Part shown: positions 1 to 64,000 of the stretch, in pieces
Layout: every line of letters begins with the position of its first letter
How positions within the stretch are numbered: position 1 is the stretch's first letter
Origin: Coriolopsis trogii
Lineage: Eukaryota; Basidiomycota; Agaricomycetes; Polyporales; Polyporaceae
Length of the DNA stretch: 64,000 nt
NCBI GenBank assembly: GCA_020543525.1
Contig: JAHYIO010000039.1
Location: 682,001-746,000 of the forward strand
Direction of reading: 5' to 3'
The notes under the pieces: model-generated
What the model was told of the DNA's origin: nothing
Database searches by the model: none
Seen by the model: only the letters and a program-made list of their open reading frames with translations
Made by a program: the position numbers and the translations under genes

Positions 1-918
1 TGCAGAGGACACCATTGTACTGAGGGGCGAGGATGTGGATTCGAGCGCGCATGCCAAGCCGCTGCTACTTGTATCGGAGCACGCGAACGTCGCCAGCAGT
101 ATCCACCATCCCGTACCGAGCATATGCCACTTTCTCGGTTGATAGCGGTAGCAGCGTCGGCGTCGAGAAGAGATCACGGGCATCGAGGCTTGCACCACGG
201 GCAATTGTCGGGGTAGCTGCTCCCGCTCGAGAAGCGGAATGTCAGAGCGTCGCCAGGCGGGCGAGCTGAGCACAGGTATCACGAGATCAAACGAGGATAG
301 TGGTGACAGGCAATCCTCCGAGAGGCGACGTCGTATTCCGAGAGTCCTGGATGAAGCACGGTGCATTTGCATATCACGCACATGCAGTACATTGTTCCGA
401 AACTTATGACGCAGGGTTCCTTCGCGGGTTTCCCAGAAGTGGCCCAGCGCAAAGCAAAATTGAGCATCTGCGGAGATGTCAACAGTGAGTATTCGTTGAC
501 CAGACGAGCATCCGCCATGAGGTAGTACGTGGCAGTCGAAATGCTCCGAGAACGCGCGAACAGCCGCATACTCTTTGCAAAGTGCAGATTATCGAAAAGA
601 ACAATACGCCTGGCCTTCTAACAAGGATTCCGGAGTATCGCGGCCGCGGGTCATATGGATGTGGTGTGCATGTGCCAAAGGCTCAAGTTGAGAATCGAAT
701 GGACCGTGATTGGTCTTTCTGCGCTTGCGCCATAAGACAAGACGGCTTGGCGGCCCGACTGTGTCGTCTTACCAAGTCTGCATGAGAGCCAACGTACGGC
801 CACGCATCCACATCATGTCCACCTCGTAAGGCATAGCGAGAGATGGATGTGTGTTATAGGGGTTCGAATCTCAGGGAGTCGGGGTGGCTTCTGGGGAGTA
901 AGTATAAAGTCGAACCTA
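1..918. other. No supported gene
   Basis: Short open frames occur on both strands, but none has a recognisable domain or a convincing exon chain. A minus-strand frame at 279-569 could be an exon of something truncated at the window edge; I cannot identify it. Confidence 0.4.
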
Positions 919-2037
919 TCATCCGGTGGTATCTGTTTTGAGCAGACTTGACAAGAGCCCTACCACCCGTCCTCCAAACGCTGCTACATGCAAGTAGAGC
1001 ACAGCAATCCGAGCAACTCGCAACGCAATACGCGCCGTTGGACGGCAACGACAAACGCCGGTACATCCGCGCTCATCGCCGATGAGCCACTTTGTCAAAC
1101 GATCGGGGACCCAATGTGGTGTCTGTTTGCGATGACTATACGTTGTCTGTTCATAACGTAGTGAGTGAGACTTGCTCCGAAGCGGAGAGGTTATGCTAAA
1201 TGACACACGTGAATGAGGGTCTTGAAGATCGTGCCCACGCAATACATATCCCACGAGTAAGGATCAAGCTTCTGCACGTCGTGCGGGTGAGGGGTCCATG
1301 TATGACCCAATTCAACTGCGACCTGACAGCCTGGCCCCTCAGGGTAGCTAACCGTGTTCCCGTAGTCGATGATGTACAGTCTGTCCGTCTGGAGTGTCGG
1401 GAAACCAGGGTGGGGGTATTCAGCCCACTGGAGGTTCTCGACATACAAGTCCTGCAGACAGCATTGTAATCAGTGAAGCCTCAATAATCGTACGTCATCG
1501 GCGTACGTACCATATGTGCAATACGCAGTGAATGGAGAAATGCAACTCCCTATGAGTGTCTCAACAGTTAGGAACGCGACTGAAGCAAAGCGGACAGAAG
1601 AACCCACCTCGAGTAACTGTATATACATCTTGAGCAGGCTGGTAACATTCCAGCCTTTATCTAAGCATAGCATGTAAGGGCGGATGAGGAACGGCATGAT
1701 CAGTATCGAGCGGCCCTCCGGCTGACTCGAGTGTACGATCTCGCAGGGCAAAGTATGGTTTTGCGGAAGGGACATGTGGAGATGCAGCTCATTATAGAAT
1801 GCAGCTTCGTTTCCCTCTTCATCCAAAATCTTCACGACGTAGGTTGCTTTGTCCAAGTCAGAGTCGCCACGAAATACACGACCCTGCATGTCGATGAACA
1901 TCTCAGCAATTTACTGCTTGACCCGGGCGCGGCTACTGACTCACCCTCTTGAGCGCCTCGTCGAGAACAATACCCTTCTCCTTCAAGGTGGGATGGTCCG
2001 CGAGCCACTGCGGTGGGTAGGGACTGAATGGATCCAT
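919..2037 (-). CDS. Kinase-like protein, family member A
   Basis: This is an intact member of a compact kinase-like family repeated through the window. I read five exons. The first starts at ATG 2037 (MDPFSPYPPQW) and ends at a GTGAGT donor. The second holds the VVKIL beta-3 lysine and the AAFYNEL alpha-C glutamate. A tiny third exon encodes FLHSLRIAHM. The fourth begins DLYVEN, so HMDxxxxN of the catalytic loop is complete across the intron, and it also carries IIDYG (DFG equivalent) and WDMYCVG. The fifth has the family tail RGCTGVCRCRPTAR, followed by a hydrophobic helix that may anchor it to a membrane. No glycine-rich loop is visible. All key catalytic residues are present, so activity is possible; the substrate is unknown. 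Closest relatives here are the 36,825 and 41,821 copies. Confidence 0.75.
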
Positions 2038-2381
2038 GATCTCATAGACCGAGATTGCTCGACATGATGGCAGGAGACTGGTTCACGTTGGGCGCTTGAT
2101 GCTGAACGGTCGCGGGCCGCTTGTGGTGTTTGCGTTCGTTTGTTCAATATGGAGACGGACGGCCACCAGTCGCGCTGAACAATTCCTTACGAGGAAGTAA
2201 GGTCGGAGCTTGCACACTCCACTCTTACGCGCACCCTACATACTCTCCTATATCTCTCGTGACATTGACTAACCCTGTAGACAGTAGCACTGACACGGTG
2301 CCTCTAGCGGCCCGTTATACTACAGAATCTATACCTCTGCGTGTACGCCACTGTCCACCTTATCCCCTCGGGCTTGAATGT

Positions 2382-2923
2382 CTATGGCTGTTTGACGTTG
2401 TATCCTCTAAACAGCTTGGTAAACCAGTAGTATACCCTTCCTCCGAAGACAGCTACGCCTGCGTAAGCCAATGCGAGCCGAGTAACTCGCAGCGCGATGC
2501 GCGCCGTCAGGCGGCAGCGACAAACACCTGTCGTACATCCGCGCTCGTCACCGATAAGCCACTTCATTAAGTGGTCAGGCAGCCAATGAGGTGGACCACG
2601 ATTGTGATACGTTGTCTGTCCACATGGAGGACAGGTAGCGCACGCGGCACGAGCCAGAGTGAAAGACCATCGCGTACGTGCATCAGGGTTTTGAAGACCA
2701 TGCCGACGCAATACACGTCCCATGAGTACGGATCGAGCTTCTGCATGTCGTGCTGGTAAGGGGTGTACGTTGATCCCAGCTCGACGGTACCTTGTTCACC
2801 TGGGCCCTTGGGAAAGCGAGCAGAGAGTCCGTAGTCGTTGATGTACAGTCTGTTCCTCTCGTACAGGAATGCAGGATGAGGTGTATCGTCCCAAGCCCAT
2901 ACAATGTTGCTGTAGTAGAGATC
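2382..2923 (-). pseudogene. Kinase-like member B/C, 3' half (exons 4-5)
   Basis: Exon 4 starts DLYYSN and carries INDYG and WDVYCVG. Exon 5 carries the tail RGCTTGVCRCR, with one extra threonine compared with relatives, and ends at 2382. No exons 1-3 lie directly upstream; they sit beyond the 2,987-5,190 insertion at 5,195-5,573, with exon 1 near 25.5 kb. The piece therefore belongs to one ancestral gene cut into three. The intron-4 acceptor reads GAAG before GATCTC. Confidence 0.75.
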
Positions 2924-3268
2924 CTTCAATGATTGGCCATGCTCATCAGTACAGTTGTGCATGCATCAAGCGTATTCAGAACGCACATCAGGAAAAATCC
3001 CCCGCCCTAATTAGGGCTTACTTAGATCTCAGCATCACCTTATCGACCTTTCGTCGCTGACAGCGCTGACTCGAAACTAACTCGCAACTCAATACAAAGT
3101 GATTGGTCTCAGAACATGCTCAATGTCTCTCTCTCTGAGGTACTCGCTCATTGGTATTAGAGACGCCGGGCCATGTACTCGACCATGTACGCTTGAATGT
3201 CGTTTCACGGAATGGCAGCCATGTCTATGGTACGAGAAAGACTGCCCGCGAGGGGAGCGACGATTCTG

Positions 3269-3691
3269 TCACGTACCTCCTCTGTTACCACATGGCATGT
3301 CCAGGGTCCCGCCCGAAGACGTATCCAACTCAAGCCCAAACCTCGGGACTCCAGCGCCGGCCCAGTGACACAGCAAGCAGCTAGTACCGGTGCTCACAGA
3401 CTCGCATACGTACTTGAGCTTGAAGTGCATCGTGAGTATGGCAGCGCACACGGACCCGGTGCGATAAAGCTGCCAGTGGCTACGGCCAAAATTCACGATG
3501 GTGTTCATGATCTTGCCCGCGGAGGAGGCGATGAAGATGTGGCATGTTGCCCCACTCGGCCGTGTACGCATTGAGAATGGTAGCGAGGGGACAAGTCCAA
3601 GGGAGGAGCATGAGCTGTAGCGACGAGATAGGTAGCGTGCGAATATCTGACTAAGCGCCGCCGCTGACGTGTCCCCTCTGGCAGTCTTCAA
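3269..3691 (-). other. Unidentified open frame inside the 2.2 kb element
   Basis: A 140-codon frame with moderately hydrophobic stretches. I do not recognise the protein. It may be a captured host exon or chance; nothing around it suggests expression. Confidence 0.2.
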
Positions 3692-4214
3692 CGTTTCTCT
3701 CGTTCACTCTCTACACGATGCCCTCCCTCACGTCCGCGTTGCGCTCTCCCTGCTTGCTCGACTTCCAACTGGTGCCCACTGACTTGTCGGTCACGCTGGC
3801 CATTGGGGCTTAGTAGCTCGCCGAATAGAAGGCCGTAACACCGCTATCCAGGAGCTCGTGACAGTATCCGCATCTACGATCCCTTGTCGCTGAGGACGTT
3901 GTCGTTGTCGCCTACGCTTCCTGATTGGAGAATTGAGTTTCCTTTATATCTATGTCGCAAGTAGCATTCGTGAGTACGCGCTTGTATCAATTCACATATT
4001 CAAGTCTTGCAACCTTGCAGGCAAGCAAGTGTACGGAGACCAGCTACCTCGAGGAGTCCTCGGGCGAGTTCAAGCACGTCATTGAGGGTATGACCAGTAT
4101 CATCATCGAGCTCCGCACGCACACCAACACCAAGCAAATTGAGAACAACTCCAGGCCGACCATTGAGAGCCCTGTCCAGCGCGGTCGCCCACAGGCACGG
4201 TGAGAGTAATTCTC

Positions 4215-4356
4215 AGTTTATCGGTCTTCTGTCACCTTTGACCCCCTTCATGGCGACACCAGGCATACCATCGACGACGCCATGGCCCTCGGCGTCAAGG
4301 TCGAGATGGTTTGCGACGACCTGGCAGTTCGAGCACGACTCGCGCGAGACAACTGC
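4215..4356 (+). pseudogene. P-type plasma-membrane H+-ATPase fragment (PMA1-like), decayed
   Basis: The segment reads FIGLL, then after a 1-nt frame change HGDTRHTIDDAMALGVKVEMV, then DDLAV. This is the hinge and P-domain region of fungal proton ATPases, where the family has a DPPR-type motif followed by DT..TI..A..LGV.VKM.TGD. The usual TGD is degraded to CDD and the frame soon closes. Only about 45 codons are detectable, so this is a captured or relic fragment, not a gene. Confidence 0.5.
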
Positions 4357-5194
4357 TAAGGGGATCAAGGGGATCAACCAGTTGTCCTCGCGGCGACAAG
4401 CCGCTGGTACACCTCGACCTATGGTAGTGAACGTTCACTCTCTCTGGGCATGGCCGGCGCTGATGATCCGACTTTCATAGATCAGCAGGCAGCGCATGGC
4501 TCACGCTCCAAGTGTTGCCTTTGACTACGTCTGCGCTCTGCAGTTGTGTCATGCAGTTATTCCTTATCCTTTTTGCAGTATGCTCTTGTTCTGACCGTCT
4601 GACCATCACAGAGTGACAAGTGGGCTTGCGGTACGTTCATGCAACTACGTAATATGATGTGTTGCGTGGCTGACACCAACCGATTTTTCCTCAGTGTTGT
4701 CTTCCAACTTTGCACCATTACGGTGTCGTCTTGAATAAGACCAAGGTGTGTGGGCATCATGCTTATGACTAGTGGCTGGAGCTAATTGCATGACACTCCT
4801 ACCACAGTTTGGTAGTGAACGTCTCCTAGGCTGCATGGCACAGTCATCGGCTACGATGTAGAGCCTGATGTGGTGAGTGATCATCTGGACCTTTGTTGAG
4901 TCTGATGTGGGAAACTACCATATACATGTTGTATTCTACACTTCCCTTGTAGTAGTTCACTGAATATATGCAGATTCACTCATATCTGTCATGTGTGTAA
5001 TGATTGGAACGACGACAAGTGTTGAATGAGACACCTAAATGCCATCTAATAGCGCTCTTATGCAGCCTTATTTCGTTAATTAGAAGGGATTTAACTTTTG
5101 AGAGATAATTGATTTCATCAATATAAATCACCGTATTATGTCTCATCATATATCGGTTAGATCTTATTAGGAGGGGGGATTTTTCCTGATGCAC

Positions 5195-5573
5195 CATATA
5201 TGCAATGTGCAGTGAATGTAGGAACTCCACGCCCTGTCGAATACAAGGTATGATCCGAGTGAACGCCATCACTTGAGGCTCATTGAATAACAACATGACG
5301 TACCTCGAGAGGCTGCACAAATAGATAGAGCATACCGGAAACGTTCCACTTTGCACTCATTGCAGTAGGGTCCATGAGAAGCGGCATTTTGAGTATCGAG
5401 GGACTTGACTTCGAGTGCACGACTTCGCAAGGAAGAGTAGTATGATTGCGCGGATCCCAGTGATGCTGGTGAACTTGCTCCTCGTAAAATGATGCTTCAG
5501 TGCCCTTGTCATCGAAGACTTCTACTACGTAAGATGAACAATGACAACCAGACTCGCCGCCCCACACGCGACC
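5195..5573 (-). pseudogene. Kinase-like member B/C, exons 2-3
   Basis: Exon 2 (5304-5573) starts after a CAG acceptor as GRVWGG and aligns with family exon 2. The beta-3 lysine is replaced: VVEVF stands where relatives have VVKIL. Exon 3 (5195-5233) reads GVEFLHSLHIAYM, so the catalytic-loop HxD histidine is tyrosine. Upstream the intron is interrupted at 5598 by the KDZ element, and downstream the next intron is interrupted at 5190 by the 2.2 kb element. The copy is dead as a gene and its domain was already losing catalytic residues. Confidence 0.75.
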
Positions 5574-5677
5574 CTGTGATAGTACGATGGACGTTCTTCC
5601 ACTCGATTCAATAGAAATACTCTGTATGCTGTGTCCCTCGGCGGTGCAAATGCACTGTGTGGGCGTGCCATTCGGCG

Positions 5678-5756
5678 CCGCGCGGTCGGGTCATGGGAAC
5701 CTGGGGGGTGTTCCGCGCGGGTGGTCGGCCGGGAGGCATAATGGTGAGCCGCGCGG
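5678..5756. repeat. CCGCGCGG array L1 (3 sites)
   Basis: Exact palindromes start at 5678, 5713 and 5749 (spacing 35 and 36). Mirrored by array R6 in the right arm. Confidence 0.9.
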
Positions 5757-6294
5757 ACCGGGTATGGGTGAGTGATCGGGTGGTGGTCCGGGGTAGGGGG
5801 ACCGTGTTATGAGCGATCTGGACGTGTTCTGGGGTTGTAGACTGTCTGTATTCACCTGCATAGTCCCTGTAGGCACTGTGAGTGACAATGCAACGTTTAC
5901 CGGGCGTATTAAAGCAACACGAGGGGTGAAACAGTGAGTTGGAGCGGTCCGGGCAGGGGGACCGGGTGGCGGCTTGTGGGCCGGGAGGCAGGTGGATGGG
6001 TCCGGACGCCTTGGGCGAGTTATGGAGGCTACTCCCATGCTGGGAGATGTGGTTTAGAGGGCATATGGGGCCTGTGCGAGGCGGTGCGGGCGGTGGGGGA
6101 TGGGGGTAAGGGGTCGGGTTGTGGTTCGCCAGCCGGCTGCTTTGGCGGCTCGGACGGACGGCCTGTGTTCGTCGGAGCATATGGGTCCGGGCATAGCGTT
6201 TGGGACCTGTGGAAGCGGGTGTTGAGTGGAAAATAATATACAGCTATGGTCAGGATGGTGAACCGAGCGGCATTGGAGATGGTGGTCCGGTGAC

Positions 6295-6472
6295 CTGCGC
6301 GGAGTTGGCCATGTGGTGCGATGGGTACCGCGCGGCCCGACGGCAAGCCCGATATGGTGTTCCGCGCGGGCTTCACCCTGACTTTGGGTGTCCGAGCTGC
6401 GCGGTCGGTGTCACCTCTGGTATTGGTGCGCCGCGCGGCTCGGTATAAAGCAGTGCAAGGCGTTCCGCGCGG
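6295..6472. repeat. CCGCGCGG array L2 (6 sites)
   Basis: Sites start at 6295 (CTGCGCGG), 6328, 6362, 6397 (CTGCGCGG), 6431 and 6465; spacing 33, 34, 35, 34, 34. The 6295 variant is CCGCGCGG in the right arm, so here a CG became TG. Confidence 0.9.
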
Positions 6473-6524
6473 CCGCCTGCCCACTGCACCAACCGAACCG
6501 CGGGTGCACCAGCCGACCCGGATG
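6441..6524 (+). repeat. Subterminal direct repeat, copy 1
   Basis: About 84 bp, from the ATAAAGCAGTGCA motif to CCGACCCGGATG, repeated in the same orientation at 7252-7335 and inverted near 24,525-24,608. Confidence 0.75.
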
Positions 6525-6644
6525 CGACCCCACACTCCTCCTATGAGGTTCTGGTATGGTCCGTCTTGTATGCCAGGGCGGCCCTTATGCAATCCTCATT
6601 TATTACGCCTCTAACAAACTGTGCTTCAATGGTATGACTTCGTA

Positions 6645-6757
6645 CCGCGCGGAAACTCTGGACCTCTCGTGCGCCCGAACCGCGCGGACCGCTGGCGCCA
6701 AGTCGTTGACCGAGCCGCGCGGAGAGCACAACCGCTCGGATGGCTTGAGCCGCGCGG
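6645..6757. repeat. CCGCGCGG array L3 (4 sites)
   Basis: Exact sites at 6645, 6680, 6715 and 6750, each 35 bp apart. Lies just inside the left inverted repeat and has no right-arm counterpart by sequence. Confidence 0.9.
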
Positions 6758-7072
6758 CCATCTGTTCTATGTTTCCGGTCCATATGGTGTTCAAATTATC
6801 CTCGCCGTTTACCGTGCCAAGTGCACATCATGATTCACATTGTCATGCGCTCACAATGGCAAGAGCGAGGTTAAAAGGGAAGTCTGGGCCATACTCGCTA
6901 GCAATGGAATTGACATGTGATCCAAATTTAGCTTCCTGAACGAGGATCTACCCCGCCGCCATGGACGCCGACTTGGCAGTCTTTCACGGACGACGCTGCT
7001 GGAGCGACTTGTAGGTCAGGCATGCTATGCTCCTGGTGGAAGATACGTTTTGGACCGCGGTGATCCAGTGAT

Positions 7073-7283
7073 CCGCGCGGAGCTGGCAAGGTGCTGGGCA
7101 AAGTACCGCGCGGGCGTGGGATGACGCTGGGAGGGTGTCCCACGCGGGCTGTACAAAGACTTTGGTTTCCGAGCCGCGCGGTCGGTGCCGCTTCCAGTGT
7201 CAGTGCGCCGCGCGGCTTGGCATAAAGCAGTGCACTGCATTCCGCGCGGCTCAGCATAAAGCAGTGCACTGCGTTCCGCGCGG
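7073..7283. repeat. CCGCGCGG array L4 (7 sites)
   Basis: Sites at 7073, 7106, 7140 (CCACGCGG), 7174, 7208, 7242 and 7276; spacing 33 and then 34 throughout. The 26-bp spacers before 7242 and 7276 are near-identical (both hold CATAAAGCAGTGCACTGC), which indicates growth by duplication of a 34-bp unit. Confidence 0.9.
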
Positions 7284-7335
7284 CTGCCTGCCCACTGCAC
7301 CAACCGAACCGCGGGTACACCAGCCGACCCGGATG
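7252..7335 (+). repeat. Subterminal direct repeat, copy 2
   Basis: Same-orientation copy of 6441-6524. It marks the inner limit of the left flank arrays, just before the first coding region. Confidence 0.75.
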
Positions 7336-7515
7336 TGACGGACCGCTGGCGCCCTGTCTCGGACTGACCCTGTGGGCTGACCCCCCTAGAGGGCGCGGTA
7401 TGTGCCGCAGAGTGGGTTTGACAGAATTGGCTGTATGCTGGACACATCCTGGTGCGGCTGGGCAACTCCGGTGGTCACTTCCATGGTTGTACTATGCGGT
7501 TACATGGGCACTGTG

Positions 7516-8324
7516 CTAGTTTAGGGTTTGGATGTTCTCGTCAGCGCCCTCCATGTGCCCTTCCGCCTGTTGTGCCTCCATCCTGTCTCCGAGCCGGGAG
7601 GCCTCGCTGTCATCTGCGCCCTCGCCGGTGATGATCGTGAGGTCGTGAACAAGGGTGTCGTAATTGTCAAACATGGACTCGGTTGCTTGGGTGATGGCAT
7701 CGAGGTGGACGTTTATATCAACAACATCCCAGGCATACAAGGCTATGAGCTCGAACTGTACCCCAACAAGAAATCAGAACTCACCACAAATTCGGGAGGA
7801 GACAGCCACCAGCTATGACCCTCCACAATTTGAACATTCTGGGCGTCTTCGGGCCACTCCCACCACCTTCGGACCATAGGTATTTCAACATTCATCTCGG
7901 GGACGTCTTCAGCCAGTTGTTTGAAAGCCGCCAGGTTCAGGTCATCCATTGCGATTGACATGGAGAGTCCTCGCCATGCGGCATGACGTAGGAGCTCTGT
8001 GATGATTGCTGGCAACACCGGATCAGCCGACTGGGTCGCCCCGGTGGGCACTGCAGGCGATAGTGCTTTGCCGGTACAGTGTATTCCGTAGGCCGCTATG
8101 GCGTCCCACTGGTAAAAGTAAACAATTAGTGACGGCGCGCTTGAGTAGTGGTGAATCTTGGGACCTACGCATTCTATTGCGAGGCCTGTTCCCCATCGCT
8201 GTTTGGTTATCTGCGACGGGTGTTCGGGATAGGCCTTGAAGGCGGTAGCGACCTTGTTGGCGATCCATTCGAGTTCGAACCTTCCGCACTCCGAGAGCAT
8301 AATATCGGCGGCGAGTGGAGGCAT
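7516..8324 (-). CDS. Unidentified accessory protein of the KDZ element
   Basis: A two-exon minus-strand gene immediately downstream of the transposase. The main exon can start at ATG 8324 (MPPLAADIML; an upstream ATG at 8453 is also in frame). It contains aromatic-rich segments such as VRRWWEWPEDAQ. A second exon probably begins FELIALYAWDVVDINVHL and ends in an acidic tail (GADENIQTLN). The connecting intron is uncertain, because the nearest GTGAGT-to-CAG pair leaves only about 29 nt. I recognise no family. It shares strand and spacing with the KDZ and TET genes, so a role in mobility or its control is inferred only from position. Confidence 0.5.
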
Positions 8325-8486
8325 TGGTATGATTGTAGGAGGGCAAGATGGGGCGGATAAGCTTTTGGAAGCTGTAGCCTTTGTCACCAGCGGGCCGGGC
8401 CAATGAAGTAAACGCCGGCCGTGGCCCGGGCCGTCATCCGAGCCGCAATTCAACCGAGTAACTCAGAACGTACATACTAAAGTGAA

Positions 8487-11400
8487 CTATAAGGATACAG
8501 TGGGGGCTTTCCAAATACGCTGTGCCTCGAAGAACTCTCTGGAGGCATGAATTGCCAGGGAATCCCAAAGAGCAGCCTGCCGGCATGCCCAGGCACGATA
8601 ACCGCGGCCGAGCGATGAATCTTTGCGCTGCAGCCACTCGTCCCGATTTTTTTGGAAGGAGGTCTCCGTCCGGAAAAACTCTTCGCTCACAATGTCTACC
8701 TCCTCCTCCCATCGCGTCTTTCTCGCATGGGCTCTCAGCCAGAGAACTCGGTACACTGTGGTCAGCCGGCCCAGGTCAGAGCTGCGGGATGCTAGAGAGA
8801 CAATGGCTACTCACATTCTGCCATCCAGGCGCTGCCCTTTGTTTCCATGTTGACGTCAAGAGACCAAAACCAGGGGAGGTGCTCGTGCGAAACACCGCGG
8901 ACGTCGTGTTCGATTAGGGTTGTGTTGGCCTTGAGGTCTGATTTCTCCAGGACCCGATATTTAGCCAGCATCTCCTCCTTCAGCTTAGCATCCGCCGGAA
9001 TGCTGTCGTCATAGAGACTCATGAGGGAGGTTCGAGCACACATATACAGACGGGCATGTGCCAACGTGTCTTGATTGGAGTTATGCACCTCGTCAAAACT
9101 TCGGAGGCGTGCGCGGTACGAAGTGGCCCATCGGACAGACGATCGGTAGAGGAAAGACTTGTAGGCGACGCCCACGCGAACTGCGTGCAGGGCGTCGTTC
9201 ATCTGCCCCACGCGAAGGCGCCGCTCTTTGACAACGAGGTCTTTTAGCCCATGCATAGCGCACAACGCGGGTCCGAGATTCGAGGGCAGGCCGATAGTGA
9301 TCCGTTCCGACGGCTGTACCGGACCGGTCGACTTTCGAGGGGTGGATGTGGCATTAGGTGCAGTGGTGGCAGACGAAGATTCACCCACTGTTCTCAGCTG
9401 GTTCTCAGCGCTGGATGCAGCATGGGACTCCAGGTTGGATTGTGGGAGTGGATCTTCGTCCTCGTCATCGCTATGATTGTCGACCGGTTCAGCATCGGCC
9501 GAGCCGGACCCCGGCTCGGATGGCTTGAGCGTATCCCAGCCGGCGCCCGGTGATTTCGTGGATGGCGGAAGGAATAATGCCGTTGAGAGGGCTGCAGCTG
9601 GCAAAAACCGGCTGGCCTCCTTATGGAACTTCTCTATGTCCCTTAGCAGCCTCACGCGCATCTGCTCGAGAGCCAGATGGTCCTTGGTGGGCGAGGTAGA
9701 CCGAAGTTTTCGGGCGGTGGCTGCTATTTCGAGACTGCAGTGCAAGTTCTCGTTAGATACAGCTATATGACCTCCATAAGATCACCGTTCGTACCGTTTC
9801 TCCTCAATCTTGAGGCCTGTCTGTAACCAGGCAACCGCTCCGCGCAGCTTAGAGGGGTGTTTGGTCTCCTCTTTCGTCAGCTCCAGAGCGATCTCTTTTC
9901 TTGTGGGCACTGTCTCCAAGACTCAGTGAACACACGTCGTGCGATAGAGGGGGAGAGTACTTACGGCTGTCTTCTGACATGTCGTATATGTCCATGACTT
10001 TGATGTTCTGTCTTCGTTGCTCGGCCGCTTCCTTCGCCATCCGCGACCATACACGCACGTCATTTGGGTCAGATGTGGCCGTGATGGAGCGAAATCCCTC
10101 TTGGGCACCCGGTGTCTCCTCTGCGGCATTTCGCCACTTCTTTACGAGAGATGCGGCTTGCAGACCGTTAGCCGGAACATTTTTCGGGTGGGGGGCGCAT
10201 GCTTACTTAGGCAGGTGAGCTTGTTCCAATTGGAATCGTTCATGAAATCGTCATTGAACTCTTGACGGTGCGCAGCCGACATGCCACGTGTGCTATCGCT
10301 GATTTTGTTCAGAGGAGCCCAGAGCGTTTCGATGATGTCCCCGGTTTGGACTCCGGCTCCAGGTACAAAGTGAGGTGAGTACCGCGGGTAGCATTCCCGC
10401 TTATGACCATGGATGTGAAACTGATCAATACCACCCGAAACGACGAGGCCCTCCGGAATTGATATGCCGGGGCTCTTCTCCATTCGGGTGAGCAGATGAA
10501 CGGAGTAGAAGCACCATATGTCGTAGAACACAAGGAGGAACGTCAGCCCGGCCAGGAACGACATGGCCTTGCTGAGGACATAGTCCATATGTCGTTGACT
10601 GTGTGCTTTGTCAGTGGCGGGCTGTCATGCTTGACGTCAACACACTGACCCTTCGCCTGCATCAAAATCCACACATGAGTGGGGATAGAAGAATCCATGA
10701 CGACTGCAAACTGCCGCCCCTATTCCAGTTGCAGCCAGCTTGGCACGCTCCGTGGACGATCCGAGGACTGCGCGATGCTCATGGCATTCCAGTTTCTGCC
10801 AGGCTCGATCAGCATCTATTGGTCAGACTGATTTCGGGCCGGCTCAACTGACCTGTCGAACTCGGAAAGCAGTTTTCAGGTGCTCCTTGAAGGGAGAAAC
10901 TGCAACCGCGCAGCCATGCCCGTCGGCGAACCGCACGTCTAGTTGTGGATACTTCTGAAGCTGATATTGTGCAGCGAAGTTGCCATCGAGCATGCATGAG
11001 CCAGCATGCTTCCACCTGCACCGTATGTTCCAATGTACAGTATGAACATCGGAATAAGCACTGACGAACTTACCAACGTTTGTCGGTCTTCCATCCGTCC
11101 CTCATGTTCCGGTTCGGCCATGGACAAGCCGGGCACCGGAAGATGAACTGCCCTCGCCCTGGCTGGAGCAGATCCTCATATCCAACCCCACTCGTTTTCC
11201 ATGACTTCAAGTTTCTCCACTGTCGTGAAACAGGTAGCAACTCTCTGTATCGATTCTGAAGTTGAGACGTTAGAAGTGGGGTCGGTGCATGTGTCAGCCG
11301 GAAGGCAGCCGTACCGGGACGGAATGTGGGAAGAGATCGTCGGTGACACGTCGCAGCTTGTTGTAGTAGTTTTGTATCGAGGTCTTGCACTCTTTTGTTG

Positions 11401-12787
11401 TTAGCAGCACGTCGTCCAGGACCCGAAACGTGAAAAGTGTCTTGGGCCTTGCGGTGGTGGCCGGATACAGGCCGAGCCGTAACAGCTGAATGTCGAGTGG
11501 AGGGGAGTCGTGGCACGCACAGGATACCACTGGAAGTTCGTGCACCCCTGAGGTATCCACAACTACCATTACCCTGGTGTAGTCGCCTTCCATGTCCGAG
11601 AAAACTCGGTTCAACCCATCGGGCGGTGCCCCACCCGAGCCGGGCATGTGAGACGCGTCGTCCGACTTCACACCGTAGGCATCGTCCGGATTGTCTTCTT
11701 CGGCCTCCAGTATGTCCTGGATATTCTCCTCCGGAACCTCTACATCTGGCCCTTCCAGACGTTGTCTTGTCATACGAACGTTGGCGTCGTCTTCTGACTC
11801 AGAGTCGGAGTCCTCTGGCTGGGAACGTTTCATGGGGGTGATGCTTGGGCCGGCCGATGGCCCGACCCGTGGGCCGGAATATGGGCGCCTGGGGAGACGT
11901 CTCGGCAAACTTCTGACAGGTGTATTTCTCGCAGTAGACCTTAACGATAGCACTGGACTAGATGGAGTAGAGGAGGCGGGCAATGGAGATGAGGGTGGTG
12001 GTGGCGTCCCTGGTTCGGAGTGATATTCGTGCCCCGGTTCAGAGATGGGCGACGATGCGCGATCGTTGTCGTGCTAACAGAGTGATGAGCTTGAGCCACT
12101 GCCAGGTATTACGGATGCATACCTCGGGAGGTTCACTGGGTGCGGTTGAGTGCGGTTGTCTCCAGCTCGTGTCATCCGTCCATTTGAGACTCGGACAGAC
12201 TTCTCCTCCGTGACCGAGGTAGATACGGACGCCCGTGGACCGAAGACTTGACTTTTGGTAGTGAGTACCGGTCCACTGCTCAACGCGATGATAGGGATGT
12301 CGAAAGTGGGCCTCTTTGCAGCACCTCCTACACTGCGGCCGTTGGCTAGAGCAGTCGAGGCAACGCCAAAGTGCTGGTCCCCCACACCCGCACATGACGT
12401 CGTCTTCCTCAGGCGGGGCCTCCCTCTCGTACAGCTCGCGGAGGTACGTGGCTCGGAATTCTCTCAGCCATAGAAGCTGATACTCATTGGGCTTCTATTC
12501 CAGCGGGCCGGCCCGTCAACCTTCCATTTGGATCCCCAATTACACCAACGTACCTGTGGGCCTACAAAGGTGAATTCCCCAACCGACATCTCCAGAAAGT
12601 CGGGGTTGTTCGAAGTAGGCAATACCTCTTTGGGCTCCCTGGGCTTCCTCACCCGTCGCTGGGCCCCCGATGGTGCTCCCGCTGCACTGGCTGTCCATAC
12701 ACGCTGGGTGCCTCTTTTCGTTGTCTTGGTGGCGATAGTCAGAGTCTGATATGCGGGATGTGGTGTAGCACGAGGACGACGCGTCAT
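8487..12787 (-). CDS. KDZ transposase with CxC2-like cysteine cluster
   Basis: Starts at ATG 12787 and runs through about ten exons. Domains in order: an N-terminal basic region; a CxC2-like zinc cluster, CGCGGPALWRCLDC, followed by CRRCC, H and a W.G motif; a second cysteine part, SCACHDSPPLDIQLLRLGL with FTFRVLDDVLL; the linker CPACPWPNRNM; and the RNase H-like core. In the core I see LDGNFAAQYQ, then RFADGHGCAV, then DYVLSKAMSFLAGL and FYDIWCFY, then FHIHGHKRECYPRYSP, GDIIETLWAPLN and STRGMS. The acidic residues in DGNF, YDIW and IIETLW are the likely catalytic D-D-E. A helical C-terminal domain ends with WLRAHARKTRWEEEV. All exons appear open with normal splice sites, so the gene looks functional. 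Stop at 8487. Confidence 0.92.
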
Positions 12788-12848
12788 GATAGAGTTATGC
12801 AAAGGCGTTACAAGTACAGAGGACGATTCAAGCGTGGCGTTGAGTATA

Positions 12849-14148
12849 CTATGGTCCGGATAGCTCGTCCCGCGTAACCCAAGGCACATCCTCGCCAGAG
12901 AAATTGTTATGTAAGGAAGCGGACATGTACCAAGTGTAGCATATACGGTCCGGCTCAACTTTGGCTACCCCATGGTGGATAAGCCGGCTGGACATCAACA
13001 CCGCCGTTCCCGGAAGGTATCCGACTTGTATTCCGATGTTCCGGAGGACCAGTGCTGCCTTGGAACACGTTCCGAGTGACATGAGGAGCTCGTACCATGT
13101 GTCTTTGCCAGAGGTGTCTCGATGAAAGGGAGTCTCGCGGTTTATGATTACTTGGGTACTGTGCCATACCGCAGGCCACAGCCTGTGATGTTCTCCTACC
13201 GCGGTTGATGCTGCGTCTGCGGCTCGGGCCATCGTGACCCGGGCCGCGCGGTACAGGGCCGGATGAGTCACAAACAGCAGAGCGCTGCACAGCGCGCCTG
13301 ATTCCTTTATACGGTCGCACCATACAGCTCCGGCAGGCGTATTAAGCTGTTTAGATGGCCCTGGCTTGGTGGCTTTGCCCTGCAGCAGTATTCGCGCGTT
13401 TGAATGGTCGTCCGGTCAATTATTCATTGCGGCTCACCTGGTGCCCGCACGGATACTGGACTGGACTGCCGAGCCACTGGCCGGACTGCCATATGTGACC
13501 CGGGCCGTAAAAGGTAGGAGCCGACCGCCACTTAACCGCGGGATCGTGTGTGGGCGGGCCAATAGTAAACTGAGCCTTGATCGCATCTGTAGCGTGCAGC
13601 ATGGCATCCTGGAACTCAAGATTAATTTGTCATCAGCGCTATTGCAAATCAGCTCGCTTCACCTGACGCTCAGAGCTTAACACCCCCGGCAGGTACCAAA
13701 GCAGGATGCGATTCTGCGGGTCGACAAGTACGGCCGGCCGCCGTAAGAGCGGAAAGTTATTCTGAAGCACAGCTTCAATACCACACATGGGCGGGAACGT
13801 GTCTAGCAAAGCGTCCTCAAGGGCCATGCACAAGCCGCTTGGGCGCTTGGAGAGTTGGTCTGCAAGATCTTGAGCATTCCAGGGCACTGGAACTATCGGG
13901 GAGATGGTCAGCGATTGTGAGCCGTCCGCAGTCTCGATCAAATATCTACCCGGGTAGCTCCACGCGGATGAAATCACATCTGCTGCCCGTTGGAGATCGG
14001 CCTCCAGTCCATCGGTCCAGTCTGATATGCCAATGCCTGTGGGAACTGTTGGACTGGATACTATGCAGATTCGCGCAAGTACTAGGTCTCTGAGATGAGC
14101 AGAGACACGGTCGTGGAACGCGCCAGAGTCAGCGGGATATGCATCCAT
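12849..14148 (-). CDS. TET/JBP-type 2OG-Fe(II) dioxygenase
   Basis: Three exons from ATG 14148. Exon 1 (about 157 residues) ends WYLPG. Exon 2 holds WLGSPVQYPCGHQ. Exon 3 carries the double-stranded beta-helix core: HPALYRAARV, then VIINRETPFHRDTSGKDTWY with the HxD iron ligands, then GYLPGTAVLMSSRLIHHGV with the distal histidine, and DRICYTWYM with the 2-oxoglutarate arginine. Order and spacing match the fungal TET/JBP family, which oxidises 5-methylcytosine. The protein is about 390 residues. Its stop lies 61 bp upstream of the transposase start on the same strand. All ligands are present, so activity is likely. The expected target is DNA cytosine methylation, possibly in the element itself. 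Confidence 0.9.
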
Positions 14149-14452
14149 GGCGGAGCAGGGTCAAGGGTCACGCGTCAAGTCTGTGGCGTGATAAGGTGTC
14201 GTGTGGAGGGTTTGATGCGCAATCAGCGTGCCTACTTGGCGCGAGGCGGGAGGAGAGGATCGCCACATTGTTCTGCCGCCCGTATCGATGGCCGGACCGG
14301 TCCCATCCGACCCGAAAGCCTCATCCGGGCAACGACCCGTGAGCTGCCCCACCGCCCGGATGACTTAGTATCAGGACGAGGGCTACGACCGGGCCAGGGA
14401 TTATCATTGCTTTGTTTTGTTTATACGCCTTTTTGCTGCACAATCCACCACA
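14149..14452. promoter_or_regulatory. Divergent promoter, TET/JBP and basic C-tail gene
   Basis: A 304-bp gap between the minus-strand dioxygenase and a plus-strand gene. Both must start transcription here. It ends in a T-rich stretch (TTGCTTTGTTTTGTTTATA) just before the plus-strand ATG. No palindromic CCGCGCGG is present. Confidence 0.5.
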
Positions 14453-16781
14453 ATGGCCGCCGTGGCTGAAGACCTAGGGCTCACCGAGAACGAACAGAAG
14501 TATCTCGAGGACCACCTTGAGTCGTGGCTCACCATGTCTAAGAACGAGAAGACCTTGGTAAAAAACGCCCTAACGACGAAGATTCTTGAGGGGCGGGAGC
14601 GCGATGCCAACGATCCATATGCGCGTAACTTCATTCAGTCGGTGAGTGCTCTTGCATGTGTCGGGCCGGGCCGTCGACCGACCCGATCCTTAAGAAAATC
14701 AACTCCTGGTTCCAACTGAACCTAAACACTGGGGCCAACCGGGTGCCGAAGGAGCTGAAGATTACCTGGAGCGGGTGGGAGGTGCACAAAGAGCTTGCGT
14801 ACGAGGCTATCGTTGCCGAACGCGACGCGATTCTCGCCAAAGAAGAAGCCGGGAGAGACCCGGCCGTCGTCCTCGATGCGGGTCAAAAACGGGGGAAGGA
14901 ATTGGCCGCCTTCAACCAGGCAAGAAGCGCGCTGTGGAGGGCGTTACCACCGGCCGAGCAAACCAGGTTCGAGGACATTGCTCGTACTTGGACTCTCCAA
15001 GGGCCGCCGGACAATGTTCGGCTCCTGTAAGTTGTGCTCGACGCATGGGCAGAATCGCGGCAAGCTCATATTTTATTTTGCACAGGTTAATCAAGAAGCG
15101 ACTACCACATTGGGTGCACGGCTTCCTCAAAATGCTGTGGGACCAGACGAAGTGTTTTGGCACCGTTGTCCTGACATACAACGACGACAAGGGGATCCCG
15201 CATACCATGCAGTATGTGCAAACTTTACGTTCCCTACGATTGCAGCTCACCCGAGCCGACCCATAGATCGGACACCAGCCAGATTTTGAAGGAGAACGAT
15301 CTGCCGCCCTTCGGTGCAAAGTATCCCGGCTGGTTCGAGGGTCCGGCTGATAAGTGCGTCCAATACATGAGACTTCTGTACGAAGACATCCCTGCCGAAG
15401 GGGACGATCAACCCGACCCGCCGCCCATTGGAAAGATTCCCTACACCGAGGACGGCTGGCCCATCCTGCCCGAGACCGACCCGACAACGGGCCGGCCCAT
15501 CGTCGGGTCGGAGATCAAGAAGAAATACCTCCTCACGTACTTTAAGGCCTTGTATGGTGAGCCTGCCATATTTTCCCCCAGTCGCTCCACGCATTGAATT
15601 GGAATTGCATGCTAGGTTTGGCCAAAGGTTACCCTCGGGGCAGCGACCCCCAGGTCCCGTGGAAACTCATCGGCAAGGATCCGAACAAGTTCTTTGAGCC
15701 GGGTCTCGTGCCTTTAAACCTGGGGGAAACATTCACTGACCCCCCGCATATGCCGCGTACGACCGCGAGGTTGTGGATGGAGATTCAGGCTCGTCAGAAG
15801 CTCCCTGGGGAGGAGGCACGAAAGTTTCGGTTCACTCATTACGCCGTCGGTTCATCAGCGGAGCTCATCGAAGCGACGTATGGCCAGGACGCTCAACCTC
15901 CACCTCAAGGGCCTCAAGGATCCCGGGCGGCGAAGAAGGCAGATGCTGCGAAGAGCTTAGCCCCGAAAGCTGCGAAGGCCGCAGCCGCTGCCGCCACTGC
16001 TGCAGTTACCGCAAAGGGTGCTGCAGATGGCGCCGACCCATCAGGGGTGCCTGCTGATGGTGCTGTGGGTGCTGCTGATAGACTGCCGCAGGCGCCTCAT
16101 GCCGGGTCAAAAAGAAAGAAAGGCAAGGGTGCGGTGGGTGGGCGGAGTCGCTCGGGCAAGCGACCAGCCAAGGACATTGTGGACGATAGCTCGACCGATG
16201 AGGGGCATTTCTCCACCCGGGGCTCAATTTGCCAAACCCCATGTCTGTCGATGACGTGGAGTCTGAAGGGATATTGGCCAGTGAGGTCGAGAATGAGGTT
16301 ATGGCTGACGACGACGGGGACCTGTCGTCCACCGGTGGGCCACGGGCTAACAGACCTAAAAGTGAGTTTTCCATTATAACGGCAGATGCAGTTTCCCCGC
16401 TGACATCATTGATCAGGGGGACCATCCGGGAAGTCTAAAGGTAAACAGCCGGCACGGATCACGGCCGTGCCTGAGGATCCTCGACCAGCCGGCGGCTCGG
16501 ATGGGGATTCCACGATCCCGGCGACATCCTCATTGGCTCCTGCCATGGATGGACCTGGACCATCGTCCTTCCCCGGATCATCGAACGTAGGCGCGCAGGT
16601 ACCCGACCCCGCAATTGATGCCCCGAGCGACGAGACGCCTACCGGTAATGACATCACAGAGGACGCCGGTGGCGCAGCGAAGGGTAAGACAGGCAAGAAG
16701 AAGGCAAGGCGTGGGGGAGCATCTGAGGGGGAGAGCCATCAGCCCGTGCGTCGGTCGGCCCGTAAGGCCAAGAGGGTGTAG
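14453..16781 (+). CDS. KDZ-element accessory protein with basic C-terminal tail
   Basis: Starts ATGGCCGCC at 14453 in a good context. Exon 1 (14453-14641) is acidic-helical (ENEQKYLEDHLESWL). Exon 2 (14695-15026) begins KINSWFQLNL and includes KELKITWSGWEVHKELAY. Exon 3 (from 15086) has LIKKRLPHWVHGFLKMLW. Later exons include GWFEGPADKCVQYMRLLYED, then an Ala/Lys-rich linker, and end with RRGG and VRRSARKAKRV, a likely nuclear localisation signal. Around 16,200-16,240 the frame must shift by one base between STDEG and PNPMSVDD. Either I missed an intron or there is an indel. I do not recognise the family; DNA binding is a guess from the basic tail. It is transcribed divergently from the dioxygenase. 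Confidence 0.7.
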
Positions 16782-17781
16782 AACGTGTGCCGAAGGGATG
16801 GTGGCTGCGTCTTCGTCCAATGTGATATCTGTCCGCGTATTTTCATGCATTGTTGCTCACGAATGTGGTACTCTCATTGTGTCTTCCACGGACACCTGTC
16901 GGAATGTCTTTGAGTACATGACCCGCAGTCCCGGCCCGACTGGCTTGGCCCGATCTTCGGCTGCCATTCTGAAAGATATAGTGACTGCATCTGCGAAGAA
17001 AACATTTGCATCAGTCATTCCTGTTGTATTGTAACATCGAGTGACTGGGGCGGTGGCACGATTGTTATCCCCATGCTCTCCCGTTCCGGTCCGGACCGGC
17101 GAGAAGAGAGGAATGCATGGATGGGGAATGGGGACCTGGCCATTAAGTGATATTTACGCAGGGGCTGGAGCCATTATTGAACACCGAAAAACATCCCACC
17201 TCATGTATCATCGGATGTGGAACCATTATCGGAAGCACTGAATGTCAATCTGCGGCAACTTTCGCACCATGCTAGATACCAAACATGTATTCCAACTTGA
17301 AGACGATGTTTATTATTTCAGAAGTCCTCGAGATGCTACACACGACCCTGCAAGCCTGGGTGGGGATTGACGCAGATACCGACCCGACGCTTGGGCCGGC
17401 CCGCGATGAGAGGCCACACAGGCGCATAGCTGTGGAGGAGACACTGGAACGCGAGCAGGACCCAGAAAAAGGTTGTATTGCATATCCGTCAATGTTGTTG
17501 AGTATTGATACGCGAAGAAAGCAATGTCCGGACAGCTCTCCTTGTCTATTTTTTCGAACCGAAGGTCTGTTCATTAACACGAAGACTGTAGGTGGGTATT
17601 GTACTAGCGGAAACATACAAAAATCATTTCAATACATTGTGCAAGATACAGAAAAATTCGCTGCCGGAGTGCATGCAACAAGATCACCAAAAAAACTGCC
17701 GGAACCAATGCTCGCCCGCCATTGCCTGACCCGTATGTCCTACCCGCACCGCAATCATTTTAATATTCGTCAGTCTAGTAG
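16782..17781. other. Convergent intergenic region inside the KDZ element
   Basis: One kilobase between the 3' ends of two element genes, with no convincing open frame. It contains the 14-bp perfect palindrome CCGGTCCGGACCGG at 17086-17099 and a GGGCCGGCCC at about 17,393. It probably holds both terminators. Confidence 0.6.
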
Positions 17782-20315
17782 TTAGCGAACATTCAAAACA
17801 ACCATTGACTTACAATTATTTTGCGGAGTCGTTGAAGCTCCCCCTTGCAGGTCCTCGTCATGATCGACTTGCATGAGCTCCTCGTCTTCCGGGCCGGAGT
17901 CCGGCTGGGGTTCCGGCACCCCTGTCATGTTGTACTCCTCGTCCACGCCCTCCTCAGGCTCGGGAGACAGGCTCTGCGAAGCCCGAGCCCGCTGTTTCCC
18001 CTTGTCCTTCTTCGCGTGGCGACGCGCCTTCCTGGATTGCGGGCTGGGCGATGACGATGGGTCGGAGGGGATATATGGCGGGACGGGAGTGGACGGATGC
18101 AAAAGGGAGCTTCGGGGGGCGCGTCTGGTGGCTGCGGCAGATGTTGTGGGAAGCCTCTCCTCCAGGTCGAAAATGCGGGCCATGAGCACGTCCATGGCGC
18201 TCGACTGACGTTTCTGTTCCTCCACAATGCGCATCTCCATGGCGAGTTTCTCGGCCTCCAGCGCCTTAACCCTGTCCTCGAGTTGAAGGACCTGGGTGAG
18301 CAGCGAGGTCGAGACGTCCTCCAGCCGCATGATACGACGCCATATATTGTCCGGCTCGGGATCACCATCCGACCCGGCGGCCTCAACGTCCTCCTGGGCC
18401 GTGGACGGCCCGGCAACGGCAGACGACGAGCCCTGCCCGACATTGACGGAGGTCGCGGCTGCCTTGGCTCGTCGTGTGCGCACCTGGGGAGGGGGGTGCA
18501 AGTCCTCGACGGCCGGGATGTCGTCCCAATCACCTGCGGGCAATAACAGTGAGCAAAACCAAAAACAGCGGACCGGACGAAAACTCACGGTCGTCGGGCT
18601 GGACCGCGGTGATCTCCCGGGTCGGACGAGCACGCTTGGCCGGGCCTGGGCCTATCTTGGACAACTATGAACTGGTTAACAACAGTAACTGGAACCCGTT
18701 AAAAAAACACGTACGGCTGGGCCCTCCTGGCTCATGGCGCTCGAGACCGAGCCGGATTTCTTGCGCTTTTTGCCCGAGGTGTTCGTGGAGGGCAGTTCCG
18801 GCTCGCCCACCTCTCTCCCGGGAACGTCGGCGTTGGTCTCGTGCAGCTTCCAAAACTTCTTCTCCCACCACTCAGGGACAGGCGCCGTTGCGAACTCGCT
18901 GTCCGCAGAGTATTCTTTGGGATGTTGGTGTTGGAGCGCCTTGTCCTTAAACCAGCGATACAGCCGGTATGTCGACTTCTTCGACCCCTTGCGGAGTTGC
19001 GGCGCAAAAGAACAAGACGTCTTCCCCTGGGCGCAGCAGTTGCATGTCGACCTGTTCGCGAGGTTAACCAGGCAGAGGAGGTTCCGGCGTTCGCAGCGAG
19101 AACATTTAATTGGCTCGAAAGACCTCAGTTCAATGATAAAACTTAAAATAAAAAAGAGCACTCACCGGACGACGCCACTCGTTCACCAGCGGCTTCTTGA
19201 GGTCAACCTCTTGGTACCGGTGGGCGGCTCCTGTCCCTGATGGCTGAGCTCTGCCTTTCTTGCTCATCGCCGAAGACGAAGGGCGTCCGGCGCCTGCAGA
19301 TGACGCTGCGCGGGAGCGCGTCCTCATTCCAGTGGAAGCGGACGCGCTGGCCGAGTCGGGTGCCATGGCCGGTGTGGCGGAAGTTGGAGCCTGGCCATCG
19401 TCGGCCCGGATCGCGGCGGCCCGGGAGCTCGCACGTCGCCTGCGGTTGGGGGTGGGCGTCGAGGGCAGTTCCACAGAGGGGAGCAATTCCGCCGCGACCG
19501 GGGGCTTCATGATTAATCTTGTTGCGCCGGTGCTAGCAGGGGCGCCTCGAGGGGCGGTAGGAGTGGGTTGGTGGGGCGGAGGGGGTGGTGCATTCGGGTC
19601 GGGTGTGGCCGCGAACCGAACCGATTTGTCGGAGAGCTCGAGGAAGGAGGAGACCCGCCGGCTAGGTGGCGTAACATTCAGTATGTCCACCCGCTTCGAC
19701 CCATGTTGAGGGTGGGAGAAGGTCGGCCCGGCTGTCATGGGGTCCCTGGATGCCGAGCCGACATCCGTCGGCCGAGCCGTGGATGAAGAGGTGGTGGTGG
19801 GAGTAGGAATGTTTGCAGGTTCCTCATCCCTGAGTCCAGACGGCGCTGGAATGCTGGCCGAATGCTGCGCTACGGCTGAAAAGCGGTCATAGAATGAGTG
19901 GGATGCATAACAGGGCGGTGCGTCCTTTCCGGACGTCATGAAAGACAAGATGAACGTTAGACTTACCCGGCCGTGTCCACCAGCCCTGTACCGTTGGAGG
20001 CTCGCGGTACTCCCGGTCCAAAATGAACCATTTGCCGATCCGGGCCGGCGCTCTCTCGAGATCTATGGCATCGACGTCGATTTGGCGTCCGGGTTGCTGA
20101 AAGGCGGCATTGTTCTGATGGACAACCGCGTTGACAAAAGGGGGAACAAGGGTTGGGGCCGTAATGCCCCTCAGGGCGGTTAGGAGGGATTTTAGCAATT
20201 TGGAGAATTGCAAAGCCCACTGCGCCCGGGCCGGGTCGGTGGACGCCGGTCGCTCCCGCCAGGCACAAAGGCATTGGAAGGCGAGTTCGTTGAGAGCAGG
20301 GTTACGGGAGGCCAT
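17782..20315 (-). CDS. Zn2Cys6-like and coiled-coil accessory protein
   Basis: Starts at ATG 20315 (MASRNPALNELAF). Exon 1 is a helical domain with FSKLLKSLLTAL and a conserved-looking IGKWFILDREY. Exon 2 is a long Pro/Ser/Ala-rich linker ending VNEWRR. Exon 3 opens with a cysteine cluster KCSRCERRNLLC...CNCC...C that fits C-x2-C-x6-C-x9-C-x2-C-x6-C exactly, the spacing of fungal Zn(II)2Cys6 DNA-binding clusters; TYRLYRWF follows. After two more introns the last exon holds a clear coiled coil (LQLEDRVKALEAEKLAMEMR) and an acidic C-terminus, stopping at 17782. This is probably a DNA-binding dimer encoded by the transposon, perhaps regulating it or binding its end arrays. The zinc cluster is mid-protein, unlike the N-terminal position usual in Gal4-type factors. 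Confidence 0.75.
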
Positions 20316-20587
20316 GAGTGCAGCAAGATGGATAGCAAGTGCAAAGCAGAGCACAGAAGAAGAGAGGGGAAAAATGGGAGTCGTTGAGTTGCGACAGTTG
20401 TCTCCGTCCGAAGACCTCTATAATGCTAATAGACGCCCATATCGTACCCTCGGCCCGGCCCGGACAATAAAGTTCACGCACGGACCAAGGCTTCCATGTC
20501 CATTGTTCAAATTTCATGGTTCTTCAGAGGACAAAAACTCAAGCCCGCCCAAGTCATTGACCGACTAGCAGCATCCCGTCGCCAAAC
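20316..20587. promoter_or_regulatory. Divergent promoter, Zn2Cys6 and 25-aa-repeat genes
   Basis: A 272-bp gap between two divergent starts. It holds CTCGGCCCGGCCCGGAC near 20,450 and ACAATAAAG about 120 bp before the chosen plus-strand ATG. Confidence 0.45.
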
Positions 20588-22215
20588 ATGTCCCAGGTTT
20601 GTCTTCCCCTGCTCTATTCCCTGGGCCGAGCCGCAAATATTTACCTCAACCAATTTCCAGCCACCACAGTCGCGTGAAGAAGCAACAAACAACTCTACGG
20701 GTCAAAACAACGCCGACAAACCACCCGGCGAAGGCACAAACAGCAGCCGTTTCTCCACTCCTCAGATGGAGCCCTGGTTCCGCGACCTCCTCACCGGCAC
20801 TACTCAACCGGGTCGCTCGCCGCCTGGACACCGCCCGCCAATTGCCCGTACCTTTCCAACGTCCCCTATTATGAATTGGCGAGAGAAAATGGTTGCTGCA
20901 GTGAGTTATAAGCTTGGCATCACGCCGAACCACTAACTGACTACCTGACGCTCGACAGGGTATGCAGGAGGTTCAGGTTTCCGGGTCGCCTATTCCAACC
21001 AACACGGATTCCAGTGAGCAAGGGGCGTCGCAAATAGGTGCCAGGCAAGAAAACCCACCCATTGCCGACCCCTTCTTTCCGGACGCATCCCCCGAGCCGG
21101 TTCGAGAAGAGGAAGAGGCTAGTGGCTCGCTCTGCCGAGCCGAGGGTTTCGTTGGAGAGGAACCGCCTGACCTCTCCACGGTTGAGCCAGAGAGAGACAC
21201 CTCGTTTACTCAGCTCAAAGACGACGACGCATCTGGGAGCGTATCTCTGCTTGTCGCTGAGCACCGGTTCGGTGACGACGGGTCTGGACCGGGCGAGGTT
21301 CACCAAGACCCCGATGCCTCCCTCTTCGTTGCCGAGGATCGGTTCGGCGACGAATCCCCTGAGCCGGGCGAGGTTCACCAAGACGCCGACGCCTCCCTCT
21401 TCGTCGCCGAGCATCGGTTCGGCGACGAATCCCCTGAGCCGGGCGAGGTTCACCAAGACGCCGACGCCTCCCTCTTCGTTGCCGAGCATTGGTTCGGCGA
21501 CGAATCCCCTGAGCCGGGCGAGGTTCACCAAGACGCCGACGCCTCCCTCTTCGTCGCCGAGGATCGGTTCGGCGACGAATCCCCTGAGCCGGGCGAGGTT
21601 CACCAAGACGCCGACGCCTCCCTCTTCGTCGCCGAGCATCGGTTCGGCGACGAATCCCCTGAGCCGGGCGAGGTTCACCAAGACGCCGACGCCTCCCTCT
21701 TCGTCCCCGAGCATCGGTTCGGTGACGAATCCCCAGCTGGGGCCGACCCGCAAATAAACAACCCTCCGCAGCCGGCCCAGGAACCCTTTCCGGGGGGGCC
21801 GATGTTTTTTTCTACACAATATTTTGCCCGTGAGGAGGCTCTCGCAGGGTCTGACGAGATGCTCGTCGATACATTCTTTGGCGACCAACCGGAGCCGGCG
21901 GCACCTGGACCCTTTGAGGTACGCCCGCACGCTGACCCGGTCCTGCGCCCTCGTTCATCCCCGAATCTCCCCGCGATCACTGCACAGGAAGCGTCCGACA
22001 GCAACGTGGACGCCTCCGAAACGATTTCTGTTACCGCACTCGTCATGAGGTACGTCGACGCCGAGGTCAGGCATTGCCACTACATCCGACAACTTGTCGG
22101 CCAGGTTCAATCGCGTGCCCTGATGCAAGAGGTGAACGGGGGCTACGGTAATCATTGGGATCACGTCCTTGAGGAGGTGCATAGGCAGCTGGGAGGGGAG
22201 GATACAGCAGACTAG
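20588..22215 (+). CDS. Accessory protein with 25-residue tandem repeats
   Basis: I prefer the start ATGTCCCAG at 20588, spliced (GTTTGT to CAG) to PPQSREEATNN. An unspliced alternative starts at 20496 and stays in frame. The next intron is 20901-20958, after KMVAA. The last exon (20959-22215) encodes an acidic low-complexity region, then seven repeats of the pattern LFVAEHRFGDESPEPGEVHQ plus DADAS, then a non-repeat tail with YCVDAE-like helical sequence (RYVDAEVRHCHYIRQLVGQV). Repeats differ mainly at H/D and R/W, so they are recent. The antisense strand is also open across the repeats, as expected for a 75-bp repeat; I treat that as a shadow. The family is not recognised. Confidence 0.65.
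21247..21741 (+). repeat. 75-bp in-frame tandem repeat (6 full units plus partial)
   Basis: Units begin at 21247, 21322, 21397, 21472, 21547, 21622 and 21697; the last is cut short after FGDESP. Neighbouring units differ at only a few bases, so copy number is probably polymorphic. Confidence 0.9.
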
Positions 22216-22510
22216 ACGATCACGCGAAAATGTACATCACATAACACGCTGTAAACATCTTGCTTTCTTGCCCAGTTGGCGACGCCTGCACACCTATAAT
22301 TCTTACAAATTGGGGTTGCTCATTTTGAGTCATGGATGGACATTGGAAGGCATTAGAGGTCTTTCGATTTTGCTTGTCCGGATCGGACTGGGCACCCGGA
22401 TGAACCAAAGATCGGCCAAGATGAGTGCGCGGCCCGGCTGCCACATCGGCCCGGCTCAGCTGACCCGCTACTCACTCCAGTGATCCAATTCAACGTTCTT
22501 AAATAGTACC
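22216..22510. other. Non-coding, inner edge of right flank
   Basis: No gene. Contains two GGCCCGGCT motifs about 20 bp apart near 22,432-22,455, just before the first right-flank array. Confidence 0.5.
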
Positions 22511-22723
22511 CCGCGCGGGAGTCAGTGGCAAGGGAATTGTGCCCCGCGCGGTGTGATGCGGGGGTCTAGATGGTGTACCGCGCGGTGCGTCGTGGGAGTC
22601 CAGATACTCCACCGCGCGGTTCATCATTGCATCACTTATTTGATATACCACGCGGCCGCTGCGTGAGCGCTGCACACTGATCCGCGCGGCCTTTCCATTG
22701 CTTGAAGGAGGTGGACCGCGCAG
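22511..22723. repeat. CCGCGCGG array R1 (7 sites)
   Basis: Sites at 22511, 22544, 22578, 22612, 22648 (CCACGCGG), 22682 and 22716 (CCGCGCAG); spacing 33, 34, 34, 36, 34, 34. Confidence 0.9.
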
Positions 22724-23093
22724 CTTCCAAAGCCCGAACCAATAGGGCTGCTCAATTCTGTCTGCTTGCTCAGATTCCTGCTTATCAGCTCAAAGCCAGG
22801 TTGCTGAGGGCCTGTGTCTGCCATGCTTGTCTTTGACAGAGAGATCCTCTTGTGGACTCAAATCGCCAGGCCGCGAGGTGCTGCATTCCGGCTCGGCCCA
22901 CGTTCGGCCCGGTGCACAATTCACCAGCGCTCACAGCCCAGCCATGCAAGTTACCATTCAGCACATGGAGGAGAGCACAGTGATTAATCAACCAAGGCTA
23001 GCATACGTTCGAGGTGAGAGTTGATATAGGAATGTTGCATGCAAGCAGCATTGACAGTCATGCCACCGCACTATTACTGCAACAGATGGGTCA

Positions 23094-23273
23094 CCGCGCG
23101 GTCCATGTGATTGTACCATCGTGAAGACTGCGCGGTCCATGTGACTGTAGCATTGTGGAGACCGCGCGGTGCTGGCCACCAGAACCCCGCTATTACCGCG
23201 CGGTGCACAAGCTAGAGTACCACTTATGGCACCGCGCGGGACATTGCGCTGACATGTGCAGAGGGCCGCGCGG
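23094..23273. repeat. CCGCGCGG array R2 (6 sites)
   Basis: Sites at 23094, 23128 (CTGCGCGG), 23162, 23196, 23232 and 23266; spacing mostly 34. The first two spacers are near copies (both start TCCATGTGA), again pointing to duplication of a 34-bp unit. Confidence 0.9.
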
Positions 23274-23629
23274 CCCACTTGTGTACATACTTCGGGCTCA
23301 ATGACAGATCTTGCTTTTGATCGGCAATAACTTGACAATATTTAGACCCCAGAGTACCTACAACTCCAAGTCATTGTAATTCGCACCCAACGCACGGTCC
23401 GGTGGCTGCATATGCTCAGGGGAAATTTGAGGCCCAGGGGAGCACCGCTCGGCTCGGATGAGAAGTCACCTGCCAGGATGCCGTTCAGCCGGTTCTACAG
23501 GTCATCATGCTTGTCAGCAGTTTGGTAGTGAGTACCACCTGAACTCACGCTCCCAGGGGCTCCTTGATGACTGAGATGGAGGCCGGCGAGCTCAGTCTGA
23601 CAAAGCAGGGCTGGAACAGTGTGAGCGGA

Positions 23630-23772
23630 CCGCGCGGTACGGATGGACATGACCCATGGGAGGCCGCGCGGATCGGTCACATAGTAGCCACACCCGGCCG
23701 CGCGTTTCAATGTAAAGATTTGCAGCCAACCTCCGTGCGGTACAGGCAGCCGGATGTTGAACGACCGCGCGG
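23630..23772. repeat. CCGCGCGG array R3 (5 sites)
   Basis: Sites at 23630, 23664, 23698 (CCGCGCGT), 23733 (CCGTGCGG) and 23765; spacing 34, 34, 35, 32. Confidence 0.85.
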
Positions 23773-24206
23773 CACACAAATGTATTCCCGGGTCGGGTCG
23801 CATTTACTTGTCGCACTGCCGACAGCAGTATTGTGCTCGGCCCAGCTTGGCCTGACCGCCGCTGGCTTTGGTTTGGAATGAGGTGCCCTCTACCCTGAGA
23901 CAAGGTAAATTGAGTTATAAGCCATGCTTCAGTGGGCTGGGCTTCGGTCCAATCTATCGCCTCGGGCCAGCGGGAGAGTCGCGCATGAGAGAGGGCGTCT
24001 AAGGGGACGGAAAGTGGCATATCCCAGCCGATTAGGTTTTTGTACCAACCGGGCGAGCTGCGCCACATGGATGGTCGCTTGACCCAGTTTAAATACAGAG
24101 TAAAGGTCAATCAATGGCAGCTTACGGGATTGAGACTTTACAACCTAGCCTAGGTAGATACACGCCCGACGGCTGCGCAGACCGCATTGCAGTGTATTAT
24201 GTCGGA

Positions 24207-24351
24207 CCGCGCGGGACAGAATAACCAGGATGTGCGACATCCGCGCGGCACAGCGACAAAGGGTTTTTGTGCATCCCGCGCGGATCATCGGTGCGGTCTC
24301 ACCAGCCCACCGCGCGGTACTGTGACTACCATCCGGCCAACCCCCGCGCGG
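24207..24351. repeat. CCGCGCGG array R4 (5 sites)
   Basis: Exact sites at 24207, 24241, 24276, 24310 and 24344; spacing 34, 35, 34, 34. Confidence 0.9.
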
Positions 24352-24585
24352 CTCATTGAATAACCATCTTCCAATGCCGCTCGGTTCACTGACCTGACTA
24401 TGGCTGGATCTTTTCCCAGCTTTGACATACCTCTCTAGAGGTCTATAACACTACACCAACCCTCCCGGTTTTGGTACAATACCAGTGGACCGTTTAAGCC
24501 GCCAAAGAAGCCCGTAGAGGGAGTGTGGGATCGCATCCGGGTCGGCTGGTGCACCCGCGGTTCGGTTGGTGCAGTGGGCAGGCAG

Positions 24586-24763
24586 CCGCGCGGAACGCAG
24601 TGTACTGCTTTATACCGAGCCGCGCGGTGCACCAATCCCAGAGATGACACCGACCGCGCGGCTCGGACACCCAAAGTCAGGGTGAAGCCCGCGCGGAACA
24701 CCATATCGGGCTCGCCGTCGGGCCGCGCGGTACTCCTCGCACCACATGGCCAACTCCGCGCGG
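24586..24763. repeat. CCGCGCGG array R5 (6 sites)
   Basis: Exact sites at 24586, 24620, 24654, 24689, 24723 and 24756; spacing 34, 34, 35, 34, 33. Mirrors L2, where two of the six have decayed to CTGCGCGG. Confidence 0.9.
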
Positions 24764-25301
24764 GTCACCGGACCACCATCTCCAATGCCGCTCGGTTCGC
24801 CATCCTGACCATAGTTGTATATTATTTCCCACTCAACACCCGCTTCCACAGGTCCCAAACGCTATGCCAGGACCCATATGCTCCGACGAACACAGGCCGT
24901 CCGTCCGAGCCGCCAAAGTAGCCGGCTGGCGAACCGCAACCCGACCCCTTACCCCCATCCCCCACCGCCCACACCGCCTTGCACAGGCCCCATATGCCCT
25001 CTAAACCACACCTCCCAGCATGGGAGTAGCCTCCATAACTCGCCCAAGGCGTCCGGACCCATCCACCTGCCTCCCGGCCCACAAGCCGCCACCCGGTCCC
25101 CCTGCCCGGACCGCTCCAACTCACCGTTTCACCCCTCGTGTTGCTTTAATACGCCCGGTAAACGTTGCATTGTCACTCACAGTGCCTACAGGGACTATGC
25201 AGGCAAATACAGACAGTCTACGACCACAGAACACGTCCAGATCGCTCATAACACGGTCCCCCTACCCCGGACCACCACCCGATCACTCACCCATACCCGG
25301 T

Positions 25302-25380
25302 CCGCGCGGCTCACCATTATGCCTCCCGGCCGACCACCCGCGCGGAACACCCCCCAGGTTCCCACGACCCGACCGCGCGG
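25302..25380. repeat. CCGCGCGG array R6 (3 sites)
   Basis: Exact sites at 25302, 25338 and 25373. Mirrors L1. Confidence 0.9.
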
Positions 25381-25505
25381 CGCCGCGTGCCACGCCCACA
25401 CAGTGCATTTGCACCGCCGAGGGACACAGCATACAGTATATTCTTACTGAATGGGCTGGTTCTTCAAGATGATTACTCGGAGTATCAAACACCGTCTTCA
25501 CTCAC

Positions 25506-25563
25506 CAACTTGAGCGGCAGATCAAAAACAATACCCCTCAATGTGGAGGAAGCCATCTGATGC
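25506..25563 (-). pseudogene. Kinase-like member B/C, exon 1
   Basis: The minus strand reads a degraded family exon 1 (TLRGIVFDLPLKL against relatives' LKARGIVLGYDLKR), followed at 25,505 by a GTGAGT donor. The intron continues 41 nt to the KDZ insertion. Sequence upstream of TLRG no longer matches the family's PPEW..NHP block in one frame, so decay had begun here too. Confidence 0.65.
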
Positions 25564-25736
25564 ATTGAGCTCCGACCCGACTCGCCAGGCGGCCCGAGTG
25601 GGCTGCTTCCGAGCCGCTCAGGAAGGTGACAGAGATCGGATCCGCAGGCCAAACAATCATCACTACACGGATCAATGCACATCGAGCATATAGTACTAAT
25701 ACATGCTCAGCAGTGAGTATCAGTGAAAAAGCCATT

Positions 25737-26863
25737 CTACTGACGTTTGGACTCATTGCGTGGACTCCGCCACAACAACCAATCCCCAACCCTGCGCCCA
25801 AACGCTGCAAATTTGACAAGGAACAACACCACCTGAACAACTCGCCGTGCAGTGCGCGCCGTCGGACGGCAATGACAGATCCCGGTACATCCGCGCTCCT
25901 TGCCAATCATCCACTTCACCAATCTATCTGCCACCCAGTCGCGGTGCCGTGTCTCATCATCGTAGACTGTCTACCAAGTCCGGACTGTGTGTCAGCTGGT
26001 AAAAATGGCGAGGCGGAGTCAAGTGCTTACATATAGAGTGGAATCAAACATGTCGCCAACGCAATACATGTCCCATGAGTAGGGGTCAAACCGCTTCATG
26101 CCGAGCGGTGGCTCGGTGGCTGTCACCGGTAAGTCTACGGCAGTTTGACGGCCGGGCCCTTTGGGATATTGAGCTGACCGCTCGTAGTCAATCAGATACA
26201 CCCTTCCTGTTTTGAGACCTTTTAGTTCAGGGAACCACTTGACGGTTTTCTCCTCTGCCCACAGGATGTTTCTTGGATACATGTCCTAGCACAGGCGTCA
26301 GGACTCGTCCGACATGCTAATTAAAAATTATAGTGTACCATGTGCGCAATGCGCAACGAATGAAGGAATTCAACGCCCTGTGCTCGACGTCGATCATGAG
26401 ACGGTAAATAATCTCGGCGCCAATTGAGTTTCCACGTACCTCGAGTACTTGTAAGAAGAAATCCAAGACAGAAGCAAGGTCCCATTCGCTACAGAGAAAG
26501 ACAGGATTGCTGAGAAGAGGCATCACAAGGACAGAGCTGTCTTTGTAGACGATGGGAAGAGTATGGTTCCGTCGAGCATTGCTGTGGCGAAGGAGTTGGT
26601 CGTAGAACGCCGCTTCCGTACCTCTATCGTCGAGAATCTTAACAGCGTATGGTGGTTTGTTTCTCATCATTTGCGATGTCCGCCATACATTGCCCTGAAA
26701 AGCAAACGGAAGGATGAGCTCGGATCGTCACAGGCACGGGATTTCAGCTGACTAGCTTGAGCTCTTCACCGAGTAGAATATCCCTCGACTTTAGAGCAGG
26801 GTGATTCCTAACCCACTCCGGCGGAACTGCACCATCGACTAGTGTTATCTCCTGTCCGTGCAT
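25737..26863 (-). CDS. Kinase-like protein, family member D
   Basis: Start ATG 26863 (MHGQEITLVDGAVPPEW). Exon 2 has YAVKIL and AAFYDQL with the RRNHTLPIVYKDS signature shared with the 28,626 and 43,387 copies. Exon 3 is GVEFLHSLRIAHM. Exon 4 starts DMYPRN and contains VYLIDYERS and WDMYCVG. Exon 5 ends with RGCTGICHCRPTARTARRV, a hydrophobic helix and a basic tail. Lysine, glutamate, HxD, Asn and the DFG-equivalent Asp are all present, so it may be active. It is head-to-head with the partner gene at 27,347. Confidence 0.75.
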
Positions 26864-27346
26864 CGCGGTGAACAAGTAGTAAGTGGTTGCTGTCCGATTG
26901 TCGTGGACGAGCGCTCGACTGGATGAGGGGAGAGCGGAGTGAGCTTGGTTGATGTTGGCGCTGCTTATGTACGTATTGAATTGATGGCGCTGCCGGGCCG
27001 GAAGCACGCCGGCGCAAGGGCCTAACGGTTCTTGCTCACAATGACCATCGTCATGTCTTTTGTTTTCCGTTTCTAGGATCCTAGCTCTTATTGTTCTTTC
27101 CACCTCGATGTGCGTACTATAAATCCGCTCGTTTGCTAACACTCGTACTCCAAGCCTTCGCAGCACCCGAACCGCGAACGCCGCACCCACTCACGCCGGA
27201 GTCCTACCTCCTTTAGTCTTCACTGTTCGCTGTCACGACGTGAGTGACCACTTGCTCAGTACAATCCACACCGCGAAGAATACTAAAGCTCACTTCGACT
27301 ACGTAGGGGCGTGTCGCTGTTGCGTCCAACCGAGCCACCAGTCAGC
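26864..27346. promoter_or_regulatory. Divergent promoter, kinase-like D and partner S1
   Basis: A 483-bp gap between divergent starts, one of three such gaps in the window. No motif could be picked out by eye. Confidence 0.45.
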
Positions 27347-27887
27347 ATGAATCCTGAGGACCGTATCGATCCAGATGGTGCGTATCATATATCCTACCTG
27401 ATTGCAATGGATCTGAGTGCCGTATAGCCGAGCAAATCATCATACGTGAGCTGCAAGCACTGGCCAACTTGGATCCCGCCATCAAGCTACCGGACCACCT
27501 CTTCATGAATGTGGCCGACCCGAAGCGTCCTATCTATATCAAGTACAGACCTGACGTAGAGTACTACATCTACAAAGAGAACTTCACGGGCATCCATTCT
27601 CCCCCTTGCCGTATTGGCATATCGATACTATTCACCAAGCCCGCTGTAATGGCCCGCAAGTTATACTTGTATAACACCCAGGCGGTCGGTCTTCAGAAGT
27701 CCAAGGAGGCGTGGGCCATAGGGATTCGGCTTCTGATTGACTCAAACTTTTCCACCACTTACGGCGGTTTCGGGATTGATGCGCAGACCGGCACGATCTG
27801 GGTACCGCCGAAGGAGGCTGATGCTAAAGTGAGTGACACCTTGTTGCCTCCTCCGCATGACGAAAGTGTATTGACCTCGTACAGTAA
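27347..27887 (+). CDS. Partner protein S1 (small family paired with kinase-like genes)
   Basis: Start ATG 27347 (MNPEDRIDPD), a 50-nt intron, then AEQIIIRELQALANLDPAIKL, DHLFMN, YYIYKENFTGIH, RIGISILFTKP and FGIDAQTGTIWVPP. Splicing the GTGAGT at about 27,831 to the acceptor at 27,884 gives an immediate TAA, so the protein ends a few residues after WVPP, like its sister at 30,254. Without that splice the frame runs to 28,023. About 140 residues, no signal peptide or membrane segment, family not recognised. Read divergently from kinase-like D. Confidence 0.7.
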
Positions 27888-28239
27888 TTCAGCCGGCAAA
27901 GATGCAGGGCATGCACGCGCGAATCGGCCAGCTCGAATCAATGATTGGACTTACCACAAGGCTCAACTCGAAGCGCTTTGTTACAATCTGCGCCTGTCTG
28001 CATATGCAGTATCGGCCCGTTAGATCTGTGTGCGCACTATCACGATGCGCGTTTCTCAGCATTTGTCCACAGTTCTGTACAGCAGTCTCGTAGTTGTATC
28101 GATCAAGCGCAAGCCATTCAAACGTGTGCCTGGATGTGTAGTAGCATTGCGCACAGTGAGACATACATACCCCAAATGAGACAGCGTCGTCTTCATTGGG
28201 GCACCACAATAATAACGCTTGCTGAATCATCACACTCCA

Positions 28240-28360
28240 AGTCGTTCAATAAGTCGACGAAAGCTCTCGCGCACCGATGGACGACAGCGACACGTACAGC
28301 CGCGTTCGTTGCCTATGATCCACTTGACGATCCACTTGACCACGCGGTCAACTAGCCAGG
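28240..28360 (-). pseudogene. Kinase-like tail fragment
   Basis: The minus strand reads WLVDRVVKWIVKWIIGNERGCTCRCRP, the family exon 5 with an internal duplication of VKWI and a shortened cysteine motif. No other exons are present. Confidence 0.65.
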
Positions 28361-28404
28361 GCCGAGATCGCCAGAAGTAAGCCGTCTATTCATACAGGAT
28401 GACC

Positions 28405-28490
28405 GCAAGCCTGTCGGAACACCTGTGCATCCACGCTCCTCCCCAATAATCCACCTCATGAGACGATCAGCCAGTCGCCGACTCCAATAG
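28405..28490 (-). pseudogene. Kinase-like tail fragment
   Basis: The minus strand reads RLADRLMRWIIGEERGCTGV and then leaves the family. A second exon-5-only relic next to the first. Confidence 0.6.
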
Positions 28491-28625
28491 GTCCAGACGG
28501 ACGGCTGAAGCATCCAAATGGGCTGCCACGGGTGATGAGTCTATGTAGTGTGGCAACAAAGGCGGCTCTGCTCGACTATGGCAATGGAACAGTCTCAGCG
28601 TATTGCTGCATTCTCATCGTCATAG

Positions 28626-29730
28626 CTATTGCAGAACGTTGCATTCTTCCCTAGAAACCTGCCGAAGCAACCAGTTTCTTAGCCTACCCCCGAACGCAGC
28701 TATCTGCACGAATGACAACACAATCTGTACCACCCGGCGCGCTGTGCGGGCTGTCGGACGGCAGCGACAGACCCCTGTACAGCCACGCTCGTTGCCAATG
28801 ATCCACCTGACCAATCTATCGGCCACCCAGTGCCGTGAGCGACCATGATAGACTGTCTGTGAATGAGCAACGCAATGTCAGCCAATACACAGCAAGAACG
28901 GCGTCGGGTACATACACGCATGGTGATATCAAACATATCGCCGACGCAGTACATATCCCACGAGTAGGGATCGAAGCTCTTCATGCCAAGCGGAGGCTCA
29001 GTTGCCGTCACGGGTAAGGCTACCGCACATTGATGGCCGGGGCCGTTGGGAAAGTGGGCTGACCGCTCATAGTCGATGATGTAAACCCGTCCCGCTTTGA
29101 GACTCTCGAGGTGAGGGAACCACTTCACCTCTCGCTCACGGGCCCACAAGATGTTCCTTGCGTACATGTCCTAATGAAGTGCATCATAACTCGACACGCT
29201 AATCAAAAAAGAGCAGAAACGTACCATGTGCGCAATATGCAATGAGTGCAGAAACTCGATCCCCTATTGACCATGCTGGTATGAGGTGAGCGATACTGAA
29301 ACTGACAGAGGATAGACGTGCCTCGAGTACTTGGAGAAAAAAGCCCAGGAGCGTGGCGAGATCCCAGTCAATGCAGAAGTAAACTGGGTCGCTGAGGGCC
29401 GGCGCTATCAAGATGGAGCTGTCCTTGTATACGATAGGAAGGGTGTGGTTCGTTCGAACACCGCTGTGGCGAAGGAGTTCGTCGTAGAACGCTCCTTCCG
29501 TGCCAAGCTCATCAAGAACTTTGACGGCATATGGAGGTCTGTTTGTGATCTCTTCAAGAGTACGCCAGACACATCCCTGTGGTTCAGAGGCAATGGGGTG
29601 AGCTTGACAATCTAGCATGGAGCTTCAGCACACTCACTCTCTTGAGGTCTTCGCCGAGGACAATATTCCTCGACAGCAGAGCAGGATGATTCGCGACCCA
29701 CTCAGGCGGGAGCAGGTCTCCGTCATACAT
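28626..29730 (-). CDS. Kinase-like protein, family member E
   Basis: Start ATG 29730 (MYDGDLLPPEWVANHPALLSRNIVLGEDLKR without break). Exon 2 has YAVKVL and GAFYDEL. Exon 3 is GIEFLHSLHIAHM. Exon 4 is DMYARN with VYIIDYERS and WDMYCVG. The tail is RGCTGVCRCRPTARTARRV plus a hydrophobic helix. All catalytic positions are intact. Sister of member D, and likewise head-to-head with a partner gene (30,254), so the two pairs look like a tandem duplication of a two-gene unit. Confidence 0.75.
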
Positions 29731-30253
29731 CAACACTGTGTGCCAGAGTATGGATCAGTAGTGAGTAGTTGAAAACCCTTGACTGAGCGCTGGACTCCGA
29801 GGAGGCAAGGAACGAACTTGACATGCTTACGTACGTGTGTTTGTTCGGGGCTACCGGGCCGAAGTCGCTCTGGGCGTTGCTCCGAGTCGCGCCCAGCGCT
29901 GTTCCTTGTTCTGTTCACTGTACTTATTGGCCATCGTCACGTCTGCTGCTCTCCGTTTCTGGCGATTATCCTCTTCGTAATAAGGTGGTTACTCCGATTT
30001 GCGTATGTATAGGTCTGTGGTCTGATTTAGGCCTTCGCAGTATCCAAACCGTGAACGCGCCCGTCAGGCCGTCGGCAGCTTCGGGATACTACCTGCAACC
30101 TAAAAGTCCTGACCTGTCCCGCATTCGCTACCTGATACATATAAGTGAGTGGAAATATGCTCGGATCTGCCAGGACGACGTACAACTCCAACTTATCCTC
30201 GCTTTGTAGCAGCTTTGTGACGTCCACCTGCGCTGAAACGCATCTCGGTCATC
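29731..30253. promoter_or_regulatory. Divergent promoter, kinase-like E and partner S2
   Basis: A 523-bp gap between divergent starts. It contains no gene. Confidence 0.45.
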
Positions 30254-30734
30254 ATGAGTTCCGATGCGGCCTCTCTCGACCCGAATGGTATGTGCGCTAA
30301 GTATTCCATGCATACAACACAAGGCTAATCGCTCCATAGTCGCGAACATCATTATTCGCGAACTACAAGCGCTCGCCGACTTGGATCCCACCATCCAACT
30401 GCCAGACGAGCTGTTCATGAACAGAGCCGAACCTAAGGACCCTGTTCCTATTCGAGATAGGCCAGGCGTGGAGTATTACATTACCAAAGAGAACTTTACG
30501 GGCATCCACATACCCCCTGACCGCATCGGCATCATGATACGGTTCACAAAGCCAGCTGAGTTGAAACGCAAGATATTCTTATACGAAACCAAGGCGGTCC
30601 CGCTGCAGAAAGCCAAGGACGCGTGGAGGGTCGCGATAAATCTTCTGCTCGACTCCACCTTCTCCATTACCTCCAGCAGTTATGGCATTGACGCTAGGAC
30701 CGGCACGATCTGGGTCCCGCCGGAGAAGCCCTAG
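30254..30734 (+). CDS. Partner protein S2
   Basis: Start ATG 30254 (MSSDAASLDPN), a 51-nt intron, then VANIIIRELQALADLDPTIQL, DELFMN, YYITKENFTGIHIPPDRIGI, KRKIFLYETKAV and YGIDARTGTIWVPP, with TAG at 30734. Clearly homologous to S1, with the same first-intron position. About 142 residues and soluble. Function unknown; its repeated neighbour is a kinase-like gene. Confidence 0.75.
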
Positions 30735-31265
30735 GCTTCAGTGAGTGATAATCCGTTGCCCGACACATCACCTTGCGAAAATGTATTGACTTGTACATCA
30801 CTCTGGCCCACAGAGATCGAGTTGCAGGCGTGAATGGGTCAGTGTGCATGAATTGTCAGGATGTCAATACTCAACAAGTACTACATCGTCGAAATCGGCG
30901 CCTCTTCATGTGCAGAACGACTCCGCATGGATCCGACGAAGAGGAAGCGTGCGCGACTGTGAGCATTCGTCGGCAGTCCTGTACACTAGTCTCATACTTA
31001 TATTGATTAGCGCAAATGTATCACAGCTTTCAAGTGGGATTCTGACAGCGTCGTGAAACAACAGACACCTGTGCCTCGTGTGTGCAGTAGCGTTGCACAG
31101 CCCGTGAGCACGCATATCCCCACTGAGACTATCAGTAGTGAAAGCCCCTCGTATCGCAGCGAACATACGGTACCGTTCTTGCGAAACGAGACTGGACTGG
31201 ACAGTCCATAGTTATTCGGATCGGCCGCCTGCACTCCTCCGAGTGAGTTACTCGATCATTGACCA

Positions 31266-31625
31266 CTACCACACGTGCATACAGCGCAATCCGGCATACA
31301 CACTGTGCAGTCCGCGCTGCCAGTGACTGACGGCAGCGACAGAACACCAGTATGCACGCTCATTGCCCATAGTCCACTCAACTTGACGAGGTATCACAAA
31401 GAGAAGCTGCACTGGCTGCCCACGCGCCACATACACGTGATGTTGCGGACGACGATGCCGACGCAGTACATGTCCCAAACGTTAGGGGTCGAGCTCGCGC
31501 GTGCTGACATCCCGCCCGTCAAAGAGGTCCGTAAGGTCTGCCTACGGGAGACAAGAATAGTCGTTCGACGGCGCGTTGACGACCAGGACCCGCAGGGCAA
31601 CGAACGTTGCATCCGTAGTCAAAGA
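31266..31625 (-). pseudogene. Kinase-like member F, frameshifted relic
   Basis: Minus-strand pieces of exons 4-5 survive in different frames: DYG..PAGPGRQRAV, then PNVWDMYCVGIV, then VEWTMGNERA. The tail cysteine motif is lost to a frameshift. N-terminal exons are not detectable upstream. Confidence 0.7.
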
Positions 31626-31899
31626 TGCGCAATCTATGGGGTACTGGTTTTCCACAGTTACAGTCTCCATACCATACTCAGCCCTGTGGCCCAATCAATG
31701 ACGGTGGCGAGGTCTATACAAGTTTGTGCACTTACTCTCTTCAGCATGGCAACGACAATGATATGACTCGCCTTCAATATGGAATAATCTTCAAGCCATA
31801 CAGCCTTGATGCTACAGGGGTTTCAAAACTGGTCAGTCGTCGTGGCATCTTGCAACAGTGCACTGAGCTGACTCAGAGTTGAGGTTGAGTGGGGTCAGA

Positions 31900-32564
31900 C
31901 ACGTGTGGCCCCAGGGAGTAGGAGCGATCCTCAACTTAAGGTGGAAGGCCGGGAACACGCTGGAGGCGTTGTTACTCATTTGGGGTGATCGATGTATGTG
32001 TTGAAGTCTTGAACTTTTTTTTTGCTATCCTCGTCTATTGTCCTTGAGGCAGCGTCCTATGGTAGGCAAAAGTCTTGAACTTGATCACGAATTCGAAGAT
32101 ACGGCAGACTCAGTCGAGCATTGGCTGGGGACAGTGATGGTTTACGTAACAACGATCACGACGTTTTCCTGACGTCATGTCTGGGTTAGGGTCAATGCAG
32201 ACATCGACAAGTTACAGCCTGGCTCAGTGGCTGACCTCGTCGCTCATCCTCATTGACATCGCCAACACTCTGTCTCATCCTCATCTGCCACAAATAACCA
32301 CATTGGCTACGTTTCTAGTCTGGCTTGGCATGGAAACACGACGACATACGGGGCCTGGAGTGCCCCAACGGCCTCGTCCCCACAACTCCACCTCGCGTCT
32401 TGGGATAGTGTCATAGGTGGATGTGCTGCGACCGTACATAATTGCTCGTCACAACATGAACCAAGCGTCAATGACCTCCCCCAACTCCCACTCGCTCATC
32501 CCTAACTCCCACAATTCTCAAGAATTGAATACGCTCATTCACACACTGTCGTCGACGGCCTTTC
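31900..32564. other. Intergenic, 5' of the Mug190-like gene
   Basis: No supported gene. Contains a TTTTTTTTT run near 32,015 and presumably the promoter of the downstream gene. Confidence 0.5.
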
Positions 32565-35500
32565 ATGGCGCACAAAATTGCGGAACCCTACTCGGGCAAG
32601 AATCCGGTCCCGAAGATCGCCACGAAACTCACGTCTCTCGTGAATCCTGAGAAGGCGACTGAGGCGAAGGCCCAACAACTCCAGGATCAGAGCGCAAAGA
32701 AGGAGGAGAAGCAGACAGAGAAGACGGCGCGCAAGCTTGCGAAAGGCAATGTTATGCATGTCGCCGACCCGACCACCGGAGAGGAGCTCGACATCAAGAA
32801 TGCGGACGAGGATCCGGATACAAAGCCAAAGGGTGATAACGTACTACACCATGAGTTTCCGCCTCCAGGTGAGTTGCTCGTCCTCGTTCGCAGCCTACGG
32901 TCCGTGTCTTGACCGGCTATCTCGACTACCAGATTGGAGGGAGCACCGCGATAATGTTGTTTCTATGACGAACTCCAGCATTGTCTATACATGCGCGGCA
33001 TTTGTCGCTGCCTTCTTCGTGTCCACCTTCTTCCGCAATATGTTGTGGCGAGTCCTTTGCGTCGCACCCCCAGCGCTCTTCAGTTATACCCTGTTCTTCC
33101 GCATGAATAGGGCCGCCGAGGCCGACTTCGAGCGGCGCGTATGGCATGCCGAGCGCATGCGTGGCCTCGCAGCTGGATCTGACGTCGACCAAGACGGCAA
33201 AGTCACAGATGAGGAACGTACGCGCGAGAGCGCGGAGTGGGCCAACGCGGTCGTGCGAGGTCTGTGGCCCATCATGAACACAGATCTGTTTGTCTCGCTC
33301 CTGGACATGCTTGAGGATATTATGCAATCATCGCTGCCCGGTTTTATTGTGAGTCGCTTCTCATTGTGCATGCACGTCGCCCAGACAGCCCGCTTATGCG
33401 CTATTCCCAGCACTATGTGCGTGTAGCGGATATTGGACTTGGCTCCAATGCAGGGCGTATCACTTCCATTCGCTCCCTTCCGGATGCCGACTCTCAGGAC
33501 ACGGGGGACGCCACGGAAGGGAAGGACAGCTTATCAAGCTTGGGTATCGACCCGAATGCTATTGGCCCTGATGATCGCGAAGCTTTGGCTGGCGATCATG
33601 TGAACCTTGAGATTTCGTTCGCATATCAGGGCTTGCCCAGCGGCCGGACTGCACAAAGCAAGGCTGGCAACATTCAGTGAGTACTCATTACCTAGAGACG
33701 CGGTTGTTCGTAGGTTGACAATCCTTTAGTTTGCTTATCGAGTTCTTCCTCGGGATGAAGAACGTGTATAATTTCCGAGTCCGTGAGTTGGTGTAGTACT
33801 ATGGTGCTCGAAACCCGGCTGACATTACTTCCTCAGCCGTCTGGGTGGAGATTACAGGTGTCGTGGGGACAGCTCGCGCGCGTTTGCAGTTGATCCCTGA
33901 TCCGCCATTGTGAGGACTTCGATTGCATGTTGGAATATGCAGGGTACTCACTGTATGCGCTCTACAGCGTGAAGACTACCCTGGTCTCCCTAATGGGTTT
34001 GCCCAGGATCACCATCTCCGTGATACCCCTGAGCAGAATCCTGCCAAACGTTATGGATCTGCCTTTTATTTCAGGATTCATTTCCAGCGCACTCGATACA
34101 GCCGCGGCGGAGTATGTTGCGCCAAAGAGCCTGACGCTTGATCTGCAACGACTCATCAGCGGAGATGACATCAAGAAAGGTACGTACCATTGCGGCATGC
34201 AGTCGGCGTTGTGTTCACCGCGTGAGCGTAGATACGGATGCCATCGGAGTGCTGGTGGTGCATATACATCGCGCAACGGGTATCAAGGCACTGGATGCTG
34301 GTGGATCATCAGGTACGTGCTCATCCATCCCATATTTGCGTATCATTAATCATCGCGGGGTCGTGTTTAGCAGACCCATACGTCACACTCACTTTCTCTC
34401 GTCTGGAGAAGCCCCTCTATTCGACTCGTATCATCAAGGGCGACTGCAACCCCGTTTTTGAGGAAACCGCAGTCTTATCTGTAGACGTCAATACCATCAA
34501 ACTCCGGGAAAAGCTCAGCTTCCAGCTCTGGGATTCGGATCGCGTGAGCGTTGTAAGTGAACCTCGTGTCGGTGAGGAACATACCGGCTGAAAGCAGTAA
34601 TCGTAGGACGACATGATGGGTTTCGTCGAGATTGATATTGTGGACCTCATCCGTAACCGTGGTAAACCCGTACGGAAAGTCTCCCCTCTCGCAAGCCCCG
34701 ATTCGAAGGACCGCCCGGGATCGATCGAGTACACGGTGGGCTACTACGGCAAGTGTCATCCCAATGAGGCGCTCTCGACGGACGGCTCGGACCCAAGCCT
34801 CCCAGACGACCTGCGCGAGAAGCCGGAGTTCAAAGATGCGAAGGCTGTCGCGCTGAACGACCTCGAGGCCGCCGTGCTCATCACGCCGCCCGACCAAGAG
34901 TGGCCGAGTGGGCTGCTGAGCGTGCAGGTGCACGAGATCCGTGACCTCACGGTGAAGACGTTGGGCAAGGAGCGCAAGGGCGGGAAAGGCCGTGAAGGTG
35001 AAAAGGGTCAAGACGAAGGTGAGCAAACGGAAGAAGAGGGACAGGGATTGCCTTCGTCATACTGCACTATGTGCGTATATGCTGTTTTGATGTCTTTGGC
35101 GAATGGTGTGCTGATTGGCAATGGTACAGCTCACTGAACGACGAGCTGGTGTATGAGACGCGCGTGAAGCCTATCACGAGCTCGCCGATGTTCAATGCGG
35201 GTACGGAGCGGTTTGTGAGGGACTGGCGGAAGTCGCACGTCACTGTCACTGTCAGGGACTCGAGGATGCGCGAGAACGACGCGGTACTCGGCACGGTTTT
35301 CTTAAAGGCACGTCGTCATGTTTAATGCTTGTTAGATAGCCACTCAGACCCTGTCAACAGCTTTCCGAGGTGTTCGTGAACGCCTCAGAGGTCACCCGAT
35401 GCTATTCTCTCGAAAAGGGTCTGGGGAGCGGTCGGATCAGGATCTCTCTGCTATTCAGGCCTGTCGAAGCCAAGCTCCCGCCGAACCTCCTCGGCTTTGA

Positions 35501-36572
35501 TACTGGCACACTCGAGATGCGCGACGTCTCCGTGCGCCCGGATGGTGTCGACCTCTCCCAATGCGAAGTTCGTCTCAAGATTACAACCGCCGAAGCAGAA
35601 GAAAAGGTGTCGCGCAAGACGGCTGAGTGGCGCGACGATAGGATCGTCTGGTGCCCTGAGGGCACCACGAAGTTGCCTGTGCGCCAGCGATACGCGGCCG
35701 CGCTCCTCATCTCGTTCCGGGAGACGTCCGCCCTGAAGTCGTCGAGCCGCAAGGCACTCGGCGTCCTCTGGCTCCGGGACATCGTCGACCGCGCCGAGGG
35801 CCAGGTCGAGATTGCGCTCTGGCGGGCCAAGGACGGCGACTACTCACGTTTGAAGCTGAACTACGTCCCACCCGACGGCGACCTGGACTACTGGGACTCG
35901 GACCGGGAGAAGGTCGAGCGCGTGGGCAGCGTCTTCCTCGACCTCGTCTTCTGGCCTGGCATCGCGGAGAAGCACTACGAGATGCTGAACGGACAGGGCG
36001 CGCGGAAGCGTGGCTCGTGGGACGAGTACGACCGTCAGAAGACGGCCGGGTTCAGGGACGCGATCGGAGAGATGGGCGTGAAGGCGCCGCAAGGACACCA
36101 GGCGCAGGAGAGTCATGAGACTGAAGCGAGGGACGGCGAGGCGCAGGGCCCGGAGGAGGCGGACACGACGATCACAGGCGGTCCCGTCAACACGCAAGAG
36201 GGCGACGGGGAGGGCGATGTGGACAGCGGCGAGGGCCAAGCGGAACAGGGAACGAACACGACCGTGTCTGCAGATTCTGTCGAGGTCGTCGACTCTGAGG
36301 GGAGCGAAGCGGAGCCAGGCTCGTCGGATGCTGTGAGTGCGCACGAGTCTGTCGCGAGCGGGCAGAGCGGGGAGAAGCAGGGGTTCATTGGGAAGATCAA
36401 GGAGTGGCGGCAGCACGAGAAGGAGCTGCACCGGGACCATCGGGGGGTGATGCAGGCGAAGCCGATGCGGACGGCGGAGTGGATCAAGGACAATATCGAG
36501 GATAGCGTGCATCACGCAAAGGAGAGGTTCAGTATGAAGGCGCGGCATCCTGATGTTGAGACCGAGGTGTGA
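32565..36572 (+). CDS. mug190: SMP/C2-domain lipid-transfer protein, Mug190-like
   Basis: Start ATG 32565 (MAHKIAEPYSGKNPV) and about nine exons, giving roughly 1,150-1,200 residues. Order: a charged N-terminus; a hydrophobic hairpin (VYTCAAFVAAFFVSTFF and LCVAPPALFSYTLFF); an SMP domain (SAEWANAVVRGLWPIMN, then HYVRVADIGLGSNAGRI); a first C2 domain (VLVVHIHRATGIKALD, DPYVTLTF, NPVFEETAVL); a second C2 domain (LLSVQVHEIRDLTV, SSPMFNAGTERFVRDW); a C2-like beta region; and an acidic disordered tail. The layout matches the tricalbin/extended-synaptotagmin group and the fission-yeast Mug190 type, which tether the ER to other membranes and move lipid. Meiotic expression is known for the yeast gene and is not shown here. 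Confidence 0.85.
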
Positions 36573-36824
36573 GTCGTTGACGTAGACTGTTATGGTCGGA
36601 CGGACGAGCTGGTGATTTGACGTATTGGCATATGCCGGACATTGACATTCACGTATTGATACCCACTCGCATGCACTCTATCGTTGTTTGTATCACCACT
36701 ACTTTGTTTCTTTCTCATTCGCGGATGTCCTGATACGTCGGTGGCAGTCAAACACGCGCAAACAAGATGGACAGAGGGCGCTTCTGCATCCTGCCCCTAC
36801 TACCGTGACAGCGCTGATCTCACG

Positions 36825-37947
36825 ATGAGTGATTATGCATATGACTCGGACAGTATTGAACCCCCTGGATGGCTTGCAAATCATCCCGCTTTGAGGCAGA
36901 GGGATATCGACCTCATGGCTCCACTGAAAAGAGTGAGCGAACAAAGTTTTATGCCACTTCGAGCCTTTACTGATACTAATAGGCCACAGGGCTGCGTATG
37001 GTATGGGTACTGTAACTCTGGAAAACCACCCTATGCTGTTAAGATACTGGAAGACGGGCGAAACGAGGCAGCGTTTTACGAGGAGCTCCATCGCCTGATA
37101 GCTGTTCCACAAAACCACACTCTTCCTTGCGACATCATATACTCAGGTCACCCGATTCTTATCATGCCCTTTATCGACCGCGTTGCAACGCTATGCGGAT
37201 GTTCGGACTGGAACCTCATAGCATTGTTAGAGGTCTATGTGCAGCTTCTTGAGGTATGTGTGCGATGGTCTCGATGCTTGTGTGGCTCTCAGGCTCATCG
37301 CAGTCATTCATTGGAGGGGGTCGACTTCCTGCATTCAAGGCGCATTGCTCATATGGTGCGGAACGGGTGTTCAGTACTGAGTACAGGCATACTGATGACC
37401 GTCGTCCTGCTCCCAGGACTTATACATGGACAATATTGGGTGGGCTGACAAAACGCACCCCGATTACCGCCTGCAAGTGAACAGACTGTATATCTTCGAC
37501 TACGGACGCACCTCCCATTACCCTGAGAGTCCCGGCCGCCAACGCGCCGTTGACCTGGGTCGAACGGCTATTACTCCTCCCGTCAGCACGCGCAAGCTCG
37601 ATCCCTACGCGTGGGACGTGTACTGCGTCGGCATCATCTTCCGCACGCTCGTGCGTGTATGTGGCATCACCGTAAATCTTGCGAGCAACTACGCTAATTG
37701 AGTTTGCTAATTCTAGGTGACGTTCCGTCACAAAGATAGGCCCCACTGGCTGCCCGCGCGTCTAGTGACGTGGATCATGGGCGATGAGCGGGGATGTACT
37801 GGGGTCTGTCGCTGCCGTCCTTCCGCTCGGACTGCACATCGAGTATGTCAGATTGCGCTGTGGTATGTACGCGTAGCAGCGATGGGAGGGAAGATGCTTG
37901 CCTTGCTCTCCCGCTTGGGCAAGGTTAAGAATCATGATGTGGAATAA
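36825..37947 (+). CDS. Kinase-like protein, family member G
   Basis: Start ATG 36825 (MSDYAYDSDSIEPPGWL). Exon 2 has YAVKIL and AAFYEELH with the PQNHTLPCDII signature. Exon 3 is GVDFLHSRRIAHM. Exon 4 is DLYMDN with YIFDYGRTS and WDVYCVG. Exon 5 ends RGCTGVCRCRPSARTAHRV plus a hydrophobic helix. Catalytic residues are complete. Closest to the 41,821 copy. It lies 252 bp downstream of the Mug190-like gene in the same direction and has no partner gene. Confidence 0.75.
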
Positions 37948-38183
37948 TTGCAGGCAAGCGACAGCGACTTGTGTATATAACTTGCGAACGTGATACAGCT
38001 CAACCTCGACGAGACCGAGCTAGCGAAGCAGTGCCTGCTCGGACGCCCGAATCTGGTCGCAAGATACATTGTTCTTACGCGCAATCCCCTGTCTGTACGT
38101 CAATCAGTCAAACACCACTCGTAATGATCACCGTGCTCATCCATCGTGCTGCAGGATTGCTGCGTGATTGTGCATAAATCTAA

Positions 38184-38620
38184 TTATCTATCTCTTTGAA
38201 TTTGGTTCAGCTTCACAGGCATGATGTCAGCCACGAGACTAGCTCGTTGACAGCGTAACCGCCTAGTCTTAGGCGTGCAGTTCGGATGCCTGAGGAATGC
38301 CGCTGCCTCCGACTGCGCTGTGAGCGCGAGCTGCGCGACGGCCCGGGGTAGCTCATTCGGGTACGTGGCTCGTACATGAGTGCGGATATCCAGTGAGTGC
38401 CAAACATCAAGGAATAATGGAGAGAGGTCCTGCTGAGGAGGCATGAGGAACGTCGTCGCAGAGATCAACTTCGAAATCTCACACCTGCAGTGAGTATTAC
38501 CTCTTGATTGCGGTGCTGGAGGACACTAACGTACACATCTACTTGCGTACATCGTAACTACTAGGTATAACGATCCTGCATACCATATGGGACGAGTCCC
38601 AGTCCGCCATCCTCCTTCAT
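38184..38620 (-). CDS. Possible small gene, unidentified
   Basis: A minus-strand frame (LISATTFLMPPQQDLSPLF...) ending at 38184 can join, across an intron ending CTGCAG, to an upstream piece reading GVWALDGSLFVMKEDGGLG. The exon borders are guesses and no family is recognised. It may be a relic. Confidence 0.25.
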
Positions 38621-38765
38621 GACGAACAGTGATCCGTCAAGTGCCCATACGCCCGTCGAGCTAGAACAACCCAACTGTAGAGACCGACCTTCGCATAAAT
38701 ACTACCGAGGCATGTGTGCGTGAGTGTTTGACAGTTATCTGAGGAAGTGCCAACGTACAAATCAT

Positions 38766-39242
38766 TTAGACTCGAGGCCGAGGAGTAGGTGGCGGGGGAA
38801 CCTTGATCTGGCCAGTCATGGCGTCCATGTCAACGCTCGTCATGGTCGGACAGCTAGCAAAGATGCGAAGGCCATTAGTCCACGCCGCTTTGGTCTTCCG
38901 CAAGCCGGCTACGGTAGGTCCGTAAATGTATATTTTACGCTCTACAACTCCACCTTTGCCAACAGGCGAGGTTTGCAGGATGTGGATTCCGATGCGGTCC
39001 GGCGGCAGGGATAACGTGCAGTTCTGCTTCTCCAGGAAGTATACTGCATGTGGTTTCACAAACCATATTGGTTCCTTCGGCTCCCGAATGTTCATGAAGA
39101 GAACGTCGGGCAGATTGAGGGTGGGGTCGAGAGTGGCCAGAACGAGCAGCTCGTTGAGGAGGATCGCTATCGCCGAACCTTTAACCATGCCGTCCCGCAC
39201 GCGAGAAAGACGAGGTAGCGCACCTTCTGCGTTGTCACTCAT
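38766..39242 (-). CDS. Partner protein S3
   Basis: A single-exon 158-residue frame from ATG 39242 (MSDNAEGALPRL). It shares the family blocks: LLNELLVLATLDPTLNLPD, LFMN, PPDRIGIHIL, ERKIYIYG and a TGQIKVPP end where S1/S2 have TGTIWVPP. More diverged than S1 and S2 and without their first intron. Divergent from kinase-like H at 39,665, the third such pairing in the window. Confidence 0.7.
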   Translation of the reverse strand: MSDNAEGALPRLSRVRDGMVKGSAIAILLNELLVLATLDPTLNLPDVLFMNIREPKEPIWFVKPHAVYFLEKQNCTLSLPPDRIGIHILQTSPVGKGGVVERKIYIYGPTVAGLRKTKAAWTNGLRIFASCPTMTSVDMDAMTGQIKVPPPPTPRPRV

Positions 39243-39664
39243 GATTGTGTATCCTTTGCTTGCAGATTATGGATAATGTGTCCCGAGTGGGCTTCTTCCG
39301 TAGAACGTGAGTGATACTGCCTGTTTATCACTCCGACTGAGGTCGACTGACTTGTCAATTCAGGTGCAATCGTCTGTGAGGCTGGTTACTGGTGCAGGTG
39401 TTGCTCCGAATCGGAAGAGAAGAGTGCGTGGGTTCAGAGAATCATGTCCACGGAAGAGGGCTTATATGTACGTGGGACAATAGCACTTCAATTACGTCCA
39501 TGATCGACGAACAATTATGGTGATAACCATGACACGCAGAGCATGGGGCTGAGTGGCAGCCCCAGCGCTTACAGCTTGCTCTCTACCACCATCCGCCATC
39601 TTCCCTCCGGCGTACTACTTAGCTCACCAACCTCGGTGTACGACTTCAACATATTTTCTCTGGC
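39243..39664. promoter_or_regulatory. Divergent promoter, partner S3 and kinase-like H
   Basis: A 422-bp gap between divergent starts; no gene inside. Confidence 0.45.
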
Positions 39665-40797
39665 ATGGAAGAGGCGTACGACGGCCCTGAACCCCCTGCA
39701 TGGGTCTCAAACCACCCTGCTCTGAAGGCTAGGGATATCGTGCTTGGTTACGATCTGAAGAGGGTAAGTAAACGACGCCACCAAGTAGATAATCACTATT
39801 CTATGCACCCTTCACTCACTCCGATACAGGGATGTGTTTGGCGTACTCTACCCAACGTGACTGACCGGCCGCCCTATGCTGTCAAAATCCTCGACGAAAA
39901 GGGCACGGAGGCGGCTTTCTACGAAGAACTCCTCGGTTACGCAGACGTCCCGCAGAATCATACACTCCCGTGTGAGATCGTGCGGTCTGGAGGCTCAATT
40001 CTGATAATGCCGGCACTCACTCGCTACCTGCCGTTGGCCTTTTTCTGGGATCTCACCAAGCTGTTGGAGTTCTTCGTACAAATGCTTGAGGCATGACGCC
40101 ACTCGCTGATCTGATATCGACGGTGTTCACTGATGTAACATCTCCATGCTTTACAGGGCATTGAGTTCCTGCACTCGTTACACATTGCGCATATGGTGAG
40201 TCGTCGTCAATCGAGGTCAGCGGCGCTCTAGCGATAACAGTCTTTTCAGGACATATATTCATGGAATGTCTTGTGGGCAGAAGATGGAGCTGTGAAGTTC
40301 TTTCCTCATCTCGAAGCTCTCAAACCAGGCAGGGTGTACATCATTGACTACGAGAGGTCAGCTCACTACCCCGCGGGTCCTGGCCAGCAAACTGCTGTCG
40401 ATTTGCCCGAGACAGCGACAGATCCTCCCCTTGGTATGCGCAAGTTTGATCCGTACTCATGGGACATGTACTGTGTCGGGAGCATGTTTTCCAGCACTCT
40501 CCGGGTGAGTAATGAGCCCGCCCGCACCCGCTGCCTTCGGACTGATACTCTGCTTACGGCGATGCTAAGATGACGTACTATCAACGGTCGCCACATTGGC
40601 TGGCTGATCGATTGGTAAAGTGGATCGTTGGGGAGGAACGCGGATGCATAGGTATCTGTCGCTGCCGTCCGTTAGCACGGACTGCGCGGCGAGTATGTCA
40701 GATCGCTCTGTGGTATGCCCGTGTGGCAGCGGTCAAAGGGAGGGTGATCAAGTGGCTCACTCTGATGAGAGGAGGCGAATCATCCAAACAATCGTAG
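39665..40797 (+). CDS. Kinase-like protein, family member H
   Basis: Start ATG 39665 (MEEAYDGPEPPAWV); about 293 residues in five exons. Beta-3 lysine near residue 52 (YAVKIL), alpha-C glutamate near 65 (AAFYEEL), catalytic loop HMDIYSWN with Asp near 134, DFG equivalent IIDYERS with Asp near 166, and WDMYCVG near 207. The tail is RGCIGICRCRPLARTARRV, with ICQ-type hydrophobic helix after it. The phase-0 intron between HM and D is conserved in every readable copy. All catalytic residues are present; substrate and pathway are unknown. Confidence 0.78.
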
Positions 40798-41820
40798 AAA
40801 CAGTGCAGTCATATATGTACGTTTTATCTGACGATATGCACACAAGTCACCGTTGGCGGCGCGAGCCTTGTGATTCACAGAGCCCAAAGTTCGCCCTCTC
40901 GCCCTCGCTGCGATCTTCATCGTAGACGTTGTGTTGTCGTCGCACCTGCTACTATTGCGTTCCCCGCAGTCGTCGCGCTCGCGCTCCTGTTCCCAGCCGT
41001 GCTCATGGCCCTCGCCGTCTAAGCTGCGTCATCGTCCCCTGTCCTCACCTACCTTTGCCGATCTCACCCTCTTCGTCCATGTCACCAGCCATGGCGCCTG
41101 GCAAGTGGATTTTGCTGTCTCCGCTCGTCGTTCATGTACGTAGCAATCCGAAGAGGTCTCTATTAGCCTCGAGATGCCTCCCATGGCTCATGTGGGTGCG
41201 CGTGGCTAGCTGTGATTCGAGTAGAGAAGAAAGCAGGCGCAGGCATATGTACTAGTGGCCGCGCCGGGTAAGCACCGAAAGCTGGTGCTGTCCCCCCGAT
41301 GATTTAAACTGGCGGGCGAGAACGGGACACACGAGGAAGATCGAGTGAACGCTATACGGCGTCAGTTACTAAGGGGGAGGAGGTGGCCTTGCACACAAGG
41401 TGATTTGGAACGTCGCCGGGTTGTGCGCTGTAGTGGCTTCAAGAGCGGCACTCCGGCCCGGAGGAAGTCGGCATCTCCACGCCTTGTTTTCCCGCACCAT
41501 TCTTGCTCTTAGACATGAGTTCCATCGCGGTCCTGGAAACTCACGCTTGCGACTCTCCACCAACTTCGAACCATCTTCGCGCTATTACTCAGGTCCGAGA
41601 CACCTTCAGACTCAGAGCTCCAGTGAAACGCTTGTGCTTCTTGCCCGGCATCCACCACTGGGATCGACATCCAAAGCCAGATCCCACGTTGCACTCTCGC
41701 CATCTCCCCCTTTCTGACCAGCCCGGGGCCACGCGTTACGACTCGGAGCAGCGTCTCATCTGCCACACCACCACATTGTGACGCTTCTAACCTCAGTCAA
41801 CTCGCACTCCAGTGATCACG
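40798..41820. other. Intergenic, no supported gene
   Basis: About 1 kb between two kinase-like genes. Short frames on both strands lack recognisable sequence. Composition is C-rich near 40,970-41,090. Confidence 0.5.
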
Positions 41821-42938
41821 ATGAGTGATGATTATATCAGTCTTGAACCGCCTGAATGGCTTGATAATCATCCCGTATTGAAAGCGAGGGGTATCATCCT
41901 CATTTGCGCCCTGAAGAGAGTAAGTGAACAAGTTGTATGGGACTCTCTACCATCAAATATAGGACCATAGGGTTGCGTATGGCAGGGAGAATGTGATTCC
42001 GGAAGACCTCCATGTGCTGTCAAGATACTTGAAGGCGAGGGGAATGAGGCAGCTTTGTACGAAGAGCTTCATCGCCACAGTGACATTCCACAAAACCACA
42101 CTCTTCCATGCGATATCATATGCGCAGGTCATCCCATTCTCATTATGCCCCTTCTCAAAGACGTTACAGCTCTATGCCTATTCCCTGACTGGAATCTATC
42201 CGGCATGTTAGATGTCTATCTGCAGCTACTTGAGGTCCGCCTGAGATGATCTCGACGCTGTCGTGGCTCTCATCTCACGATCGTTCATTGTAGGGGGTCG
42301 AGTTTCTGCATTCACGGCATATTGCTCATATGGTGCGGCATGGGTGTGTATAATCTTCATAAAGGGATACTAACCACCGTCTCCGTTGCTCTCAGGACTT
42401 GTACATGGATAACATCGGGTGGGCAAAAAAGCCACACCCCGATTTCCCTGGGCTTCAAGCAGACAGATTGTACATATTCGACTATGGACGCACCTCCCAT
42501 AACCCTGCGGGTCCCGGTAGTCAACGCGCCGTTGACCTGGGTCCGACAGCCATTCCTCCCCCGGTCAGCACGCGCAAGCTCGATCCCTACGCGTGGGACA
42601 TGTACTGCGTTGGCATCATCTTGCGCACCATCATGCGTGTACGTGCCGCGGGCCCTTCTCACTAATTGTACGCTAATTGAGATGGCTATCCGCAGACTAC
42701 ATACTACCGCAAAGACAAGCCACACTGGGTGCCAGCCCGTCTAGTTGAGTGGATTATTGGCAACGAGCGCGGCTGTACTGGAGTCTGTCGCTGCCGTCCG
42801 ACTGCGCGCACTGCACGTCGAGTGGTGCAAGTTGTGTTGTTCTTCGTCAAGATAGCTGTGTTTGGGGGTAAGCTAGGAGATTGGATATTCGGGCGGGACA
42901 AAGGCAACAACGCCGCCACTGGCAGCCGCCGATTGTAG
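41821..42938 (+). CDS. Kinase-like protein, family member I
   Basis: Start ATG 41821 (MSDDYISLEPPEWL). Exon 2 has CAVKIL and AALYEELH. Exon 3 is GVEFLHSRHIAHM. Exon 4 is DLYMDN, YIFDYGRTS and WDMYCVG. Exon 5 is RGCTGVCRCRPTARTARRV and a hydrophobic helix, ending in a Gly/Asn/Arg tail. Nearly a duplicate of the 36,825 gene in exon 4. Catalytic residues are complete. Confidence 0.75.
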
Positions 42939-43386
42939 TGCTGGCTGTTGCACTGGCAGCTAGGCCGCCCGAGTCTCACCACTGCTGTTGACTACGCGTT
43001 ACTCAATGGATGTACTTGAGGATACCAGGGAATTATCTTATGCTCCGCGATAGCTATGGTGCAGCAATGAGCTGAGAGAAGTTCTGCTAAACTGCGGTCA
43101 TCGAGTCCGAGGTTTTCAGCGGCAAATCGGCACCCCGGCCCGGAGACAGTCATCCAGAGCTCGTCGGGTCCGTCCACAACAGCAGCGACTTCTCATCATC
43201 TCTGCGCTGGGTCTCAACATTTTCAGAGGTCGTCATAGTCAGAGCTTCGGAGAATCACTTCCACGTCTCTTGCATGATTAAATAGGATCAGCACTGATAG
43301 CAAGACCCAGATTCCCTACACTCTAACACATCAACTAGAGCTCAGAGTCATACAGACGTGCTCAACCATCGACTACTGACTCGTCC
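42939..43386. other. Intergenic with an unclear minus-strand frame
   Basis: A 61-codon minus-strand frame (42992-43177, including ELWMTVSGPGCRFAAENLG) lies where a partner gene would be expected upstream of kinase-like J, but it shows none of the S1-S3 sequence blocks. Confidence 0.35.
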
Positions 43387-44495
43387 ATGCACGAACAGGA
43401 GATAGTACTGCTTGATGGTGCGATGCCACCAGAGTGGGTCATGAAACACCCTGCTCTGACATCGAGGAACATCGTCCTCTGCGAAGACCTCAAGTTAGTA
43501 AGTTGAAGCGTTGCACTTCTGACGTTCTCGAGCTTATTGTCCCGTTTTTTCCAGGGATGCGTATGGAGGACCTCGCAAACGTTGAACGACGAACCTCCGT
43601 ATGCTGTCAAGATCCTTGATGATCAAGGCACGGAAGCAGCCTTCTACGACGAACTCCTTCGCCACAGAGGTGTTCGACGGAACCACACTCTTCCTATCGT
43701 ATACAAAGACAGTACTATTCTGGTTATGCCTCTTCTCAGCGATCCAGTGTATTTCTGCCGGCACTGGGATCTTGCTACGGTCCTCGACTTCTTTCTTCAA
43801 GTACTAGAGGTGCGTGCATTCTCCACCCACCGCCCGATCGCTCCCAATCTCATAGGGGCCCCAGGGTATCGAGTTCCTCCACTCCTTGCGCATCGCGCAC
43901 ATGGTGAGTCTCACACTCTTCACCCGAGCGAGTTCGTCCATGACGCCTATACCAGGACATGTACGCAAGGAACATCCTATGGGCCGAAGAGGATACCGTC
44001 AACTGGTTCCCTGAACTCGAAGGCCTCCAGACCGGGAGGGTGTACCTCATCGATTACGAGCGGTCCGCTCACTATCCCGAGAAACCCGGCCGTCAGCCCG
44101 CTGTACCCCTCCCCGTGACGGCCACCAAACCCCCGCTCGAAATGACGAGCTTCGACCCCTACGCGTGGGACATGTACTGCGTTGGTACCATGCTGGATAT
44201 CACTCTGCGTGTGAGTATGCCTCGCTCTCCAGTGCGGTAGGTTGGCATGGGTTGACCTCGGATTTCATAGACTGTCTACCACCGACGCACACGGCATTGG
44301 GTGGCAGATAGACTGGTGAGGTGGATGATCGGCCGGGAGCGCGGGTGTACCGGGGTCTGTCATTGCCGTCCCACAGCGCGCACTGCGCGGCGAGTTGTCC
44401 TGTTGGTGCTGTTATCCATCAGAGTAGCAGCGTTTGTGCCAAGGCGAGTTGGCCGCCGGTTGTTATGGTGGAGCACACAAAACAAGTCCAGATGA
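43387..44495 (+). CDS. Kinase-like protein, family member J
   Basis: Start ATG 43387 (MHEQEIVLLDGAMPPEW), like member D. Exon 2 has YAVKIL, AAFYDEL and RRNHTLPIVYKDS. Exon 3 is GIEFLHSLRIAHM. Exon 4 is DMYARN, VYLIDYERS and WDMYCVG. The tail is RGCTGVCHCRPTARTARRV with a hydrophobic helix. Catalytic residues are complete. It belongs with D and E by sequence but lies on the other strand and has no S-family neighbour. Confidence 0.75.
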
Positions 44496-44823
44496 CAGTA
44501 GGATGCTTATCCCCACTGATGTTGTTATTGCTGAGCGTTATTCCTGGTTTCGTTGTGCTTTTTGCCCTGGTTGTTACTTTGCGACGAGCCTGACCAGTGT
44601 GCCTTGAAACCCGTTTCCGGAGAAGCCCTCACCCATGGGAGGTACCAGCAATTGGAGTCACGGAGACTCATGCAAAAGAATTGTAAAGAGTCACTAGTCC
44701 AGCCGACATATGAATCCTTGTCTCGAGCGGCGCTTGTCCCTCCACCCGGCCGGCCCGGCCCGTTCAGCAACAGTCGTCAGTCAACCGAAATATCCAACGC
44801 ATTCATTGAGAGTATGAGCGCCA

Positions 44824-45893
44824 CAATGGGTTGCCCAACACCCAGTCTTGAAGGCGAGGGGTATTTTGCTTGTGAGCGACCTGAAGAGAGTGAGTCAGAG
44901 AACCTGGCTGCGTCACTACTAGTAAGCTGATGAATCCAACCCCAGGGCTGCGTATGGCGCACAAACGTCGAGGACTCTTGTCCTCAATACGCCGTGAAGA
45001 TCCTCGACTCGGAAGGGAACGAAGCCACCTTCTATGAAGAGCTCCATCGACGCGCTAATGTTCGACAAAACCACATCCTTCCCTGCGAGGTTGTGCATTC
45101 CGAGTCGGGTGGCTCAATCTTGCTTATGCCAGCCCTCGATGAGGCCACATCCTTTTGCGCGGAGTGGGACATCTCTCAAATGCTGGAATTCTTCCAGCAA
45201 GTGCTGGAGGTACTGTTGCTCATTCCTTTTTGTATGAGCCGTACTCATGCGTACGTGTTATTCAGGGTGTCGAGTTCCTACATTCCTTGCGCATCGCACA
45301 TATGGTACGTGGGATTGGCATGATGTCGTAGATACTATTGCTCACGACTACCTTTAAAACATATATCTCGGCAACATCATCTGGGCTACTGAGGTGAACA
45401 TCCGAGAGAGCCCCTTTCCGGACCAGCTTGAGAAAGACAGGCTGTACATCATCGACTACGAGCGGTCGGCCTACTATCCCGAGGGTCCCGGCCGTCAAGC
45501 TGCTGTCGACCTGGGCGAGACAGCTACTAAACCTCCACTTGGCATGGAGCGGTTTGATCCCTATGCATGGGACATGTACTGCGTTGGCGACATGCTGTTG
45601 AGCTTCACGAAGGTATGGGTCCGTATTCAACGCTGCTTACACATCGGCTTACCTGTCTACAGACCGCGTACTTCTGGCGATCTCGGCCCTGGCTAGTCGA
45701 CCGCTTGGTCAAATGGATCCTTGGTGACGAACGCGGCTGTACGGGCGTGTGTCGCTGTCGTCCAACGGCGCGCTCTGCACGGATCGTAGTTCAGATTGCT
45801 CTTCACTGTGTTCGTGTGGCAACGATTGTGGCGAAGCCATTTGAATGGCTGTTTCGACTTATGAGCCACGGCACCACAAGTGCACATCGGTAG
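44824..45893 (+). pseudogene. Kinase-like member K, probably inactive
   Basis: Exon 1 is recognisable (QWVAQHPVLKARGILLVSDLKR as a broken run), but its frame meets TGA a few codons upstream, with no ATG. Exon 2 is normal (YAVKIL, ATFYEELH), as is exon 3 (GVEFLHSLRIAHM). At exon 4 the expected AG-GAC is replaced by AAAAC before ATATATCTCGGCAAC, so both the splice acceptor and the HxD aspartate are gone. The rest (LYIIDYERS, WDMYCVG, RGCTGVCRCRPTARSAR) is intact. This reads as a recent pseudogene. Confidence 0.65.
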
Positions 45894-46061
45894 GATACAT
45901 TGTAGTAGAGCTGTCACACAACGGCTATATTCTATACAAGCTCTTGAACGAACAAAGTGTCTACTACTCGCCATGCCGTCAGCGGAACTCGAGCCTGGAG
46001 GCTGGTAAGTCAAGCGACTAGTAGTGACCCCCTCACGCTGCAGATTGTACAAGTGTTCGTA

Positions 46062-48097
46062 TCATCCCTGCGCGACGTCCGCCGCAGCCAGCCACCCCGC
46101 ATAATACGTACACTCCCTCGGGTTCACAGGCCCCTTCTCGCTGCAAAAGTCGAACGTCGGGCAGCGCACGCACGGCGCCTGCGTGACCGCACCCGCCGCC
46201 CGCTCCTGGCGCACCGCGCGGTAGACGTACGCCCCCGCCCCCGCCCCAAAGTCGTCTTGCAGGAACGACGCGGTGACGTCGATCGCTCCTCCTCCTGCTG
46301 CAGGCGAAGACGAGCGTTTGCGCTTCGATTTGGAGCGTGACTTGGATTTGGAGCGTGAGCGCGAGCGGCGGTCGTCGTCCGAGTCCGAATCAGACTCGGA
46401 TTCAGACCCGGAGTCGGAAGAGTCGTGCCGCCGCTTCTTTTTGTGCTTGCGTTTGCTCTTGCTCTTTGAAGACCGCTCGGCGTCGCTCATCTCGACGTCC
46501 TCATCCTCGTCGCTGTCCCTCGAGCGCTTCTTCTTTCGCTTGCGCCGCTCTCGGTCGCTCTCGTCCTCCTCACTGCTGATGGTGCGACTCTTGCTCTTGG
46601 CCTTCTTCCGCTTCTTGCGCCTCTCGCGCTCGTTCTCGCTATCCGAGTCAGAGTCCGAGGCCGAAACGGACGGGGAGGACGAACGACTGCGCCTGCTCCG
46701 TTTGCGGTCGCGTTTGGGGGTGTCTTCGTCACGGTCCTTGCGCTTGCGTTTGCGCTCTTTGCTCTTTGAGCTGCTGCCGCGCTCGTCGTCGCTGCCATCT
46801 GACGCACGATCTCCGTTCGTGTCCCACAACGTAGCGCCGAAGGCTGGGACCTGCCACAATGAGGATGGGCGGTGAGCATAAAGACAAGATGGCAGTGAGA
46901 CGCGATAGACATACCCGCTCGATGTCTCCGTCGAGGACGAGAACGTTGAGGAGCATCTCGACATGCTCGACAGAGAGCTCCGTTTCGGTTATGCGACTTT
47001 TGCTGAGGAACGTGAGGATCTGCTGGGCGGTGGGATATGAGGGAGCATCGGAAATGGCATAGAGAGGTTGGTTCGATGAAGACGAGTCGGCGCTCTTATG
47101 TTTTGGCGTGCACTGTGCAAAATTATGACCCACATGTAGGATAGAACGGGTGTGCGAGGCAAGACGGACGTACGCGATCACGTATGAAGCGGAGACATGC
47201 GCTGCAGAGCAGTTTGATGAACTCAGTGTCCAGCTCATTGTCGGTATACCAGGGACCACCGGTCATCTCAGTAGAGGGTTCGAGATGATAGAGCATGTAA
47301 ATTTTGCGCGTTGGGTACTAGAACGTGTTACTGGCATGTATGCGACACGAATGCCGGATTCTTACCTTCACGGACTTGACAGCTTTGACAAGTTGCTTCT
47401 GTACCAAAGACTTGAGACACCTGTCGATCACGGTCTGGTGCAGCTCCGTTTTAGCCTTGAGATGCTTCGTCCAAATGCCTGAAATTGATTGAGTCAATCA
47501 GACTAGCTCAACACCGACGCCAAAACACAATCGCTGTATGGCACCACATACAGGCACACAAGGGGCACGGAAGGATATGTACTGAAATGTTCTCGCCACT
47601 TACCTTCATTTTTGGCGGCTTGAATATAGCTGAGGATCATCGATTCCTCCCCACTCATGTCCTTCTTGCTTTACCACCATCACGATCCTCATGAACACCA
47701 CAGACGCTTGCACAAGGTATGAGCACTTACACATCAAGTTCCTTCTTCTGCACCGCGCGGAACGACAGGGCACCCTTCGTATCCTTCAGGGCCTTCAAGA
47801 GACCCTACTTGTCCACGACGCGTCCAACCCCGCTCAACAACGCGAAACATGACTTGTATAGAACTCACTGTTCCGAGGAGGAAGTTGAGGGCAGCCGTGC
47901 GCGCTGCGGCATCTGGAACGAGAGTCTCGCATTCCTTCTGCGTTAGTGTCTAAATGTCGTCCAGATCAAAGGTGGTCGACTTGAGTACCGCGCATGTATG
48001 GGAGAGTACCGTGAGGACGCACCTTTTTCGCGTCGGCGAGGGCAGCCTGGTGCAGCTTCTGCTCGAGAGCGTTGAGCTTCCTACCGCTGCCGCTCAT
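46062..48097 (-). CDS. RPC34: RNA polymerase III subunit RPC6/RPC34
   Basis: Start ATG 48097 (MSGSGRKLNALEQKLHQ). Winged-helix sequence follows (HQTVIDRCLKSLVQKQLVKAV), then the family hallmark TGGPWYTDNELDTEFIKLLC and SDAPSYPTAQQILTFLSKS. After VLDGDIERV there is an unusually long charged insert of KR/SR/DS-rich repeats (46,300-46,800). The C-terminus carries the cysteines of the expected 4Fe-4S cluster, APCVRCPTFDFC...C, and ends at 46062. It acts in the Pol III heterotrimer that opens promoters for tRNA and 5S genes. It is an essential single-copy type of gene and lies convergent to the kinase-like array. Confidence 0.88.
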
Positions 48098-48333
48098 TGT
48101 GGCAATGTCTGCCTCGACACGCGCAAATGGGAGAGAATGCGAAGAGAGAGTCGTGAGGAGAGAAGGAAAAGACTTGGTGGATGGATGCAGCCGAGTCTGG
48201 CGGTGAAGCGCCCGTGGTCAGAGACACGCGCGCGTGATGACGTCCATCCTCCCTTCTCTCTACTCACCATCTAAGTTATGCTCTGCTCGCCCTCACCCAC
48301 TCCTTGATCACTCCTTGACCAGCTCCAAACACC

Positions 48334-49273
48334 ATGTCTCACGCAGCTTCAGCCAGCACTTGCGATCCTGTGAAGCACCAAACTCCCGAGACCGAGGACG
48401 ACGATCTCCTCGCCGACTACTTTGAGAAGAGCGCAACCGCCGTGAGGGACACGTTCGGACGGTGAGTTTCCATGCATATAGCCCACATTATACGCCCTCA
48501 CGCAGTTGCATTGCGTGAAGTTTTGAGCAGAGCATTGCTCGCCCTTTCGTCGACTATGTCCTCGTCTCCTTCCGCAAGCGACCAATCCGCTCCGTGCGTG
48601 CTTGTACTGCCCACTATTCGACGGGTCGCTAAACTGCGTATACGAATCACTTGCCTAGACGTTTGTGGCATTTTATTTCACTCTCAGTGCCCTTCCTGTG
48701 CTGTCCTTCATGTGAGTTAAGCATACACCTCTGGTGGGCGACTACATGCGTTGAACATATATCCTTCACCTCATTACAGAGGTTTCTCGCTCTTTGTCTT
48801 CGCGACTTTTGTATTCCTAGGTATTGCAGCTGCTATCCTCGGCGCATCTTGCGCGGTCGGTTTTTTCGGTGAGTTCTCGCATCCTGCTTTTGTACCACCA
48901 ACACGGAAAGCTCACGGTTGACGCGTCTCCAGGATTCTGGCTTGCGTGCATGCTCATATTCTTCCTCTTCCTTTCCTTCAATCTCACCGTCAGCGCGCTG
49001 GCCACATACGGATTAGTCCAGTTCGTTCTCCGCGCCCGCCAGGACGGCTCGCGCGCGGCGCTCTCCGCACTCGCGGACGACACACGGGCACAGTTCTCTT
49101 TTGTTCGTGGACGAAAGCCTCGCGCGCGTCCCACTACCCAGGGAGCCAAAGCAGAGCCGGAGAGCGAGACGGATACTCTCGTGATCGTAGGGTCCTCATC
49201 ACTAGAGACGGAGGCGCAGAGCAGCGCATTGGGGGAGAAGGTGCCTGGAGTGCCTATCGATGTCTCTGCGTAG
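48334..49273 (+). CDS. Promethin-like small membrane protein (tentative)
   Basis: Start ATG 48334 (MSHAASASTCDPVK). Exon 1 ends AVRDTFGR. Later exons give consecutive hydrophobic segments: FVAFYFTLSALPVLSFM, FSLFVFATFVFLGIAAAILG, then FWLACMLIFFLFLSF and LTVSALATYGLVQFVL, followed by a hydrophilic acidic tail. Clustered membrane hairpins with short loops suggest the promethin/LDAF group that sits at ER-lipid droplet junctions, but I see no decisive motif. Other small ER membrane proteins remain possible. Confidence 0.6.
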
Positions 49274-50065
49274 GTTGGCTTTGAATCTCTTCAGCAATTC
49301 CTGGGCGTGGACTTGGACTGTGTGTATGATACTCGTGCATTCACTAGTCGTCGCGTGTAGCATGTCTTACAATGCGGTAGCTCCTCGCTACTGGGGTATG
49401 GACCCTTTGCTCGCGGTATGCGAACTCGGCATGTCGACTCAATGCATATGCTCGACTTTGAAGGTCCCCACCGCGAACGACCGTGCCCTCGACGGCATTA
49501 CCCGATCATGCAGTTGTGTCTATCCGTCACACTCGACATTGAAAGCATCGAATCTCGCTTCAAACCACCATAACCAAGGTCAGACTTCTGCCCTTTATGA
49601 GGCTCGTCGCCTCCACAGGCACATCATCCCTCAATTCAAAGCGGCTTGACCTGTCCGCAACAATATTGGTGGCTAAGCTCGGCGGAACCAGCATCAGTGA
49701 CAATGTCGGACATCTCTCTGTATGTCCTCATTATCGAACGAGCCACGAACACTGTCCCCCTCGGAAACGGAGAGAGCACAGACACATTCTGCTGTGAATA
49801 CGCTAGCTATCATACAACTATGTCCCTCCTTGACTCTGCTAAGACGATCTGGCCACAAGGTTCGGCGCTTTTCAGGCTTAGTCTTCGACGTCGATCTCCG
49901 TCCAAGCCTATGAAGACCTGGCTGAACCGCAGTCTTCTCGACATTGTCACATAAGGCGAGTTGTGGTTCAAGCTCAAGGTTAGAGGGCACAGAAGTCTCG
50001 GTTTCAAAAACGGAATATCTCGGACTAGACGAAACCTATTCTCAGGTTGCTACCCACTAACCGCC
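49274..50065. other. Intergenic, no supported gene
   Basis: About 790 bp between the membrane-protein gene and biotin-protein ligase. Nothing recognisable. Confidence 0.5.
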
Positions 50066-52287
50066 ATGAACGTCCTCGTCTACTCTGGGCCAGATGTGGA
50101 CTCCAGCACCCACTCCAACACCTTCTCCTCCTTGCGGGCACTCCTCAATCCGAACTATGCTGTACAAACGGTGACCTCGCAAGCTCTCGCGTCGCACCCT
50201 TGGACGGCCTCGTGTGCGCTGCTCGTCCTACCTTCCTTCACCGAGACCGCCCCGCCCTCAGACTCCGTGCACTCCAGCGCAAGCATCCCTCTCAACCTCC
50301 CAGCCAGCAAAGAAATTCAGCGGTACGTAGCGAACGGCGGGTCGCTCCTCGCGTTCGGAGCCGCCCTGCGCATATCCCGGGGTGCAACAAACTCCATCCC
50401 GTTATCGACGCAGATCGCGGGGATCGCCTTGAGCGATGCACACCGCCCGCCTAGCACACAACGCGGGCGACCCAAACTCACGCTCGAGGACCCGGATACC
50501 GGGTTGCGCTTCGAGCTCGGGCTCCCTGGGGTATCTCCGACTGAACAGGCAAGCCTGGCGCTCGTGGACGGCGCGCGCGTCGGGGATGTTGCCCGGGAAG
50601 GCGACCTCGATCTTGCAGAACTTCCGGAGCAACACAAGGAGCGCGTCGAGGTGCTGGGACACCTCACGCCCGCTTCGGACCCCGACCCAAGCCAGGCGAC
50701 GATCCCTGTAGGCATCCAGGCGCATGTCGGGCGGGGTAAGGCCGCGTTCTGGGGCCTGCGTTTAGAGGTCTCCCAACCTGGCACAGAGCATGGGACGGGG
50801 GCGACCCAAGCTCTGAAACTGACCCTATCCAAGCTCGGGTTGAGCGTGCCTTCACCTGAGGCGGGTGGAGCCGCTCGCCCGACTCCTCAGCTTCTCAGCG
50901 GTGCTCCATGGCGTTCAGGCGTTGTCGGTGCCATTCTCAGTGCTCTGGAGATCCCTTCGAATCTGGAGGAGGCGATCGAGCTGAACGACACCAACGACAA
51001 GTTCTTGTTTCACTCGCAGGCGCAGGCTACGCATGCGTTCGCAGAAGCGCAGAGGACAGCGTATCCCGCGCCATCCGTCCTCAAACACGTCGTTGTCTAC
51101 AGCGGCAAGAGTCTTCCTCCGCGAGAGCTCACCCCTCGCTTTGATATTGCGACGTACTACGACGAGCTGGCCAAGGCGCGCGCCGAGCGAGGGTGTCCGG
51201 TAGACTACCCTGACGGCGGATGGGGCGTTGGGGAGGCACTGCTGTACACGGAGATCATCACCAGCACGCAAACGATGCTAGACAAGTGAGTGGCTGCGCA
51301 CCGTCTGCAAAAGAGAGAAGACTCACTCATGGTGTGGATGCCATGCAGGAACAATCGCCTCCTGACCACCCTCCCTACGCCTTTGGTGTCGGTGGCGTCC
51401 GCCCAGCTCACAGGCCGGGGCCGGGGCGGGAACGTATGGCTCTCTCCGCCTGGCTGCCTGATGTTCTCCCTCCTCCTCCGGCTCCCCCTCAGCTCGTTCC
51501 CAGCCTCGAAGATCGTGTTCGTGCAGTACCTCGTGGCACTCGCCGTGGCGGAAGCGTGCCGCGCAGAGAGCGTGCTCGGGGACGAATGCGGCGCGCATGT
51601 CCGGCTCAAATGGCCGAACGATCTCTACATGGTATCCCGCGACGGTGCGCAGAAGAAGATCGGGGGCGTGCTCGTCAACACCAGCTTTGGGGCCGGGCGG
51701 GTCGACATCGTCGTCGGTGAGTCTCTCTCTCTCTCTCCCGGTCCCGCTCGTACTCGACGAAGACTGACTTCCGACCCGACAACGCGCAGGTTGTGGAATC
51801 AACGTGCTCACCGCGCCGCCCCTCCCCGCGCTCGCTGAGCTCGTCCCGGACGGAGGCGAACGGCCCCTGCCCACCCTGGAACGCACCCTGGCGGCGATCA
51901 TGGCCCGCTTCGAGCGCATGTGGGCCGAGTTCGTGCGCGAGCGCGGCTCGTTTGCGCCCTTCATGGACCTCTACCTCGATCGTTGGCTTCACTCGTACGT
52001 CCTCCTCTTTCCTCCCTTCTTTTTCCTCCTCTGATGCTCACGCACGCTTTCTGGCGACGGTGACTGATGCCTGTAGCGACCAACTGGTGACGCTGACGAC
52101 GGTGAGCCCGCCGCGCAAAGTGCGCATCGTCGGCATCACGCCCGAGCACGGCCTCCTCCGCACGCTCCCCGAGCGCGACGCCTGGTCTGATGCTGGAGGC
52201 GGAACGGGGGTCGAGTATATCGACCTGCAGCCAGACGGGAACAGCTTCGACCTCATGGCGGGGCTCATCAAGACGAAGACGACATAG
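50066..52287 (+). CDS. BPL1: Biotin-protein ligase
   Basis: Start ATG 50066 (MNVLVYSGPDVDS) in a good context (CCGCC before ATG); about 665 residues over four exons, near the yeast length. The N-terminal part is the glutamine-amidotransferase-like domain typical of eukaryotic ligases (LLVLPS, ANGGSLLAFGAALR). The catalytic part shows GRGRGGNVWLSPPGC (biotin/ATP loop), VRLKWPNDLY, KIGGVLVNTS and GCGINV, then the C-terminal SH3-like domain. It biotinylates carboxylases such as acetyl-CoA and pyruvate carboxylase. Confidence 0.93.
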
Positions 52288-53521
52288 CTCCATGACTTAC
52301 TTCCGTGGCACGCACGCGTACAAGCAACTTCTGGGGCGGCTTCTAGGCTATCGGGGCGTGGTGTGGTAGGATTTGGTCATGTTTCGGAAGGTGCAGGTAC
52401 GGGTGGAAGCCGCGAACGTGAAGATCCCTTAGCATTCGGGATGATGCAAGATCTGTTGACTACGCGTAAGGAGAAACAACGCGGAGTGGGATGGTGTGGA
52501 TCTAGGACAAAGCCAGATCCTGTATCAGTATCAGTTTTGTTGTTGTGAATCCGAGGGCAGATCCGGGAGCCCTGAAGGTCTCTCGCTTGATCAATTCTTA
52601 CTTACTTACGATCTCGAGGTCGTGAGGCTTGGTCGGTCGCATATAGCGTGCTGCGTACGACGTGTGGTCTAATGTGCAAAGTCCGAATCCCGACGAACTC
52701 CTAGATCCTTCTTCGCACTGTCGTTGCTGCGCATTCGACAGCCACAATCAAGGGTTCAAGCTCATGAACGTTCAAGGGTCCAGGATAAGTTACGCCACTG
52801 AACATCATCGGAAAAGACACGAGCTGAGGAGGTTTGCGTACGAATGAAGCGGGAAGTTCAGAACCGCCGCGTCGCATACGTATTCCGTGGCAGTCACCAG
52901 TGCGGTCGGCCAGCCTGAGTGCGATCAACTCTGTTGCCTGTAGAACGACTCTACATTTATAGTACATCTACAGACACAGACACGCGGGATAACTCAGTAG
53001 CCATGTAACTAGACAGTGTTCCGCAGAGTACTAGTCCGAATACACCGGTGCACAGCAAATCCATATAGACAGGAAAATCGAATAGAACCCACACGCAGCT
53101 TCGTCCCTCTGCTCCCGATATCTAAACTGAAAGCTTGACCGTGGGTGGAGGTTCTCAGCTGGTTCCAGCGAGCGAGCCGACGATGCGCAAAGGTTCCAAG
53201 CCGGAAGTTGCAACCGACACCAACGGCGGAGATACCAACAATTCGCAGCATGTCGAGCAACAGGACCCTACCCTTCCCCACTCGGAGATAGCAGTTCGGA
53301 GTACGACCCACCTAATGACCCAGAGCCATAGGTGGGTCAGCCAATCAACCGGAGCAGCAGCCTGAGATCCCCGTACGCCAATACGCATGTATTCATATCG
53401 CCAACTTGGATCGCGCAGGCCCCGAGCCCGGACGTCGACATCGAGCAAACCGACATTCAGCCAGGCTCATCCGGAACACGTCCCTGCGACCCTGCGACCC
53501 CACTCAGATCCAACGACCCAC
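52288..53521. other. Intergenic, no supported gene
   Basis: About 1.2 kb between converging genes. Short frames only; both terminators are expected here. Confidence 0.5.
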
Positions 53522-55462
53522 TCAGACCCCGGCCAGCACAGTCGCAGCAGCAACGACCGCTGGAGCGCCTGACTGTGACAGAGTCTGTGACTGTGACAGC
53601 GGGGGCGGCGGCGCCCCACTCCCTCTCCCCGCACGCTCGAGGCTCCCGTCGACGAGCTCGTACGCCGGCCGGTACTTGGGCGCACACGTACACTCTGTCT
53701 CCCCCGCCTCCCCGTTGGCCTTCGCGTTCGCAGGTGAGGTCAACGTCGGCTCCCCAGTACACATTTCCGCCGGGTTCCGGTGCAACACCTCGAGCGTCCC
53801 GTGCCCGTTGCACCTCTCTATCCGGCCCTCTCCCGGGGTGAACTGCGGCTGTGTCTGTGACGGCTTGTGAGGATGCGGATGCGGATGCGAGGGTGAGGGC
53901 GAAGGCGACTGGGACTGAGACTGAGACTGGACGAGCTGCGGGTCCGTCCCGTCCGCGTAGCACATCTGGCCCGGCACGCCCTCGACGTGTGTCAGCTCCG
54001 CGTGGTGCGGGATCGGGTCTCTAATCTGTGTCCGTGTAGGGGCTGGTGCCGAGGTAGAGGAGGAAGCAGATGGGGGTGAGGGAGCAGGGGGTGCGGACGG
54101 TTCGCCTATGCACATCGCGCCTGGGCTGCTGCCGTTCAGGACGACGAGGGAGTCGGGGAGGAGTTGTATCGGCTCTGACGACGAAGTCGAGGACGACGCT
54201 GTTGTTATTGACGAGACGACGTTGACGGAGGTACCGTTGGGTTGGCGCGGGGGTTGCTGCTTGGACGATAAGGCGGACGGCCCTCCTGTTGAGCTGGAGT
54301 TTGAGATACGTCCGCAAGTACACGACTCGGGAGCACGGAGGGCGGGGTTGGGGAAAGTATTGTAGGTCGAGCCGAGGGATGTGTACCTTCACAACCACGG
54401 CCCCAGCAACAATCAGTGACTTGAGCAAGACAAGCGCAAGGTGCGGTACTCACCCTTCGTCGTAGAGACTACAGTAAGGGACGCGGAACCGCTTGAGGTA
54501 GGCCCACACGTCCGCGTACTCCCAATTTATGATCGGGTTGACGCGCACGAAGCGCGGCCAACCAGGGTCCGTTGGGTTGCGGAACCCGAGCTTTGCTAGA
54601 GCGAGCCACAAAGTTCCGATGAGCACGTGAACGTCAAACGTCACATAGAAAAGAGACGGGACCGGCTACACCCTGAGCGAGAAGCAGTAGTGGCGGCATG
54701 TACGCGCGTACGCGCTGCTGATGCGCGTCCCATCTGGACGGATAGACGCACAGACAGGGATTGATGTTTGATGTGCGCAGGGGGGTGGCGAGATGGGAAA
54801 GCGATGATGGGAGTGATATCACGTACCTCCGTGTGGGTCAGATCTGCGAGTGCCGATGAGGATGGCCTCTATATGCGGAAAGCGCGACTTGTAAAGCTCG
54901 AGAGCGAGGCGCATGCCCTCGCCACCTTTCATATGCTTTTGGTTCTCGGGGATGGGAGAGAGGGCTGATCCCGGCGTCGGGACGGTCTCGACAGGTAATG
55001 CGGGGTTCTGTGGCGGAGGACAGTGGAAGAGGTCGAGGTAGTAGCCGGATGCGGCGTGGTCGATGAATGTCTCGAGCTCGGGGAAGGGAGAGGGTACGGG
55101 GATGTAGACTGCTGGGAGGGATGGCGGACGGGCCCCAGGGGAAGTACGACGTCCAAGGCTCGCAGCGACGAGGTGAAGAAGTACAGTACCTTTGAAATAT
55201 GGTGTGAATGTGTTGCGAGCCGAGCTAGAGAGACGTTACGCACAGTCCTTTCCTCCGTTGAAACTCAGGGATACATGGTTCTGACTATGTGTTCGTTCAT
55301 GAGCACCCAGTTTATAGAGCAAAATGCAGTGACGTACCCCCATAACTCGAACGCTTCGTCGATAACTCCCAGAGCCTCCTTGACGGGCGCGGCGAGAGGA
55401 TCGTCGGAAGCAGCCAAGGCATACACTTCCCGAGCAATCGCAGCGTAGTCGACCTTTTCCAT
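53522..55462 (-). CDS. FAD1: FAD synthase (FMN adenylyltransferase, PAPS-reductase fold)
   Basis: Start ATG 55462 ([17 protein letters not shown]). A short exon carries the P-loop FNGGKDC, followed by TVLLHL. Then [28 protein letters not shown], then [30 protein letters not shown] and [14 protein letters not shown], the family's substrate loop. It converts FMN and ATP to FAD. After the conserved NPAL the protein continues in a very long Ser/Pro/Thr-rich stretch, including QSQSQSQS and HPHPHPH, before a short conserved end ([17 protein letters not shown]). Family members are usually about 300 residues; this one is close to twice that. Confidence 0.88.
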
Positions 55463-56064
55463 AGCGATGGTAGCAACTGATGTGTATGTCTGAGACCGTC
55501 GAGGTAATGAAAGAAGAGAGGAAGGACGTCGAGCTCGGAGTAAGGCTTGTGCTGTGGGATTGGAAGCCAGAAAGTTCCGTGAGTGACTGCGTGCGGGAGC
55601 TCCGGTGGACGGAGATAGAGTCCTATTGGCACGCGCGTACCCACTGCGGCTCCCACGGAGGATATCTGGCGCACTTGTCGTGACTCGTCGCGCCAAAGCG
55701 TGCGTGTCGTAGCAGCAAATGTGGGGAGAGGAGAGTCCAAGACTGCAAGAGATGGATTCAGTCTCGGAGTGGACGCGCGAGTGCACAAATCGGCCGGCAA
55801 GATCTCCCCGCAAGCCTACTTAGTCACCGTCACACAGCACATGACCGCGTCTTAATCATCCTGTCACGCGTTCTCTTCCACTTGACTCGTCTCGCTCGAT
55901 GGCACACCCACGATCCGGAGCGTTCGCAAAACGCTTTGTTCATTCACAAATCTACTCACACCGCCCCATATACAAATTTAATAGTCGAGTGCTAGTACAC
56001 GTGTACACGCCTAAAATCTTCGAATGCAAGACCAACACAGAGCTCGAAACTTGAAACTCGTCAG
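55463..56064. other. Intergenic, no supported gene
   Basis: Promoter region of the FAD synthase gene; no other feature visible. Confidence 0.45.
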
Positions 56065-56629
56065 TCAGTTTAGTTCAAATACCCGACGGTGACATGTTTG
56101 ACGTCGGGATTGGATTCGTCGCTGACCACCTGATATGGCCAGCCTTAAATTGTTGAAGTTTGTCAAATCGCCTCGAGGTCGAAGCTCCTGGCAGAGACCC
56201 ACCGCCACGTTGCGGAGGGCTGCACAGTGACATGAGTGTGTGCGGAGGTGGGAGGATATGCATGGCACTCACAGAGCGCAACTATGATGCGAACTTTGTC
56301 GCATTTCCGTACTATGTCGTCTATCAACCGTCAACTGTTGCAGTGCGCTCAACAGTTTATTCATGTCGGGGTGCCATGTATGGGTTTGACTGCGTTTGGA
56401 AGCTCCGGAGCTGTGGCGAGGACGCAGAGGATGACCTCTGCGGTCTTGAACCTGAGCCATTGGAGAAACAGGAGGGTGTAGGCGGTGCCAAAGGTGCTGG
56501 TGTCAAAGGTGACGTAGTCGATGTACAGCTCGGTGAGGTTCGAATACAAGCACCATTGCAGGATATATGCAGGTCCATCCCAATAGATGACCAGGAGGTC
56601 TGAGACCCCTGTTGAGCATTCACAATCAA
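56065..56629 (-). pseudogene. F-box/LRR-like C-terminal remnant (tentative)
   Basis: The minus strand reads NLTELYIDYVTFDTSTFG and a following leucine-rich stretch, in the style of basidiomycete F-box proteins, then continues in other frames to a stop near 56,065. No F-box or complete exon chain is visible upstream to 57,072. Low confidence. Confidence 0.3.
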
Positions 56630-57072
56630 TCAGTCCTCGACCTTATGTCCATGAACGCTGTGATGAGTACTGTACCCGACATGGATGGTATCAGGAGAGA
56701 ACCGCAGTGGTTGGTAACACGTTGCGATGGATGACTGCGAGACAGCGGCGTTAGTTGCATGAGTGGAGACGAAAACTTGGTGATGAAGGATGTGCGGTAG
56801 GACTGTGCGTATATATACTTGAACAGAGAGTGCTCGCCACAATTGGAATGTAAAGGCGACCCTTGAGAATGGAGAGCGCCGTTCGTGCTCAGTGTTGCTA
56901 CCGGGCGGTCTGTCTCAGTATATTCCAATTGTAGCATAGATGTAGGCGTGTTATGATGAAGTCTGACGACACGTATGCAGAGCAATATGAAACGTAGCTG
57001 AGGAACCTCGATGAATATGAGGACAGGAAATACCGATGTGAGCGTGCTCACCTTCCAAGTTCCAATTGGCAT

Positions 57073-58188
57073 ATACTACTAACCTGTATGCATTTCGTGC
57101 GTTGCTGGTCGGTTACCAGGCCTAGGAGTCGGACAAAACTGAGGAATGGCAACGGTTCCCATGTCCATGATCTATAGTCCAAAATCAGGGACTACAGGTT
57201 GTCAAGTACCACATTGTGCGCGCGCTCTATAGTATTCTGTAATGGTGAGGTGATGAGGGTGCGATCCTCAGCCTGCTTGAAGTCCTTCAAGCTTGAAGTT
57301 GCTGTCGCTAGAAGACTGCTTTATCAAAGGCCCGGCGCGAAACAACTTGAAACGCGGCACAGAGGTTCGAGCAGCAGCAGCTCCTTCTACATGCCATTCT
57401 TATTGGTATGGTAGCACAGCATGAGATATCGGGCTGTATTCAGTATGTTAGCGGGGCTGAAAAGCGTCGAGAAGTTCAACATCGATATCAACATCAACTT
57501 CAAGCTCTGTGCAAGCTCACCGTTTCTGGCAGTGCAGACGCTCGGCCGATGCCGAAGCGCATTGCCGTGAGCGCCCAGGTCCCAGGATCGCGCACCTCTC
57601 CCGCAACTACCAACATAGATGCTCTTCATGACTGTACAATCAACTTGGTAATTCTTTGAATGCGCTGATTTAGAGCAACTGCGGACTGCTACATACTACA
57701 GCCTCCTTGACCAGCGTGAGTCAGGGAGTGCGAACTTGCTGGAAATGAAATTGATTCCAGGTTAGCAGTGGCAATAGGTGCGTTCCTCGTTGACCCTTCC
57801 CTGTGCCGTCATGCCGGAGGTCTGATAGGCAAACGACAGAACAACCGCGCCTCCTTTATAGGACTACTTTTTGGCACACAAGCAAGTCATATGCCTCATT
57901 CTTCGAGTCGTATTGTCTAAAGTACTGTTGAGATATCGCTCAACCTCGGGCTACGCATACAACCAGCCAGCCTATCCAGGCTTCCTCTGCTCAAATGAAT
58001 GGGTGAAGACAACTGCCGATGCGTCGTCTATGAGACGATACGCGGCCGCCTCGGTCTCTCGACAAGCGAGCACTACTCGGAAGTATGCATAGACCGCTTC
58101 CCTCAAGACTTGCGCGAGTTCAGGACTTGCGCGGTGTCATCCATCCTCCTCTCACCCAGTCCTGTCGACCTCGCTGCGCTCTTTTGTT
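57073..58188. other. Intergenic, no supported gene
   Basis: Short frames only. The last part presumably contains the promoter of the glucanase gene. Confidence 0.5.
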
Positions 58189-59700
58189 ATGCCGATCTTG
58201 CCCATGCGCCCTATGACTATTCTTCACGCCACCTGTCTCCTCGCCTTGGCCGCTCTCGCTGACGGCATGCCCCATACTCGTACGAGGCCTCCTCGCCGAA
58301 TTGCCAGCATGCCCAAGCTTGTCTTCGCGCATCACATAGTTGGTCTCACAGCTTCCTACACAGTAGACGACTGGAAAGCGGACATCACCCTCGCCGAAGA
58401 GAGCGGGATCGACGGCTTCGCGCTCAATGTCGGAAAAGACACGTACACCCCGGAGCAAGCTGAGAACGCCCATCAGGCAGCGGAGCAGCTCAACTCGGAC
58501 TTCAAGCTCTTCTTCTCCTTTGACATGACCTCGTGTTCCTGCGCCGCAGCGGATGACGCATACGAGCTTCGTTTTCTTACCCTCCAGTACGCCACCCGAC
58601 CCAGCCAACTTCAAGTCGATGGCAAAGCGTTCGTGTCCACCTTCGCTGGAGAGGCATGCGACTTCGGTCATGGAGGCGACTCCCCAGGAGGCTGGCGGGC
58701 CGAGTTCACCCAACATAGCGACATCGTAGGCAAGATCCACTTCGTGCCTACATTCTTCGTCGACCCCGCCACGTTTGGTCAGTACACCGGGGCGATGGAC
58801 GGATACTTCACGTGGAACGCGGGATGGCCAATCGAGCTTACCGTAGCCTCCGCGTCGGAGCTCCTACCTGGCATAGACATGAACAACATGGACGCCAACG
58901 CGCACGCAGCCCTACAAAAGCACATCGGCTCGTTCGCGCCCGACAACACCTCACTCGCAGGGCTCGCCAACCTCCCAGACATAGACAGCCCGCGCACCTA
59001 CATCGCCCCCATCTCCCCCTGGTTCTTCACGCACTTTGGGCCCGACACGTACGACAAGAACTGGGTGTACGTCTCCGACGAGCACCTCTTTGCCGCGCGC
59101 TGGGAGAGCGTCATCGCGCACCGCGACAGCGTCGACCTCGTCGAGCTCCTCACCTGGAACGACTTTGGCGAGTCCTCCTACCTCTCACAGCCGCACCCGG
59201 GCCAGGCGATGCCCCCCGGCGCGGACGCGTGGGTCGACGGCTTCGACCACACCGGCTGGCTGCGGCTCGTCCGGCACTATGCGGCGCACTTCAAGACCGG
59301 GCAGGCGCCGAGCATCGAGGAGGACGAGGTCGTGATGTGGGCTCGCCCGCACCCCAAGAACGCGATGCCCGCCCCTCCGGGAGATCCTGTCGGGCCCCCG
59401 CGCGACTTTCAGCTGCTGCAGGACACGCTGTGGGCGGTCGTGCTCGCGCGGGCGGACGGTGAGCTGACGCTGTCGGGCGGGGAGGGGTACGAGGAGACGT
59501 TCGAGGTGCGGGCGGGGGTGAACAAGGTCTCGCTCCCGCTTGCGCCGAATGGGTGTATGAGGGCGGTGTTGACGCGCGATGGGAGGACGGTGGTTGATTT
59601 GAGGCCGGAGGAGTTCACGTTCGACCCGAATCCGACTGCGTTCAACTATAACGCGTTTGTCGCTAGTGCCGTAGCGAACGAGAGCGCGTTGGGGATTTGA
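58189..59700 (+). CDS. Glycoside hydrolase family 71 alpha-1,3-glucanase (mutanase)
   Basis: A single exon, up to 503 residues. ATGs at 58189, 58204 and 58213 are in frame; MTILHATCLLALAALADG gives the best signal peptide. GH71 features include KLVFAHHIVG near the N-terminus, DITLAEESGIDGFALNVG, KLFFSFDM, GDSPGGWR, YIAPISPWFFTHF and LLTWNDFGESSYL. A beta-rich C-terminal domain follows. It hydrolyses cell-wall alpha-1,3-glucan and should be secreted. No introns, unlike its neighbours. Confidence 0.92.
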   Translation: MPILPMRPMTILHATCLLALAALADGMPHTRTRPPRRIASMPKLVFAHHIVGLTASYTVDDWKADITLAEESGIDGFALNVGKDTYTPEQAENAHQAAEQLNSDFKLFFSFDMTSCSCAAADDAYELRFLTLQYATRPSQLQVDGKAFVSTFAGEACDFGHGGDSPGGWRAEFTQHSDIVGKIHFVPTFFVDPATFGQYTGAMDGYFTWNAGWPIELTVASASELLPGIDMNNMDANAHAALQKHIGSFAPDNTSLAGLANLPDIDSPRTYIAPISPWFFTHFGPDTYDKNWVYVSDEHLFAARWESVIAHRDSVDLVELLTWNDFGESSYLSQPHPGQAMPPGADAWVDGFDHTGWLRLVRHYAAHFKTGQAPSIEEDEVVMWARPHPKNAMPAPPGDPVGPPRDFQLLQDTLWAVVLARADGELTLSGGEGYEETFEVRAGVNKVSLPLAPNGCMRAVLTRDGRTVVDLRPEEFTFDPNPTAFNYNAFVASAVANESALGI

Positions 59701-60243
59701 GTTAGAGCTAAGTCAACTATGAATGCAACCATGCTTTCTCTTTTCGTGACGGGGTGTCAGAAATCGCTCAGCCTGAGGTTGCAGTGCACACTGCAGTCAA
59801 TAGAGGATGAGTGTCAATACTTTCTCTGCAAGAATCTTGTCTTGATCTGTGCACTTACGTAACGGCGCTCGCTGGTTCGAGTTGCGCGGCTTGCGCCTGT
59901 GCTTTCCTCGACATCTCACTGCACAGTTCTCACGCAGTTTTTGTCCACTATGTATGTTCAGAAGCGTCGTTCAAATTCGCCACTCAATCTGCCAAAATGA
60001 GTGCCATCGTATCGTACGATTTTGAATTCATCTCTCTATACGTGGTCCCATCAATCTCTCATTTTCTACGTACGCAGCATGTTGAGTCAGCAAAGTGCTC
60101 GGGGCGCATATATGAGCTGGACGAGCGAAGTGATGAGCACCTCCAGATCATCTCGGTAACTGACGTTGAGGTACGTACACTTTCTTATTTGCAAGCTTCA
60201 AGTACTGACCTCACATGCCTCAGTCCTCTGCACAATCTAGGTC
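59701..60243. other. Intergenic, no supported gene
   Basis: Between the glucanase and a wax-synthase-like gene. A long plus frame (from 59,811) reads into the next gene out of frame and looks like chance. Confidence 0.45.
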
Positions 60244-61624
60244 ATGTTTTGGAATATCGCGGAGGGACGCGTCCCCCTCGATGGACTTACTCAACTTCTC
60301 CTTCCCGAGCTGGCACTACCCGTTCTGATGGCCTTCAGGCTGCCCAAAGGCATGAAAATCGCCCTGTCTGTCGGCCTACTGGGTAGCATCTTGCACACCT
60401 TCATGACATCCACCACCGGCCTTGCGGTCAACGATTATGCGATCGGCAGCGCGGTCCTTGGCAATACCTTCTTTAATGTGCTCCTCTTGATCTGGCTAAC
60501 CGATCCGATGAAGGATTTCCACTACCCGCGTGACAAGGACCCCTCTCCTCTGGAATCAAGGCCGTTCCTGACGAGAATGTACAACGCCCTCTGTATTGTT
60601 CGAAACTACCGACTGATCGGATGGAACGTGCAGGTACGGACCTCTCTTTGTTCTGTCTCAGTCTAATGCTCACTCGGCCCCGTGCCTGACTGCTCACAGA
60701 TCCCGAACGTGCCTCCAGGGCACAAAGGTACCCGGACGCAGTTCCTCATCAAGAGGTCCCTCCAACTGCTGCACAGCGTCGTCCTCACTGACATCACGGA
60801 GGCATTCCTGTACAACAACATGCACCTCTACGTCCCACGACCCGAAGACCCGCCTGTCCCCACGGGTCTGATCGGGTTTCTCCTCAGTTCGTGGTGCCTC
60901 CTCGTGTGGCTCACTATGACATACGCGATCATGAAGATGTCGTATGAAATCGCATCGCTGGCAGCTGTTGCGATAGGTTACAGCGAGCCCGAAGACTGGC
61001 CAGACTGCAACGGGAAATGGTCGGACGCATACACCCTGCGTCGTTTCTGGGGGTTAGTGTCCTCGCCATCTCACCGCTCTCGTCCGTCGCTCACCATTTG
61101 TACCGCCACAGGCGCACATGGCATCAGAATCTCCGGCGGGTGCGTTCACTCGGCCCATACTTGCGTTCACATCACTCACTGATCGGTACGCATATGTCCG
61201 TCTCCGGTCGTTCTTTCTACAGCATTTCTCGCACTGGGGAAAGCTTGTCGTGCATGCCCTCCACATCCCGCGCGGCACCTGGCTCTCATCCCAGACACAA
61301 GTCTACACCGCTTTCGCTATCTCTGCGCTCATTCACGCCTTTGGCGATCTCATAATCGGCCGCCGCTACTTTGGCCGTTCCGTACCCTTCTTCATCCTCA
61401 ACGCGATTGCGATTACGTTCGAAGACGCGGTTATCGCCTTTGGCAAGTCAGTCGGACTAGGTGAGCTCGGAGGATCGGCAAGGGTAGTGGGATACGTGTG
61501 GGTAGTGCTGTGGATGCGGTTTGCGACACCGATGTACGTGAACTGGATGTTCGAGTCAGGCGTTGTGGCCAATCCGGTATTGCCGTTCTCGGTGATGAGC
61601 ACTTGGGTCGTCCCGTTAAGGTGA
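60244..61624 (+). CDS. Wax-synthase-like membrane acyltransferase 1
   Basis: Start ATG 60244 (MFWNIAEGRVPLDGL). Multiple membrane segments (LLLPELALPVLMAF, LGNTFFNVLLLIWL, GLIGFLLSSWCLLVWL). The MBOAT-like signature is assembled by splicing RRFWG to RTWHQNLRR, and the putative active-site histidine lies in FAISALIHAFGD. Basidiomycete proteins of this type acylate terpenoid or alcohol substrates. A paralogue begins at 63,399, with a P450 relic between. Confidence 0.8.
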
Positions 61625-61889
61625 AGTAGCTCTTATATGCTGTTCGTGCATCCCCTTGGCTGATCGTCGGTTTCATAGCCAAAAGGTTCTTGCTGCTGTT
61701 GGTATCTAGCGCATGTGGGCCACATACAGATCACAGCTCGTTGAGCTCCTCACTGCCCGCTGTGGTGCCCTGAACTTGCCGCAGCATTCCTGAAGGATGA
61801 AAAGGCCCAAACACACGCGTCGTATGCGACTTTCGCGCTTCTGAAGGAATTCCCGTGACTCACCTGAGAAATTTTACGGCAATGTCGTC

Positions 61890-62593
61890 TTGACCCTCAT
61901 CTATTCTAACGTTGACATTTCCAAGAAATTAGGGCCCATGTGTATGCTCGAAGAGGCTATGCAAAAGAAGAACGCCGATGTTGTCACAGCGGAGAAGACT
62001 CGCATAGTAACTCGCATGGTAACCTTGGCAGCCATATACATGTCTTCCGTCGTACGCCGCGCCATTCACCGAGTCATGGTTGATCGCTCACATAATCTCG
62101 ACGTATCTTCAGGCTATGACCCATTTCATGTACAACATCCGATCGCGGCCCTCCCCGACGACTTCCAACCCCTCCCCGACGAAGTTGAGTCGTTCGTAGC
62201 GAACAAGGCTAGACCAAGGACGCCCTGTACAAGGTGTGGAAGTTCGACAGCTTCGTCGAGAAAAGCTCCCGGCCCTGCGGCATCCCTCTCAGTAGGCCCT
62301 GTCAGATCCATCTTGCCATCAAGGCAAATGTGACGTCCACTGTTACTGCACTTACTCGCAAGGCGAAGGGGGATATCACCCTCATTGACGGCACGTTCAT
62401 CCCAAAGGGCACCGTCGTCTTCACTACGTCGTGCTCGACCCACCACGGGGAGAGCGCGAATAATTATGCGGACGTTTTTGACCCTTTCCAGTTTGCGCGC
62501 TTGTGTGAACACGAGGACAGGGACGCGAAGCACCAGTTTGTGAATGCCTCTATTGAGTTTGTCCACTTCAGTCATGACAGACACGCGTGGTGA
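61890..62593 (+). pseudogene. Cytochrome P450 relic
   Basis: Pieces of a fungal P450 persist in different frames: TKDALYKVWKFDSFVEKSSR (K-helix, where the ExxR glutamate position is lysine), then DITLIDGTFIPKGTVV, then DVFDPFQFARL and NASIEFVHFSHDRHAW at the heme-loop position. A stop precedes TKDALYK, and the heme-ligand cysteine exon is missing. Not functional. Confidence 0.75.
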
Positions 62594-62639
62594 GTTACCA
62601 TCCGCACTGTGTCCTGTTACACAGCAGCTGACATGATTC

Positions 62640-63398
62640 CCCATTCAAGGCGATGTTAGCGTACATCGTGCTTGACTATGACCTGAAAATGGACTCAATG
62701 TAAACCCATCTTTCTACGCTCGTGCGCCTCTGCAAAGTTCAAGAATACAGCACCTGTCATGATGTATAAGTAGGTCCATCATGATGTCCCGAACGTAGCG
62801 AGTAGGTCGCGGTGTTTGTGCTTTAATGAGTTCAATAGAGTACTATATGTGCGCGTTGATGCTCTCTTGTGAGACTATTTGACTTCGGGGATTGCGAGTG
62901 GGTTGGGGTCCGGGCTTCCCAAGGTCTAGACTCCCGTTGCTAGCACGACCGCTGTAGCCGCTATCCGAGGCTATCCGCCGCTTGGACTCGGATCGATACA
63001 GGGCGGTAAGACAGCTTCTTCGCATAAGATCACAATGTTCACAGAACACTGATCTCCTCACCCGCAGCTCTATGCAATTGCGGGGTCTTCTTTTCGTGGG
63101 CTTCCCGCCTACCACATACGTAAGGTACGTAGATGAACGGAAGTTCGACCAGAATTTAGCATGATAGCCGCCGATCCATGGCGAATTGAATATAAGAGGT
63201 CGACTTGATGCTCATCTGCTTCACCCTCTCTATCCAGTCACTCGTTTTTACATACCCTTGGGCAGGCAAGTGTTCGCTCACAATTACGCTGCGCTTGACG
63301 ATGTCACTGACCCGACCTGTGCCTACAACGCCTTATGTTTGCGACTTAACAGGATGCAAGACGCAACACTGCTACCGTCGGGGCGCCCCCGAGTCAGC
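62640..63398. other. Intergenic, no supported gene
   Basis: Between the P450 relic and the second acyltransferase. Nothing recognisable. Confidence 0.45.
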
Positions 63399-64000
63399 AT
63401 GCTCCATTTCATCCTGCCAGAGCTCGCGCTGGTGCTCCTCATCTGCCTGAGCCCGTCCCTGAGCCACCCAGTGCGTGTCGCAGCATCGCTCGCCATCATC
63501 GCTTCATGCGTCTACATCGAGCTTTCATACACCACGGGCACCGTTGGAACCGACTACGTAGTCGGTGTTGGGCTCTTTGGCACCACCATCCTCAATGTCG
63601 GGTACCTGGGGATTTTGACGGACCCAATGGCGAACTTCCGGTACTTACGCGACAAGAACCCCGCTCCGCTCGCCATCAGGCCCCTATATGAAAGGGCGCT
63701 CAATGCTGTCTGTATCATTCGGAACTCTCGTCTCATCGGATGGAACGTCCAGGTACGGTTACAGGTGTGAATACCCTAGATGATGCTCATGTTTTGGATT
63801 CCCCCGTACCTGACAGGTGGCGAACGTCCCGGCGCGACATGAGGGCAGCAGGACGCGCTATCTCCTCCGACGGGCCCGTCAAATTCTGGGGGTGTATTTG
63901 ATGATGGACCTATGCGAAACGTTCTGCATGCAGAACCGTTACCTCTACCCGTATCCCCCAGGTGCCCTGAATGCCGGCTCCCCGGGGCCAGAGGCTTGGA
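63399..64000 (+). CDS. Wax-synthase-like membrane acyltransferase 2 (partial)
   Basis: Start ATG 63399 (MLHFILPELALVLLIC). It aligns with acyltransferase 1: GTDYVVGVGLFGTTILN, LTDPMANFRYLRDKNP, LNAVCIIRNSRLIGWNVQ, an intron at the same place, then VANVPARHEGSRTRYLLRR. It runs off the window before the RFWGRTWH and active-site histidine regions. A tandem paralogue, moderately diverged. Confidence 0.8.

Follow-up and report, generated by a model that had tools for sequence, protein, structure and literature searches.

Both flanks of a Kyakuja-like KDZ transposon of Coriolopsis trogii, here termed E1, carry arrays of phased copies of the CpG-rich palindrome CCGCGCGG, and we consider it probable that these arrays are iterons, i.e. 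multimeric sites for an element-encoded protein which would be required in cis and would probably be methylation-sensitive. The DNA analysed is a 64,000-nt window (GCA_020543525.1, JAHYIO010000039.1, 682,001-746,000, forward strand), and the distribution of the arrays is that observed in this one genome.

Phased arrays in one element clade

E1 is flanked by an exact 7-bp target duplication, has the termini CACTCGATTC...GAATGGGCTG and carries terminal inverted repeats (TIRs) whose arms, 5599-6552 and 24506-25459, are 954 nt long and 95% complementary (Table 1). Among nine two-ended copies the duplication is exact in seven (E1-E4 and the short elements S2-S4), agrees at six of seven bases in E5 and is absent in S1. 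The KDZ domain, the 7-bp duplication and the CA..TG ends of Kyakuja are all present in E1, and E1 shares these features and a CcTet-like TET with the TET-bearing Kyakuja transposons of Agaricomycetes as described in the main text of Kojima 2025 (PMC12730594). Kyakuja-1_LB and Kyakuja-2_LB are said there to be without TIRs, a trait which may not be defining and from which E1 departs with its 954-bp TIRs; E1 is assigned as Kyakuja-like only.

Table 1. Positions of the features of E1 in the window
Feature	Position	Strand	Details
Target-site duplication, left	5593..5599		GTTCTTC
Whole element E1 (Kyakuja-like KDZ transposon, CA..TG ends)	5600..25458		19,859 bp; same borders from copy alignments
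Terminal inverted repeat, left	5600..6552	+	
Array L1	5678..5756	+	3 sites, +78/+113/+149; spacing 35, 36
Array L2	6263..6472	+	7 sites; spacing 32,33,34,35,34,34; outermost unit CCGAGCGG
Array L3	6645..6757	+	4 sites; spacing 35,35,35
Array L4	7073..7283	+	7 sites; spacing 33,34,34,34,34,34
KDZ transposase region	10145..10996	-	Pfam KDZ 4.1e-25 on open frame 10145-10624
CxC2 cysteine cluster frame	11297..12073	- (as KDZ)	Pfam CxC2 1e-22
Tet_JBP dioxygenase exon	12852..13415	-	Pfam 7.4e-12
Predicted gene, cysteine-cluster protein (candidate iteron binder)	17782..20315	-	approximate exon model
Innermost right array	22511..22723	+	7 sites
Right array	23094..23273	-	6 sites; spacing from outside 34,36,34,34,34
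Right array	23630..23772	-	5 sites; spacing 32,35,34,34
Right array	24207..24384	-	6 sites including outermost CCGAGCGG; spacing 33,34,34,35,34
Terminal inverted repeat, right	24506..25458	-	
Right TIR array 2	24586..24795	-	7 sites including CCGAGCGG; spacing 32,33,34,35,34,34
Right TIR array 1	25302..25380	-	3 sites; spacing 35, 36
Target-site duplication, right	25459..25465		GTTCTTC

Exact CCGCGCGG occurs 48 times in the window: 17 copies lie in the left flank, 27 in the right flank, one in the TET exon (13244) and three to the right of the element. Dinucleotide shuffles of both flanks (n=2000) contained 0.32 motifs on average, never more than 4, and at most one phased pair, against the 44 motifs and 29 pairs observed; with the same number of motifs scattered randomly over the flanks, phased pairs averaged 1.9 and reached 8 at most. 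Chance and base composition are thus ruled out as the source of the arrays. Among the 256 palindromic 8-mers in the window, CCGCGCGG alone has more than one phased pair. Inclusion of degenerate members gives ten arrays with 55 phased sites, 21 on the left and 34 on the right. A preliminary description of this DNA had counted the same 44 exact motifs and proposed the comparison with shuffled sequence; its 52 sites (20 and 32) in ten clusters are this 55-site set minus three outermost CCGAGCGG units, which it missed. The spacing range of 32-36 bp, the three 35-bp steps at 6645-6750, the five 34-bp steps at 7106-7276 (of which 7140 is a degenerate member) and the near-duplicate neighbouring spacers were all recovered as it had given them. 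A coding repeat was rejected, as the spacings vary modulo 3 and the arrays recur in the short S elements, the longest frames of which (three frames, S1-S3) have no Pfam match.

Whole-genome counts, which also served as the comparison with random genomic regions, give 1465 copies of CCGCGCGG with 198 phased pairs, compared to 1008 occurrences and no pairs for a reversed control motif. All 198 exact pairs lie in one element clade, 194 in 11 elements and four in the relic E8, the members being five two-ended copies, two copies for which a single end was found, four short palindromic elements (S1-S4) and this one old relic. The S elements have no recognised genes, yet their ends and arrays are retained. 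Absence from all related KDZ copies, named in the preliminary description as evidence against its claim, was not observed; nonetheless, exact phased pairs are confined to this clade, a KDZ and TET locus on C8 has no CCGCGCGG in the 18 kb covered, and a KDZ element nested inside E4 has a single unphased copy and other TIR repeats of about 61 bp. Arrays of exact phased CCGCGCGG are thus not a trait of all KDZ elements. A prokaryote scan detected three consecutive phased CCGCGCGG in at least 119 stretches, and the same was seen in 13 viral-contig stretches, indicating that phased triplets by themselves have no diagnostic value where genomes are GC-rich.

The confinement of exact phased pairs to this clade and the retention of arrays by short elements without recognised genes argue against sites for host transcription factors of the CGCG type, acting as promoter or enhancer elements, as does the position of the left arrays: the KDZ gene is directed toward the left end, which places them 3' of it. 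CGCG-core sites are frequent targets of fungal factors, and with this in its favour we still judge the host-factor reading decidedly unlikely.

An asymmetric site at kept offsets

The CCGCGCGG palindrome is merely the core of an asymmetric site. Of 59 non-redundant units, 50 have a G at position -3, toward the outside (binomial p 8e-19, background 0.29), compared to 28.7% of CCGCGCGG sides (649/2264) outside the family, and this conserved outer G shows that most arrays are oriented. The orientation is new here and was missed by the preliminary description, whose bare palindrome holds as the core but not as the full site. In the innermost right array the -3 G of the common orientation is present in two of seven sites and the mirrored base in four of seven, suggesting that this array is possibly inverted, and the orientation of the E8 array at +2546 is ambiguous.

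In E1 the phased sites stand 78/113/149 and 762-865 bp from the element end, and these offsets are nearly constant between lineages. Array 1 offsets in the S elements are as in E1 and those in relic E8 are 77/112/148; E1 and E8 agree within 1 bp for array 1 and four sites of array 2, and E1 and S3 likewise agree within 1 bp. Spacers of matching arrays between lineages are 36-39% alike, against 29% for random spacer pairs scored identically, with 55/153 spacer and 52/56 motif positions identical between E1 and S3, 30/79 and 29/32 between E1 and E8, and 60/154 and 51/56 between E1 and a second E8 array. Over seven array comparisons, spacers are 28-63% and motifs 91-100% alike, the motif figure arising partly by construction because arrays were found by motif, and the independent result being that such chains exist, and at which offsets. 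The diverged spacers and the retained outer G make neutral expansion of a 34-bp minisatellite unit, already disfavoured, very improbable as the origin of the arrays, even with near-identical adjacent spacers in some arrays and in the S elements in its favour. Oriented sites, kept offsets with differing spacers and retention in short derivatives lacking recognised genes instead lend good support to putative binding iterons, as had been proposed; the 34-35 bp spacing, which is not an integer number of helical turns, counts against them.

Decay of the sites is of the CpG type. By our own tally there are 47 changes in 138 sites and, with seven C>A changes at position 4 set aside, CpG transitions account for 35 of 40. 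Motif CpGs decay only moderately less than other flank CpGs (TG/CA at 55/911 against 175/1794, p 0.001), a comparison biased toward conserved sites by the way motif sites were chosen, and this counts against the iteron reading. This decay, the three CpGs per core, the element's own TET and DNA-methylase-family matches at two loci in the genome are what would be expected of a pure CpG-modification platform, in which dense CpGs would attract methylation, be oxidised by TET and so fix the chromatin state with no sequence-specific binder. In this pure form we regard the cytosine-modification platform, which the preliminary description had raised, as unlikely, since it leaves unexplained the fixed 8-mer, the outer G, the orientation, the kept offsets and the 32-36 bp spacing, and flank CpGs outside the motifs are about twice as numerous (1794 against 911 cells).

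Genes of the element and candidate binders

The arrays are present together with KDZ, TET and cysteine-cluster genes. A second part of the KDZ region (10652-10996) has a weak match and two internal stop codons, reflecting an intron or decay. For the Tet_JBP exon, CcTet is the nearest solved structure (PDB 7vpn/8jkk, 1.5e-13), and this likeness, in which HRD and an H further downstream align to the HxD...H pattern, corresponds to an AG-type TET/JBP; the position counted as CcTet Asp337 is E.

The predicted cysteine-cluster gene, the location of which was missed by the preliminary description, carries C-x2-C-x6-C-x9-C-x2-C-x6-C in exon 18715-19113 and then a coiled-coil-like stretch. The fungal Zn2Cys6 consensus spacing is C-x2-C-x6-C-x5-12-C-x2-C-x6-8-C, and both the window copy and a relic copy, which retains all six cysteines at 46-52% identity, conform to it. 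The protein matches nothing in Pfam at E 10 or below and nothing in NCBIfam, PDB gave irrelevant matches only, and a search with one 121-residue region yielded no further relatives at E 0.001 among 51 candidates. Judged by cysteine spacing, a Zn2Cys6 identity is plausible. The exon is found at eight places in the genome, E1-E6 (with a stop codon in the E6 copy) and two beside S1 in the relic region, so that no match falls outside the array-bearing elements and the relic region, a co-occurrence that involves few lineages. The Zn2Cys6 binder suggested previously thus has cysteine spacing and distribution on its side and the lack of family-profile and relevant structural matches against it, and is plausible from the sequence.

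Under the iteron reading, the arrays look like docking sites on which movement of the element or its escape from silencing would depend. They would form part of the cis-set required by an element end, and the cysteine-cluster and coiled-coil-like protein of E1 would be the prime candidate binder, the KDZ/CxC2 protein being second. Binding by the KDZ/CxC2 transposase itself, as a multi-subunit end complex resembling that of the Galileo THAP domain, is a sub-case of the iteron reading to which we give only tentative credence. Both domains are present in E1, and the outermost site is found 78 bp inside the terminus, compared to about 70 bp for the most proximal site described for Galileo, which has further sites in its TIR repeats (PMC3688188). 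The C8 locus lacking CCGCGCGG, the single unphased copy in the KDZ element nested in E4 and the restriction of the cysteine-cluster exon to arrays or the relic region speak against the transposase as binder, but weakly, because other KDZ families may use other sites. With three CpGs per core, the sites are obvious targets for CpG methylation by the host; iteron binding is therefore probably sensitive to methylation, and the TET encoded by the element would maintain or reopen the sites.

Known systems and the role of TET

Several transposons have comparable ends. En/Spm (CACTA) with TnpA, as described in PMC2613891, has numerous short sites in its two subterminal regions, as E1 does; its DNA-binding protein in addition to the transposase, its cis-required repeats and a GC-rich part suspected of methylation sensitivity match what is proposed for E1. 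It differs in transposase superfamily and duplication length, and E1 differs from it in one strict CpG core, 32-36 bp phasing, location partly within long TIRs and an encoded TET. VANDAL/VANC of Arabidopsis is similar in its short motif, which is densely arrayed in a single orientation within the non-coding DNA of one TE family, in tandem-repeat growth and in a tie to loss of DNA methylation, but the motif, YAGTATTAY, has no CpG, the element is of MuDR type and the passages describing it mention no encoded TET (PMC5735166, PMC10398659). Galileo, a Foldback-like element, shares long TIRs and repeated sites for a transposase domain; it belongs to the P superfamily and uses a THAP domain, as outlined in PMC3688188. 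In the main text of Kojima 2025 (PMC12730594), subterminal, zinc and CpG are not mentioned, "palindrom" refers solely to borders of transferred TET genes and "tandem" stands solely in a reference title. Such arrays are not described among the matches listed (titles and abstract openings, open-licence literature) on KDZ/Zisupton/Kyakuja, TnpA/subterminal, TET-JBP/TIR, CxC2 or subterminal CpG, and CCGCGCGG as a whole word retrieved seemingly unrelated open-licence papers only.

For a transposon group that is poorly understood, the arrays provide a terminal structure, together with short partner elements which seem to have been mobilised. The reason for TET genes in transposons is unsettled, and a single element in which a defined, repeated CpG-cored cis site occurs alongside a TET gene and a putative binder makes this question testable. 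More speculatively, and with considerable doubt on our part, E1 may be a self-contained epigenetic switch with its own TET and its own iteron binder, in which demethylated CpG-core iterons would license binding and movement in cis, and of the S elements in trans.

Phased site arrays in E1 and across the genome

The preliminary description had reported 44 exact copies of the 8-bp CpG palindrome CCGCGCGG in the two flanks of the KDZ element E1, and this count is reproduced, with 29 pairs being phased (start-to-start spacing of 32–36 bp), whereas 2000 shuffles of the flanks, the control proposed at that time, gave a mean of 0.32 motifs and at most one phased pair. The ten clusters are likewise recovered as ten arrays, comprising 55 sites when degenerate members are included. 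Genome-wide (38.8 Mb, 39 contigs), 1465 CCGCGCGG and 198 phased pairs are present, compared with 1008 sites and 0 pairs for the reversed palindrome. The site arrays are real.

The left terminal inverted repeat (TIR) of E1 detected 43 matches in the genome, and the copies compared were the long elements E2–E7, the short elements S1–S5 and two end regions of an old relic, E8. E2–E5 are two-ended, E3 and E4 carrying insertions, and one end was found for each of E6 and E7. The E3 insert is LTR-retrotransposon-like (∼6.5 kb, 568-bp direct repeats) and that in E4 is a second KDZ element. Target duplication is exact in seven of the nine two-ended copies (E1–E4, S2–S4) and holds for 6 of 7 bases in E5, while at S1 the flank of one side recurs inverted on the other, the 20-bp flanks being perfectly inverted. 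S1–S5 span 3.9–6.3 kb, with ∼560 bp of end 74–77% identical to E1, and are foldback-like and mostly palindromic, with internal repeats at a ∼169-bp offset and ends and arrays common to the 20-kb element. They contain frames of up to 298 codons and are treated as lacking recognised genes because S and E interiors gave short tblastx matches of low identity, many lying within array stretches, and three long S frames have no Pfam match. All 198 phased pairs of the genome fall in these copies, 194 in E1–E7 and S1–S4 and four in E8, with none in S5. The arrays are confined to one transposon clade within the one genome examined.

Conservation of offset and orientation, and CpG decay

Array 1, the first cluster from the terminus, lies at +78/+113/+149 from the element end in E1 and S1–S4, the first site being mutated in S3 and the third in one end of S4, and at +77/+112/+148 in E8, with first and third sites mutated. 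The second cluster, array 2, spans +663 to +865 in E1 and +663 to +967 in S3, and its E8 sites (+763/+798/+832/+866) parallel those of E1 (+762/+797/+831/+865). Between E and S, identity is high over the terminal 200 bp (87–100% per 30-bp block) and lower beyond (∼50–83%), so array 1 shares in a general conservation of its surroundings and array 2 provides the cleaner test. Between lineages, spacers are 36–39% identical (random 29%) and motifs 91–93%, the latter partly by construction because arrays were located via the motif; in duplicated arrays inside E1 the values are 28–63% and 94–100%. Independent of the motif-based search, phased chains occur at matching offsets despite nearly unrelated spacers.

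Orientation was scored from the terminus inwards. Among 59 non-redundant sites (flanks <60% alike), G occupies −3 in 50, T/C dominates at −4 (45) and −12 (46), and T/A at −2 (45). With redundancy retained in the E1, E8 and S3 arrays, the outer G occurs in 77 of 87 sites and the inner-side mirror base in 23. At this position, G is present on at least one side in 312 of the family's 333 exact motifs; G frequency on the sides of motifs outside the family is 28.7%. The exception is the innermost right array of E1 (G in 2/7), which may be inverted, and one E8 array is ambiguous (1/4). In E1 and S1–S4, array 2 has CCGAGCGG as its outermost unit, as does one E8 array.

In aligned E flanks, where non-CpG divergence is 0.8–2.4%, CpG to TG/CA change affects 55 of the 911 cells within motifs, compared with 175 of the 1794 that lie outside them (p 0.001). 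In degenerate sites 35 of 40 changes are CpG transitions, seven C>A at position 4 being set aside; this CpG-type decay suggests methylation of the sites within silenced copies. DNA-methylase-family matches occur at two loci of the genome.

Genes of E1 and a candidate binder

The ends of E1 form a 954-bp inverted repeat with arms 95% complementary. Its TET exon matches CcTet (1.5e-13), whose Asp337 is important for 5mC according to PMC12730594.

Features of E1 and related loci (window positions unless a contig is named)
Feature	Position	Strand	Remarks
Element E1	5600–25458		starts CA, ends TG; GTTCTTC at each side
KDZ, CxC2, Tet_JBP frames	within E1	minus
TET exon	12852–13415	minus	HRD and downstream H retained in alignment to CcTet; Glu at position counted as CcTet Asp337
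Cysteine-cluster gene	∼17782–20315	minus	revealed by E1–E5 comparison; exon model approximate
Cysteine-cluster exon	18715–19113	minus
Repeat-bearing frame	20941–22215	plus	424 codons; 75-bp (25-residue) tandem repeats; gaps in aligned E5 copy
Right interior	17233–22761		14–21% different from E3–E5
Array-bearing right flank	22802–25458		∼95% identical to E3–E5
Diverged repeat copies	965–2859; 25733–45800	both	several, up to ∼1 kb, beside E1
Scrambled old relative	C4:∼1390552–1434956		KDZ, TET, cysteine-cluster matches
KDZ element in E4	C4:2141237–2154972		∼440-bp TIRs with ∼61-bp repeats; CA..TG ends; apparent 7-bp duplication GTTGGGA

The diverged right interior beside a right flank of ∼95% identity suggests exchange between element variants, and the repeat copies beside E1 are perhaps a clustered gene family. 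Between E1 and E5, replacement to silent codon change ratios in the cysteine-cluster gene frames are 0.84–1.31, lowest or near-lowest there, as against mostly at least 3. The predicted product has the spacing C-x2-C-x6-C-x9-C-x2-C-x6-C and a coiled-coil-like stretch, the latter indicated by inspection of the sequence and a DUF7310 match, itself weak (E 0.007).

The cysteine-cluster exon has eight matches genome-wide, six in E1–E6 (with an internal stop in E6) and two in the relic region, where S1 adjoins one copy and a second, inverted copy lies on its other side. The nine Tet_JBP matches comprise six in E1–E6, one in the relic region, one near KDZ on contig C8 and one on C30; the C8 KDZ and TET locus has no CCGCGCGG in the 18 kb read and no cysteine-cluster exon match. 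Site arrays and this exon co-occur, with few lineages behind the pattern, and the protein, of putative fold, is a candidate binder of the sites.

Relation to known systems

E1 is Kyakuja-like in duplication length and CA..TG ends but has TIRs, which the two described families are said to lack (PMC12730594). Its architecture resembles En/Spm subterminal repeats (PMC2613891) and Galileo long TIRs (PMC3688188), and VANC target arrays are likewise dense, same-oriented motifs (PMC5735166; PMC10398659); as far as the excerpts of these sources describe, E1 is distinguished by its CpG core, strict phasing and encoded TET. Selection is very probably acting on the site arrays, whose mechanism is inferred; judged by architecture, they may function in the manner of these three systems.
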